The position numbers and the translations under genes are program-made. Source: Amphiura filiformis (Eukaryota; Echinodermata; Ophiuroidea; Amphilepidida; Amphiuridae). Taken from it: a DNA stretch of 64,000 nucleotides. Shown here in pieces: positions 1 to 64,000 of the stretch. The stretch lies in NCBI RefSeq assembly GCF_039555335.1, contig NC_092628.1:35610965-35674964 (forward strand), given 5' to 3'. Position 1 is the first letter of the stretch. Each line of letters starts with the position of its first letter. The notes under the pieces were generated by a model. It was not told where the DNA came from, did not search any database, and saw only the letters and a program-made list of their open reading frames with translations.

Positions 1-227
1 ATCTTAAGTACACTACAACAAATATATACAAAATGAATTCACGTTTAAAAAGATATAAAAGGTCTTACACTACAACATACTTAAATTACACATGGCAAAA
101 AGACAATGGTTCAGGACGCCCGTGATAATCAGAACCGGCATGGCGTGATGAAAAAAACCAACATTCAGAGAAACACAGACTAATCACCGGTTCCTCATCA
201 CAGGCGCCCTACAAAATATGCATAATG

Positions 228-822
228 ATTAAACAAACGACTTGAGAAATAAATGAGTCTTGAGATGTTTCTTAAATTGGTCCAGTGATGAAGCATTCCT
301 GATGTGAGGTGGGAGATCGTTCCACAGCATAGGCGCAGCGTTGGCCGTATGTGACAGTATTCACGGAGTAGTGGCAAAGTTGAGTGGCAGAGCTAGATCT
401 CAGAGTGCGTGAAGGGTTCTTGATAGTGATAAGATCTTGGATGCCCGGCTTGGATGTAAGTTGGTGCGAGTCCAATAACGGCTTTGTAGGTAATCAGCAA
501 CAATTTGTACACTGTCCTTTGTTTAACTGGCAACCAATGGAGGTCGTTTAAGACAGGAGAGATATGTGTTTTGGATACGTTGTATCTTAGCCAATTGATA
601 ATCTGGGAGTCCAAACAACAGACAGTTCGCGGAATCTAGTTGCGATGACACAAAGGCGTGTACCAACTTTTCAGCACTTTCTCTGTCCAAATACTTTCTG
701 ATACGGCCAATGTTTTTGATGGCAAGACACGCTTGTTTGCAAACCTTATTCACTTGCGAAGTCATTGAGAGCGTTTTATCGACAATGACACCAAGGTTCT
801 TGGCTTCCGGAACCACTTGCAC
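228..822 (-). pseudogene. L2/CR1-type LINE, 3' end of reverse transcriptase ORF (5'-truncated, frameshifted)
   Basis: Three overlapping minus-strand frames give consecutive pieces of the C-terminal part of a non-LTR retrotransposon polyprotein. First comes NLGVIVDKTLSM...VNKVCKQA...AEKLVHAFVSSQLD (RT palm end and thumb), then SPVLNDLHWLPVKQRTVYKL, then a final piece reading LWNDLPPHIRNASSLDQFKK. This order and wording are characteristic of the L2/CR1 group. At least two frameshifts separate the pieces, and nothing upstream of the thumb is present, so this is a dead 5'-truncated copy. The real protein would be a cytoplasmic/nuclear reverse transcriptase acting on its own mRNA. Clade assignment is from memory of the family pattern. 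Confidence 0.85.
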
Positions 823-841
823 ACTTTATCATACTCATTGA

Positions 842-1127
842 TTTTTTCCCGTAGTTAACATTTGAATAGGAGAAACTTATCATATGTGACCCGCTCTGAC
901 AAAACCAGGAACAAGTCACATTTTTTACATTTCATGATTTGAATAAAAATGTAAGCACTAGACAATAAGCTTTAAAATGATACCAAACTTATATAAATAG
1001 CATCAATACTTTTCAAGATATGGATAATGTTTTAAATGATACTTTGTTAGTTTTGCCAAATTGCTATTCTTTGTAATGGGCCAACACAGAATTGAATAGG
1101 GATTATCATAGTTCAACTGTTAATTAT
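842..1127. other. Non-coding AT-rich stretch
   Basis: No ORF or RNA gene seen. It opens near a phrase (TGTGACCCGCTCTGACAAAA, about 886-905) that resembles a dispersed repeat terminus; a related phrase, TGTGACCCGGCAGCACAAAT, occurs near 31,411. Membership of one repeat family is inference. Confidence 0.4.
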
Positions 1128-1690
1128 TGATTAGAGAGTTGGTAGAGCACCAGCGCAGTCACCTTCGGAGCCTTATTTCACCCTTATACAGATGAGCACT
1201 CCATTATAATACCTCTTTGAAGGTGTCTTGGGAAGTATTTCTTGAACTGCATATCTCCTTGTCTTGGGTAGGCGTCAATCAATTCTCTGAGGTCTCTGGA
1301 CTTAGGACTAGACTCTGGTGGGATAAACCGGTTTTAGGGGGCCCCAACCGTCCCGCTTCCCTCAGAGATAGATTTAATTAAATTATCATCAGAGATTGGG
1401 CACTCCGTCCTACTTTCAGGCTAGGAACAGCTGGTATGAGTGGCGTAAACCAGCGTGCTAAGTCAATGCCCCTATATTACCCGGCAGACCCTTGAGCTAG
1501 AGTCAGCTGAGCAGAGCTTGCACTGTTGGAACTGGGATGTGCAATGTCATTACGGACAATGACTGGTCACAGGAACCTAGTCTTACTATTAGTTGGAGGG
1601 GTAGTTCATTGGTAGTTCACCAGCGCGGTCATCTTCGGAGTCTAATTTCACCTTCTTAAGATGAGCACTCCTGGTGTAGTTCTCTCTTGG
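1128..1690 (+). repeat. Pair of diverged direct repeats, one with a tRNA-like A box
   Basis: Two related phrases occur about 465 bp apart: near 1,138-1,202 (GTTGGTAGAGCACCAGCGCA, then CACCTTCGGAG and GATGAGCACTCC) and near 1,605-1,672 (TTCACCAGCGCGGTCATCTT, then CGGAG and GATGAGCACTCC). The first has a good match to a pol III A box (TTGGTAGAGCACCAG), suggesting a tRNA-derived SINE head, but no convincing B box follows at tRNA spacing. The intervening 400 bp has no coding signal. Could instead be the 3' UTR of the retroelement whose ORF ends at 1,880. Confidence 0.4.
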
Positions 1691-1879
1691 AAGATGACAA
1701 AATTGGAAAAACCACCTTGTTGCAGTTTCACTAACAAACGAACAAAATCAGCTTGTTACACTAGCAAGTGCCACACCGTTGCAACGGTCCACCCGGGGTG
1801 ATGTAAGGCAGCAGGCAGGACTAGTGTATAGCTATGAAAAGTGTCGTTGAGGAATATTTATAAGTGTCACTAGGCATAT

Positions 1880-2418
1880 TTAGGTCTGAGTGTCTTGTGC
1901 TGGTTCGTCTTCTTTATCTTCACATGGAGACGGTTTCCAGCTTTGAATCAGGTCTATCTGTCGGAATGCTTTGCTTTGACGGCATAACCATATCACATAG
2001 CTGGTTCTGAGTTACGTCTCTTTCCACTTGGTACTCCGAGAGCAGCGATGCATTTTGTCAGCGATGTGTTGTAAATACCTCTGCTTCCAATTTCAATTGG
2101 AAAGTAGTGCGTACGCCATCCCCTATTTTCGCAGTCGGCTACAAGTTCTTGGTATTTGCTTTTCTTTCTTGCATTGGCATCCCGGGATTGGCATTTGACA
2201 GGTTTTCTTCCATTGGGACTGTAAGCTCAATGATGATAACTGTTTTGGTCCTTTCAGAAAAGATTGAAATATCAGGACGTTCTGTGATTATGGGAGGAAA
2301 TACTACTTGCTTATGTTCCTCATCCATCAGAAATTCCCAGTCATTGGCCTTCTGTAAGAGGTTGGTTGGATAAACCTCTTTTAAACAAGTACTTTCAAGG
2401 ATTTTAAAATCCAGTTAG
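1880..2418 (-). pseudogene. Retroelement polyprotein C-terminus with PD-(D/E)XK-like nuclease motif (frameshifted)
   Basis: Reading the minus strand from about 2,418 gives LLQKANDWEFLMDEEHKQVV, then a segment with RPDI, a short spacer and VIIIELTVPMEE. A one-base shift near 2,145 moves to the next frame, which continues ELVADCENRGWRTHYFPIEI, GSRG and SLTKCIAALGVPSGKRR. A second shift near the AMW/YVIW position gives YVIWLCRQSKAFRQIDLIQS and a charged tail ending with a stop at 1,880-1,882. The RPDI-x(n)-ELTVP arrangement fits the PD-(D/E)XK (restriction-like) endonuclease of R2-type retroelements and related proteins; that family link is recalled, not searched. No RT domain remains upstream. 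Two frameshifts and the missing N-terminus make it a pseudogene. Confidence 0.65.
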
Positions 2419-2744
2419 TCCCACAGTAAAATACCATGAAATTAAGAATTCCAAAATTTGACTTTTTTTATGGAAAGTCAACTTTAAAGGCCTATAAAAA
2501 ATGTCCATTGGTTCAAAAATTATGGTATTTACGTAAAAAAGCCTAAAATATGGCGGCCATCTTTGGAATTTTACTAACTTTGAGTATTTCTAATGCTCTT
2601 ATTTTGTTTCCAATGAATCGTTCACACCTTTAAATTCTGCTACCTTGTTTGTGTACAAACCTGGACCCAAAAGTTGTCATCAAAGTCAGGTAAATGTAGC
2701 AAGAAAATTAGTTCTCGAGCATTTCCAATGGATATACAATCTTA
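2419..2744. other. Non-coding AT-rich stretch
   Basis: About 330 bp with no recognised coding, RNA or structured repeat signal. Short reading frames here are not supported by any motif. Confidence 0.4.
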
Positions 2745-3198
2745 TAATAATAATAATAACAGCACTTAATATAGCGCTTTTCCAACCTGATCAAAGCACT
2801 TTACAAAGAACAAAATATATACAAAAACATATACAAAAACATATAATACCTGAAAAAAGGCTTAAAAACAGCAACAATCAGTACAAGTGAGTTTTTAGGT
2901 TACTCTTGAAACTATCTACAGTGGGGGAAACTCTGATGTTTAAAGGGATGTTGTTCCACAGTTTGGGTCCCTGTACACTGAAAGACCTATCACCAATTAT
3001 GCACATCCCACATAAGGATCGTTTTGCAGTTAATAATCGTCCTATGGGACGCTGATTTAGTGTCCCGTAACCGGAAGTGGCGATGTCCTGGAATATCATC
3101 TTACTACTGATGAGCGTTTTGATCTTGTTTGAGCCCTCTCTAGCTAGCTTTTGATTCATCAAGCTACTGGTGGGGGAGGGGGTCCAACCTTCATGCAA
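2745..3198 (-). pseudogene. LINE (L2/CR1-like) 3' end with (TTA)n tail
   Basis: The minus strand reads a LINE C-terminal tail: TLNQRPIGRLLTAKRSLCG, then GDRSFSVQGPKLWNNIPLNI and SPTVDSFKSNLKTHLY, the standard ending of L2/CR1-group RT proteins. It is followed by a short 3' UTR containing AAAGCGCTATATTAAGTGCT and a (TTA)n tail at 2,745-2,760. The upstream RT core is missing, so this is a 5'-truncated copy of a second L2-like element, distinct from the one at 228-822. Confidence 0.85.
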
Positions 3199-3207
3199 TT
3201 ATTTTGT

Positions 3208-3296
3208 GTAAGCTAATCCTAACCTTAACCCTAAGCCTATTCAAAACCCTAATCCTAACCCTAGCTTTAACCCTAAACTAACCCAAACCAATCAAT
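3208..3296 (+). repeat. Degenerate interstitial telomere-like repeat (CCCTAA)n, block 1
   Basis: Repeated CCTAACC, CCCTAA and CCCTAG units with many substitutions. The unit is the complement of the metazoan telomere repeat TTAGGG. Too degenerate for an active telomere. Confidence 0.75.
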
Positions 3297-3299
3297 GAC

Positions 3300-3480
3300 A
3301 GTGCCTAAATAAATGAAGAATTGTACTTTTGTTCGCAACACATAAAGTTGCTCACCTGAAATTTTCGGTTGTTTACACCTACAACCTTCGTCAGCAGAAT
3401 GACCCAGTTCGTTGATCGATTTGATGACTCTTGACTTGTAACGTCAGAACTGGATCGTACACTATTGCTAATTTGCAGCT
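3300..3480 (-). pseudogene. Penelope-like element, C-terminal/3' remnant
   Basis: The minus strand reads SSDVTSQESSNRSTNWVILL followed by TKVVGVNNRKF. This aligns with the tail of the better preserved Penelope-like element at 63.3-63.8 kb (TRSLRHTSRVHDRVIPLTKA...). At DNA level both share CTGACGAAGG-TGTAG followed a few bases later by GAAAATT. No GIY-YIG domain remains here. The relationship is by eye. Confidence 0.55.
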
Positions 3481-3718
3481 CCCCCCACACACACACACTG
3501 GTCCTTATTCAGAGAAGGTTGGTTGGCCCGGATGTAGATGGCCTCTTTGACTCCTCTTTATTATTTACAGTGAGAATATTGTTACGAGTATGGAATTTTG
3601 TAAAATTCCGTATTTTTGACAATGAGAATATCGTTAGAATCCCGGAATTTTGATAGAACTAGATTAAAAAGAAGCGCAAAATGCTTGAATAAAATACAGA
3701 ATAATTAATAATAACAAC

Positions 3719-3721
3719 AAC

Positions 3722-3770
<49 letters not shown>

Positions 3771-3880
3771 GAGGTGATTTCGACAACCGCGGGCAATGCG
3801 AGCCGGGGTGATTGGCTGGCTGTAAAGAGGTCTTGAACAAGACTAAAACTCAGTCTATATCTCATATTACAGCATACGTA
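3719..3880 (-). repeat. (TTA/ATT)n microsatellite tail with adjoining repeat 3' end
   Basis: 3,719-3,769 is a nearly pure AAT/TAA array of about 16 units. On the minus strand it follows a roughly 110-bp unique segment ending CGAAATCACCTCC, which has the layout of a retroelement 3' end carrying an (ATT)n tail. The parent element is not identified. Confidence 0.6.
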
Positions 3881-3944
3881 TGGGCACGATGTACCCCGTT
3901 GTCAAAATACGTACTACGTATTTTAAATTTGTAACATAATTAAT

Positions 3945-4110
3945 TAATAACCCTCCCTAACCCTAAACCCTACCTAACCCGAACCCTAAACCCTAAACCT
4001 AACCCTAAACCCCGCCCTAAACGCTAACCCTAACCCTAACCCTAAATACTAAACCTAAACCCTAATCCTAACCCTAAACCCTAACCATAATCCATAACCC
4101 TAACTCTACT
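3945..4110 (+). repeat. Degenerate interstitial telomere-like repeat (CCCTAA)n, block 2
   Basis: About 165 bp of CCCTAA, CCCTAAA and CCTAACC variants, including short perfect runs near 4,025-4,045. Same orientation as block 1, 650 bp away; the blocks are separated by Penelope and (TTA)n sequence. Confidence 0.85.
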
Positions 4111-4184
4111 TTTTTTTTTAAATTTTACCCCATAATTTCCCTCATTCTTCAAGCCCTGCCCTCTTTCGGGGGCTAATTTATAGT

Positions 4185-4290
4185 TTAAGCTTGTTGGATA
4201 TCAATATTTCGCGGTTGGTGCTTCTTTGTAGCCCTGCGGGACAAACTAGTTGGATAACCACATTTCGCGGTTAGTGGTTCTTTAACGGCC
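4185..4290 (+). repeat. Direct repeat pair, about 35 bp each
   Basis: GTTGGATATCAATATTTCGC... (about 4,192) recurs as GTTGGATAACCACATTTCGC... (about 4,250), each continuing GGTT-GTG-TTCTTT. About 85% identical over 35 bp with a 58-bp period. Confidence 0.6.
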
Positions 4291-5066
4291 CGTAGCCACC
4301 CAAAACAAGCCCCATACCTCACTTCGATTTTTAACTAAGGTCATGTTTTTTATGTTGGGCACCAGTTACGTTGCATGTGTATTTTTCAAACAAATCACAT
4401 GCTTTACATGTTTGGTACTATAACTTCAAAAGTTTACATTAGAACCCAATAAAAGTATATATTCTGAGAGCATTATACTCAGACGATTTCAGAAACCATA
4501 ACATGGGCGTAATTATACAGGGTGACCCATATAATATACAGGGTGTAACAAGCAAAATAAGAATGAAAATATTAATTCAGTTAGGGGTATCACCCCTCCA
4601 CGTACATTGATAATGTAAAGTTTTGACACATGTTTAATATAGTTTTAATTGCCCACCTAGCCATATGGAACTTTTAGCGGTCAAGTACTTCAATTATGTA
4701 GATACAAGGACAGGTGGTCAAAAATCTGTCAATATTTATATAAAATTCTTTAAAACACCGCTAATCTGGCACTTTAGATGCAAATTTTCATGATTGAGGC
4801 ATGTAACTTGATGTACAATAAGCTCAACAATCCAGTTTTGAAAGTTAAAAGAGAATTCGACAAAGCGTTTTCGTAAAAATGGACTTTAAATTGAGCATGA
4901 GGGCGCTCTTTCAGATTTGTCGCAAACTTTCTATGTTTTACTAGTTTTTAGGCTAGGTCTGCTTAAGAAATTTGAACCTTTTATCATGTTTCGTTTGTCC
5001 GTAGCATCCTTTTGAATGTTGCCTACATTAAATCCCTATTAAATACATAGAGGTCAACGAACTTTA
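4291..5066. other. Non-coding AT-rich stretch
   Basis: About 775 bp with no recognised gene or element. Frequent stops in all frames. Confidence 0.4.
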
Positions 5067-5840
5067 TTAAGGGGGTTCGAAACGATGTTTCTGGAAAACA
5101 GAAACTAAATTTAGAACCATTTGAATAGATTGAATAAGTTAAGCTAAATATACTGAGCAAAATAGTTTTTGTTTGAAAGAAATCGGACATACGGTTGTCA
5201 AGATATACATGTTTTTAGTTTCTTTGTATTCTATTGTTTTTGCCAATATATTGATGAAGTTAATCAGGAAAATAGGCAAAATGTGCTCATGAATATTCAT
5301 GTTTGCCAATATTATACCAATATCTTATGAATAAACCTTCATACTACTTTTATTTTATATGATTTTGACATGAAACTTTGCCAATGTGTTTCTATGGCCT
5401 AAAACATTAACATGTGATTTTCCCGCACATCTAATTTGCATATTTGCGTAATTAATTAGCATTATACTTAAGGCTAATTAATTATGCAAATATGCAAATT
5501 AGATGGGCGGGAAAATCACATGTTAAAGGTTTAGGTCATAGAGACATATTGGCAAAGTGTCAGGTCAAAATTCTTAAAGGTAAAAGTAGTATGAAGGTTT
5601 ATTCATAAAATATTGGCAAAATATTGGCAAAAATTAATATTAATGAGCACATTTAGCCAATTTTCTCATTAACTTCATCAATATATTGGCAAAAACAATA
5701 GAATACAAAGAATCTTTCAACAGCAATATCTCAAAAACCGTTTGTCCGATTTGGCTCAAATTTTAGAATTAAGATTATTTTGCATATCTCTCTGCAACAA
5801 GTCTATTTTAAACTTGATTTTGCCTTTCGTACCACCTTAA
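5067..5840. mobile_element. Long palindromic (foldback/MITE) element flanked by TTAA
   Basis: The two halves are near reverse complements across a centre at about 5,465 (arms roughly 380 bp, short loop). Matching blocks include TTTGTATTCTATTGTTTTTG (left) and its complement near 5,695, AACCTTCATACTACTTTTA and its complement near 5,585, and AACATGTGATTTTCCCGC and its complement near 5,510. The ends read TTAAGGGGGTTCGAAACG and, in complement, TTAAGGTGGTACGAAAGG. TTAA lies at both edges (5,067-5,070 and 5,837-5,840), which fits a TTAA-targeting DNA transposon derivative. No coding capacity. Confidence 0.85.
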
Positions 5841-5973
5841 TGTAGCAACAAGTAATTAGTAATTTTTAATTGTCTAATTAACAAATACTGAGGCAATGAA
5901 TGCTAAACATGATATCACTTGACTGAGATCAAGTACAGAAACAAGTAGAAATCCATCAATAATGTTTATTGAA

Positions 5974-6041
5974 GATCATGTGGCGGAGGATCACCATTGT
6001 ACAGCATTGTGATCCTCCACCACATGATCCTCCGCCACATG
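5974..6041. repeat. Hairpin with partial third copy
   Basis: The left arm GATCATGTGGCGGAGGATCA (5,974 on) pairs with the arm at 6,009-6,029 at 20 of 21 positions, across a 14-nt loop. A further partial copy (CTCCGCCACATGA) follows directly. Confidence 0.7.
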
Positions 6042-6409
6042 AGCCACCCCTGACTAATTAGACTTAACGAGTTACAGTAATTACAGTAGTACAAATGAAA
6101 TTCATTAATTGCTGTTTCAGAAATTGAAAGACCAATGTCTAAGGAAAAAACTAAACAAGCTCATAATAAATATCAAATAAACAAGCTACATGCATGTAAA
6201 CACGTCTTGATGAGTAAGAATGCAACAGAGCCGCCCTCTTTAGGTGCCCAGTACAAAAAAACATGACCCTAATAAAAATAATAGTTTCCATATTCTATGG
6301 TGTCAACAGTTGAAAATAAGTACTAAAATGAATTTTAACCAACAGAGGGCGCTATCACTGTAATACAAAGTATCCATCCCAGCACGGCATTCACCGTGGC
6401 CATACATTT
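6042..6409. other. Non-coding stretch
   Basis: About 370 bp without recognised coding or RNA signal. Confidence 0.35.
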
Positions 6410-6500
6410 CGAAAGCAACACGTTGCTAAGCCAGCCAATAGAACAACGCGTTGCTTTCACAAGCAACGCCTTGCTTTCCCAAAGCAACGCCTTGCTTACA
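6410..6500. repeat. Cluster 1 of self-complementary GCAACGCGTTGC-like motif
   Basis: Four close copies of an imperfect palindrome: AAGCAACACGTTGCTAAG, AACAACGCGTTGCTTT, AAGCAACGCCTTGCTTT and AAGCAACGCCTTGCTTA. The spacing is short and irregular. Confidence 0.7.
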
Positions 6501-6854
6501 TACTCAATTCAGGGGCGCCCAAGCCGAGTTTTTGATTAGCCAATCATATCGGCGCTTTGAAGAGCTGTTGGTGATGTCCATCCCGCCTTAGTGGTACTAG
6601 CTGTTACATGTAACAGCATGTTTTGCGTGTATCACACTATTGTACACTCAATTGTAGACCTAAATGCTCAGTCTGAGAAATTCCTTGAGCAACAATATTA
6701 ATTTGTTCATATCATAAAACGAAATCCATTTCAGGCGTAAAATTTCACAGATATTATGAGAACAATATATAAGCTTATAAAGAGTTTCTTGCATGCTTGT
6801 CTGTATCCTGTAAGAGTCGCTGTGATTGGTTGTTGCCACAAGACCTAAAGAATG

Positions 6855-6975
6855 ACAACAACGTGTTGTTTGCGAAAGCAACGCGTTGCCTTTAGAAGGC
6901 GAAAGCAACGTGTTGCTAAAAGCTCTATATCTATTAGCAAGGCGTTGCTTTTGAAAGCAACGCGTTGTCGCAATA
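6855..6975. repeat. Cluster 2 of self-complementary GCAACGCGTTGC-like motif
   Basis: Five more copies: ACAACGTGTTGTTT, AAGCAACGCGTTGCCTT, AAGCAACGTGTTGCTAA, AGCAAGGCGTTGCTTTT and AAGCAACGCGTTGTCG. With cluster 1 this makes nine copies in about 560 bp. Together they may be the two ends of one roughly 560-bp element spanning 6,410-6,975; this is inference. Confidence 0.7.
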
Positions 6976-6984
6976 CGTAATGGG

Positions 6985-7165
6985 CCTTTTTGCTTGCCAT
7001 AAGCGTGCGTCTAGCTGCCAGTCTGCGAACAAGCAAAGGAAAATCTTGCAAGAGACCAAAATTCAACTGGAAGAAGTTGCAAGATCCTGATACAAAGGAG
7101 GAATTCCAGCTGGAGCTATCAAACAGATTGAGCATGGATGACGCCACACCCATCTCTGATATGAG
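6985..7165 (+). pseudogene. RTE-type LINE fragment, endonuclease/RT linker
   Basis: The plus strand reads SVRLAASLRTSKGKSCKRPK followed by FNWKKLQDPDTKEEFQLEL and SNRLSMDD. This is the usual linker between the APE endonuclease and the RT in RTE-like LINEs (pattern: basic stretch, then W-K-L--P-----F---L-NRF). It is probably the upstream part of the element continuing at 8,217 and 9,035. The endonuclease itself is not recognisable upstream. Broken by a stop at 7,170-7,172. Confidence 0.65.
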
Positions 7166-7489
7166 ACTTTGAAACAGTGGTTTGAAGGGACAGTGGTTCA
7201 GAGAGTACAGTTCGCAGCCAGTTTGAGGGTGTTAAAGTTTAGCCGTCCCGGTGTTCAAATGGACCCCAATGGAAATAAGCTTCAATAGAGGCTTTCTTGG
7301 GTTATCCAGGGTTGTCAAAACCCGAACAAATCAAACAAAAAGTTATTGAGAAAGTTATTGGAAAGCAAGAGCCATGTGGGCTGCCAAGTTGGGTATCAGA
7401 TTCAACCCGTCAGATACGATACATGATTTACCGACAAGTGACTCATTTCGGAATGCGATCAGGAATTTTGAAGAAAAAAAGTTTCCACA

Positions 7490-7571
7490 GGCTTCGTTGG
7501 GACTCGAACCAGCGATTCTAAACTTCCTTCGATTACGCGTCTAGCGCTTTACCGCTCTGCCACCGTGGCAG
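7490..7571 (-). repeat. tRNA-derived sequence (SINE head or tRNA pseudogene)
   Basis: The minus strand carries TGGCAGAGCGGTAAAGCG (pol III A box) and GGTTCGAGTCC (perfect B box), 40 to 45 bp apart as in a tRNA. The T arm folds with one mismatch (CGCTGG/CCAACG) and an oversized loop. The acceptor ends do not pair well and no clean anticodon stem is visible, so a working tRNA is unlikely. Box A/B integrity makes a SINE head the better reading. Confidence 0.6.
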
Positions 7572-8216
7572 GTGAGCGGATGAGTGTAATGATAAAAGAT
7601 AAATCTCATAATGCCATCTTTAGCCTTTTGTTTACTAAAAAAGACGCATTTTGTGAAGATAGATTAGCCGTTTTATGCATAAATAGCACGAACGTTTGGG
7701 AAAGGTTTCAAACAAATAATAAAGACACTGATGTGTTGATGAAATTGCGTAAGTCGGGGAATTATCTGCGTCGCAATGTTTTGTTTTGGTTTTAGGAATT
7801 TGACCTTCTAATTTACGACTTCATGACATTATCATTCGAAATCAACAAAAGATATTTCAACACTATATGTCCGCATTCTTCCTCATTCTTTTCTAGAATG
7901 TTTTGAATGTATGTGAGCTTCAACAATGGTTCGCTGCATAATGGTAAAAATAGCCTTGACCTAAAAAAAGGGCGAGAGGTACCATATTTACGGATTCAGG
8001 CTAAATTTAAAATTGATATAAAACGTTTGTTTTTTAATCGAAAAAAAAAATTAACTTTTGTCGTATAAAGAAATTGTATCTGGCGTGAATTACACTACAG
8101 TTTTTATTCCTAGGGCTCTTTGACTTCTTCAAATAATTTTTTAATGATAGAGTGAATCCCCTGGCCCTCTATAATTACGCACAAAAGATCGAGTCCCCTT
8201 AAACATAACTTGAAAG
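7572..8216. other. Unrecognised insertion within LINE remains
   Basis: About 645 bp of AT-rich DNA between two parts of the same broken LINE. No motif recognised; short frames here have no supporting pattern. Confidence 0.4.
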
Positions 8217-8520
8217 GGATGAGACCAAAAGGCGGTACACCATTTCAAAGTCTCGTCAAGTTAGAGAAAGATGGAGGAACTTGAACACCAGCCTTAACAA
8301 CTCTTATAAATCTGACAAGCTTGCTACCCTCAATAAGCAGATGGAAGACCTGAAGCTGGCCGACGAGATGGGGAATTACACCACCACCTGGAATATCATA
8401 CACTCGCTTTCTGGGAAGAACTCCAGGAAAGGGGTGAAAGTCAAAAAGGGGGATGGAACAGCCCCAACCAGTGACCATGAACTGCTTGAGGAATGGAAGG
8501 AATATTTTAGCTCACATATG
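8217..8520 (+). pseudogene. RTE-type LINE fragment, pre-RT linker
   Basis: An uninterrupted frame reads ETKRRYTISKSRQVRE..., then LNKQMEDLKLADEMGNYTTT, WNIIHSLSGKNSRKGVKVKK and ELLEEWKEYFSS. It matches the linker just before the RT core in RTE-like LINEs (pattern: LADE...Y--TW-II---SGK----VKV----G). The match stops abruptly at about 8,520, where unrelated sequence begins, and the element resumes near 9,035. Confidence 0.75.
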
Positions 8521-9034
8521 GAAAGGTTTCTATACAAAAACGATTCTCTTATAAACCATCATGCGCACAGTTTCCACCTCGATACACGGGGCCTCTTTGA
8601 TTGGTTTTTGTCGAAACCTCAAGTGTTCCCTTCATCTAATAAGAATTGTTTTTATATCAAACGAAAGCTAACACTTCCCCTTACAAACACTGTTCATCAC
8701 TAGATCAACAGATAACGCAATTCAATGTTATAGCAAGGCGAACGTGGAAAATCTGTTGAAAACCACCTATCCAAGCACATTTTTAGACCAAAATGTAGCT
8801 TTTAAAAGTCAAAACCTCAAGTGTTCCTTACAATATATTTTCAAACTTTATGTCATTAAATGAAAGAACACACTTATATTGTCCATATATACTAAAGTCA
8901 CTAGAATGAGCAATGGCCAATTCTCTTTAAATTGCAAACCTTGTCCAAAATTTTTTCGCCTGTTTTGTCATACGGTTGTAAATTCAATGAACGATAACGT
9001 TAAAAAACGCTTACAGATTGATATGGTCCTTAAC
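8521..9034. other. About 0.5 kb insertion in LINE
   Basis: Unrelated AT-rich sequence interrupts the LINE between EYFSS and the acidic segment preceding the RT. No terminal repeats or coding motif recognised. Confidence 0.45.
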
Positions 9035-10605
9035 AACGATAGTGGTACAGCAGCTTAAGAACTTCAGCTGTTGAAGATCTTTCTATCATCACTGAGCCCC
9101 CAACTCGTGAAGAAGTAGTCGAATCAATAGCAGCCATGAAAATCAACAAGGCAGCAGCATTAGGCTGTGCTATAACTGCTGAAGAAACTTCAGGGAGGAG
9201 GGTATAGCATGATTGATATGATTCTCAAATTCTGTATGGAAGTGTTCTCAACGCTGACACCGCCACGTCAATGGGTCATAAATGTAATCATTCCTGTACC
9301 AAAGATAGGCGACCTCTCTCTCCCATGACAAACTACCGTGGTATTTCGCTTATGTCCATTGCCGCAAAAGTGTACAACAAGATCCTTCTGAACAAAATCC
9401 GACCTCACATTTATCCTTTACTGTGAAGCAACCAGGCTGGCTTTAGATCAGGTCGCAGCAAATACACATTTTGAGGACCATGGAAGGATTCGAGGAGTAC
9501 CAACGTCCCTTGACAGTCACTTTTGTGGACTTCAAAAAAGCCTTCGACTCCATCAACAGGTCCGTCATGCTTTCAGTGCTGCGGCATTATGGAATACCAA
9601 AGGTTGTGGTAAATGCCATCCAGGTGCTCTACAAGGACTCCAATAGTGCCGTTATGGTAGATGGAACTCAGGGCCTTTTCCAAGTAACAACTGGAGTGCT
9701 TCAGGGTGACGTGTTGGCACCATTAGAGAATAGTAGTCAACTTCGAGAATTGACGCTGGAATTGTTACCCACCCATGTCGGTCAAGCAGGTATCCTGCTA
9801 GGATGCTGAATGACCTGGATTGTGCTGATGATATTGCTCTCTTGGAATCATCCATAGCCCGGGCCCATCCGCAGCTTACTAGGACTGCAACTGCAGCAAC
9901 AGATCTAGGCCTTGTCATCAGCGCACCTAAGACAGAATATATGACTGCAAACTGTAACGCCCAACCAGCACTTGAAATATATGGTAGTACCATGTCACAG
10001 ACTTCAGGTACTTGGGTTCCAATATGGGCTCTAGTGCTGGAGACCTAAAAAGAAATAAAAGAACTAGCCTGGGCAGCTTTCTGGAAACTTTGGAGAAGCC
10101 CGTCCTTGCCATGCCTGCCAATCGAAACTAAAATCAAGATGTTTGAGACAACTTGTGTTACTCTCTTTCTGTACGGGTGCGAGTCATGTGTAATCGCCAA
10201 GACATGGAAAACAAGATCAAAGCCTTTGCAACATCTTGCTACAGAATCATGTTACGCATCAAGCGTGTGGATCGGATTCCAAATGAAACCATCTACAATC
10301 TGACCAACACCACTCCACTGGTTGCCAGAGTCAAGATTCATCAACTCAAATTTTTCGGCCATATATTGCGTCTTGAAGACGACGAGCCTGTGTAGAATAT
10401 GCCCTTTATATTCCACCGCATCGGAAGAGGAAACCGGAAGGCCGCGCACACTGTACTCACAGTATGTCCAGCACCTTCTGGGAGATACTGAAGGGATGCT
10501 GCAGCCAAATAAAATTAGTTCGCTTGCCCAAGATCGCAATAGTTGGAGAAAGCTTGTAGCTCCGCAGCCGACTGATGATGATGATAACTCCTATTTATTA
10601 TGTAT
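9035..10605 (+). pseudogene. RTE-type LINE reverse transcriptase, decayed
   Basis: Reading across frames gives, in order, SIITEPPTREEVVESIAAMK; NYRGISLMSIAAKVYNKILL; NQAGFRSGRS; motif A FVDFKKAFDSIN (9,522-9,557); motif B TTGVLQGDVLAP (9,688-9,723); motif C LDCADDIALL (about 9,812-9,841, with C where Y or F is usual before ADD); then LFLYGCESCVI, NKIKAFATSCYRIMLRIKRV, KIHQLKFFGHILRLEDDEPV. The end is a short tail around 10,600. Several frameshifts and in-frame stops (e.g. at 9,424) make it inactive. The protein would have copied its own RNA at a nicked genomic target. Part of the RT finger region is intact enough for family placement; the exact clade is inference. Confidence 0.85.
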
Positions 10606-11714
10606 TTAACTCTAGAAACGCTGTTATTAAATTATAAATCTTCCGGATACTTATTGAAATGAGAATTGAGCAACTTTGTAATCACGTTTTAGTTGTGTAA
10701 CCGTGTTCCCTGTGAATTTTCATCAACAGCGTAACGGAATGACTTATATTGTGACAAATCAGGCAGCACTAAAATGACGCCTTGGGATGTCAACATGTTG
10801 AATTCAGTGACGCGTGTACGTCTGATTACCTGCACTATTTCCTGCTGAGACAGGCAAACATTCTGTAATGGAAAGCCGACTTAAAACGTAATAAAACTTC
10901 AATAAATCGACATTTTTTAAATGAAAATAAATACATAAACGTGGCTGTCACCTCACCTATAGGATATAAATCTCTCGAAGCCTGTTATATAAAGGTCAAG
11001 TGCGGTGCTAAAACAAAGAAGATCTTACCACAGCACCATGGTTTTACAAAACATCTGATGCAGAGAACAGCACTATAACAGACAATAGCCATAAAAGCAC
11101 CCTTTCTAATATTACCTGCAATTAGTTTGTACACATAATTGGAAAATTAATACTGCTATTATCAAATAGTACTAATGTGGCTATTGTCAGCTCTCTTTTT
11201 AGATTTAGAAGCAAATCACTAAGAAAAAATGGCTGAAAAAATCTGATATTTTAAATTTACCTGAAAAGGAAAGTGATAATTTAGAGGTTAATAACTGCGC
11301 ATCGGTTATTTCGAGGGCATTGTGAAAAATCTAAACATTTTGCCTTTGGGACCGAAGAATATCCCGAGGGGCGCCGACATATTACCGATGCAAAGTAATT
11401 AACCTCATCCCCAATAACACAGAATTTTCCTCAAAAATAAACGATTTTTAAGTTTTGCCTTTCTAAAAATCGAACAGGCTAAAACAGGACGACCAATAAC
11501 AGAAGTGCGAATAACAACCTGTGCAAATATGGTAGCGAGCAATCCTAATACGCTGCTTGTTCGACGCACTACACAGCGCAATCGGAGGTTACTAATATTT
11601 ACGCTGACGGCGCGGTCCACTGTCGAATATTAGTGACCGCGTTCAGCATTTGCGTTTTGGCAAATAAATAAAAATGATTGGATCGCACTTGCTGCGTATA
11701 TAAATGAGGTTATG
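10606..11714. other. Non-coding stretch
   Basis: About 1.1 kb with no recognised gene. A 71-codon minus-strand frame near 11,405-11,620 has no recognisable domain and lies in repeat-like sequence. Confidence 0.4.
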
Positions 11715-11965
11715 AATGCGCTATTATGAAAAGTGACTTTAACTTACTGACAATTGCGCAATTATGATATTATCAAGGTTGCTCAAAACGTAATTGTTGA
11801 TTGCGCGATTTATGCTAAAATTATAAAAATGGTTTCCACATAATGATAATTGCGCAATTATTATATTTTCAAGGTATTTGCGCTATTATGTTATTATGAA
11901 AAATGGCTTTAAATGTATTGGTAATTGTACAATTATGATATTATCACGTTTCCTCAAAACGTAAT
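11715..11965 (+). repeat. Three diverged tandem units, about 75-90 bp each
   Basis: Each unit contains a GCGCTATTATG- or TGCGCGATT-like start, a segment near ATTGCGCAATTATGATATTA, and a run similar to TCCTCAAAACGTAAT. Three decayed copies in direct orientation. Confidence 0.55.
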
Positions 11966-12064
11966 CGATAGATAGTATTACTATACATGTACCTCATAAA
12001 TATTTATTAGGTAATCCAGACATCTTATTGGTTAATAACGCCAGCGTCCGAGTATGGTATTTTG

Positions 12065-12110
12065 ACTACTTCCCCGCGCCTGTGCAATTACGCGCACGCG
12101 GGGAAGTAGT
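12065..12110. repeat. Perfect 14-bp stem hairpin
   Basis: ACTACTTCCCCGCG at 12,065-12,078 pairs perfectly with 12,097-12,110 across an 18-nt loop. Immediate context is non-coding. It might be the end of a small foldback element. Confidence 0.65.
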
Positions 12111-12418
12111 AAAAACTTCCGCACTCTACTACCACACGGTATCTCGACCCCGCGCATCACCGTTCCTTCAGACGTAGCATTATGCTACACAACGGCGATT
12201 CTGCAGACGCGTTTATCGTCCCGAGATTACCGATGGATAATAACACGCGAATTTGACATTTTACAAAAAAATTCGAATTTGTTTCCACATTTTTGCTGAA
12301 AATTGAAGCATGTCCTATTTCACCTAATTCGCGTTCAAACTGCATTTTACGTTATTTCGCCATTTTGAAATAAAGGCCCGGTCACACTGTGACGAATAGG
12401 GGTGAACGGCAAGCGACG

Positions 12419-14242
12419 TTAAGGCCCGGTCACACTATGACGGACGATTTTGAATTTACCGCCACTCATCGTGGGTTGCCGTTAGTTGTCGCTGACGAAT
12501 CCGTCAGCGACCGCAGACGGCCGAGATTATTCGTCGGGAAATTTTCAACATGTTGAAAATTTTGTGACGAAAAAAAAGTAGTTGTGATTCCGTTCAAATT
12601 TCGTTGGAGACCGCAACCCTCATTTCTTTGACGTTTCCATACCGTGCGAAGCCGTCTCTAGTCGTTTTGAGGTCGTCACAATTTCGTTGGTAGTCGTTGT
12701 CAACGACCATTGACGAATAAACAACGGCAAGCGACGTCACATCTCGAACCCTGACGACACGTTGCGGCAAGCAACGAAATTGTAACGATCTTGGTGCGAC
12801 AGTGACTTTTTGTCCGGAGAGTGACGGATATTGTTTGCGAGTATCGTTTGCGAGTACCTGCGGCATTGAAACGGTGGTCTGCGATGGGTTACGATTTTTA
12901 AACGATGGTCAACGATTTTAAACTTTTGTGCGATTCATGAAATAGATATATGCATTTGTAGGATTGTAGAAATTAATCAAGTCTTTTTTTTGTCGTTGAC
13001 AACGACTACCAACGAAATTGTGACGACCTCAAAACGACTAGAGACGGCTTCGCACGGTATGGAAACGTCAAAGAAATGAGGGTTGCGGTCTCCAACGAAA
13101 TTTGAACGGAATCACAACTACTTTTTGGTCGTCACAAAATGTTCAACATGTTGAAAATTTCCCGACGAATAATTTCGGCCGTCTGCGGTCGCTAACGGAT
13201 TCTCAGCGACAACTAACGGCAACTCACGATGAGTGACTGTAAATTCTAATCAAGTCTTTTTGTGCGATGTTTGACGTTTTATTGACGTCAGTTCGATTTC
13301 AATAGACTACCCGGCACGATGCAATTTTAAAGTTCATATAAAAAGAAAATAATATCAATAATAATCAAAAATAGTAATATTTCTGATTATTATTGATATT
13401 GATATTGATGTTAATATTTGTGATTATTATTGATACTGATATTAACATTTTTTATTATTATTGATATTGATGATAATATTTATATATTTAATTATTGATA
13501 TATTGATATTGATATAATAGTTTGGATTATTGTTAATATTGATTTTAATATTTTGATACCTATTGATATTTATATTAATTTTTTGATTATTTTTGATATG
13601 TGTAGTATTTGTTATTATTATTGATATTGATATTAATATCTTTGATTATAATAATTGATATTTATGTTAATATTTTATTATTGATATATTATTGATATAG
13701 ATATTAATAGTTTGGATTATTATTGATATTAATTTTTACTATTTTTGATTATTATTGATATGTGTAATATTTTTGATTATTATTGATAATGATGTTAATA
13801 ATCCTGATTATTATTGATATAGATGTTAATAGTTTGGATTATTATTGATATCGATTTGACCATTTTTGATTATTGTTGATATTGATGTTAATATTTTTGA
13901 TTATTATTGATATTGATATTTTTGAGTGGATGATCAGAACGTTGTGAAGAGTGGGAACGCCAAAGGGGACTATACAACCCGCACACACACAGGCTTTGAT
14001 GTCGGTCTCCGTCAAGACTTCGTCACTCACCGCCCAGACAACGTCCGGTTTTGGTCGCTAGTCTCCGTTTCCTGCCGCAGCCTTTCGTCCCTTGCCGTCG
14101 TGTTGTCGCTAAAGGTCGTTCCCACTCGTCAGCGAATCTTGTTTTTCCTCTTTTTGTCGTCGCTTTGCCGTCAACATTTTGTGATTTTCACGTTCGTCAC
14201 CTTTCGTTGTTTATCGTCCGTCATAGTGTGACCGGGTCTTTA
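12419..14242. mobile_element. Inner PIF/Harbinger-like MITE, about 1.8 kb, TTA target duplication
   Basis: Begins AGGCCCGGTCACACTATGAC at 12,422 and ends in complement AGACCCGGTCACACTATGAC at 14,239. It is flanked by TTA at 12,419-12,421 and 14,240-14,242. It holds an internal long inverted repeat: about 12,448-12,706 against 12,993-13,246 (for example GAATTTACCGCCACTCATCG against its complement near 13,227-13,246). A minisatellite follows and then the right subterminal region. Inserted into the outer copy of the same family. Confidence 0.8.
13335..13925 (+). repeat. AT-rich minisatellite, about 30-bp unit, array 1
   Basis: Reiterated TTTTGATTATTATTGATATT followed by GATGTTAATA, with many single-base and length variants, roughly 20 units. 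It is the core of the inner MITE. Confidence 0.85.
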
Positions 14243-14774
14243 GCGACCGCAGACGGCCGAAATTATTCGTCGCGTTCGTCGGCAAATTTTCAACATGTTG
14301 AAAAGTTTGTGACGGCAAAAGAAGTAGTTGTGATTCCGTTCAGATTTCGTTGGAGACCGCAACCCTCATTTCTTTGACGTCTCCATACCGTGCGAAGCCG
14401 TCTTTAGTCGTTTTGAGGTCGTCACAATTTCGTTGGTAGTCGTTGTCAACAACCATTGACGAAAAAACAACAGCAAGTGACTTCACATCTCGAACCCTGA
14501 CGACACATTGTGGCAAGTAACGAAATTGTAACGATCTTGGTGCGGCAGTGTCTTGCGAATTTTGTCCGGAGGGTGACGGATGTTGACTGTTGGTGGCGGG
14601 TCGTTTGCGAGTACCTGCGGCATTGAAACGGTGGTCTGCGATGGGTTACGATATTTAAACGATGGTCCACGATTTAAAACTTTTTGTGCCATATTTTTAC
14701 ATTTTTTGACGTCAGTTCGATTTCAATAGACTGTCCGGCACGATGCAATTTCGAATTTCATATATAAAGAAATA

Positions 14775-15295
14775 TCAATAATAATAAAAAAATTTAATAT
14801 TTTTTATTGTTATTGATATTGATGTTAATATTTTTGATAATTATTGATATTGATATTTTATAATTATTGATATTGATGTTAATATTTTTGATAATTATTG
14901 ATATTGATATTTTATAATTATTGATATTGATGATAATATTTTTGATCATTATTGATATATTGATGTTAATATTTTTGATTATTATTGATATTGATATAGC
15001 AGTTTGGATTTTTAATGATATTGATTTTAATATTTTGATTATTATTGATATTTATATTAATTTTTTTGATTATTATTGATATGTGTAATATTTTTATTAT
15101 TATTAATATTAATATTAATTATTATGATAATTGATATTGATGTTAATATTTTTGATTATTATTGATATAGATATTAATATTTTTGATTATTATTGATATT
15201 GATGTTAATTTTTTTGATTATTATTGATATAGGTATTAATAGTTTGGATTATTATTGATATTGATTTTAATATTTTTGATTATTGTTGATATTGT
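14775..15295 (+). repeat. AT-rich minisatellite, about 30-bp unit, array 2
   Basis: Same unit as array 1, about 17 units, in the same relative position within the outer MITE. Both arrays are preceded by the shared phrase GACGTCAGTTCGATTTCAAT. Confidence 0.85.
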
Positions 15296-15654
15296 GGACT
15301 AAAAGTGGACTATACGACCCGCACACACACAGGCTTTGATGTCGGCCGCTGTCAGCTGCCGTTCCTTGCCGCAAGCAAATCCGCTGCCAGCCGTCTGACC
15401 TCGTTGCTTGTTGTCGGGCTCCGTCGATACATCGTCACTCGCCGCCCAGACAACGTCCGGTTTTGGTCACTAGTCTCCGTTTCCTGTCGCAGCCTTTCGT
15501 CCCTTGCCGTCGTGTTGTCGCTGAAGGTCGTTCCCACTCGTCGGCGAATCTTGTTTTTCCTCTTTTTGCCGTCGCTTTGCCGTCAACATTTTGTGATTTT
15601 CACGTTCGTCACCTTTCGTTGGTTATCGTCCGTCATAGTGTGACCGGGCCTTAG

Positions 15655-15852
15655 TGACATTCACATAGCCTGCAAAGATTTTGAGGAATCTTTAACAACC
15701 ATTATTGACAAACACGCCCGAGCACTGAAAGAAGCCGAACTATTCGTCCAAGATACCCTTGTTACAATAATAACATTCACAAAGCTCGTCAGGAAGGGCA
15801 TCAACTGGAGCGTCAATGGCACAAAAACCAAAATGAACCCAACATTTAACTT
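15655..15852 (+). pseudogene. LINE linker fragment (L2/CR1-like)
   Basis: The plus strand reads CKDFEESLTTIIDKHARALK and, in another frame, ARQEGHQLERQWHKNQNEPN. These are the pre-RT linker phrases of L2/CR1-type LINEs (DKHAPLK..., then R-------RQLERKWRKT). It starts exactly at the right edge of the MITE complex, so the MITE may have landed in or beside this LINE. It ends at a (TTTAAC)n stretch at about 15,848. Confidence 0.6.
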
Positions 15853-16960
15853 TAACTTTAACTTTATTGCGAACAAAGCAAGATAGTCACAAAGTTGATA
15901 AATAATACAAAACCTGCTTATTACAAGGAAGAACATGCCACAGCAGACATTAGGAGGCGCTGATTCGACCAATTTAACGCTAATAGATCAAACTTTCCGC
16001 GCTCTCCGTGCGCACTTCACCATAATTAGAAAGTTGTTAGACAGTTTTAAGACCAAATTAGAACCACGTTATTGGCATGTGCAAGTTTCGCGGAGCAATT
16101 ATTTCTGAAATGGGGGTAAGGAGTCGTTCTGTATCCTTGCCCCCGGTTGCCATATACGTCTAGCTACGCCACTGGTAAAAATAAATCCTGAACGTGACCC
16201 GTATTGATATAAAAATATCTGCTGCGAACAGGTAATATCTTTTTAGAAACAAAAATGAAATGGTCACATTGTTGCAGGATAAAGGCAATATAAAACACGT
16301 AAATGTCTGTCTGTGTAGCAAAGTGCACTCGCTTCAGCCTTTCAACCTCATTCGTACCACTTTTCAAGCGTTTTCATTTCCGTTCTTATATCAAATCTTT
16401 TGTTTTACTCTCTCTCCCCCTCTCTCTCTCTCGCTCTCCCCCTCTTATAAAAGTAAGCGTGATCTTTAATTTAATAGGTAACGCACGCGCCTTTCACATT
16501 CAATTTATACCACCATCTCTTCCATTTTCCATACTGTATTTCTTTTATCATCAAGTATCACAGTATCTTAATATAATACAATCACGTGCGTGTTAGCAAT
16601 TTCTAACTCGGCATTGCTTTATTGCAACCATATCCTTCGTTCTAAAATTTAGACGATGTTTTTAAATACCAAACGCTAGCATGAATATGAGTACCATGCA
16701 GATGAATGGAAGATGTAAGACAGATGTGCAAGGAATCATATTATATTTTTCATCAACGGACTGCAGCGTCTATTCATCTATTGTGTCCGATATGAGCGCT
16801 GACATATTGGAAAATGCTGCTAATCAATATTCAATACATAAGAGAAACCTAAATATAATATAGAGGGATTTCAAAGAAAATGTCACGCAGATTTTAATAA
16901 TAAAACTAAACAATACGAAAATAAAAAGGGGAAATTGATCATTTCATATCTCTTTCTGGA
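15853..16960. other. Non-coding stretch with CT-rich microsatellite
   Basis: Contains a CT-rich tract at about 16,407-16,443. 16,755-16,835 is a diverged inverted copy of 23,874-23,955 (shared ATTTTCCAATATGTCAGCGC in complement). No gene recognised. Confidence 0.5.
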
Positions 16961-16964
16961 TCAG

Positions 16965-18200
16965 ATGTTATTCCATCCATTATGTGCTTAGAACCGCTGC
17001 CCAAGAGCTTGCTACCCCACTTGCTCGTCTCTTCCAACCAATAATGCTTTGGCAAAGGTCACTTACCTAACAAGTGAAAGGTTGCTAATGTCATCCCATG
17101 CCACAAGAAAGGGGACAGGCGAGTGGGGCAGATTACTTTTTGACATGGGGGGATTTTTTCTTGACGACAAAAGAAGTTTATGGTACAGTATTTTTGGCAT
17201 ATTGAAGCTAAATTGGTGAAATATGCTACAAAAGTGGAATAAATGCGCGAAGCGCGCAAAAATTTGCTTTTTGGGGGGGATAATAAAATGGCCAATGAGG
17301 TTAATTTGGTCAGAAACCCATATACAGGCGTCAACATCGGTGGTGGTGATTGTATGGACCCTCCCCTCGTAGCAAAATATTGGGAGATTTATTCCCCCAT
17401 CTCCCCCGGGATCTACGCTAATGTGACAGGCATTCTTCCAGCAACTATCGCCCTATGTGCTTACTTTCAACACTATGTGGCGCCACCTAGACTCACATCA
17501 GCTAATATCCAAGCAGCAATATGGCTTCAGGGCTGATCATTCCATTTCCGATGCCCCAACATATGTCTCCCAGCAGCTATCAAACTCCATCAATGACAGA
17601 GAGGAAAGCAGAGTTGCCTGCCTGGACATCAGCAAGGCTTTTGTGTATGGCATCCCGGTCTATTGGCGCTGGCGAAGCTATCTGCTCTTGGTTTGACTGG
17701 TTAGCTGCTCAATTGGTTAAAAGACTACCTCACAATGAGAGTCTCACTGAATGGGATTTCATCAACTGAAACCCCTATTAATGCTGATGTCCCACATGGC
17801 TCCATCCTTGGACCACTTCTGTTTATTATCTGCATCGATGACATCACTACCGGACTTATAAATCATTCTATATGCAGATGATGTAGCCCTGATGTCATCC
17901 ATGAAGTCCAAGCTGCAACATCACTGGATGTAGACATTAAGGCAATAGAGACATGGGCAAGCACATGCAATGTTCTGTTTGGAGCCGTAAAGTGCAAGAC
18001 CACCACTACTTCCAACTGCTGAGATGTTCCAACTAGTCATCCTAGGCTCCATTTTTTCGGAACAACTCTGGAACAGGCAGATAGTGTTGACCTGCTTGGT
18101 CTTACTGTAAACAAAGACTTGTCATGAACTCTTGCCGTGAACAAGATGGCAAGGAATTTTTGACAGCTTGGTCGTGGGATCTGACCAGCTACCTTCGACT
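16965..18200 (+). pseudogene. CR1/Jockey-group LINE reverse transcriptase, decayed and interrupted
   Basis: Across frames the plus strand reads RTAAQELATPLARLFQ; LPNK-KVANVIPCHKKGDRR (to about 17,130); then, after an insertion, SNYRPMCLL (about 17,440); SHQLISKQQYGFRADHSISD; QQLSNSINDREESRVACLDI and SKAF (motif A); LNGISS, then VPHGSILGPLLFIICIDDIT (motif B region, usually PQGS); ILYADDVALMSS (motif C); KCKTTT; and LGLTVNKDLS. Order and spacing match an RT core plus thumb. Multiple shifts and stops make it dead. 17,133-17,435 is unrelated inserted DNA containing GCGCGAAGCGCGCAAAAAT. The upstream endonuclease is not seen. Confidence 0.85.
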
Positions 18201-18339
18201 ATATTTATAAATACGTATTTATAAATATACACGTGACCCATGGGCACGACATGCACCAAGAATGTGACCAAATCCTCATGCCATTGAAAAGGATAGGAAC
18301 TCTTTAGATAAATATCATCAAATTTGGAGCTCGAAGTTA

Positions 18340-18450
18340 ACTTATAGATGATATGTACTTAAAGTATATGTAGCTGGGAGGAAAAGTCGTCCATCATTTG
18401 AAAATTTTGACCTTTTATATTGAAGATATGCATTTTCCCTTATTTTGACC
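18340..18450. repeat. Internal fragment of the TTAAGGG palindromic MITE family
   Basis: GTACTTAAAGTATATGTAGC, then GTCGTCCATCATTTGAAAAT, TTTTGACCTTTTATATTGAA and GATATG. These phrases match the interior of the complete copy at 56,038-56,699. Confidence 0.7.
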
Positions 18451-18967
18451 ATATGTTGCTTCTTCCAAAAAGTGTTCTGAAAAAACTTGTTTTACTGTTG
18501 ATAATGATGTAATTACTTATCCATAGGATATTGCTGACGTCCATACTCATTTTTCATGTACGAACCTATTGATCTTGATTCCTTGACTGATTCTATTCCT
18601 TTCCATGGTGCAGCCCCCTTTCGTTTGAGCATATGTGAAGAAGTGGATGTTCTTAAGAATCTTGATTCATCCAAATCTCCTGGTCCTGATGGCATACTTT
18701 TTAAAGGTTTGTTGTGATGCGTGTTATGTAGTCTTTTTAATATGTTTCTACAGCAACGTCAAGTCACTAGTGCTTGGAAAGAGACCAATGTGGTCCATAT
18801 CTATAAGGGTTCTGAAAAGCCTAAGGATGATGTAAGTAGTTATCGCCCAATTTCATTAACAAGCATCATGGGTAAGGTTATGGAAAAGTTAGTTTCTTCT
18901 CGTATAATGAACTTCGTCAATGAAAATGGTATTTTGTCTGATAATCAATTTGGTTTCCGCAGGGTCA

Positions 18968-19140
<173 letters not shown>

Positions 19141-19774
19141 TAAGCAAATGTTGTCAAATTTTTTAAATCTGCTTAGTAAATCATGGGATGATCGTAAAAT
19201 AATGTTGGCTTCTTGATGGTATCTTCTTGGATTTTAATTCTGCATTTGATAACAACATGTTGCTTCTTCCAAAAAGTGTTCTGAAAAAACTTGTTTTACT
19301 GTTGATAATGATGTAATTACTTATCCATAGGATATTGCTGACGTCCATACTCATTTTTTCATTTACGAACCTATTGATCTTGATTCCTTGACTGATTCTA
19401 TTCCTTTCCATGGTGCAGCCCCCTTTCGTTTGAGCATATGCGAAGAAGTGGATGTTCTTAAGAATCTTGATTCATCCAAATCTCCTGGTCTTGATGGCAT
19501 ACTTCTTAAAGGTTTGTTGTAATGCGTGTTATGTAGTCTTTTTAATCTGTTTCTACAGCAACGTCAAGTCCCTAGTGCTTGGAAAGAGACCAATGTGGTC
19601 CATATCTATAAGGGTTCTGAAAAGCCTAATGATGATGTAAGTAGTTACCGCCCAATTTCATTAACAAGCATCATGGGTAAGGTTATGGAAAAGTTAGTTT
19701 CTTCTCGTATAATGAACTTCGTCAATGAAAATGGTATTTTGTCTGATAATCAATTTGGTTTCCGCAGGGTCAGA

Positions 19775-19947
<173 letters not shown>

Positions 19948-21880
19948 TGTAAGCAAATGTTGTCAAATTTTTTTAAATCTGCTTAGTAAATCATGGGATG
20001 ATCGTAAATGTTGGCTTCTTGATGGTATCTTCTTGGATTTTAATTCTGCATTTGATAACCACATGTTGCTTCTTCCAAAAAGTGTTCTGAAAAAACTTGT
20101 TTTACTGTTGATAATGATGTAATTACTTATCCATAGGATATTGCTGACGTCCATACTCATTTTTCATGTACGAACCTATTGATCTTGATTCCTTGACTGA
20201 TTCTATTCCTTTCCATGGTGCAGCCCCCTTTCGTTTGAGCATATGCGAAGAAGTGGATGTTCTTAAGAATCTTGATTCATCCAAATCTCCTGGTCTTGAT
20301 GGCATACTTCTTAAAGGTTTGTTGTAATGCGTGTTATGTAGTCTTTTTAATCTGTTTCTACAGCAACGTCAAGTCCCTAGTGCTTGGAAAGAGACCAATG
20401 TGGTCCATATCTATAAGGGTTCTGAAAAGCCTAAGGATGATGTAAGTAGTTACCGCCCAATTTCATTAACAAGCATCATGGGTAAGGTTATGGAAAAGTT
20501 AGTTTCTTCTCGTATAATGAACTTCGTCAATGAAAATGGTATTTTGTCTGATAATCAATTTGGTTTTGATGGTATCTTCTTGGATTTTAGTTCTACATTT
20601 GATAAACATGATGAAATCGATCACAATGCTTTGCTTGGTAAACTTCATTCTATGGTAATTAGGGGTCATCTTCTTCGATGTATTCAAAAGTTCTTGTACA
20701 TGCGTAAGCAAAGATTATTTCCAAGGGCGTGGTTTCTGAAGGTGAATGTATGGGCAGTGATGAACTTAAACTTGAGAATCGGATGAAATCAAGCTGCTTT
20801 CCTGACCATTCCTTTGATTCTCATATTGGTAATGTTGCTAATAAACTTTTAAAACTCTGATCTCATAGTTAGATGTATCAGAAATATGACCTCCGTTGCT
20901 TTACTTAATCTTTACAACTCTCTTATTTTGTCTCATATTGTTTATTGTGCTTGTGCCTGGTCTCCATTTCAAAGGAATCATATTGATAGGTTGGAGAAAA
21001 TCTAGACGAAAATCACACGTACTTTGTTCTGCAAAATTTTCCTGAAGTTGATTTTGAAGATCGTCCTTCATGTTCTAAGAGGATTGTAGATCTGAAATTG
21101 ATTAAACTTTAGGATGTTTTGAAGTGTCAAAGATTAGTTTTTGGTTTTAAAATAATCAATGAGGTTTTGGAAAATTCTAGGCTTTTGCACCACCTTTCTT
21201 TAATTCTATGTTTGTTTCCTTCCACGTCTTTGGAATGGAATTCCCTCTGAATTACATCATGTTTAGCAGTGTTATATTTAAGCCTGAATGTAAATATTTT
21301 TACTTAAATATGCTTTTATGTTTTTATATAATAAAATAAAATACGGTGCAGATTGTTCACAAATCAGTTTTATTGATCTGATCAACCTCCTAAAAGCAAT
21401 GTAGTTTTTTTTTTCTTGCCAATTATTTTTTGATATTGTTCCAAATCCAGTCAAGTGCAATTCTATTGTGTTCTTATTTATTTTCATGTTTTAAATGTTT
21501 TTGAGTGTTTTAATTATAATATATGTATTTTTCATAATGCTATTTTTAATGTAAATGTCATGCAATTCAGCCGTTGGCTGCTATGTGATTTGTTAATAAA
21601 TATACAATATACAATACAACACAATACAATTGATCCCTAATCAAGACATTAAGGTCATTTTGGACATTTTGTTTTCCCCAAAATGACCATTATGATCATA
21701 TTTGGCCAATTTCTATTGTGAATTTTGTTATTCGACGTCGGCGATCTCATACTGATGAGAGTAATCAATTGGTCATGCACTATACATTAGTATGATTAGT
21801 ACTCCTTGTGTCAGTCTGTTAATTCATTGCCTACATTGGGCAAAAGCGACAATGACATTATTATATTTAAACTTTCTGTA

Positions 21881-22243
21881 AGGGGGGTACTACACCCTGT
21901 GGTAAATTTGACTATTTTTGCATTTTATCAAAGAATAATAATGCACTGGTAACAAAAGTTATGTATATTATTGGGGCAAGGATTCCAATTACTACACTGA
22001 CATTTCAGTGACTTACGACAAGCGGTTCAGTATATATGATAGGAAATGAGGTATATCATAGCGGTACCTTATTTCTTATCATAAATAACGAACCGCTTGT
22101 CTTGGGTCACTGAAATTCCAGTGTAGTAATTGGATTCCTTGCCTCTATAATATACATAACTTTTGTTACCAGTATGTTATTAGTTTTTGAGAAAAATGCA
22201 AAAATAGACACACATTTATCGAGGGGTGTAGTACCCCCTTAAA
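21881..22243. mobile_element. Palindromic MITE, AAGGGGGGTACTACACC termini (copy A)
   Basis: The left end AAGGGGGGTACTACACCC is mirrored by GGGTGTAGTACCCCCTT at the right end. Internal arms also match (AATTTGACTATTTTTGCATT against AAAATGCAAAAATAGACACA; TTACTACACTGACATTTCAG against TGAAATTCCAGTGTAGTAAT). Length about 360 bp. No coding capacity. Confidence 0.85.
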
Positions 22244-22324
22244 CAGGCAGCAACCTTGCAAACGCCGTCAAATTTAATTATATTGTATAATAAAAGCTAA
22301 TAAACTCAATACTATACTGATGTC

Positions 22325-22885
22325 TTTCTTCAAACCCTAATTAATACACCTTGGGATTTTTGCTTCACCGATTCACCTGATGTTTATGCTTGGAATAATT
22401 TCAAAGACCTTTTTGTTGCTGTTGTCAATGATGTTGTGCCCAGTGCGCTTCTTGGATAACCAAAATTATGATCAGGCTACTCAGAAAGTAGCCGTAGATT
22501 CCGGCGTAGATACAAAGCTGCTACATTATTATATCCAGAAAAAATAAAAGAACTTTAGAAACAAGGTCAATTACGAAGTGAAAAGAACATATTCTAGTTC
22601 ATCATGGTCATATCAAATCTCTTGCATGATGTTGGTCAAACCCCCAAAAGATTCTGGTCTTTTGTCAAAGAAGGCTGCTCCCTCTACCGGTGTCTTCTTT
22701 TGTTCGATAACAATAACTCCATTACCAATCATGTTGAGTTGACCGGATTGATGTGATTGACAAGTGTGCTGACCATCCTGGAATGTTGTTACTTTCGACC
22801 AAGAGTACGGATGGTGCTGGGGTGCTTGAAATTCTCTCCAAACTTGATAACTCTAAGCCTCCAGGCCAAAGAGCTTTTAAATAGA
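22325..22885 (+). pseudogene. LINE endonuclease-RT linker fragment (copy A)
   Basis: Read across frames: TPWDFCFTDSPDVYAWNNFK, DLFVAVVNDVVPSALL, then FRNKVNYEVKRTYSSSSWSY, HDVGQTPKRFWSFVKEG, and near the end VLEILSKLDNSKPPGQRAF. This is the linker between endonuclease and RT of a LINE similar to the one at 18.4-21.6 kb. KPPGQ replaces the usual K-PGPDG. Stops such as the one after the Leu at 22,459 show decay. Confidence 0.7.
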
Positions 22886-23407
22886 AATAGAGTCGCAATA
22901 GATTATATAATCTTTTGTTCGTTTGATGCCGATTAGAAGTTGCGACAGGCTATTCATAAAAGTGGTACCGAATAAAGGGGTTCCGCCATTAAATTGGTCA
23001 CTGATCCGGCATCATATTAACGCTCTACACAACAGGCGAGTATCAATAAGTGACCACACTACAGTCATGTGTAAGGGCAGTCATGTGTAAAGTGGTACCA
23101 TTGTACTCACGTATCCCAAATGTGTGCTTGTGTGGGTCTGAATTCTATAAGGAGGCTTTAGCTGTCGATGCAATCATCTTTACCACCCACCCGACGTTAG
23201 GCGTTTCATTTAAATAAATTGAATGCTCTTGCTGATCGATATTATTAGAATGTATGAAGGCTGCCATATCCAGTCCATATATCTATATTACACTATAATG
23301 GTAATCGCTATACGTATACATTTAAGTATAAGTATAGGCCTATAAAGGTTGTTTTAAAGAAATTTCCATTTAATTTGATTTTAAGAAGGAGATTGGTATA
23401 GAAATAG

Positions 23408-23690
23408 TGGCGTACCCAAAGAGGGGAGGGGTTGGGGAGGGCAGATTCACCTCTGTGAGAAGTCTTGGGAGGGAGGAGGGAGGAAGAGGGGGAGGGATAT
23501 GGAGAATGAGAGAGGGCTGGAGGAAGGGAGAAATAAAGAGATATAATAAAGACAAGTAGATAAATAGAAATATAAGGAAAATGATGGGAATGAGAGAGGG
23601 AGGGTGAGAGGGGACAATGAGAGCGAGGGAGTGATAAAGTGTAGGCCTATGAAAGAATAAGTACAGAGAAGGGAAAAGAAAGGAATGACG
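23408..23690 (+). repeat. Polypurine (GA-rich) tract (copy A)
   Basis: A long run of G/A-rich sequence such as GGAGGGAGGAAGAGGGGGAG. Reading frames through it give low-complexity S/L/P protein on the minus strand and are artefacts. Confidence 0.8.
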
Positions 23691-23937
23691 AATACATTTA
23701 ATAATAGTTATTAGGCCTATATAATAACTAAACACATAATAACACTGGGCAGTCATTCGATGATGTCAATGCCTTTATTCGTTACGTAATTAAAACGCCC
23801 AGTCAGATGTATTTCACACCTACCAAACACAACTCACCCAATTTCGCAAACTGGACGTTGAATGTACACTCTCATGAATATTGATTGGCAACATTTTCCA
23901 ATATGTCAACGCTCTAATCGGAAACAATAGAACAATA

Positions 23938-24005
23938 GACCCTGCAGAGCGTTGCTCCAGGCCCTGATGGCATCAGCGCTTGACTACTGAAATTATTTAC
24001 TCCGG
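23938..24005 (+). pseudogene. Short LINE RT motif fragment (copy A)
   Basis: Reads SVAPGPDGISA, a stop, then LLKLFTP. APGPDGISA is the conserved LINE motif just upstream of the RT core. Only about 20 codons are recognisable. Confidence 0.5.
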
Positions 24006-24617
24006 TAAGTTGTGTAGATGTATGTATCTTTAATATCAATAATACGGTCGATTCATAATACGATGCGCCTCCAGCGTTTGCTGGGGGAGAAATACACATG
24101 CACAGTGCTTAATGGGAAAATGTCGACATCCAAAGCCCGCGTAATGCGAAAACAACACAGGAACAAAATGCCCGACATAATGTCATTGTGTGTTTAAATG
24201 TCAATAAAATTATGTTACACGCGAATACACAGTTTACCAAGTTCATGTTGCATCTGACATGCTTTGACATTTGTCCCCATATGATCTTTGACCTCCAATG
24301 ATGCCACTCACCAAGTTTTAACCAATCGGACAAAGTTTAAAATAATTGCCCTTTGACCTTCGATTTCAACGAAATGTAATTTATAACACTTCTAATATTT
24401 TTCTCGATCTCCCGTATGAATTTGGACAAGTTTAAGGCCAACGGGACAAAGTTTTCAAATTTTGTTATTCGACGTCGGCGATCTCATACTGATGAGAGTA
24501 ATCAATTGGTCATGCACTATACATTAGTATGATTAGTACTCCTTGTGTCAGTCTGTTAATTCATTGCCTACATTGGGCAAAAGCGACAATGACATAATTA
24601 TATTTAAACTTTCTGTA

Positions 24618-24963
24618 AGGGGGTACTACACCCCTGTGGTAAATTTGTGACTATTTTTGCATTTTTATCAAAGAATAATAATGCACTGGTAACAAAAGTT
24701 ATGTATATTATTGGGGCAAGGATTCCAATTACTACACTGACATTTCAGTGACTTACGACAAGCGGTTCAGTATAGATGATAGAAATGAATATCATAGCGG
24801 TACCTTATTTCTTATCATAAATAACGAACCGCTTGTGTCACTGAAATTCCATGTGTAATTGGACGTAGCCTCTATAATATACATAACTTTGTTACCTGTA
24901 TATTATTTTTGAGAAAAATGCAAAAATAGACCAAATTTATCGAGGGGTAATGTACCCCTTAAA
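24618..24963. mobile_element. Palindromic MITE (copy B)
   Basis: Duplicate of the element at 21,881-22,243 with small deletions (for example GGTATATC lost near 24,790, and a disrupted right end GGGGTAATGTACCCCTT). Confidence 0.85.
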
Positions 24964-25059
24964 CACAGCAACCTTGCAAACGCCGTCAAATTTAATTATA
25001 TTGTATAATAAAAAGCTAATAAACTCAATACTATACTGATGTCTTTCTTCAAACCCTAA

Positions 25060-25604
25060 TTAATACACCTTGGGATTTTTGCTTCACCGATTCACCTGAT
25101 GTTTATGCTTGGAATAATTTCAAAGACCTTTTTGTTGCTGTTGTCAATGATGTTGTGCCCAGTGCGCTTCTTGGATAACCAAAATTATGATCAGGCTACT
25201 CAGAAAGTAGCCGTAGATTCCGGCGTAGATACAAAGCTGCTACATTATTATATCCAGAAAAAATAAAAGAACTTTAGAAACAAGGTCAATTACGAAGTGA
25301 AAAGAACATATTCTAGTTCATCATGGTCATATCAAATCTCTTGCATGATGTTGGTCAAACCCCCAAAAGATTCTGGTCTTTTGTCAAAGAAGGCTGCTCC
25401 CTCTACCGGTGTCTTCTTTTGTTCGATAACAATAACTCCATTACCAATCATGTTGAGTTGACCGGATTGATGTGATTGACAAGTGTGCTGACCATCCTGG
25501 AATGTTGTTACTTTCGACCAAGAGTACGGATGGTGCTGAGGTGCTTGAAATTCTCTCCAAACTTGATAACTCTAAGCCTCCAGGCCAAAGAGCTTTTAAA
25601 TAGA
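25060..25604 (+). pseudogene. LINE endonuclease-RT linker fragment (copy B)
   Basis: Near-identical to the fragment at 22,325-22,885. One visible change is GCTGAGGTG in place of GCTGGGGTG near 25,537. Confidence 0.7.
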
Positions 25605-26145
25605 AATAGAGTCGCAATAGATTATATAATCTTTTGTTCGTTTGATGCCGATTAGAAGTTGCGACAGGCTATTCATAAAAGTGGTACCATTGTTTCGAAT
25701 AAAGGGGTTCCGCCATTAAATTGGTCACTGATCCGGCATCATATTAACGCTCTACACAACAGGCGAGTATCAATAAGTGACCACACTACAGTCATGTGTA
25801 AGGGCAGTCATGTGTAAAGTGGTACCATTGTACTCACGTATCCCAAATGTGTGCTTGTGTGGGTCTGAATTCTATAAGGAGGCTTTAGCTGTCGATGCAA
25901 TCATCTTTACCACCCACCCGACGTTAGGCGTTTCATTTAAATAAATTGAATGCTCTTGCTGATCGATATTATTAGAATGTATGAAGGCTGCCATATCCAG
26001 TCCATATATCTATATTACACTATAATGGTAATCGCTATACGTATACATTTAAGTATAAGTATAGGCCTATAAAGGTTGTTTTAAAGAAATTTCCATTTAA
26101 TTTGATTTTAAGAAGGAGATTGGTATAGAAATAGTGGCGTACCCA

Positions 26146-26400
26146 AAGAGGGAGGGGGTTGGGGAGGGGCAGATTCACCTCTGTGAGAAGTCTTGGGACG
26201 GAGGAGGGAGGAAGAGGGGGAGGATATGGAGAATGAGAGAGGGCTGGAGGAAGGAGAAATAAAGAGATATAATAAAGACAAGTAGATAAATAGAGATATA
26301 AGGAAAATGATGGGAATGAGAGAGGGAGGGTGAGAGGGACAATGAGAGCGAGGGAGTGATAAAGTGTGGCCTATGAAAGAATAAGTACAGAGAAGGGAAA
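26146..26400 (+). repeat. Polypurine (GA-rich) tract (copy B)
   Basis: Duplicate of 23,408-23,690 with several 1-base length changes in G runs, as expected in such tracts. Confidence 0.8.
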
Positions 26401-26661
26401 AGAAAGGAATGACGAATACATTTAATAATAGTTATTAGGCCTATATAATAACTAAACACATAATAACACTGGACAGTCATTCGATGATGTCAATGCCTTT
26501 ATTCGTTACGTAATTAAAACGCCCAGTCAGATGTATTTCACACCTACCAAACACAACTCACCCAATTTCGCAAACTGGACGTTGAATGTACACTCTCATG
26601 AATATTGATTGGCAACATTTTCCAATATGTCAACGCTCTAATCGGAAACAATAGAACAATA

Positions 26662-26729
26662 GACCCTGCAGAGCGTTGCTCCAGGCCCTGATGGCATCAG
26701 CGCTTGACTACTGAAATTATTTACTCCGG
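26662..26729 (+). pseudogene. Short LINE RT motif fragment (copy B)
   Basis: Same APGPDGISA motif as at 23,938-24,005, in the duplicated segment. Confidence 0.5.
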
Positions 26730-27074
26730 TAAGTTGTGTAGATGTATGTATCTTTAATATCAATAATACGGTCGATTCATAATACGATGCGCCTCCAGCG
26801 TTTGCTGGGGGAGAAATACACATGCACAGTGCTTAATGGGAAAATGTCGACATCCAAAGCCCGCGTAATGCGAAAACAACACAGGAACAAAATGCCCGAC
26901 ATAATGTCATTGTGTGTTTAAATGTCAATAAAATTATGTTACACGCGAATACACAGTTTACCAAGTTCATGTTGCATCTGACATGCTTTGACATTTGTCC
27001 CCATATGATCTTTGATCTCCAATGATTCCACTCACCAAGTTTTAACCAATCGGACAAAGTTTAAAATAATTGCC

Positions 27075-27365
27075 CTTTGACCTTCGATTTCAACGAAATG
27101 TTATTTATAACACTTCTAATATTTTTCTCGATCTCCCGTATGAATTTGGACAAGTTTAAGGCCAACGGGACAAAGTTTACAAATTTGACCTGTGACTTTC
27201 GACCTCCGTATTCCCCTCATATCAAGGATTCCACCCACCATATCAAGGATTCCCAATCGGACCAAGTTAAAAAAATTTGACATTTGACCTTCGACCTCAG
27301 ATTTCAACCGAAGGTTGCTTAGAACACTCCTCGTATTTTTCTTGATCTCCCGTGTGAATTTGGCG
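27075..27365 (+). repeat. Two tandem units of about 205 bp
   Basis: TTTGACCTTCGATTTCAACG...CTTCTAATATTTTTCTCGAT (27,075 on) recurs as TTTGACCTTCGACCTCAGAT...CTCCTCGTATTTTTCTTGAT (27,282 on). Each is followed by CTCCCGT-TGAATTTGG. The first unit overlaps the end of duplication copy B. Confidence 0.65.
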
Positions 27366-27387
27366 AGGCTCGGATCAGATTCAGAAA

Positions 27388-30300
27388 TCAAACCTCACCT
27401 CACCTCACCTCACCTCACCAGGCTGTGTTCGACCATTGTTGGACGTAGCCCTCTTCATGATTCTTCTTCCACTGTTCTCTGTATCTTGCATTTCTTGTCC
27501 ATGTAGGTCCCATGTAGGCAGTAATGTCATCACGCCACCTCCTCTTCTGTCATCCTCTTGATCTTTTCCCTGTTCTTGGTTGCCATCCTGTAAGCCGTTT
27601 AGTCCATTTGTTATCTTCCCTTCGTGCAAGGTGACCTGCCCATCTACATTTCGCTTTTTTGAGTTTCACCATAATGTCTTTGACTTGAGTTTGACGTCTT
27701 ATTTCAGTGTTCTTAATTTTATCACTTAAGGTAATGTGTAGCATCTTCCTTTCCATTGCTCTTTGGGCTGTTTGTAGTTTCTGTTCCAGGTACTTGGTTG
27801 TTGTCCATGTTTCTGCCCCATATGTCATTGTTGGCAATACACACTGGTTAAACATTCTACTTCTCAGATACATTGGTAACTTTTTATCACATAGAATGTC
27901 CTTAAATATTCCAAAGCAACTCCAGCCTGCCTTTATTCTGATCAAAGCTTCTTCCCTGGTGTTGTCCTCCATCTTCACTGTTTGGCCGAGATATTTATAA
28001 CCATCCACCTTTTCGATAACATCCCCTTCAACTACAATGACATCCTCTGACTGGTGGTTTGTCATATATTTTGTTTTGCCCTTGTATGTGTTCAGTCCAA
28101 TCTTTTTAGTTCCTTTATTCAGATCATTTAACTGGACCTCCATATCCTTTACTGATGTTGTCACCAAAGCTACATCATCTGCAAATCTCAGATCTGTTAG
28201 ATTCTCGCCATCTATGTTGACCCCCCTCTCCTGTAGGTTCAGCTTTCTGAATATATCTTCCATTGCTGTAGTGAATATTTTTGGGGATATTACCCAGCAA
28301 ACTCAAAACGTTTTCGACATCATTCGCAAAAAGTTATAAAAGGTTGTCAGAAAACGTTTAAATGTCGGGTTATATAAAGGGTATATTAAGAGTATAAAAC
28401 GTTTTCATAACCTTAAAAAACATTTTTGATAATCTACTGCTCAGCAAACAAAAATGTTTTAGAGAAAACGTTTAAATGTCGGGTTATATAAAGGGTATAA
28501 AACGTTTTAATAACATTCCAAAAACATTTTTGAAAACTTGATACAAAACATTCTAAACATAATGTTATTTTGGGGTTGAAAAAATATTTTGCGAAAAATG
28601 TTTGCCCAAAATATTATCAATAACGTTTTAAAACGTTTTCATGACCTTTATATAACCCGACATTTAAATGTTATTAAAAAAAAAAAAAAAAAACATTTTA
28701 AGAACATTTATGTGTTTGCTGGGTTCAAATATTTTAACATAATGTTATTTAAGTATTGACACAATATTTGGCAAAAATGTTTGCAAAAATAGTTTACAAT
28801 AACATTTTTTTTATACTTTTAAAAATATTGTTGTAGCGTGTTTTCATACAAAACGTTTTAAAACGTTATCATGACCTTTATATAACCCGACATTTCAATG
28901 TTATTAAAACGTTTTTACCTAAACCAAAAGCCAAAATATGTGGATTTTGGCTGTGGCATTTGTGTAGATGTCCGCAAGAATTTGGACATACCCTTCATTG
29001 ATTCCAACTTTACGTAGTGCTGTAAAGAGGTCTTTTTGTTCCACTGAGTCAAAGGCCTTATATAGTCTATATATCCAATGCATAGCTTCAAACTATATTC
29101 ATTTGCCTTCTCAATAAGCAATGATAAGTTGGTTGATGGCATGCAGATGGTCTACTGTGGAATATCCACTTCTGAAGCCTGCCTGTTCTCTTGGTTGGTT
29201 TTCATCAAGCACTCCTTTTATTCTGTTCTGTATTATCCTTGTGAAAATTTTGTACACATGTGAACACAGGCTGATATGTCTGTAGTTTTTTATGTCTGTT
29301 TTTTCACCTTTCTTTTAAAGGAGATTCAGTTTTGCCTCTTTCCAGCAAACTGGTATCCTTTTTTCATCCAATATTTGGTTATAGAGTCCAGCTAAATGTT
29401 GAGTAATCCCCTCTCCTCCAATCTTGATTATATCACTAGTAATGTCATCTGTTCCTGGTGCTTTGCTGTCTTTCATCTCCTTTACCGCCATTTCCACTTC
29501 TTTTTGTGTTATACTTGGGATGGCTGATATGTCTGGTGATATTGTATTTGGTTTTGCCTCATTTGATTTGGAACTATGCAGGTCTTGATAAAAGTCTGCG
29601 CATACACTAAGTATGTCTTGCCTGTCATTTGTCAAGACACCGTCTTTTTGTCTCATTTGGTGCATTCTTGATTTCTTCCGGTTCAGCTTTGCAATATGCT
29701 GAGGCCCTCGTCCACTTTTGAGACTGATTTCTATTTGTTCTTTTCTCTTCTTTCTTATCCTCTGTCTACGTTTTTTCCTCACAGTTTTGACGAGCTCTCT
29801 ATATTCGCTCTTTTCGGGTATTGATTTGTCGATAATTTCTCTCAATTCTTTCCTCCTTCTGTCCAGGGCCTCTCTTTGTCCTCCTCAGTTGTTTGCTTCC
29901 TCCTCTTCCCTTGTGGAGCTACTTCTGCTGCCATTTCCATCACAGTGCTGGATATAATTTGGTATTTTTGGTCTAAATCCAACTCTTCAATGTCTAGTCC
30001 CTCAAAGCGATTTTTCAATTCTTCTCTTTTAGTCGTAGGATGTTAATCTTGCTTTTCTGATTTGCTTTTCATTTCTGATAAATTTAAGTCCTATATCTAC
30101 TTTTGTGATAACTCCACAGTCCTGGATAATTCCTTTTGGCTACTGAGAATAAAGTCTATTTGGTTTCTGGGGTGTCCATTGGGGCTTTCCCATGTCCAAT
30201 AGCGGTTTTTATTTTTCTTGAAGAATGTGTTGCCTATAACAGCTTATGCTGTGCTGCAAATTCCTTTGTTGGCTTCTATTGCCTTACTCACGTCTTCATA

Positions 30301-31060
30301 GAATATTTCTACTATCTCATCATGTACATGTTCGCTAGTGTGCGCATAACTTGGATAATGCTTATTTGGTCTTTTCCTGTCAAATGAAGGTCGAGTGCAG
30401 CTACTCTGTTGGAGTAGCTTTTTATTTCTGGGACATAATCGGAAGTACAAGAAATCAAATTCCTTTTTCTTCTGTGTCCTCTTCAGTTTTGCCATGATTA
30501 TATAACCACATTCCTCCCTGTAGGTCAACAATCCCCTGTCCTTCTCTCTTGGTTTCTGCTAATCCAATGATATCCCATTTGAATTCTTGTAGTTTATCCA
30601 ACAGTGTTTCAAATACTCCCTCTGTTCTCAGAGTCCTTGTATTATAAGTACAAATATTCAACATTTGTCCAGCCATTTTCCCCGTCTCAATCTTGACGTT
30701 TCCGTTAGGCTTTGGCTTCAAGACGTCATGTTGAGCGTTATGACTAGGCAATTTACAGCTTCTGCATGGTTGGATAACCAAAGATTATGATCAGGCATGG
30801 TTGATAGAGTGCTCTGCGGCCTCTAGTTGTGCTACTTTCCATAATCATGAATGTTTTTTGCCATAAATCGACGTGCTGGCAGGGCGTGTTGTCGATTGAG
30901 GTTTCTGTCAATACCTCACCCTTATTCTGCTCTTATCTGTAGACAATCCTGGAGGTGTAGGTTCGATGTTCTTGAGATCTGCAACCATCCAGACTGCTCC
31001 AACAGCCTTTCAGGTCACAGAATATTGCCCCAGAAATCAAACCAGTAAAAGCTATCTGAA
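27388..31060 (-). pseudogene. RTE-type LINE, nearly full length, endonuclease + reverse transcriptase, frameshifted
   Basis: From the 5' side (31,060 downward): a UTR, then an APE-type endonuclease start (LNICTYNTRTLRTEGVFETL and WDIIGLAETKREGQG, carrying the catalytic N and E), IIQVYAHTSEHVHDEIVEIF in pieces, SPNGHPRNQIDFIL, an intact 176-codon linker/finger segment at 29,315-29,845 (KKSRMHQMRQKDGVLTND, APGTDDITSDIIKIGGEGIT), AGFRSGYSTVDHL, motif A CIGYIDYIKAFDSVEQ (shifted), an insertion, ISPKIFTTAMEDIFRKLNLQ, motif C DLRFADDVALVTTS, and the thumb LPTMTYGAETWTTTKYLEQK, CRWAGHLARRED. The longest frame, 27,550-28,263, is 237 codons. The 3' end carries (GTGAG)n at 27,388-27,420. It needs several frame corrections, so it is inactive, yet motif C is intact. 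Confidence 0.9.
28291..28917. mobile_element. MITE insertion with CCCAGCAAAC / GTTTGCTGGG termini, plus fused partial copy
   Basis: ACCCAGCAAACTCAAAACGT at 28,291 is mirrored by GTGTTTGCTGGGT ending at 28,726. The interior is built from repeated AAAACGTTTAAATGTCGGGT and CCTTTATATAACCCGACATT phrases in both orientations plus a 17-base A run near 28,677. A second partial piece (28,727-28,917) repeats the same interior. It splits the LINE between RT motifs A and B; the LINE frame ends at ISPKIF on one side and resumes at LADIYTNATAKIH on the other. Confidence 0.8.
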
Positions 31061-32039
31061 CATTGTGTCGTTCTTCACATTGTAACCATGGTAACTGCAA
31101 ACCCAAGGAAAACAACCAGTTGATTAATATCAAAAGTGTTCCAAAGTCAAGGCATAAACATCAATTGTCACATTTGATCTTCAGTTTGTGCTTCATCATC
31201 AATATGATCAGGGCCAGGGTTAAAACTACTGTTTGACTAAATAACCATTGTTAGATTGGAAATTCTATGAAGAAATGATTTCAATCTATCAGCATCATCA
31301 ACCATATCATAACAGAATAAGATTGTTTTCTTCGAAATTTTACCAGAAAAGAAGGTGAAGATGGGAGTCTAAAAAGTTGATTTCATAATTTTCAACGAGA
31401 AACGCACAAATGTGACCCGGCAGCACAAATGAGCCGTAAATTCCCTAAATTGTATTCTTAGTTACGATATAAAATGTGTACCAAGGGCATATTCATCGGT
31501 AACTTAAGCTGGCCCGACATCCGTCTCATTTTGATAGTCAAAAACTAATCAATAATCCTATTGTTGAAGTGGATAATAAGCTTCTACCTTAGATGGCTAT
31601 AGAACTTTTAATAGCTCTGGTCTTTGTTTGCTTTTGCTAAATCCTGTTCAAGTGGTGGTTACCAGGCATTGTATTTTGTACAGGTATGCATAACCAAAAA
31701 TTACACCACATTTCGCCATACTGCATTTTAGAAACGCTTGCTGTTAGAATAAGAAACATTTGAATTGTAATTATTGCACAGGTCACGGCGACCCTTTGAC
31801 CTTTCCGGAAAAAGCCGAGTGGCAGGTTTTTCAAATAAATATTTTCTGTGTAAAAACTGTACCATCAGATAGGTAATGGAATATATGAATATTAACTGTA
31901 CATCTATCACAACAATTTTTGATAACAACTTGCGTCACAATTGATCTAGTATAGAAGGTAGAGAATTTATTTCAATCTTATATACGCCATTTTTTTTGGA
32001 ATTAAGTGAAAATTAATTCTGTAAAAACTGTAATTTTTT
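31061..32039. other. Non-coding stretch
   Basis: About 1 kb with no gene. A possible dispersed-repeat start (TGTGACCCGGCAGCACAAAT) lies near 31,411. Confidence 0.4.
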
Positions 32040-32344
32040 GACAAATTATTAAAATTTGATATTTTTCATATTTTTATATAACAGTCCTCGAAGTAAATTT
32101 TATAAATCTAATGACATATTCTTAAAGTGTATGTATAGCTGGAAGCATATTGAAAATATGGATTTTTTTCCCCAAAATGACCTACACTTTAAGTAAAAAT
32201 CATCATTTGCGAATTTCAAAAAATCAAAATTATTTTATATCAAAAGGACATTCTTCGTTGTTCAGAATGCAATTCAACATGTCTGATGTGTTCTAATGTC
32301 CCGCCATAAATAATCTCCAAACATTCATACCCCATCCCTTAAAT
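32040..32344. mobile_element. Truncated copy of the TTAAGGG palindromic MITE
   Basis: Shares with the complete copy at 56,038-56,699 the phrases AACAGTCCTCGAAGTAAATT, CTAATGACATATTCTTAAAG, ATTCTTCGT followed by CAGAATGCAATTCAACATGT, GATGTGTTCTAATGTCCCGC and the end CATACCCCATCCCTTAA. Much of the central inverted region is missing. Confidence 0.8.
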
Positions 32345-32414
32345 GGGGAAACTTAGGCAGGCGATAAAGAGAAAATATATTTACTTTAGCACTTATGGAC
32401 TGTCAATTGAGACT

Positions 32415-32478
32415 TTCAAATAACAGCCCTCACTTAACAGGCATTAAAATGTCTGTTAAGTGAGGGCTGTTATTTGAA
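32415..32478. repeat. 26-bp perfect-stem hairpin (31 bp with inner pairing)
   Basis: The arm 32,415-32,440 (TTCAAATAACAGCCCTCACT...) is exactly complementary to 32,453-32,478. The 12-nt loop GCATTAAAATGT can extend the stem by five more pairs, one of them G-T. Geometry resembles a small RNA precursor or a very young foldback; no ORF nearby. Confidence 0.85.
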
Positions 32479-32859
32479 CAGTTATGGGATTAGTTAATAA
32501 TATTATTTTGATAAATTTCAGGTGGTGGTCGCAGTGCATTCTCTAAATTCAGTAAATATCCACCGTCAACCGTGTAATTGAATGGGATTATTTTGAAATT
32601 TTAAAACGCTCGAAATATCACAAACAAATAGGCCTATGTTAATAAATAATATAAATACAAGCTAAAACCGTTGGGGTTCGATAATGAACCCCACAAAATT
32701 AACCGAGTATATTGGAAAATGCCATACGGCCGGGCGGTGTCACAAGTTGTCGGCTCTATCATGCCACTCGCCGCCTGATAGGTTTCTACCTCTTACAAAT
32801 GTTATTCGGGTCAAATTTATTGTCAAAACACGGAGGTAAAATAGCATTGAAATAGAAAT

Positions 32860-33010
32860 AGATGTATCAAGGACGTTTATGAACATTAATAAATAGATGT
32901 ATCGAGCATGTTACGTTTATGAGCATTAAGACATAGATGTAACAAATTGTTATACGTTTATGAACATTAATAAATGGATGTATAGAGGATGTTACGCTTA
33001 TGAACATTAT
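32860..33010 (+). repeat. Four tandem units, about 40-45 bp
   Basis: Repeats of ATAGATGTAT...CGTTTATGAACATTAATAAA with substitutions. Four units can be counted from the ATAGATGTA anchor. Confidence 0.75.
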
Positions 33011-34390
33011 TTTCAATATTGTTAACAATATTGCTTGTATGTCAGCAAATGAAAGTTCTGTAATTTGTTGAAATTCTTCAATACTAAATTATTTTGAATG
33101 TCATCAAATTGTAAATCTCTAGTCACATTTTCGATGTATTAACAACTAGCTATGTAGCAAAGACGTTAACTTCATGTACAAAACATTAACGCTCTTATTT
33201 TGTAAACATTGTATACCCATAGCTACATTAATCAACAATAAATGTTCTGTAATTGTTCCTTATCCTTCATTTCTATTAGACTTTCAGTGTATTAGTAAGT
33301 AGATGTATATATGTATGTTATTCGTTTGTAAACACTTTATTTCATAAACATAGGATACCCAAAGCTACTTATTATGCTAACAATGAACGTTCATTGACTG
33401 TTAGGCTAAGTAAACGTTACAGGATAATATGTATTCAAATTCTGCCTCAAGGTTCCTGCTTAAATTGTGTTCAAGAATCATGTAAGATTTATTTGGCCCA
33501 CCTTTTGCCAGTAAATAGGCTGTCATGAATTATCCAGTGTATTTTTATTATACGTGCCCGGTCTTATCACTTGGTACACAATAGCTCACCAATCTGAAAG
33601 CCTGTTTTAATCACAATGGTCAGAATTAAATAGCCAAAATGATTAGACAAATAGGCTACACTGTCCATACACTGAGTACAGTCTCATTGCAAGATCATAG
33701 GCTAAGTACCGTAGTCCTTGTCATTTGAGGTATGTAAAAACATACTCATTATGATCGATGCGAATTATAGAAACAGTTCAAACAATAAAATAACTACACC
33801 TTTATCTTGACACTTCCTCATTTGTTCGCCCTGTTCCTTTTTAAAGGAATTTTTATTGTTACATAGGATAGGCTTGTCAAACCTTTGCCACCAAAAATTC
33901 TGATTAAAGCCACTTAGCTCATAAAGTGTACTTCTTATGATGTGTTTATATTATGCATACATATATATCGAGATTAGTTTCTTTGGCTCCGCGCAACGAA
34001 AATATGAGCTACATTATGGCAGTGCCGGCTTGCGATCACGACGACATAAACATCCGTCCAACACCTATGTTCCTTTCTATTTACGTCAGTGAAGAAAATG
34101 ACCAATCATTTGATAGATTTCACGCTCAAAAGGGCGCATGCGCTGAGGTGGTTTGAGAAAGCAGCTTATATTATGGCAACGCGAAATGTAGTAGTACACT
34201 TTATTCTTGCGTTGCACACGGATGTATTAGAACTGTATCATTGGTCGTCTAAATGAGAACGTTCGTATTACACACATCTATAGCTCTATATCTATCTGTT
34301 TGAAGATAATTTATCATCATCGCTGGGAATGTGAATTGTGCCAAGATAATCTAAATCTATTAAAATACATCGCTTATCTCAGTTTTGAAG
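33011..34390. other. Upstream region of the GPCR, non-coding
   Basis: About 1.4 kb, AT-rich, with no recognised repeat family and no convincing promoter element. Short TATAT runs (e.g. 33,960-33,967) are too common here to call a TATA box. Untranslated exons of the GPCR cannot be excluded. Confidence 0.35.
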
Positions 34391-35518
34391 ATGGGGAGTT
34401 GCACGAAAGTCTTAGACTACAACACAAGCATGATCATGCTAAACTTGAGCAGAGAAATGGTAACAGAAATGCAAAAGTCCCTGTTATACTCCTCGGTTGA
34501 TAAACTGATGATAGGTCGCATCTTGCCTCTGGTATTTGCAATGGGTTTAGCTGGAAATTTGTCATTTCTTTTTACCATGCTTCGCGTAAAATGGATGCGC
34601 ACCGTTACTAATTACTACCTGGCTAATCTGGCTGTAGCAGATTTGTTATTTCTTTTAGTCGTTGTTGGGGAGAAAATCATAGCGTACAGTAGCAGTCAAC
34701 TAAAGGGTGATATTTTGTTTGGACACGTCGCCGGTTGTATCTTAACTAACTTCCTGAGAAGAATCACATTTTACGCATCACTTTCTCTCGTCACGCTGGT
34801 TTCACTGGAACGATTTTATGCCATATGTCGACCGGTTCAACATCGAATGCTGAATGGCAAAAAGGGGACTTTTCAATTGGTTGCTATTTGTTGGGTGCTA
34901 TCAGCTCTTTTTGCCCTAATACTCATTCCAAGTGGCTCAAATCTGTGCATAACTGAAATCATCTGGCTAAATGTGGACGGTTATCAAGATTTGCCGAACA
35001 AGCTCTCAGCATGCCACGCCGTAAATAACAATTGGACGATTGCGTCAGAAGGACTTTTAACAGTTCCATTTGTCATAGCGCTTGTGACAAACACTTTCCT
35101 GTACTCTTCGATTATCATGAATTTACATCTGCGTGCCTCTTCAAAGAGCGCCAAATCTACACAGAGCATAGAAATCCGTAACCAAGTAGCGCGTATGCTA
35201 GTCATCAACGGGACAGTATTCTTCTTGTGTCTTGCACCTTTCCAACTGGCTAGCTTTACACGTATGGTACGTAACGCTTTGGGCTTGAGATCACTCCTCG
35301 ATTCACTCTCACTTACAGCCATTGTGTGGTTTTTCCGTGTCCTTGTGTATCTCAACAGTGTGATCAATCCCATCGTATACACAGCAACAAGTCCAAGATA
35401 TCGGCATGGATTTTTCATTGCATTTACATGTGGAGATGCTGAAGATAGAAAGAAGTACAGCAGGGGATCACAAGCAGCGACAAGTGCTACGGAAAAAACA
35501 TGTAACACAAAAATATAA
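34391..35518 (+). CDS. Rhodopsin-class (class A) G protein-coupled receptor, probable peptide receptor, intronless
   Basis: A 375-residue plasma-membrane seven-helix receptor. The first ATG of the frame is at 34,391. Landmarks: N-glycosylation sites N11 and N18; TM1 about 42-66 with GN (N56); TM2 with LAVAD (80-84, D84); C116 at the top of TM3; the TM3 end reads ERF (140-142) instead of DRY, then AICRPV; W168 in TM4; extracellular loop 2 with C186 and C208 and an NWT site at 214; TM5 with P226; TM6 CLAPF (280-284), lacking the W of CWxP; TM7 NPIVY (326-330). The C-tail is rich in S/T/K. Length and motifs are typical of the neuropeptide-receptor branch (TRH, neuromedin U or ghrelin-like receptors), but the ligand is unknown. 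The frame is clean with no TE motif. It would signal through a G protein on ligand binding. Confidence 0.93.
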   Translation: MGSCTKVLDYNTSMIMLNLSREMVTEMQKSLLYSSVDKLMIGRILPLVFAMGLAGNLSFLFTMLRVKWMRTVTNYYLANLAVADLLFLLVVVGEKIIAYSSSQLKGDILFGHVAGCILTNFLRRITFYASLSLVTLVSLERFYAICRPVQHRMLNGKKGTFQLVAICWVLSALFALILIPSGSNLCITEIIWLNVDGYQDLPNKLSACHAVNNNWTIASEGLLTVPFVIALVTNTFLYSSIIMNLHLRASSKSAKSTQSIEIRNQVARMLVINGTVFFLCLAPFQLASFTRMVRNALGLRSLLDSLSLTAIVWFFRVLVYLNSVINPIVYTATSPRYRHGFFIAFTCGDAEDRKKYSRGSQAATSATEKTCNTKI

Positions 35519-35532
35519 ATAAAAAGAATAAA
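35518..35532 (+). promoter_or_regulatory. Candidate polyadenylation signals after the GPCR
   Basis: AATAAA occurs at 35,518-35,523 (overlapping the stop codon) and again at 35,527-35,532. The first is too close to the stop to be the usual site; the second gives a very short 3' UTR. Neither is proven. Confidence 0.35.
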
Positions 35533-35585
35533 AAGAAAATAACAATATAGTTTTGCTATGGATGGTCATACATATCGGTGGTATT

Positions 35586-35625
35586 TATCTATCTATATCT
35601 ATCTATCTGTCTGTCGATCTGTCTA
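35586..35625 (+). repeat. (ATCT)n microsatellite
   Basis: TATCTATCTATATCTATCTA followed by TCTGTCTGTC variants. Confidence 0.85.
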
Positions 35626-37116
35626 GAGGAAGGTGAAGTATGTGCGGCTTTATGATCGTAAGTATGCGTGTGACGCGTGCGTGAATGTCCAAAAGATGCG
35701 TGGGTGTGCGAAATTCGGAAAGAGTTAGTGTGTGCCAAAGACCCAAAGGGTACCGCCATGTTTGCTTGTCGCTCAAGGAAGGCACTAAAAATGTGTACCT
35801 CCGGATTATTTCGCCATTTGTGTTGTGCGAGTAATGCCGATTACTTGAGCTCAGTGCTACGCGCGCAAACTTTGATACTTTGTATCACTCAAGCTTGAAG
35901 ACGCAAATTATTGTTCGATATCGGGTTAAATGCCGGAGGTACATTATCTTATTCATGACAAACGATAATGGCGAATTTACTTGGGTACAAGCATTACGCA
36001 AGGTACAATTCTCAGTTGGTACTCTTTGTGTCTAATTTCTTTGGTGTGTGCTTAAATTTTGAGTCTCTTATGTTTTGAGAATACACGTGTAAGGTCTGTG
36101 ACTTTGGAATGTATGTGCCTATTCAAAAAAAATGTTCACCTTAACTTCGGTAGTATTGTCAATGCTCTTTCGCGGTTCCGCCGCAAGTCTGCCGACAAAC
36201 CGCCCTTGTACGCGTGAGTATATGCTCTGCGCGATTAACTTTACGATCGCGATTCAATACTGCAACCGGCAAAATACTCACCGAACCAAATATTGGCTAT
36301 ATCGAGTTTGAGAGCATGTGAGATGTTTGAGATGTGAAGTTTCAGTCTGGCAGTGATATTTTATTATTTGAATGAATATAACACTTCCTTTTTAAGCGTT
36401 GCATTACTTAAAACAAAGTAATATCCGAATATTTTGTGTGATTGTGTGTATAGTAAGTTTGCAAGTTGGGCGGTTTGTATGTGTGAATGTTTACAGGTCT
36501 GAGTATGTTTTGACAGTTCGAAAAATCTTGATGTTGTTGCTCAAAGAAGTTGTGCATATTTTTAATTGATATGGTTTCAATTATTGTTATGATATCATAT
36601 TATGGGAAGCTGAAATAATAATTAGAATTCAATCATAATTAGCAAATATCACCATTGGTCAATTGATCTTTTTATTATTATACAATTATTATTATTTTTT
36701 TTTACTTTTGTACCAACCATTAAAGTCTCATTCAGTGATCCCGGCGCAGGTGTAAAAAATTAAATTGTTTCTAAATTGCTTAAAAGTGAAGGATAAGTCA
36801 TTCAAATTGGCATTTGATATTTTTGAATGAAAAATTTGGCAAAAAACGAAGAAACCAGCAGTATTGACAAAGTGGAATGCCTTATTTTGTCTTAAATACA
36901 CGGCTTTCGGCTGAACCACTAGCAGGCTATGTGAGCACATCTATAACAATGACAAAGGTGCCAAAATCTATATCTTGATGATTTTTACGATCGTCCGGAT
37001 GAGCAAATCACTAAATGGGTCTTTAAGTACATATAGGAGGAAACGTCAACTATTGTTATGTAATTTATCAATAATGAATGGTATTTTATTCATACGGTTA
37101 TATGGTGCTTTTACAA
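35626..37116. other. Non-coding stretch
   Basis: About 1.5 kb with no recognised gene. Short frames at 35,677-35,898 and 36,728-36,940 show no motif. Confidence 0.4.
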
Positions 37117-37184
37117 AATGGTACCTAAATACGTCAGTCTTACCAAGCAAATGGTACCTAAATACGTCAGTCTTACCAAGCAAA
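37117..37184 (+). repeat. Perfect 34-bp tandem duplication
   Basis: AATGGTACCTAAATACGTCA...TTACCAAGCA occurs twice back to back. Confidence 0.9.
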
Positions 37185-37948
37185 TTTAAAGTTTAAATAA
37201 AAAGGTTTGACCGTCTCAAGCGATTAATCTTGAACCACCAATATAACCCTCAATCAATAGTATTTTGTATTTTTAGCCACATGCACATCGCAATGAAGAT
37301 ATGAACAAACGTAACCATGCCTTCATAATATACTGTAGTAGGTTATAATTTACTGCTCGCATTTCGCGTTCTTTTGTATGTACTTATTGTGCAAAAATAT
37401 TTGTAGATTGCACTAAAATATTTAAAAAATATATCGTCATAATAAGAGCAACGCTGAACAATAATGCCATCTGAATTACAAAGTGTCCCCAAAAAGGTTA
37501 CATGTAGAAAATGAGTTGCATTTTGCAATGGTCCAACAAAACAATGTTTTTACTATTGATCCATCATTCCTGTCAGTGTAAGTTTAAACTCTCTATTATA
37601 ATAACAACTCAAATTACAAGCGCAAAACCAAAGTTGAACACATTTTTTCTTTATTGCTTTTATTTTTTCATGGTTGAACTTATTGCACAAAAAGAAAATC
37701 ATTGGTAATTTAATATTGCACATCTGAATCCAATGTCTCTGCTCATCAAAATAAAAACAAATTGCTGCGTTTCATGCTACGGCTGGACCTTCTCAATGTG
37801 CCCCGCCAAGTGCTCGGCAGTAATGAACCCCGTGTTGCATTAACATGTCATGTAAACAGCTTGCGCATGCACATGTTTGTATGAAAAAGAAATTTCTATT
37901 TCAATACTAAGTTAGATTATTTTCAAATACTAGTATCTACATATAACC
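37185..37948. other. Non-coding stretch
   Basis: About 760 bp; no gene or repeat family recognised. Confidence 0.4.
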
Positions 37949-37976
37949 TTTTTTTTTTTTTTTGGGGGGGGGGGGG
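37949..37976 (+). repeat. T15-G13 homopolymer junction
   Basis: Fifteen T followed directly by thirteen G. Prone to assembly and sequencing error. Confidence 0.9.
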
Positions 37977-38378
37977 TCGGATGCACGGTATGATAGAGTT
38001 CATTTGATGTTAAATAATACTTTTCAGTGCATTATGTCTTGTTATTAGTTCTCAGGAGTTTCATGTGAAGTAGAAAAAAAAACAGAATCGAAAGAGTTCT
38101 AGGGAACAATATTTGACATTTATGTAGTAAAATTAGAATCCCGTATGGGTATAGCAATATCATGCATGTCAAAAAATTTTTCTTTCTTAATTATTTACTT
38201 TTATTTCAATTTTTTTACTGAAAATGTTTTCATTTTTACAGAACATGTTCCTTTTTTAATACACAGTCTTTGTAATGGAATAATATGCGTTATTTATGTC
38301 CCAAAGGGTCATATCTAGACATGAATAGCGACATTTCATTGGTTCATATAGCATGTATAACCAATTAATAAAATAAAA

Positions 38379-38474
38379 TATAATTAAATATAATATAATA
38401 TAATATAATATAATATAATATAATATAATATAATATAATATAATATAATATAATATAATATAATATATAATATA
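38379..38474 (+). repeat. (TAATA)n microsatellite
   Basis: About 16 nearly perfect 5-bp units. Confidence 0.95.
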
Positions 38475-38639
38475 CAGCCGTATGGTAAAACAGCTCTTAT
38501 CAGCGACGGAAATAAGCGGGTTTGTATTATTTTGTTAGTGTATTGTTTTAGCCATAATGCCATAAATTTTAATTTTGTTAAAATGCTGAAATAATATTAG
38601 TAGCCCCTCAAATTAAACTGTCAGGAAAGATTTCTGTCT

Positions 38640-38890
38640 AGTTTAATCCAAAATATCAAGGTCAAGTGAAAGAAACGCCACTGGCTATTTTGGCCTATGG
38701 TGGGGGACTTAAAATGTCTGAATAAGCTTGAACACGACATTATTCCTCTGTTGACCTGACAAACACGACCAATTTGGCTGATTCCATTTAAGTGTATCTT
38801 GTGACATGTGTAAACAGTACAAATAAGTTCAAAATTAGGTTTAAAAATAAATAAATAAATCGTACATTATGGCTTTAAAGCTGCAGTTAA
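38640..38890 (+). repeat. Dispersed repeat, copy at 38.7 kb (paralog at 47,110-47,345)
   Basis: Shared phrases in order: CTGTTG, AATTTGGCTGA-TCCA-TTAAGT, GACATGTGTAAAC, then CGTACAT-ATGGCTTTAA. Diverged direct copies 8.4 kb apart. Family unknown. Confidence 0.65.
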
Positions 38891-38974
38891 TAGACCGGTC
38901 AGATTTCAGGCCCATTTCAAGATCATAGTTGACCCAGCCTTACCTATTGATGGCAGATTAATAGAGAGTGTCTG

Positions 38975-39060
38975 TGAATTGAGAGAGGTAGAGGGATGGG
39001 AGGAGAGAGGGTCAGAGAGAGCGAGAGCGAGAGAGGGTGGGTGTGGGTGTGTGTGTGTAC
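38975..39060 (+). repeat. GA-rich and GT-rich low-complexity tract
   Basis: GAGAGAGGTAGAGGGATGGG... passing into GGGTGTGGGTGTGTGTGTGT. Confidence 0.85.
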
Positions 39061-39312
39061 TGTTTTGACATTTTCCTGGCCAGGCTTCAGTTGGCGATGA
39101 AAAGTTGTTGCATCAAAATGTATTAACTCTGAAATGCCTGAATATTGTTTTTCTTGAAATACAGCTACTATTACTGAAAGATAAATTCGCCATCCACTCT
39201 CTGTTAACATGCAATGCCAAAAACATCATTGTTATATCACATTCGGCCTAAAGCCTCAAACCAGTGATAATTATGTTTCGTATTGAATGGTGAAACAGAT
39301 TATGTCTGTTCG

Positions 39313-39534
39313 TAAATGTCCGTTCATACTACCACCGCATTTGCGATGCCGATATATCGATTACATTTTGCCGCAACTCAACGAACTCGTCGCATTTCCA
39401 AGTTAAAATGTATTTAACTTTATTGCGATATCGCAATGCAGTAGTTTCCAGTACGATGCAGTGCGGCAACGCACCGCATCGCAAAGCAACGCATCGCAAA
39501 TGCGGTCAGCGGTGGTAGTATGAACGGACCTTAA
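39313..39534. mobile_element. PIF/Harbinger-like MITE with TAA target duplication
   Basis: Element 39,316-39,531 with termini ATGTCCGTTCATACTACCAC and (complement) AGGTCCGTTCATACTACCAC, continuing CGCATTTGCGATG on both sides. Flanked by TAA at 39,313-39,315 and 39,532-39,534. About 216 bp, non-coding. The interior has repeated GCATCGC/GCGATGC. Confidence 0.9.
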
Positions 39535-40564
39535 TGCAGAGTTGGGATTATATTGGAAGAGTGATCTCATAATAATGTGTTTATAACACTTCTGTGTCGT
39601 GTTTAACAATGTGTGATGCGATAAAGCAAAATTAGTCGGAACACGGACATATTAAATTTTCAGTTTCAGGAGAGTAAAAAACATTTTAAAAGCTTGTATT
39701 TTGCAGAAAACCCCATTGAAATTGATCAACCAGTTCCAAAGATATGAGCAATTAAAGAGTTTCCAAAACTAACGGAAACAAAAGGAAATATTTTCTTTGT
39801 TTGGTTATATCTCCAAATCAATATTTCCGAGTTCCGACTGATTTTGCTTGCTCGCATCACATATTGATTTCCAGGTGTGTCACGAGTCATCACTACTTGA
39901 GAACAATTTAAATACTCCTTTAGATAGAATAGCAATATGCGGTGCTTGGATGTTTGAAGTAGGAACCTTGAACCAAAATAGCGCACAAACAGCATTTTGC
40001 TAAACCAAATCATAAAATGTTTTTTTTTCTATTCTCAAACCATCTAGAGTATGCTGTTTCTTTTTCCGTTCATCCAAGCAAAGTTAAATTGCGGATAAAA
40101 TAACAGTATTTCCTTATAATGTTATTGATGAAACTATGATGAAGGGAACTTGAATGCCAGAAAATAAAGTCGTGCAGGATGATGACTTTCTTGTAGGCGG
40201 GTAAAATTTGCAATGTCCCCACCCATTTTTGATCAGCGCAATAGTAATCAAATATGTCGGCAACATTTCTGGAATATCTGTGATAAGGACGGTAATTTAC
40301 AAAAATATTACCGGTCAGTCCAACTGGGTATAGAGCCCAATGTTTTAGGTGCGTCTTCATCGCGACAAACGCTACGTCTTCGGCTCTGCGCTGCGATTTT
40401 CATCTCAAAGGATTTGTGTAAAAATATAGTCTTCTTTCCAACGATTTGACGTTGCGATACATTTGGCCGCAGCGCAAAAACCCGGTTTGTAAGATACTGC
40501 CCTGGTTACAACTTCAAATATTGGAGAAAATTCAAACGTAAATAAAAACTAAAGGTCAAGTTCT
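39535..40564. other. Non-coding stretch
   Basis: About 1 kb with no recognised gene. Phrases near 40,370-40,460 (CGCTACGTCTTCGG, CGTTGCGATAC) resemble the GACGTC-rich foldback family found just downstream. Confidence 0.4.
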
Positions 40565-40769
40565 ACTCCGACGTTTTTGCGGGATTCCATTGTGACAGAC
40601 GTCTCGTTCTCTGTTCTTCGCACCGATTTTTGGTCCTCGACCTTGAGTTTTCACTCACTAGCTTTGTTTCTGCGTCTCGACATTTTCTGCAGCGGAAGAC
40701 GCAAAAAGGTCAAATTTGGCCGCTGCATAAAGTGCTGCGGAAAAGTAACCGCTGCATCAACACGTCGGA
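40565..40769. mobile_element. Small foldback element, TCCGACGT ends
   Basis: Left TCCGACGTTTTTGCGGGATT, right ACACGTCGGA. It contains CTGCAGCGGAAGACGC and CGCTGCATAAAGTGCTGCGG phrases typical of the family seen also at 43.47-43.83 kb and 49.06-49.46 kb. Confidence 0.6.
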
Positions 40770-41512
40770 TCAGTATTTCTCAATTTTTGTTCAAGATTTT
40801 ATCTCGTTCTTTTTATAGAATAAAACATTCTGCTTAAGTAATGATGCGACGTCTTTACAATGTGAAGGTCAGAATATATTCCGAACAGCCCCGGATAAAG
40901 CTAATCATTTCAGCAGAAATTTGTAGCTAAGAACAGAAATTAGTTAAGGAGAACCAAAATTGTTGGACTATAATATACTAGCCCAAAGGGCCACAATATA
41001 GTTAGACGTCTTGCGGGCGTTTTACCGTTGTGACAGGCGTCTAAAGCTACAAAAAATATTAGCTGTTGCAGAAGACGCTACAGAAAATTAGCCGCTGTGT
41101 ATTTCCTTAAGCGTCTTCGGCTGCAGAGGACTCCCATGAAAGGAACAACGCACGAACAACGGAAAGACAGAAAGTTGCGACGGACAACCGCGGAACCGGT
41201 AACCGAAAATCGGCGCGGAGAACGAAAACGCGATGTCCGTTGCAACAGAAAACTGTCCACAAACACGTCGAACTATTAAACACATCAAAAAGGTAACTAC
41301 TCCCTTAATGAACGACCATTATTCAAAAACGGGTTATCTTATGCAAAATTTGTAAAAAGCAATGGAAGCATAATTTATTTCCGCGCATTATGACACCTCA
41401 TTTGTTGCAATGGTCATACTTTCGATGTTGCAATGTACATTAAACGTGTTTAAATGAAAGTAACCCAAGATTTGAAACTTGTGGCAAAATTCTATTGCCT
41501 TGTATTCAGTTC
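40768..41512 (+). repeat. Duplicated repeat block, copy 1 (paralog at 49,029-50,363)
   Basis: Both copies start CGGATCAGTAT-TTCTCAATT, contain GCTAATCATTTCAGCAGA, GACGTCTTGCGGGCGTTTTA-like, TTCAGCGTCTTCGGCTGCAG-like and CATTAAACGTGTTTAAATGA, and end CTTGTATTCAGT. The apparent frame at 41,097-41,279 reflects this repeat and shows stops and shifts in the paralog. Confidence 0.85.
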
Positions 41513-42100
41513 ATCCTATCAACCCAGTATAATTTCTTTCATACCAATGTGACTTTGTGTATTTAAATATGCAGTTCTGACCCGTTCTGATGCCTTCCGC
41601 TGGGAATGCGACGAGCATCATTCGAACCCATATAGGTTTATATCTTCCGCTCTTATCCAGCGTGCCTCTGTGGTTTTGGCATTGACATTAAGTGAATAAT
41701 GGCCAATAATATGAATAATGACAGTAAATTGTTACGGGTTGTGCAATAACTATGAGCCCTGGTGGGAGGGGGAGGGGCAAGAATTGTTTGGTCAGCCGAA
41801 AAAAAGGGGGGGGGGGAAGCAATTTTTGGCAAGCTGAGAGTGGTGCGAGAGATTTTTGCCACACATTCATGAGGCACCTTTTAAGTGAAACGCTCTAAAA
41901 AGGCTTAGGAAAACAGTATAGAAACGCTTAAACATACCAATTTTGCGAGGAGGGCAGCAACTTTTGGATTTATTTCAATAGAAATTTGCTGCAACTTTCA
42001 AATCTTGTGTTACGTTCATTCAAATGTACGCTGCGACATCAATATTGAGACAATTGCAACAAATGAGGGGTCATAATGCGCAGAAATATTATTTATAGCG
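41385..42100. repeat. Inverted repeat, arms about 100 bp, spacer about 0.5 kb
   Basis: 41,385-41,480 (GCGCATTATGACACCTCATT, TTGCAATG, AACGTGTTTAAATGAAAGTA) is matched in reverse complement at about 41,985-42,085 (CAAATCTTGTGTTACGTTCA, ACAATTGCAACAAATGAGGG, GTCATAATGCGC). Probably the two ends of one foldback element. Confidence 0.75.
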
Positions 42101-43462
42101 CTTCAAATACATATCCAAAATAACATAATTATCAAAGTAATTTTTTGCAGTTTTGATAAAAAGACAAAAAGCTAAAAATTACCTTTGGTTATGATGGTGT
42201 GGTATCGGTGTTGTGTTGTGTTGTGTTGTGTTGAAATTAAAATATGTCTATGTGCATAATGATACAGACAGTGCCACTGATACAGTTGTACAAGTCCTGA
42301 AATAACTGGCTGAGTCATTGAATAAATTGCTTAAGGTTAGTAACTGTTTTAAACTGTTGCGATTTGGTAGTTCACAGCATTTTGCGAATGGTAGTGTACT
42401 TTGGCAAAATTGCATCGATCATTTCATAGCGAGTGTGTAGAAGAATTCAAATATCACAGATATACTTTTGTAGGGCTGAAACAATAACACTTTTGTAAAA
42501 CGTACATAACTCATTAACAACAATAAATTAAGCAAGTTTTCAAAGTATATGATTTGTAGAATCAACTTTTGCAAAACATCAAATAATATATTGATTTAAA
42601 CAATGAAAATCGATTTTTTTTTTGGCTGCTTCGACCAACAATACCACATCTACCCTTAAGTCACACTCACATAGGCAGAAAATCATCAAGGTGTTTGAGG
42701 GCGCTCTCTATTGCAATAATGTCTAAATCTTTATGTTGCAAGGTGGCAATTGTTATAAGGATTGAGGTAAATAATCAATAGTCAATAAATGGTCATTCAT
42801 TGCGGGGGTGATTAATTTGTTTCGTGTGTTTAGTTAGCCCTCAGAGCCCTGTCGTTTTATTTTGTGAAGAAAGTCTCGAATAATGGTAACGGACAAATAT
42901 AGTGTGTTTATAATGCATTTGTCACACATAGACGGACTGGGGCAACGTACATCGCCGTACACAAAAATATTTTATCTGGTGGTGAAATCACCAGTCCGGC
43001 CCGGCAGAATATTTGGGGTGGGGGCCTCACAGGAACGTATTTGCAATGAAATGGTCGTTTCGCCCGATTTCTGTTCGTTTATCTATGCGTTATGGCCTTT
43101 AATAATCCTGCAAGCGCCCTATGTATGTCTGATCAACGTCCAATGTTCGCCAGTAATGCATCCGTAGCCAGAACCCTCCCGAAGACCTGCAACAAATAGC
43201 TTAACGAAAGAATATTGAAAAACTCATGAAATACAAGACAATACGAATACACATCGAACGACTACCGAATATGCGTATCCGGCACACTTCGTTTAAAGTT
43301 TTTGTCGACGGATGTAACGAACATCACATAACACGAAACGCATTTTGGCGGATTATAACAGGAAAAAAGAACATAAAACGAATATTGATGGATTTAGTTA
43401 AACACCATCCGTTTCTTGTAGGTAGGGCCGGTCCATCCAGCGATGTGTGACAGGGGCATTAG
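42101..43462. other. Non-coding stretch with one dispersed inverted copy
   Basis: 42,209-42,231 is a (TTGTG)n microsatellite. About 42,345-42,600 (CTGTTGCGATTTGGT, TTTCATAGCGAGTGTGTAGA, ATATACTTTTGTAGG) is the diverged reverse complement of 48,570-48,890. The 94-codon frame at 42,883-43,167 and 74-codon frame at 43,226-43,450 have no recognisable domain. Confidence 0.55.
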
Positions 43463-43830
43463 GACCAGGCTATATAATCCGACGTCTTTAAGCCTGGCCT
43501 GCCATATAAGCCGACGTCTTTGAGCCTGGCCTGCCATATAAGCCGACGTCTTTGAGCCTGGCATTTTCCGCTCAGGTGATTAGCTTTGTTCTCCTTTGAG
43601 ACCTTCTTGACGTTGTCTCACGGCAGCGGCAGACGCTAAGGAAATTTTTGACGCTGGCGGAAACTTAGCCACTTCGTCTCCGCTACAGATTACGTCGGCG
43701 AACAAAGCACCAAACAAAAATAGATCAGAAGGTCGTAACCGAAAATCGCTGAGGAGAATCGTAAAATGTCAGAAAAAAAAACGAGAAAAAAAGAGAAAAC
43801 GCCAGCAAAGACGTCGGACTATAACCTGAC
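43463..43830. mobile_element. Foldback element with TATAATCCGACGTCTTT termini and 40-bp triplicated end
   Basis: The left end has three tandem about 40-bp units (CCATATAAGCCGACGTCTTT, GAGCCTGGCCTG) at 43,464-43,564. The right end reads GCAAAGACGTCGGACTATAA, complementary to the left terminus. The interior is full of GACGC/GCGTC phrases. Non-coding. Confidence 0.75.
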
Positions 43831-44544
43831 CTATCATAGCGGCAAAGTGCGTATCCCTTATTCAAATTATGCGAAGCAATAAGTTTGTGAAAAACAACAA
43901 CTTGGAGATTAGTGAAATGTTATTGACAAATGACCCTGGAAAACACCCGTGATCAAGATAGCATACCTTGCCAGCAAAAGCTAAGACATAGTGAGTATAT
44001 ATTTGGATTTGTCTATTAAAAAATCACTAATTATATAAACAATCAATTCTACAAAATGCAACTCTTCAAACTTTGGCGATGTTGTGATGAACATAGAGCA
44101 CAAAATGTTTAGTGTGTGATTCAAAATGCATACCAAGGAGTTAGAACAAAATGGAGATTGCACGAAGAAGTGGTCTGTGTACTATCTGCGTTAAAGGGGG
44201 GTAACCCTATTGGTTTTGGATATGGATTGTCTTTAAAATTACATAATAATATCAAATATCGCCTCCTTTATGCTGCTTTGTGAAAAAACGAGAGCATTGT
44301 CAGCGTAAATGTGAATAAATAGCCAAATTTGCAATCCAATACCTTGGTATACGTGAATTGCATTCTGGGCAGGCAATGACGAATGCTGACATGCTGTACA
44401 ATGCCCGGCCCGTATTGAACGGAAAATGTTTTTTTTTTTTCGTACCGTTTCAGAAAAAAAAGGAAACAAAATATATTTCCCTTGCAATATGTACATTTCA
44501 AATGAATATAAAAAAGTTTGGGTAAAATGGAGGGGAAAAAACCT
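43831..44544. other. Non-coding stretch
   Basis: About 0.7 kb, AT-rich; no gene recognised. Confidence 0.4.
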
Positions 44545-44625
44545 TCCGAGACCGGGTTTTGAACCGGGTACCTCTCGGGTAAGAAACAAACGCGCTAGTC
44601 AATTGAGCTATTTAGCACACCACGA
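44545..44625 (-). repeat. tRNA-derived sequence (tRNA pseudogene or SINE head)
   Basis: The minus strand reads TGCTAAATAGCTCAATTGAC (A box close to TRGCTCAGTTGG) and GGTTCAAAACC (B box), about 40 bp apart. The T arm (ACCCGG/CCCGGT) pairs with one mismatch. The acceptor stem does not close and no confident anticodon is assigned. A second, different tRNA-like sequence is at 7,490-7,571. Confidence 0.6.
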
Positions 44626-44789
44626 TTACTGTTGCCGTTTTTATAACTATATACGGCGCACCGTCTCCTCAGCAGTTAGTGTGGTTCGCTTTTTTCACAG
44701 AATGTGTATGACGCGAAACCAAAGTAGCTGTTGCGGTGACTGATATTTCGTTCATAATTCCCTCCCAGAAATCCAAAGTATTTACCATT

Positions 44790-44985
44790 GTTTACAAACT
44801 GGTATACCTGTAAAACCGCTGTGATTCATGATTTCTCCGGAAATACATCGACTTGGAGCGTCAAATTTCAGGATAGTAATGAGAAAAATAGTATCTATTA
44901 TGTGATACCAAAACCTCATCAACAATGAAAAAAATCGGGGATGATGCTGTCGATCGGGTTACGGACCTTTTTAAATGAATAAGCA
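44790..44985. repeat. Half copy of the palindromic element at 50,505-50,790
   Basis: Shares TTTCTCCGGAAATACATCGA, TTGGAGCGTCAAATTTCAGG, TAATGAGAAAAATAG and GGGGATGATGCTGTCGATCG. One arm only. Confidence 0.65.
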
Positions 44986-46230
44986 ATGAATAGCAACATG
45001 AAGTATTTTTAAAGGGCCGATCGATCGATAGCTAAGATTTCAAAGCGGAAGCAAAGATTATTAAACCTGAAATTGGCACTAAAAATGGCTATTGTTAATA
45101 AATGACCCATTGTCCACGATTGCGATCATGCCCGGGCGATCATGTAATAGCAATTATGGGCAACACAGCACACGGATCGACAATTCTTGGCCATGCTGGA
45201 AATCTTTCATCCACCGAAAGTTTAATTTGCCCGCTTCTCTGTAAATATTCATTACAAACAAATAAAAATAGCAACTTTTTTACTCACAAATGATGGCAAA
45301 ACAAACATCGTCGCAACTTTGACTTTGTCCCATTTTGATATGGTTTTATGAATATAATCGGTTTGTGTATATAATATACTACTTCACCACAAAATAGTCT
45401 TCCTCAGGTACGGGGCATTGCGCTGGGTTTCGTGTGTCATTTTGTCCCAAGCGATGTACAGCCGACTTTTGAAGGCAGGGACTTTTAAGAGTGTGTTAAA
45501 GGGTGTGTTTTAAAAAAAAACACCCTTTGAACGAATGGTTTACCGATGATCACTTCTGCAGATGAGTAATCCTCTCACGTGCTCACTGTCGCGTACAAAG
45601 AAGAAGAAAAGGGCAATCGAATTTCTAGATACTTTAGTCGAATTAAGCGTAAAAGGTACTTGTGTTCGTCCCCCTTTAATTTATTAACTCTATGATGATA
45701 CGGTCTGAAGTTTGCTGCGGTAAAAATAAATAGAAATGGTTATGGTTAATAGCAGGAAGGTATTAGTCTTTATTACCAATCTGGGGGAAAGATTCACCGC
45801 GGAGCGGCTGCGAACGAGACCAAATCATCAGTTATTGATATTGTGCAAAGACAATGCCATATTTCTTGTTAGTTAGTAATTTAAATATAGTAATGTGGTC
45901 GTGTAAGTTATCAAACAGAAGACGGAACTCTTCAAATAGGAACAGGTGGTTTAGAAAATAACATCATCTTTTTCGACTTTAAAATTAAAGTAGTATTGCA
46001 AGATTTCTGACAAATTTAGATTTTTATCTTCATAAACTGATAAAATGATATTAATTTCAATATTAATAATGTTCCCTTTTAATTTTGAGCTGAACTAATG
46101 AAAGAAAAAATATAATTATTACAATGCCTAGATCATGAATGCGTGGAGCAGCGAATTCGATTGGTTGATTAAATCTGGGCATCCTGAGATCTATTAACAT
46201 ATCTTAGATTTTGTCACAAATACAGGACCT
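44986..46230. other. Non-coding stretch
   Basis: About 1.25 kb. One small hairpin at 45,499-45,531 (AAAGGGTGTGTTTTAAAAAA...ACACCCTTT). The 63-codon frame at 45,102-45,293 has no motif. Confidence 0.4.
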
Positions 46231-46584
46231 TAATGATGGTTTCATACTTTCCTGCCGCTTGCCGCTTTGAAGATGATTTTGCTTCACTGCGCAGTCGCAA
46301 CAGAAACACTAGCGGTGACCATGCCGATATCGATCACTCCACCGCTTTGCCCAAGCGGCAGCATCGCTTGGAGTTGAATTTATGAAGTCAATTCGGAGCG
46401 GTGCCGCTCTAACTTATGACAACAAAATACGATTTTGGAGCGGTGCTGAGCGGCAACAATGGCTTTCAGATTCATGCCGATGTCGCTCAGTGGTGTGCCG
46501 CTCCGCTTGCAGACAAGTGCAAGCGGCGTGATGAAGCATCACGCCGCTCAGCGGCAAGCGGCAGAAAGTATGAAACCACCATAA
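46231..46584. mobile_element. PIF/Harbinger-like MITE with TAA target duplication (CCGCTTGCCGC family)
   Basis: Element 46,234-46,581. The left end TGATGGTTTCATACTTTCCT and the right end in complement TGGTGGTTTCATACTTTCTG, both continuing GCCGCTTGCCGCT. TAA flanks at 46,231-46,233 and 46,582-46,584. The interior is built of GCGGC/GCCGC phrases. No coding capacity. Confidence 0.9.
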
Positions 46585-48129
46585 CCATGGTTTCTCACAG
46601 GGCATTTTAATTAATTACAATCGTGTAAAAATCATGATTTTGAGAACAATTGAGGGTGTCCTCTTGAGCAAATCATACAGTATTGCTTTAATGACATTGT
46701 GTACACCAAGTGAGCTACCATGACGGTGCCTATTGCATTGTGTAATGTATTCATCACAACAATAATTAGAGTTCTGCATGACCAATATGTAGCGCTTTCC
46801 AGCTCTTGTAATATAGCCTACGCTATAAGAATGAACGAGTACATTTTGTTGTGGAAGACGCTCATTGCTTGTGATTGACACTTTTCAAAGTCGATATTCA
46901 TTGCTTTATACGTTACACCATCTGCGATGCCATAATATCTCTATATGCATGTATTATAACGCTACGTTTAATAAGGAGCACTATTTGAAAAAACAAAATA
47001 CTAAGTATAATTATTGTAATTAATACATGTAGTTCTATACAAATATTTAGTTTGTATTACTTACTTACGAAAGCCAAAACTATTGTTAAAGCCTTAATAT
47101 ACGATTTTGGGCAAATTTTTATTTGGGTATTCTTTGCCAAATATCATAAAATATTATTAGTAACAACTATCAGGACAGTTTGATGGTCAACTTGCTCTGT
47201 TGTCTTAAAAATATAATAAATTTGGCTGAATCCAATTAAGTTGGGACATGTGTAAACTAAATATGCCAAAAAAAATCAGGTTTGAAGATAATTGACTAAA
47301 CTCATTTTAAAAGATCGTACATAATGGCTTTAATGCAGATGTATATCTTGATGTTATTGTTATCGTGTATATTTATGAATATAAGTAAAATGTATGTACC
47401 GTATTGTATATACGTGAACGCACTGCAAACGAAATAAACACGCCATGCACCTGCTATAGAGAAAGTAATATTCTCCACGAGTTTGATGTTGCCGACTAGA
47501 GCCGGGTGGTAGTCAAGATTTGGGCCATTTTGCACAGCGTTTCCCAATATGTCTTGTATATCATATCTTTTGTAGCCCATGATGCATACTTTAAAACAAA
47601 AGGGTATTGTTATGCTCTGGTTGCCATGGTAACGGGTCTAGGCCTCTGATTGGCTAAACACAGGAGCAAATGTTATATTTTCTTTTCTTAAGCTTATCAT
47701 ACTTCATAGTGTGGGTATCATCTACGTATAAACGATATCACCAAAGAGGAGTGCTGATTTTATAGCCCACTGCGGGGCCACACTGTTCCCGATGTTCCAT
47801 AATAGAGAATGCAAACAATCGGTGAGACAGGTTACCCATCGCGCATGCATGGATTTGCTAGTAGGAGTTCACATTGCAAAATACAGTTCAAAAGCATATA
47901 AACTTCAATAGAGGATTATCTATTCAAAGCCCCCTTTTGAACATCTTATCACCAAAACACTTCCGGACCTTTTTGTTGGAAATTGCAACAAGGGAACCTT
48001 TGAGGAATGGGGGGAGGGGGGGGGGCACCCCCTGCGTACGGGCCTAGGAAGAGGATTAAATTCACGTATAAGTGCCTCGTTTTGGAGACTTTTTCGCCCA
48101 TTTTCGTCAAAATGTTTGCCCACTTCAAA
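46585..48129. other. Non-coding stretch
   Basis: Includes the second copy of the 38.7-kb dispersed repeat at 47,110-47,345. A G-rich run lies at 48,011-48,026. No gene recognised. Confidence 0.45.
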
Positions 48130-48400
48130 GGGTTACAGCCCGCTAGTCTGAAGGTTCGCTAATCCGAAGGTCCGCTGTTCCGAAGGGCGGTCCGAAGGTT
48201 CGCTAGTCCGAATTTTATATAAGGTTCGCTAGGCAGAATCTAAGAAAGGTTCGCTACTTAGTTCGAAGGTTAATTAGTCCGAATTTTATATAAGGTCCGC
48301 TAGTTTGAATTTTAAATCAGGTCCGCTAGTCCGAATCTTTAATAAGATTCGCTAGTCAGAATTTTAAATAAGGCTCGCTGGGGAAATTTCAGAGGTTCTA
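48130..48400 (+). repeat. Degenerate tandem repeat of AAGGTTCGCTAGTCCGAA
   Basis: About ten variants of GGTTCGCTAGTCCGAA or GGTCCGCTAGTTTGAA; from about 48,200 they are separated by TTTTATATA-like spacers. Some early units are close-packed. Confidence 0.85.
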
Positions 48401-48569
48401 GGGAAATAGAGAGGTCCTACTAGGGGAAAGAATGAGAGTTTCATTACGCTTTGTGTCTAAAGTGGTAATATAGAATTGACTAAACTATAACGGTAACTTT
48501 CGAAATTTTAATTAAGGGTTGAGTAAGTATTGTTGGTCAAGGCAGCCAAAAAGATCGAATTTTATTGTC

Positions 48570-48890
48570 TAAATCAATTTATTATTTAAAAATAACACCT
48601 TGATGTTTTTCAGAGGTTCAGCCAACAAATCGTATACATTGAAAACTTGCTTGATTTATTGTTGTTAATGAGTTATAAATGTACGTTTTAAAAAGGTGAT
48701 GCTGTTTCAGCCCTCTTCACAGCATAACTTAAGATCCACAGGACCTACAAAAGTATATCTGTGATATTTGAAATCTTCTACACGCTCGCTATGAAATGAT
48801 CAATGCAATTTTTGCCAAATCTCACTACCATTCGCAGGATGCTGCGAACGACCAAATCGCAACAGTTGAAAATAGTTACTAACCTTTAGG
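48570..48890 (-). repeat. Inverted dispersed copy of 42,345-42,600
   Basis: Shared in complement: ACAAAAGTATATCTGTGATA, TCTACACGCTCGCTATGAAA and ACCAAATCGCAACAGTT. Diverged; family unknown. Confidence 0.7.
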
Positions 48891-49055
48891 CGATAATGGT
48901 GTTCTTGCTCAAATATTGAGAAAAATAAAGCTCCTGTGTTCAATATGTGAGATCCCAAAGCTCATTTTAATGGTAATGGGTTTGATTTTCCCCTATGTGC
49001 ATGATTTTCACGGGAGGGGGTGGCATCGGATCAGTATATTCTCAATTTTTGTTCA

Positions 49056-49460
49056 TTGCGCAAGAAATGATTAGCCTTGCTTGCTTGCAACTTTGCGCAA
49101 AAGGTAGCCTTTGCGGAAAACGCTGGCGGAAAACTGCGTCTATTCAACGGTAAAAGAAGTTTGCCGCCAAAATGGGTTTGCCGCTGCATCAGACATCGTG
49201 TGTTCTCTTCTCCGCAGCGCAGTCTTTTGTCGTTTGCTCTCAAATGATTAGCTAATGTTCCGCTGGCGTCTGTCGTAATGGCTAAAAAACAATTTAGCAG
49301 CGTCTGCCACTGCAAAAATTGTCGGGAAGACTAAGATAAAGTCCGATGTTTTGCTGGCGTTTTTCCGTTCCCCTTTGTCCTCGACAGACGTCAATAAAGT
49401 GAAGAAAGCCCCGGGGAAAAAAATCGGAGACCTAAAGATTACCCGCAAAGACGTTGGATT
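49056..49460. mobile_element. Nested foldback element, absent from the 41-kb paralog
   Basis: In copy 1 the phrase CTCAATTTTTGTTC runs straight into AAGATTTTATCTCGTTCTTT. In copy 2 about 400 bp of GACGTC/GCGTCTG-rich sequence is inserted there, ending GCAAAGACGTTGG. The family is shared with 40,565-40,769 and 43,463-43,830. Confidence 0.75.
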
Positions 49461-49510
49461 TTATCTCGTTCTTTTTATAGAATAAATGATGCATGCGACG
49501 TCTTTACAAT

Positions 49511-49774
49511 GTGCAGAATATACTCCGAACAGCCCGGATAAAGCTAATCATTTCAGCAGAGTAGCTAACAACAGAAATTAGTAGTGGAGAAACAAAATGT
49601 GCAGAATATACTCCGAACAGCCCGAATAAAGCTAATCATTTCAGCAGAGTAGCTAACAACAGAAATTAGTAGTGGAGAAACAAAATGTGCAGAATATACT
49701 CCGAACAGCCCGAATAAAGCTAATCATTTCAGCAGAGTAGCTAACAACAGAAATTAGTAGTGGAAAACCAAAAT
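49511..49774 (+). repeat. 88-bp tandem repeat, three copies
   Basis: GTGCAGAATATACTCCGAAC starts at 49,511, 49,599 and 49,687. The copies are almost identical; the 41-kb paralog has one diverged copy. Confidence 0.92.
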
Positions 49775-50389
49775 TGTTAGACTATAATAACATACTTGCA
49801 CATAGGACCACTATATAATTGGATGTCTTGCGGGCGGTTTACCGTTGTAACAGGCATAGCGGCTATCCGGCGTCTGCCGGAACAGCTATTATATAAATAT
49901 ATTAGCTGTTGCGGATTATTTGGCTTTACTGCTGCAGAAGACGTTACAGAATATTAGCCGCTGTGTCTTTCCTTCAGCGTCTTCGGCTGCAGAGGACGCC
50001 GATGAAAGGAACAACGTCCGAACAATGGAAAGACAGTAGGTCGCGGCGGACAACCGGTAACCGAATATCGGCGCGTAGAACGAAAACCCGATGTCCGTTG
50101 CAACCGGAAAACCGCCCACGTCGAACTATTAAACACATAAAACAAGTAACTACCCCCTTAATGAATGACCATTGTTCAAAAACGGGTCATCTTATGCCAA
50201 ATTTGTAAATGGCAATGGAAGCAGAATTTATTTCCGCGCATTATGACATCTCATTTGTTGCAATGGTCCTACTTTCGATGTTGCAATGTACATTAAACGT
50301 GTTTAAATGAAAGTAACCCAAGATTTTAAAGTTGCAGCAAAATCCTATTATCTTGTATTCAGTATCCATGGAAGAAAATGTTTTCAGCT

Positions 50390-52110
50390 CTCATTGGATT
50401 ATACTTTTTGGGTCTTTTTATCTCCTCAGTTTTCGTGAGTCTATTGTTCATAAACGAAAACGCAAGGGATTAAGTGAGTTGATTGAATTCATTGTTAAAG
50501 CTGGGTAACCGGATTGACAACCTCATCCCCCCACTTTACCCCATCAACATGGAGATTTTGATATCAGGTGAAAGTTCATATTTTTCTCATTAACATGCGA
50601 AAATTGCGCATTCCAAATCGGTATATTTCCGGAGAAATCATCAGAAAACTGTCGAATTAGTCTCAAATGTTACCACATTTTGAGACTAATTCAACAGTTT
50701 TTTGATCATTATCTTCGAAAATACACTGATTTGGAGCCCCTAATTTCAGTATGTTAATGAGAAAAATAGGATCTCTCATTTGATATCAATTTATTACATG
50801 ATCATGATGATTATCGTTAATAAAAACACTGTAGACTACCAAAATCATGCTGTATAAAATGTCAGTAATTCCATAAGGAATTAGTCACATTTACAAGGAA
50901 CATTTACGTGTTCTTTTTGCATGAATGTCTGAAAGGGACAACATTTTATGTTATAGGTAAGTTTTAAAAAATTCGATTTTCAAAATATATCAGGTCACCT
51001 TCCTTTAACTTTGAAGTACCAATTAGCTTATTTCAATAGAGGTGTGTCAATAAAGGCTGGAGAGACAAGATTATGGAACACCGGTGTTTTTAATGGTCTA
51101 GCGCCCTCTCGTCTTTGATGTTGTTAAATTGATTCACATTATGACAAAATGCCAATCCGGAGAAACGTTGAAAATAAGCCCTTCAATCACAAAACGTCCG
51201 CTTACGAGCCAGTCCAGAGGAGGATTTAAGGAAGCCCCATCATGCACTGCAAACGTGTTATCACTAGAGTTTCAACTGCCACTTTACTTTTCAAATCCCA
51301 TTGAATTCTGTGCAAAAGATGTTGTTTAAGAATTGTGCGTGTGTCATTATTACTTGGTCGATTTCAGAACAAAACTGATGTATGCATAAAGGATAATTCA
51401 CACCTTCTGTAGGTAACATAAAATGTGAAATCGACTAGCATTTTGAATGCGTTTTTATTGTAAATATATCAGTCCAAATTCAAATTTAACCATGCCCGTC
51501 AATGCAATGTGCGAGCAGTGGTGTCATGTTCCCTCACACAGCTGTGCTAACCGCAAGTGAACACAGTTGCGTGGTGGGAAGTGCTTAAATCATCCTCTGG
51601 AGCCAGTCGCACCCCAATAAATCCTGGCTACGGGCCTGTGTAGGGCCGCAGTGTCGCCCATCCCTCGTATCAATGTCTATCTCCCTATTTTGCTTCCTCC
51701 CCCCCTCCGAATGATCAGTCTCCCCGCTCCCTTCTCTCTCCTCTCGAGTGCTTCTCCTCCTAGTCTTTCCGTCTCTCCCTCTCCTCTCTTTCTCGCCCCC
51801 TCCCACTCTCACTTGTTCAGTCTCAAGTATCCCCCTCCCTCTTTGCGAAATTTATCAGTATGATCCATGATTGAAAATAAGCTCTGCAAAAATAAAAATT
51901 TAAAATAAACCCGAGTCTTGCATATTGGCCCAACCAATTATTAGCTTGCCATTATTACGAATGAATAGAATAAATTATCTTTGCTCCAATGCAATTCTTT
52001 TGTATTGCATTTCAATATAAAACATGATTACCAAATCGCCACTTGTACGCGCCTCATTGGGAGATATTTGGCTATTTCAGACGCTCGTTTTATTGCCAAC
52101 TAGCGGGATA
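50390..52110 (+). repeat. Diverged segmental duplication, copy 1 (paralog at 55,745-57,110)
   Basis: Shared anchors in order: TCTATTGTTCA-AAACGAAAA, CGCAAGGGATT, GAATTCATTGTTAAA, GTACCAAT-AGCTTATTTCAA, GACCGGTG-like followed by TGGTCTAGCGCCC, TTTGATGTTG, a CT-rich tract (51,690-51,835), then AATAAATGAAAAAT-like and CAATGCA-TTCTTT. No gene recognised in it. Confidence 0.7.
50505..50790. mobile_element. Palindromic element, arms about 110 bp
   Basis: Left TATTTTTCTCATTAACATGC, ATATTTCCGGAGAAATCATC and GAATTAGTCTCAAATG are mirrored by CATTTTGAGACTAATTC, TTATCTTCGAAAATACACTG and TATGTTAATGAGAAAAATAG. Centre at about 50,675. Nested inside the 50.4-52.1 kb block. Confidence 0.8.
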
Positions 52111-52380
52111 CCCGCGCTTCGCTAGATGAGTAAATAGGAGCGATCAAGGAGTTTATATAGAGGAATCCAAATTCACGCCTTCCTACACCTGACTAGCAGC
52201 CTTTAGTTGGGTCCCCGCCGGCTACAATGCATCCAAAATGTGTAATGATTCGGCCTTGGCGGAAATTTTTAACTGCATTCCATCACCCGTTTTACACCTT
52301 CCGCGAAAACACAGGTAGACAAAGGAATGTTTACAACACAATACAGTTCCAACAGTTGTGCAAATAAAAGCCGCCTTACA

Positions 52381-52565
52381 CCTAAAGAAGGTCGAGGAGG
52401 GTTAATAGAATAATACAATAGAGATAATTCCGCAGGTAATCCCGTCGCATCTATTCATAGATGTACAGAATTAATGGATGAACAAAAGGACTATGTATGC
52501 ATAGATGCGACAGGATTACCTCTATTGTATATATTATTCTATTAACCCTCCTCGTCTTTGCATCT
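52381..52565. repeat. Inverted repeat next to the assembly gap
   Basis: Left GGTCGAGGAGGGTTAATAGA, then ATAATACAATAGAG and GTAATCCCGTCGCATCTATT, are mirrored on the right by GATGCGACAGGATTACCTCT and TATTCTATTAACCCTCCTCG. The left arm has a 12-bp bulge. Confidence 0.85.
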
Positions 52566-52625
52566 TCTCCAGGTGTTAGGTGGCTTTTATTTGCACAATC
52601 GGGCGCTCAAAACCCCAGGTTGGTG

Positions 52626-52825
52626 NNNNNNNNNNNNNNNNNNNNNNNNNNNNNNNNNNNNNNNNNNNNNNNNNNNNNNNNNNNNNNNNNNNNNNNNNNN
52701 NNNNNNNNNNNNNNNNNNNNNNNNNNNNNNNNNNNNNNNNNNNNNNNNNNNNNNNNNNNNNNNNNNNNNNNNNNNNNNNNNNNNNNNNNNNNNNNNNNNN
52801 NNNNNNNNNNNNNNNNNNNNNNNNN
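52626..52825. other. Assembly gap, 200 N
   Basis: Exactly 200 unknown bases. The round size suggests a scaffolding placeholder, so true distance and orientation across it are uncertain. Frames drawn across it are meaningless. Confidence 0.98.
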
Positions 52826-52829
52826 AATT

Positions 52830-53445
52830 GTGACTCAATCAGTTGAAAACACAATTAATCATCTGTTCTTCCTTGAAGCCCTTCTTCAACAGAAGGAACA
52901 TTGCTCCCCAGGAAATGAACTTTTTCAGCTGGTGCATCACTGAGGATGATTGTGATATCCCATGGAACGTTTGTCATAATTTTGCATTTAGTTGGGTTGA
53001 TCTTCATACACCATTTCTTGCATGCTCTCGTTTGTCATAATTTTGCATTTAGTTGGGTTGATCTTCATACACTATTTCTTGCATGCTCTCGTTTGTCATA
53101 ATTTTGCATTTAGTTGGGTTGATCTTCATACACTATTTCTTGCGTGCTCTTGTTTGTCATAATTTTGCATTTAGTTGGGTTGATCTTCATACCCTATTTC
53201 TTGCATGCTCTTGTTTGTCATAATTTTGCATTTAGTTGGGTTGATCTTCATACCCCATTTCTTGCGTGCTCTTGTTTGTCATAATTTTGCATTTAGTTGG
53301 GTAGATCTTCATACCCCATTTCTTGCATGCTCTATCCAGGTTAATTATCTGTGGCAATTTGGAGCTTGTCAAAAACCACATCCAGCAGGGTGGTGTCATC
53401 CACATAGCAGATGTTGCACACCGTCATCATCCCTATATCTTCGTG
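52830..53445 (-). pseudogene. LINE reverse transcriptase fragment with internal tandem expansion
   Basis: The minus strand reads CNICYVDDTTLLDVV (motif C, YVDD), FDKLQIATDN, then ACKKWGMKINPTKCKIMT, and finally VPWDITIILSDAP and FLGSNVPSVEEGLQGRTDD, a standard RT palm-to-thumb order. The ACKKWGMKINPTKCKIMT segment lies in a 61-bp unit present six times; 61 is not a multiple of three, so the frame is destroyed. Only this part of the element is left, abutting the gap. Confidence 0.8.
52968..53333 (+). repeat. 61-bp tandem repeat, six copies, inside the RT fragment
   Basis: (C/T)GTTTGTCATAATTTTGCAT starts at 52,968, 53,029, 53,090, 53,151, 53,212 and 53,273. Copies differ by a few transitions. 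Confidence 0.97.
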
Positions 53446-54890
53446 TTAAAAATTGCTGTGATAGTACGATGAATCCTCACGTTTTTCAACAACTACGCAT
53501 GGTGAATTTGTTCGAGATAGCCCGTGCGACTCAGGCTAAGCATACAATTTGAGATTTTGAGAGCCGCGGCCACACTGTTTTTTATTCTATGTTTTACGAT
53601 TTCGCATGATCAATATATGGCTGGCGTAACCGCCTAGCGATGGAGCTGCTACTGGCGTAGCTTACTTTTCGCCAGCGGAGCTAAATTGACCAATCATGTT
53701 AGATCTTTTCATTACGCTGGAGCCAGTGGATGCATCCTCGTTCCAGAGAGAAAACTCTTGCCAAAATTAATGTTTACTATGGGGATTTTAAATGAATCGA
53801 TTGTAAATAAACCACGACCAGTTGTACAGGATCAATACCATTGTTTGAGTAGTGTATAGTCAATGTTACCTTGCATGCATGTGTCATGTGTGTGTGGCGT
53901 GTTTGTTTGTTTGTTTGTCTACTGTGTCAGGCCAGGATCACTGACACCCACGGTACTGATACTCTCATACTATCACGGTGATCATATTGTTGAATGTTGT
54001 TGACTTTTAAATAATCATGATGCAGTCATGTCTACAGTAGAACTCACCACGACCTTTGAAGGACTTAAACCTATTAAAAGCTATTAAACCAAGATAACAC
54101 TCAATGAAAACAGCTCAACTATGTTACATCAGATCTTCTCTGGTTAAATACACACTGCACTTGTGTCTGTTTTACCTGTGCAATGAGCAATGAGCTGGTA
54201 TTATAGTTTCAGTTGGGTGAAGCGATTATAAAAGCGAACGCAAGGTAACAATACTGTGGGCTTTTGTTTACGAAATGAGACAATAGTCTGCTTATTGTTA
54301 ACCAGCGTTCTTGAAAATGAGAAGCTTAATGACTTAACACGGTTTAGAAATAATTTCTTCATATTTTTTGGTGTTATCTGTCGTTTTTACATATCCTTCC
54401 TAAAACACTAAAGTACCAATATTTCCAAACACCTAAATTAGCTAAAAATTTAGGACATGTTACAAAACTATATTTTCTAGAATTTCAGAGAATACTTTAA
54501 ATATTGGCGGTTATTTTTTACACAGTGACGTCAACTAGGCAATGGCCTATACTTCTAACATACACTATTTGTAGAGGTCACGCGTCAATGGTGAGCGCAC
54601 TGAGTATTGTGTATAGGAAAACGGACAGTAACTACAGTATGTATGGCCTACTACTAGTATATAAAGTAAATCCGAACTGGTTTGCAGTTTGCTGAAGGTC
54701 AATTCACAGGGACACCGCATAAGTTATACAAATTAGCTCGGCGATACACTGCAGATCGCAGAACTGTGTGCATAGTTTACCACCACTCTGCCTAGCTATA
54801 TAGTTATGTACAATACTGTATGAGTTTCTTATGAGTGCATGTCCATCTTAATAATAAGTCAGTTCGTACTTTTCATAAACTACTTTTTGA
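53446..54890. other. Non-coding stretch
   Basis: About 1.45 kb, with a short (GTTT)n at 53,902-53,921. No gene recognised. Confidence 0.4.
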
Positions 54891-55595
54891 ATCATAACTT
54901 TTGTGACCGAGGATATCTTGCAACAACGCTCGTCTGGCAAATTCTTAATGAATAAATTCGCTTCACGTAATGAGTAAGTCGTACTTAATTTGTCAGTTTT
55001 ACCTCCGAGTAATGAAAAACTCTAACATGATCATGATTGGTCAATTTGGCTCCACGGAGCAAAAAGTCAGCTACGCTGTAGCAGCTCCACGTTGTGGCGG
55101 TTGCGCCTACCATATCAGTATCCCATATGATATTTCTATTGCAAGAAAATTGTATTTGTTGTCAGGTTTTATCTTAAATACACTAACTGGAAATTAAATA
55201 CACTAATTAGTGAGGACCGGTATTTTGCTGTGGATATGTTTAACTGCAATTTGCGGGTAAAAATTTGAAATCCTGAGTAAAAATTGTGATCATATTGAAC
55301 TCTTTGAGAAAAAATTTATATAAAAGAATGCATGTAAAATCCAGCTGCAATACAATGTACATTATTGACACACTATCACTCTCTTTATCTACGGCAATAA
55401 TAGAATATCGATTTCAATCGAATTGAATACGATGCTCAGTTTTGAGTTTGTAGTTGACTACTAAGCGACCTAAGCGATCGATTGCTAGCCAATCAGATAG
55501 AACTCCTTTTCTTGCTCGGTGAAATACCAGTCGCCGTCGCTCACCAACGGAGTATTAAATTTATATTTATCGATAGGAAGTCGACACTGTGTGTT
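54891..55595 (+). repeat. About 0.7 kb repeat, uninterrupted copy (inverted paralog at 62,755-64,000)
   Basis: From TTTTGTGACCGAGGATATCT to AGGAAGTCGACACTGTG the sequence matches the reverse complement of 62,755-64,000 closely. Near 55,028-55,037 it holds the intact target ATCATGATTG that is duplicated around the Penelope insertion in the other copy. Apparent frames (e.g. 54,970-55,197) are unsupported. Confidence 0.9.
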
Positions 55596-55744
55596 GTTCA
55601 TTCTGATATCACCCATCCTGACATCTGTATCAAGTTGTTGCAAATTTTCATAACAAACTCAAGGAAAAGGTTGAATAAGGCTAGTGAAAATAGGCATCCT
55701 TGCCTTACCCCAACTCCAACTTTAAATTGACAATTATAACACAC

Positions 55745-57110
55745 TTGAGCTTGTTTTATCTTTTCTGTTTCGGGAGCTCTATTGTTCAGAAACGAAAATG
55801 CAAGGGATTGTGTGAATTGATCTGTTCCTTGAATTCATTGTTAAATTTTAAAGTACCAATCAGCTTATTTCAATAGAGGTATAGATACCTGTTGTTAATA
55901 AACAAGGATGGATAAGACGAGATTATGGGACACCCACTGTGTGTGGAAGACCGGTGTATTTAGTGGTCTAGCGCCCCTTTCGCTTGAATGTCCTCTAATA
56001 CCGATAGGCCTTTGATGTTGGTAAACTTTGGGCTTTCTTAAGGGATCTAAAATGAGCGTTTATTGCATTTCGACAGTTTTTTTTTTGTGGGACATGAGAG
56101 CACCTCAGACCTATCGAATTGCATTCTGAATCTGAAGCATGTCTTTCTGATATCAAATAATTTTCATTTTTTGAAAATCACAATATAATACAAATTTTAT
56201 GACAAATTATAAAAATTTGATATTTTTCAAATTATTGATATATAACAGTCCTCGAAGTAAATTATATAAATCTAATGACATATTCTTAAAGTGTATGTAG
56301 CAGGCAGGAAAAGCCGACGGTCAATTGAAAATTTTGACCTTTCATATTGAAGATATGGGTTTTTTTCCCAAAAAGACCTAATTTTTTTTGGTGTTTTGGG
56401 AAAAAAATCCATATCTTCAATACAAAAGGTCAAAATTTTCAATTGATCGTCGGCTTTTCATCCCACCTACATACACTTTAAGTATAAATCATCAGATTTA
56501 TAAAGTTCACTTCAAGTACTGTTAAATATCAATTTTTTTTTTTTTCCATAAAATGTGTATTAAATTGCTAATTTCAAAAAATCAAAATTATTTGATATCA
56601 GAATGACATTCTTCGTATTCAGAATGCAATTCAATATGTCTGATGTGCTCTAATGTCCCACAATAAATACTGTCCAAACGTTCATACCCCAGCCCTTAAT
56701 TCATCTTTTTGTTGCTAATTTGACCCTGCTATGCAGTTGGAAAACTTAAGCAGTTTGCCTATATCATCAACATGGACAAATTTTAATAAACTGAATAAAC
56801 TTATCACTCCTCTACTCGCCCTCCTCTCCTCTTTTCCTCTCCTCTCATTTCCTCTCCTCTCCTCCCCTCCACCCGATCATCTCCTCGCCTCATCATCCCC
56901 ACTCTCTCATTTCCCCTTACTTCGCAATTTGCCATCTTTAACATGTTTAACCTGGTCAATAAATGAAAAATAATATACATTTAAAATAGATTTGAGTCAG
57001 GCAATTTTGCATGAAGCAATGATCAGATTATCAATTCCAATGAAAGATCGAAATCCAATTAGTTTCACTTCAATGCACTTCTTTGGTGTTGCATATTAAC
57101 AAGTAAGCCC
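55745..57110 (+). repeat. Diverged segmental duplication, copy 2
   Basis: Paralog of 50,390-52,110, interrupted by the MITE at 56,038-56,699. The CT-rich tract is at 56,790-56,930. Confidence 0.7.
56038..56699. mobile_element. TTAA-flanked palindromic MITE, complete copy
   Basis: TTAA at 56,038-56,041 and 56,696-56,699. The ends GGGATCTAAAATGAGCGTTT and (complement) GGGCTGGGGTATGAACGTTT are similar. Internal arms mirror each other, for example TTCATATTGAAGATATGGGT against ATCCATATCTTCAATACAAA, and AGTCCTCGAAGTAAATTATA against TTTATAAAGTTCACTTCAAG. About 654 bp, non-coding. Truncated relatives at 32,040-32,344 and 18,340-18,450. Confidence 0.9.
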
Positions 57111-59706
57111 CCTATACCTAATTCTTGGCAACACTGATTACTAGCAATTAATGTATATTAATGTATATTTCTACGCTGGGCTATTTTCACGAGCCACTCC
57201 CGCCTAGGCTGAAGTACCTATACACCCAACGCAAGTCAATTGAAGCCGTTCAATTTATCGTGAATTTACGACAGTAAAATTTAGACACTTCTTTTATCTA
57301 GATTAGCATCAACCCTCTCATCTCCCATTTTTCATGTCATAAATTAACATAACTCCCGAAACTGAAACAGAATTTAATATCTTCGTTCAACTTTTCTGTA
57401 GTCAACAAAAGACTACAATAAAAGGATTGTTCACACGTACCATGCTAACACTTCAAAATAACAATGAGATCCGAAACCGAAAACTGAAACCGAAACAGAA
57501 AAGATGAAACGAGGGTTGGTCTGATGTTACTTGACTTCGATGAGATCAACTAGTTTGTTATCAACTCCTATTGACCTCAGGTATTTCCTAATAGCTTTGC
57601 GCCAAATGGTGTTGCCCGAATTTCTAACTCTTTTGAAGAGTTCATGGTTTTATTCTTTGCATGGGCTTCTTCCATCTCTGCAACTTCCACCAATTTCCTC
57701 TTGCACTGCTTGACAGTCCATTTCACATGCTTATTCAGTTTATAATAGCTGGTTTTGTTAGCTGGTGAGGATTGTTGAGCAAAGCTATCCTGGCATTTCT
57801 CCTATGATCACACAAGGGTGACAGGCTGTAACATGCCACTGATTGGTGGAGTCTTTGAATGCAGACCAACTATCATGGTTTCTTAAAAAAATACACTGTA
57901 GGACTAGACCTTCTCTACCACATTAATAAGACAGATTATTCTGAAATTCATTGAAGTTATAAGCAAGTAGAGTAGGTTACATTAGGATGGTCTGGATTTT
58001 GCCATGTTTGTTTGGCAATCTTGGAGGGGGACAAAGTGTACCAGTTTGTTTTGCCATGTGCTCCGCAAACTTCCAATTCCTAATGCTTGCATGTTTGTGA
58101 TTTAAGAATAGCATGTGCTAATTATATATGCAAATTGTTTTACTTACCGTAATGCTCATGCAAAAAAACATTAATCCATATGACCAAATAGCAGAGGTTG
58201 GTCTGTATATAATATTATATGCAACAAACCTGGTGTCCAGTATATCTCTTCTGTACAGCACATCTTTGTGTGGACTCTTGCTCTGTTGAAGGTTTCCATA
58301 CAACAATCTGATTGAAAACAGTACCTGCTGCAACAAATAAGGTGTCCCAGGTGTTACCAATTAATAGAGCTGAATACCTACAATACCAAGTCAAGGACAA
58401 TGATACAAAAAATATTACAAATAATGGCGCCTATGTGATACATAGAAAAAGAAAGTAATTACACATGTACAAACTTTAAAAAAAAGCAATGAATATTCGT
58501 TCATACATATTAAAAGAGCATTATCACATATACATTGCATACAGTGTGCTCTTTCTAAATCCAATTAAAGATTTACAAGAAATCTCTAATTGGCCTTATT
58601 ACTTAATTTGTTTCCATCTTTTTGGGTGGACAAACTGTAGCATGAGTTATCATAGCATGAGTTATCATGTTTATTTGCAAGCAAATGTAAAATTATGAAG
58701 GGCAATTTTATAAGGTATATCAAGATAAACCTTAACATAGTAGTTACTAGTGTTTTTTGTTGTAGGACACCATCAAAATCAAAATAAGTGATTTTTTAGT
58801 ATATCCTCTGTTCGTAGCACAGCTGTCCCAAACATACAAAAGATATCTTCATTTAGCAATACTTTGAGGATCTACCCTTGAAATAAAAAAATAATGATTC
58901 CAATCAAGAGTTTAAAAGCTGGGGCATAAAGCATGTAAAAGTATGCCCAAATGTGTAGCACACATTAATGAGAAAGTGTGACGGATAGGATGTTATGGAC
59001 AGGAAAAACAATTAGATACACTTTGCAGACATTAATAAATATATAAAATCATATTAAGAAAGAAACACTTTTAAATGATAAATTTGACCCTTATTCTACT
59101 CATTTACATCACCAAATACCAGTATTATACCTTTCAGTGAATATGGGTGAAAAATTTGGAAAAATTGTTGCCAAAAATCGTTGCAACAAATTAGTATACA
59201 TCTATGCTCAAAGTAAACAGTTATTCGTAATAGATACACTGTTTACAAATCGGGGCCAAAAGACTTACTTTTACATCACTGCATACATGTATTTTAACGC
59301 TGGAATACTCTCACATCAAATTCTGATAACATCATCAGACCCGTTTCAGGCCTGCAATCCTTTTGAAACTCCAAGGTAAACCTATTTGTCAATGTTAAGG
59401 ATACAAAATACAATTTTCTGCACAATGTGCATGTTGCAAGACTAGTCTCTCCTTCCAGTGCCACCTCACTACACTATTATGAGCTAATATGACAGCAAGC
59501 TGTGACCAATGTTGTTCAATGGTGGAATTCTCCTGGAGCCAGCATATATTCCATATCAAATCTTTGAGTTCACAAACAGTACTTTCTAGACATATTCTGT
59601 AAGAAACAAAAAGCAAACTGAAGACATCTATGACAATCTGCTGTGACTTGGTGACCGGAGGAGAGTAAACACTAAGCTGAATGAAGACGCTGAGATGGCG
59701 TCGCAA
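57111..59706. other. Non-coding stretch
   Basis: About 2.6 kb, no recognised gene. On the minus strand near 57,535-57,650 a frame reads LFKRVRNSGNTIWRKAIRKY, faintly like a LINE RT segment, but it is too short and unsupported to call. Confidence 0.4.
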
Positions 59707-60605
59707 GTTAGGCCAAAAAAAAAATTGTTTGTTTGTCCTCCACAGCTTTGGAAGAGGACGTGCGGGCGGGCGGGCGGGTATTATTTTTTTTAAAATTTTT
59801 TTTTCGGATTTGGCGTATTCCTCGACCTAGCTAGAGCTAAATGCTACAATCATTCATGGTGAATTAAAAACAACAACATTTTGTTTCTTTAATATGCAAA
59901 GTTATAATTTCATAGTCTTTTAGTGATTTCAAATTCAATGTATTTTTAAGTCACTAAAAATAATAGATTATGACATGAACACAAGTTATAACTTTGCATA
60001 TTGAAGAAACAAAATGTTTTTGGGGCTTTTTTTTATTTTCAACCATGACAGATCTTAGTATTTAGCTCTAGCTAGGTCCAGAGATACTCCAAATCTGGGA
60101 AAAAAATTGAATTTTATTTATTTTTATTTTAAAAAAAAATTTGAAAAAAAAAAAGTATTGGTCAGGCCTTAATCTGAGGAGCGGGCGGTGGAGGACCTAG
60201 CTAGAGCTAAATGCTACAATCATTCATGGTGAATTAAACACAAAAACATTTTGTTTCTTTAATATGCAGTTAAAGTTATAATTTCATAGTCTTTTAGTGA
60301 TTTCAAATTCAATGTATTTTTAAGTCACTAAAAATAATAGATTATGACATGAACACAAGTTATAACTTTGCATATTGAAGAAACAAAATGTTTTTGGGGC
60401 TTTTTTTTATTTTCAACCATGACAGATCTTAGTATTTAGCTCTAGCTAGGTCCAGAGATACTCCAAATCTGGGAAAAAAATTGAATTTTATTTATTTTTA
60501 TTTTAAAAAAATTTGAAAAAAAAAAAAGTATTGGTCAGGCCTTAATCTGAGGAGCGGGCGGTGGAGGACAAACAAACAACTTTTTTTTTTTGCCTTACTT
60601 CGCTG
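59707..60605. mobile_element. MITE with GGCCAAAAAAAAAA-TTGTTTGTTTGTCCTCCAC termini and internal duplication
   Basis: The left end GTTAGGCCAAAAAAAAAATT then GTTTGTTTGTCCTCCAC is mirrored by GTGGAGGACAAACAAACAAC then TTTTTTTTTTTGCCTTAC on the right. The interior consists of two direct copies (about 371 bp) starting GACCTAGCTAGAGCTAAATG at 59,824 and 60,195. Each copy is itself palindromic (closing with TTTAGCTCTAGCTAGGTC). Non-coding. Confidence 0.9.
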
Positions 60606-61074
60606 CTCAATACAGACTCTGAAAAGGAAACTTTATAAGCTTATGAAGACACTATTGTTACGAATCACAAAGATTCAAGGCCAAAACACCTTTTCCCACT
60701 TTCTTACACAAATGCACTACAACACTGTTTGTATAAGTTAACAACATTTACATCTAAAATGAAAAGTAGAGTATGATTGGAATATAAACATGAATGCATA
60801 CAATCAATTACACTCAATAAAATACACTGATTTACAATGTTTACTTATCCAACAGTCTCCTTGTTGATGTTGATTTAATACCAAGCATCAAAGCAGCATT
60901 GACGGTCAATTCAAAGATCAAACAAATTTGTTTCTGGTGCCTAAGTAAATTTTCAATAAATCATAAAAATATAAAGATCAAGAGATCCCCAGCTAATTTT
61001 TCCATTATTGACAGAGAATTACCTCTTCTTTGAGATGCTATTCAGAGACTGACGTTGGTGCGCAGAAATGCAGG
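60606..61074. other. Non-coding stretch
   Basis: About 470 bp, AT-rich; no gene recognised. Confidence 0.4.
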
Positions 61075-61455
61075 CACCCGGGGGGGTACTCAGTACAAAT
61101 GACCATACGGGGACGTGCCACAAACATGGGTAGCATTTTCGGCCTTCTGGTATATCAATGACCCCTTTTTCAAAGCCTATTTTGGTATATGAATGGGTCC
61201 TTTTCAAAATTTTCTTAATTTTTTAGGAAAACAGCCCAATTTTTCCTTAATGTAGCTAAAATTTTCAAAACTTTCCCAAAATTTTGGGAAAATTTGTAAA
61301 AACTAAGGCAATTTTGGTTAAATTCGGACGAAAATTGTGACTTTTGGTATATCAATGGGTCCAAATTTCTTGAAAAATTGGTATATTTATGGGTCCACTT
61401 TCAAAATCTCAGTGGCACGTCCCTACCAAAACCAAACTTGAGTACCCCGGTACAG
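61075..61455. mobile_element. MITE with CCCGGGGGGGTACTCA-type termini
   Basis: The left end CACCCGGGGGGGTACTCAGT and subterminal GGGGACGTGCCAC are mirrored by GTGGCACGTCCC and TTGAGTACCCCGG. Interior arms with TTGGTATATCAATGGGTCC phrases repeat in the same orientation. About 380 bp, non-coding. Confidence 0.85.
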
Positions 61456-62237
61456 GCATGTAAATAACTAGAATTATGTGATTCATAATTAAGGTGGCCC
61501 CACACAAAGGTGTGTAACTAACAAAGGTTTGTAAATACAAATGATATGCAAATAAGTTCATTTATATTCAGAAATATGCAAATAACATGCCACAAAACTA
61601 TGCAGCACATCAGGCCACCATATATTATCACGATACCAAGTTTGAAGGTGATTGATTGCGTTTTAAGCTACAGAGTGATGTAATGCAAATGTAGGCAAAT
61701 TATGCAAATAGCTATAATATGGTCAATTCCAAGCAACCTCTCCCAAATTGTCAAAATTTAAAAATCAACTAAAGTATGTGATTTTGGTCTCATATTGTAG
61801 CTAAAAAGCTATATTTTCTGAAAACATACTTTTTTCTGAGGAAATGGTGTTCATTGTTAGAAAAACATCCTAATTTGCATAAATTTGCATATTCTTGACT
61901 GGTAAAAGCAGCAAAACTAAAAACACAGCAACTGCTCTGTACTGTAAAATTTTGGAAACAAATTGTGAATATAAAGTTTATAAGTAACTCAAAATATAAA
62001 CACCAGAAATTTTCAAATTTCATAATGTGTAGCTTCGTCAGCATTGTTTGAATATCAAGTTTACGTTTAAAAACATCATTCCGCAACACAAAAGTATAAT
62101 TTGTTACCACTGCAATTTTAAAATAAGGTTGTTTTTTATTGAAACTAGAATCCAAAACAAATTTATTCATCCCTATCCAATGAAACAAAAATGATTTTAA
62201 AAAAATCTAATTTGCGGTGGTAACGACCAATTAAAGT
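61456..62237. other. Non-coding AT-rich stretch
   Basis: About 780 bp. It includes a 132-codon minus-strand frame (61,790-62,188), very rich in F, K and N as expected for AT-rich chance frames, with no domain. CATCATTCCGCAAC near 62,076 repeats the half-site of the palindrome below. Confidence 0.45.
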
Positions 62238-62269
62238 TGCATCATTCCGCAACGTTGCGGAATGATGCA
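62238..62269. repeat. Perfect 32-bp palindrome
   Basis: The half-site TGCATCATTCCGCAAC is followed immediately by its exact reverse complement, with no spacer. A further half-site lies near 62,076. Confidence 0.95.
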
Positions 62270-62369
62270 TAATTCATAATGTACCCGTTTGAAAAAAATT
62301 ATACACAATTTTGGGTAAAAACTCTCTGAAATGCATTGCACAGAACTATCTTTATGCACATATCAAATG

Positions 62370-62560
62370 CAACCCCGGCCCCTGGGGACCCGGGGATGGT
62401 CCGGGACTTGCCATCATGTGACCCGGATTTGACTAAAATGTATCCCGGGGAGCCGGTGTTGGCGGGACTGGTATAAGACTTGACGTCGGCCAAAACCCCG
62501 GGAAAGTGGGCCGGGACTTGACCCGAGCCGGGCCGGGATTATGTCGTAACTTACCCGGGG
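62370..62560. repeat. GC-rich island of CCCGG/CCGGG phrases
   Basis: About 190 bp with repeated CCGGGACTTG, ACCCGG, CCCCGGG and GGGCCGGG in an otherwise AT-rich region. Bounded by AACCCCGG on the left and CCGGGGTTTT on the right, suggesting a small inverted-repeat element. Confidence 0.6.
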
Positions 62561-63317
62561 TTTTCCAACCAGTAAAATGGGCCGTGGTTTGCTATGTCCA
62601 CATGTATGGGTCAGGGAATCCTATCACTTGGCCGTACTTGAGCCGTGGATGTATATTAATAATCCACTGAGTCGCTACATTAATGTTACTATTCATACAA
62701 ATCCATTTCCAAATTTTGTCATAGTAGTTCATGTATCTGCTATTTAGCGGGGCACAGTGTCGACTTCCTATTCGATAAATATAAATTTAATACTCCGTTG
62801 GTGAGCGACGGGCGACTGGTATTTCACCGAACGCAAGAAAAGGAGTTCTATCTGATTGGCTAGCAATCGATCGCTTAGGTCGCTTAGTAGTCAACTACAA
62901 ACTCAAAACTGAGCATCGTATTCAATTCGATTGAAATCGATATTCTATTATTGCCGTAGATAAAGAGAGTGATAGTGTGTCAATAATGTACATTGTATTG
63001 CAGCTGGATTTTACATGCATTCTTTTATATAAATTTTTTCTCAAAGAGTTGAATATGATCAAAATTTTTACTCAGGATTTCAAATTTTTTACCCGCAAAT
63101 TGCAGTTAAACATATCCACAGCAAAATACCGGTCCTCACTAATTAGTGTATTTAATTTCCAGTTAGTGTATTTAAGATAAAACCTGACAACAAATAAAAT
63201 TTTCTTGCAATAGAAATATCATATGGGATACTGATGGTAGGCCCCAACCGCCACAACGTGGAGCTGCTACGCGTAGCTGACTTTTTGCTCCGTGGAGCCA
63301 AATTGACCAATCATGAT

Positions 63318-63809
63318 CTGCGCCAATTTTTAGTGGCGCCAAAAGACAAAACTGAGAAAAAGGACGTAACTGGTCCAGTGTACTTGATTCCATGCCAGGG
63401 GCAGACTACAAGAGGCACCTGCAAAGAATCGTACATTGGAGAGACTGAACGTTCTCTCAAGACCAGATTTCTTGAACATAGACGTCCTAGCACAACTTCG
63501 TCTGAGGTTTCCAAACATATCCACATAGAGTCACCGGGCCATCACGTCGACCTGGACAAAGTCCAAATCTTGGATAGGGAACCTCGCTGGTTTGAGAGAG
63601 GAGTCAAGGAGGCCATCCACATCAGGGCCAACCAACCATCTCTGAACAAAGACGGAGGGCGCTACAAGTTACCAAGGTCTATGACCCGGTCATTACGTCA
63701 CACTTCAAGAGTGCACGATCGGGTCATTCCGCTGACGAAGGCTGTAGTACATGTAGCAACAGCTGAAAATTACGGAGGTAAATATTTTGTATTGAGATCA
63801 AGAGTTTAA
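63318..63809 (+). pseudogene. Penelope-like polyprotein C-terminus with GIY-YIG endonuclease domain
   Basis: 163 codons open from the insertion edge: LRQFLVAPKDKTEKKDVTGP, then VYLIPC, CKESYIGETERSLKTRFLEH, EVSKHIHIESPGHHVDLDKV, ILDREPRWFERGVKEAIHIR, ANQPSLNKDGGRYKL and VIPLTKAVVHVATAENYGGK, with a stop at 63,807-63,809. The GIY-YIG core is visible: GPVY, YIGET, the arginine in SLKTR, and the glutamate in the RWFERGVKEA segment with N in NQPSLN. In Penelope elements this nuclease nicks target DNA. The RT is absent because the copy is 5'-truncated, so it cannot move by itself. The frame continues upstream into host sequence only by chance. Related remnant at 3,300-3,480. Confidence 0.9.
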
Positions 63810-63854
63810 ATCTTTCTATATATGGATTACCAATACAGATGAACTTTCATGCTA
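63318..63854 (+). mobile_element. 5'-truncated Penelope-like element, 537 bp, with 10-bp target duplication
   Basis: Insertion defined by comparison with the empty site at 55 kb. CAATCATGAT precedes it (63,308-63,317) and follows it (63,855-63,864). The element contains only the C-terminal coding part and a short 3' segment. Target duplication of this size with 5' truncation fits retrotransposition. Confidence 0.9.
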
Positions 63855-64000
63855 CAATCATGATCATGTTAGAGTTTTTCATTACTCGGAGGTAAAACTG
63901 ACTAATTAAGTACGACTTACTCATTACGTGAAGCTTAATTTATTCATTAAGAATTTGCCAGACGAAGCCACGTAGTTGCAAGATATCCTCGGTCACGAAA

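Follow-up and report, generated by a model that had tools for sequence, protein, structure and literature searches.

In a window of 64,000 nucleotides of Amphiura filiformis DNA (the whole stretch analysed here), one copy of a repeat near 63 kb is interrupted by a block of about 540 bp bounded by a short direct repeat, and an inverted paralog of the same repeat, lying some 8 kb away, retains the empty target site. Judged by the motifs that it encodes and by its anatomy, the block is most likely the 3' piece of a Penelope-like element truncated at its 5' end, and we consider it quite probable that the RNA of such a retroelement was reverse transcribed into the 63-kb site after the repeat had been duplicated. 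The features concerned are collected in Table 1.

Table 1. Positions of the repeat copies, the insert and related features in the window
Feature	Position	Strand	Basis or remark
Target duplication, left copy, CAATCATGATC	63,308-63,318	+	last C possibly the first base of the insert
Target duplication, right copy, CAATCATGATC	63,855-63,865	+	extension of the direct repeat
Empty site, single CAATCATGATC	55,029-55,039	-	word search of the window
Insert, putative 5'-truncated Penelope-like 3' piece	63,319-63,854	+	536 bp (537 with 63,318)
GIY-YIG-type endonuclease core	63,378-63,647	+	frame from 63,318; motif positions and spacing-pattern test
Probable one-base frame slip, approximate place	63,676-63,679	+	downstream homology (YDPV.., GHSADEGC) in the third frame, not the core frame
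63-kb repeat copy, carrying the insert	62,753-64,000	+	blastn and MAFFT alignment with 55,591-54,899; reaches the window end
55-kb inverted repeat copy, empty site	54,892-55,595	-	blastn, MAFFT; 54,892 is the limit of the comparison, not a boundary
Third repeat copy, partial and diverged, without insert across the target site	53,615-53,722	+	alignment
Another relic of such an element, in a more advanced state of decay	3,309-3,557	-	68.5% identical to 63,597-63,821

The interrupted repeat and its empty site

The first-pass annotation had proposed that the 63-kb copy carries an insertion whose empty site survives in the inverted paralog, and this is borne out by the break in the alignment, by the direct repeat and by the identity of the joined flanks. 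Aligning the 55-kb and 63-kb copies gave a clean break at the insert and a clear duplication, their collinearity being broken only by the one extra block in the 63-kb copy. With the insert excluded, the two copies share 682 identical positions and differ by 8 substitutions and 10 internal indel events (690 aligned bases), a count that sets aside one further gap created by the window edge; over slightly wider stretches, with the ends included, another alignment has 677 identical columns, 17 mismatches and 21 columns with a gap. Sequencing error may be a source of the high share of indels, and for this reason the divergence of the two copies is not converted to a date. When the flanks 63,290-63,317 and 63,865-63,900 are joined, they form a 64-base string with an exact match in the 55-kb copy.

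A duplication of 10 bp, CAATCATGAT, had been described at the insertion. The direct repeat is real, and its length is either 10 or 11 bp, the next base also being common to both sides: extension to the right yields the 11-bp CAATCATGATC and extension to the left adds nothing. The insert accordingly spans 63,319-63,854 (536 bp) with the 11-bp duplication or 63,318-63,854 (537 bp) with the 10-bp one. In the window CAATCATGATC occurs three times, in exactly the three expected places, the mean in shuffled sequence being 0.09 and none of 100 shuffles reaching three. The block entered the sequence ..TTGAC-CAATCATGATC-ATGTT.. of the 63-kb copy. As for the exact ends that had been claimed, those of the insert stand, with one base ambiguous; the right end of the repeat does not, its supposed position at 54,891 merely mirroring the window edge. 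Since the 63-kb copy is cut at 64,000, the window does not show where the repeat stops on the right.

The third copy of the repeat is 78% identical over 116 aligned columns. It contains ATCATG once, and the 55-kb and 63-kb copies contain it twice each, which means that the block entered a short ATCATG tandem. A core of about 100 bp common to the three copies (53,615-53,722, 55,003-55,115 and 63,246-63,315) includes a small hairpin, GCTAC..GTAGC, seen by eye. Near the repeat copies lie exactly 200 N at 52,626-52,825, probably an assembly join. Elsewhere in the window two head-to-tail units of a 2.7-kb repeat (21,721-24,462 and 24,458-27,186) are 97.8% identical, and 18,448-20,566 is taken up by a tandem array whose units recur about every 0.8 kb at 98% identity; both arrangements reflect recent duplication or else the serial assembly of two haplotypes.

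A GIY-YIG-type frame within the insert

From 63,318 a frame runs for 163 codons without a stop, and VYLIPC, YIGET, TRFLEH, KEAIHI and SLNKDGG lie within its first 120 or so. The GIY-YIG domain has five key positions, occupied by Tyr, Tyr, Arg, Glu and Asn, and all five are found in this one frame, as Y22 (VY), Y39 (YIG), R50, E98 and N110, in agreement with the GIY-YIG-type reading frame first noted here. In addition, C26 and C35 stand between the first two boxes of the core and H54 and H67 follow them; an arrangement of this kind, with two Cys residues between the GIY and YIG boxes and His residues after them, we take to be typical of the C-terminal endonucleases of Penelope elements. PMC1564403 mentions, among the five positions, the C-terminal Asn and the Tyr residues.

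The spacing pattern of the motifs fits one of the 162 stop-free window frames of at least 70 aa, namely that of the insert, and 3 of 20,000 shuffles of the insert protein. This pattern was obtained by loosening a stricter one, in which the residue before the first box was restricted and proline excluded, and which matched neither the insert, I-TevII nor the window. With tight spacing the loosened pattern misses I-TevII; a looser version finds I-TevII, a single frame among the 162 and none of the 20,000 shuffles. The insert protein has no match among the profiles of Pfam, NCBIfam and PHROGs, and no meaningful match among PDB sequences (four sequences, best E 0.71, all of one ribosomal protein). 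For calibration, Pfam was given the N-terminal portion of T4 I-TevII, a sequence annotated as GIY-YIG; it scores only 21.9 bits, below the curated cut-off of 25, and the profile miss of the insert protein is therefore weak evidence. In hhalign the two proteins, compared as single sequences, reach a probability of 0.2% over 21 columns, which lie in the Glu..Asn part of both.

The length of the frame is by itself weak evidence as well, because an open frame of at least 163 codons, present in only 4 of 2,000 shuffles of the insert, also occurs in 40 of 1,955 random window segments. The likely sources of these 40 are the receptor and reverse transcriptase frames of the window. An uninterrupted frame for a rhodopsin-type 7TM receptor lies at 34,364-35,518 (+; 384 aa, Pfam 7tm_1 E 3e-36) and most likely marks the window as animal DNA, and partial reverse transcriptase frames (RVT_1), LINE-like by eye, lie at 20,328-20,786 (+) and 27,550-28,302 (-).

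A probable frame slip and the age of the insertion

A comparison of the insert with the relic at 3.3 kb suggests that the last 40-odd codons of the 163-codon frame are most likely read out of register, after an endonuclease core that is in frame. The motifs YDPV and GHSADEGC are retained in the third frame of the insert and not in the open one. The relic begins inside the endonuclease core, at the equivalent of 63,597, and itself changes frame, its core, YDPV and GHSADEGC parts lying in relic frames 2, 1 and 2; across the slip point, from GGSCKLAI to YDPV (GGSCKLAIVYDPV), it is locally in a single frame and is one base longer than the 63-kb copy. Three blocks within 63,676-63,747 hold 14 differences between insert and relic. 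In the third frame 10 of these are at third codon positions (binomial P 0.004), in the open frame 3; the test involves two damaged sequences only and blocks picked after inspection. In the upstream block, 63,597-63,653, third positions of the core frame account for four of six differences. Outside the test lie 63,654-63,675 (5 differences, 2 of them at third positions of the core frame), 63,716-63,720 (none), 63,751-63,755 (1), 63,758-63,773 (3) and 63,774-63,821, where 6 of 17 differences are at third positions of the open frame, without clear bias. The relic has a short (TG)n expansion and immediately precedes a degenerate GGGTTAGGG-like tract at about 3,285-3,210; no direct repeats longer than 7 bp surround the relic.

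It had been argued from the open frame that the insertion is young. We reject this dating in view of the probable slip near 63,676: the frame probably joins the core to a tail in the wrong frame, and its openness is partly accidental. Going by the alignment, the only bound on age is that the insertion is younger than the split of the 55-kb and 63-kb repeat copies, and the slip may be older or younger than the insertion. Because it holds no reverse transcriptase and its frame probably slips after the core, the insert is a dead fragment.

Probable assignment to the Penelope-like elements

The assignment draws on the motifs, on the published order of domains and on the anatomy of the insertion, and is likely, not proved. 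In Penelope-like elements the reverse transcriptase is followed by a GIY-YIG endonuclease, according to PMC11167929. The 537-bp insert contains no reverse transcriptase, as is expected if it is 5'-truncated; the truncation is likewise no more than likely. Apart from its self-match, the endonuclease frame had a single tblastn match below E 1 in the window, the 3.3-kb relic (E 8e-7), and blastn of the insert against the window matched only the insert and that relic.

After the stop of the open frame 45 nt of the insert remain, and after the stop of the other frame 88 nt, which leaves no room for a pLTR of the reported length; pLTRs of Adineta vaga measure 181-218 bp and are present in most of the families described (PMC3846280), and a partial pLTR could not be recognised without a parent sequence. 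No hammerhead, nor any other Rfam match at gathering scores, was found in the whole window, and with E up to 5 the region 62,700-64,000 gave one irrelevant match below its gathering score; a 5'-truncated piece need not hold a hammerhead. The duplication of 10 or 11 bp is close to the sizes reported for Penelope elements: among A. vaga copies lengths of 8, 9 and 10 bp occur, and several of the copies are 5'-truncated (PMC3846280). Some of those copies lack a duplication, so that its presence is not specific proof of the Penelope class.

Pattern searches with the one-sequence query, which reach close relatives only, yielded 10 matches in viral contigs and 88 in prokaryote genomes, none of them a confirmed relative in either set. 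The tblastn matches to phages (10 records, best E 2) and to plasmids (6 records, best E 0.09, where a hemF gene is annotated) were taken as chance.

Canonical Penelope-like elements (Penelope/Poseidon and the anole PAc, the latter from PMC11167929) resemble the insert in having a GIY-YIG-type frame near the 3' end and an AT-rich target; the insert, in contrast, has only about 540 bp, lacks reverse transcriptase, pLTR or tail, and hammerhead, and most likely slips in frame after the core. With the A. vaga copies (PMC3846280) it shares 5' truncation (here inferred), a short duplication in some and the argument from an empty site. There, an insertion into a host gene, flanked by pLTRs, was proved by means of the empty site on an allele; a second insertion, compared with a related (76%) element that is uninterrupted, showed no duplication. 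Here there is no pLTR, the empty site lies in an inverted paralog, and a duplication is clearly present. Arguments from empty sites have already been published for Penelope insertions (PMC3846280), and the present case is ordinary. PENS of the whiteleg shrimp (PMC3849965, accessible part) is similarly a stand-alone Penelope-type GIY-YIG frame unlinked to a reverse transcriptase; it consists of cloned fragments for which that part maps no insertion site, and the likeness is taken from its description.

Mechanism and alternatives

If a Penelope-like element inserted itself at 63 kb, its own GIY-YIG endonuclease would have made staggered nicks, and synthesis at the 3' end of the element would have been primed from the strand cut at the duplication's left edge. 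An early stop of that synthesis would leave only the C-terminal part of the endonuclease and a short 3' stretch, and fill-in of the staggered double nick after insertion would produce the target duplication of 10 or 11 bp. A comparable scenario is given for the anole element in PMC11167929, where the Penelope-like protein nicks AT-rich DNA and the RNA is reverse transcribed there, the later steps not having been validated; the element prefers AT-rich sites and 5'-ATT-3'. The nick at the left edge would here fall in ATTG^G on the minus strand and would fit that preference, which lends weak support since such a trinucleotide is common.

The same insertion could also have been made by other machinery: a LINE might have supplied the enzyme in trans for a Penelope-type RNA, or a reverse-transcribed scrap might have been used to mend a staggered break. 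The window does hold the two RVT_1 remains, read as LINE-type, with the Pfam matches at 20,328-20,783 and 27,553-28,302, and the insert lacks the 3' pLTR and tail of canonical Penelope insertions; on the other hand the insert ends at 63,854 without visible poly(A) or any other 3' tail of LINE type, and the size of the duplication is near those reported for Penelope elements, and we regard this route as distinctly unlikely. Very improbable, in our estimate, is that the block represents a compact endonuclease-only element with fixed ends of its own and not a truncated piece. Such an element would explain why both window copies, at 63.3 kb and 3.3 kb, hold endonuclease sequence only, and PMC6431247 lists stand-alone GIY-YIG endonucleases with the accessory functions of giant rotifer elements related to Penelope. 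However, the two copies differ in their start (63,318 against the equivalent of 63,597), the translation of the 63-kb frame shows no methionine within the insert up to the end of the core, and the frame slips near 63,676.

Scarcely credible is the reading in which the block is ancestral to the repeat and the 55-kb copy later lost it when its two 11-bp repeats recombined. Deletion between direct repeats is also able to leave a single CAATCATGATC, but the more diverged third copy at 53.6 kb is without the block too, so that a gain at 63 kb is a simpler account than a loss at 55 kb, and direct repeats that flank a block and arise by target duplication are the mark of an insertion. Reverse transcription of a Penelope-like RNA into the 63-kb site is the reading that we prefer.

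Implications for Penelope-like elements

A single dead fragment settles nothing about where reverse transcription starts. For the anole element, PMC11167929 places the start in vitro inside the beginning of the ORF, and insertions end after the pLTR, in the tail. Either the lineage of the present insert ends differently or this copy is incomplete at its 3' end. We think it unlikely that reverse transcription began at or near the unit's own 3' end, unlike the start of the anole element in the ORF of the next unit; were this true, priming sites would differ between Penelope lineages. What the window offers is the exact ends and the target of one Penelope-type insertion, and clean ends of this kind help in asking where reverse transcription starts across the lineages of the family.
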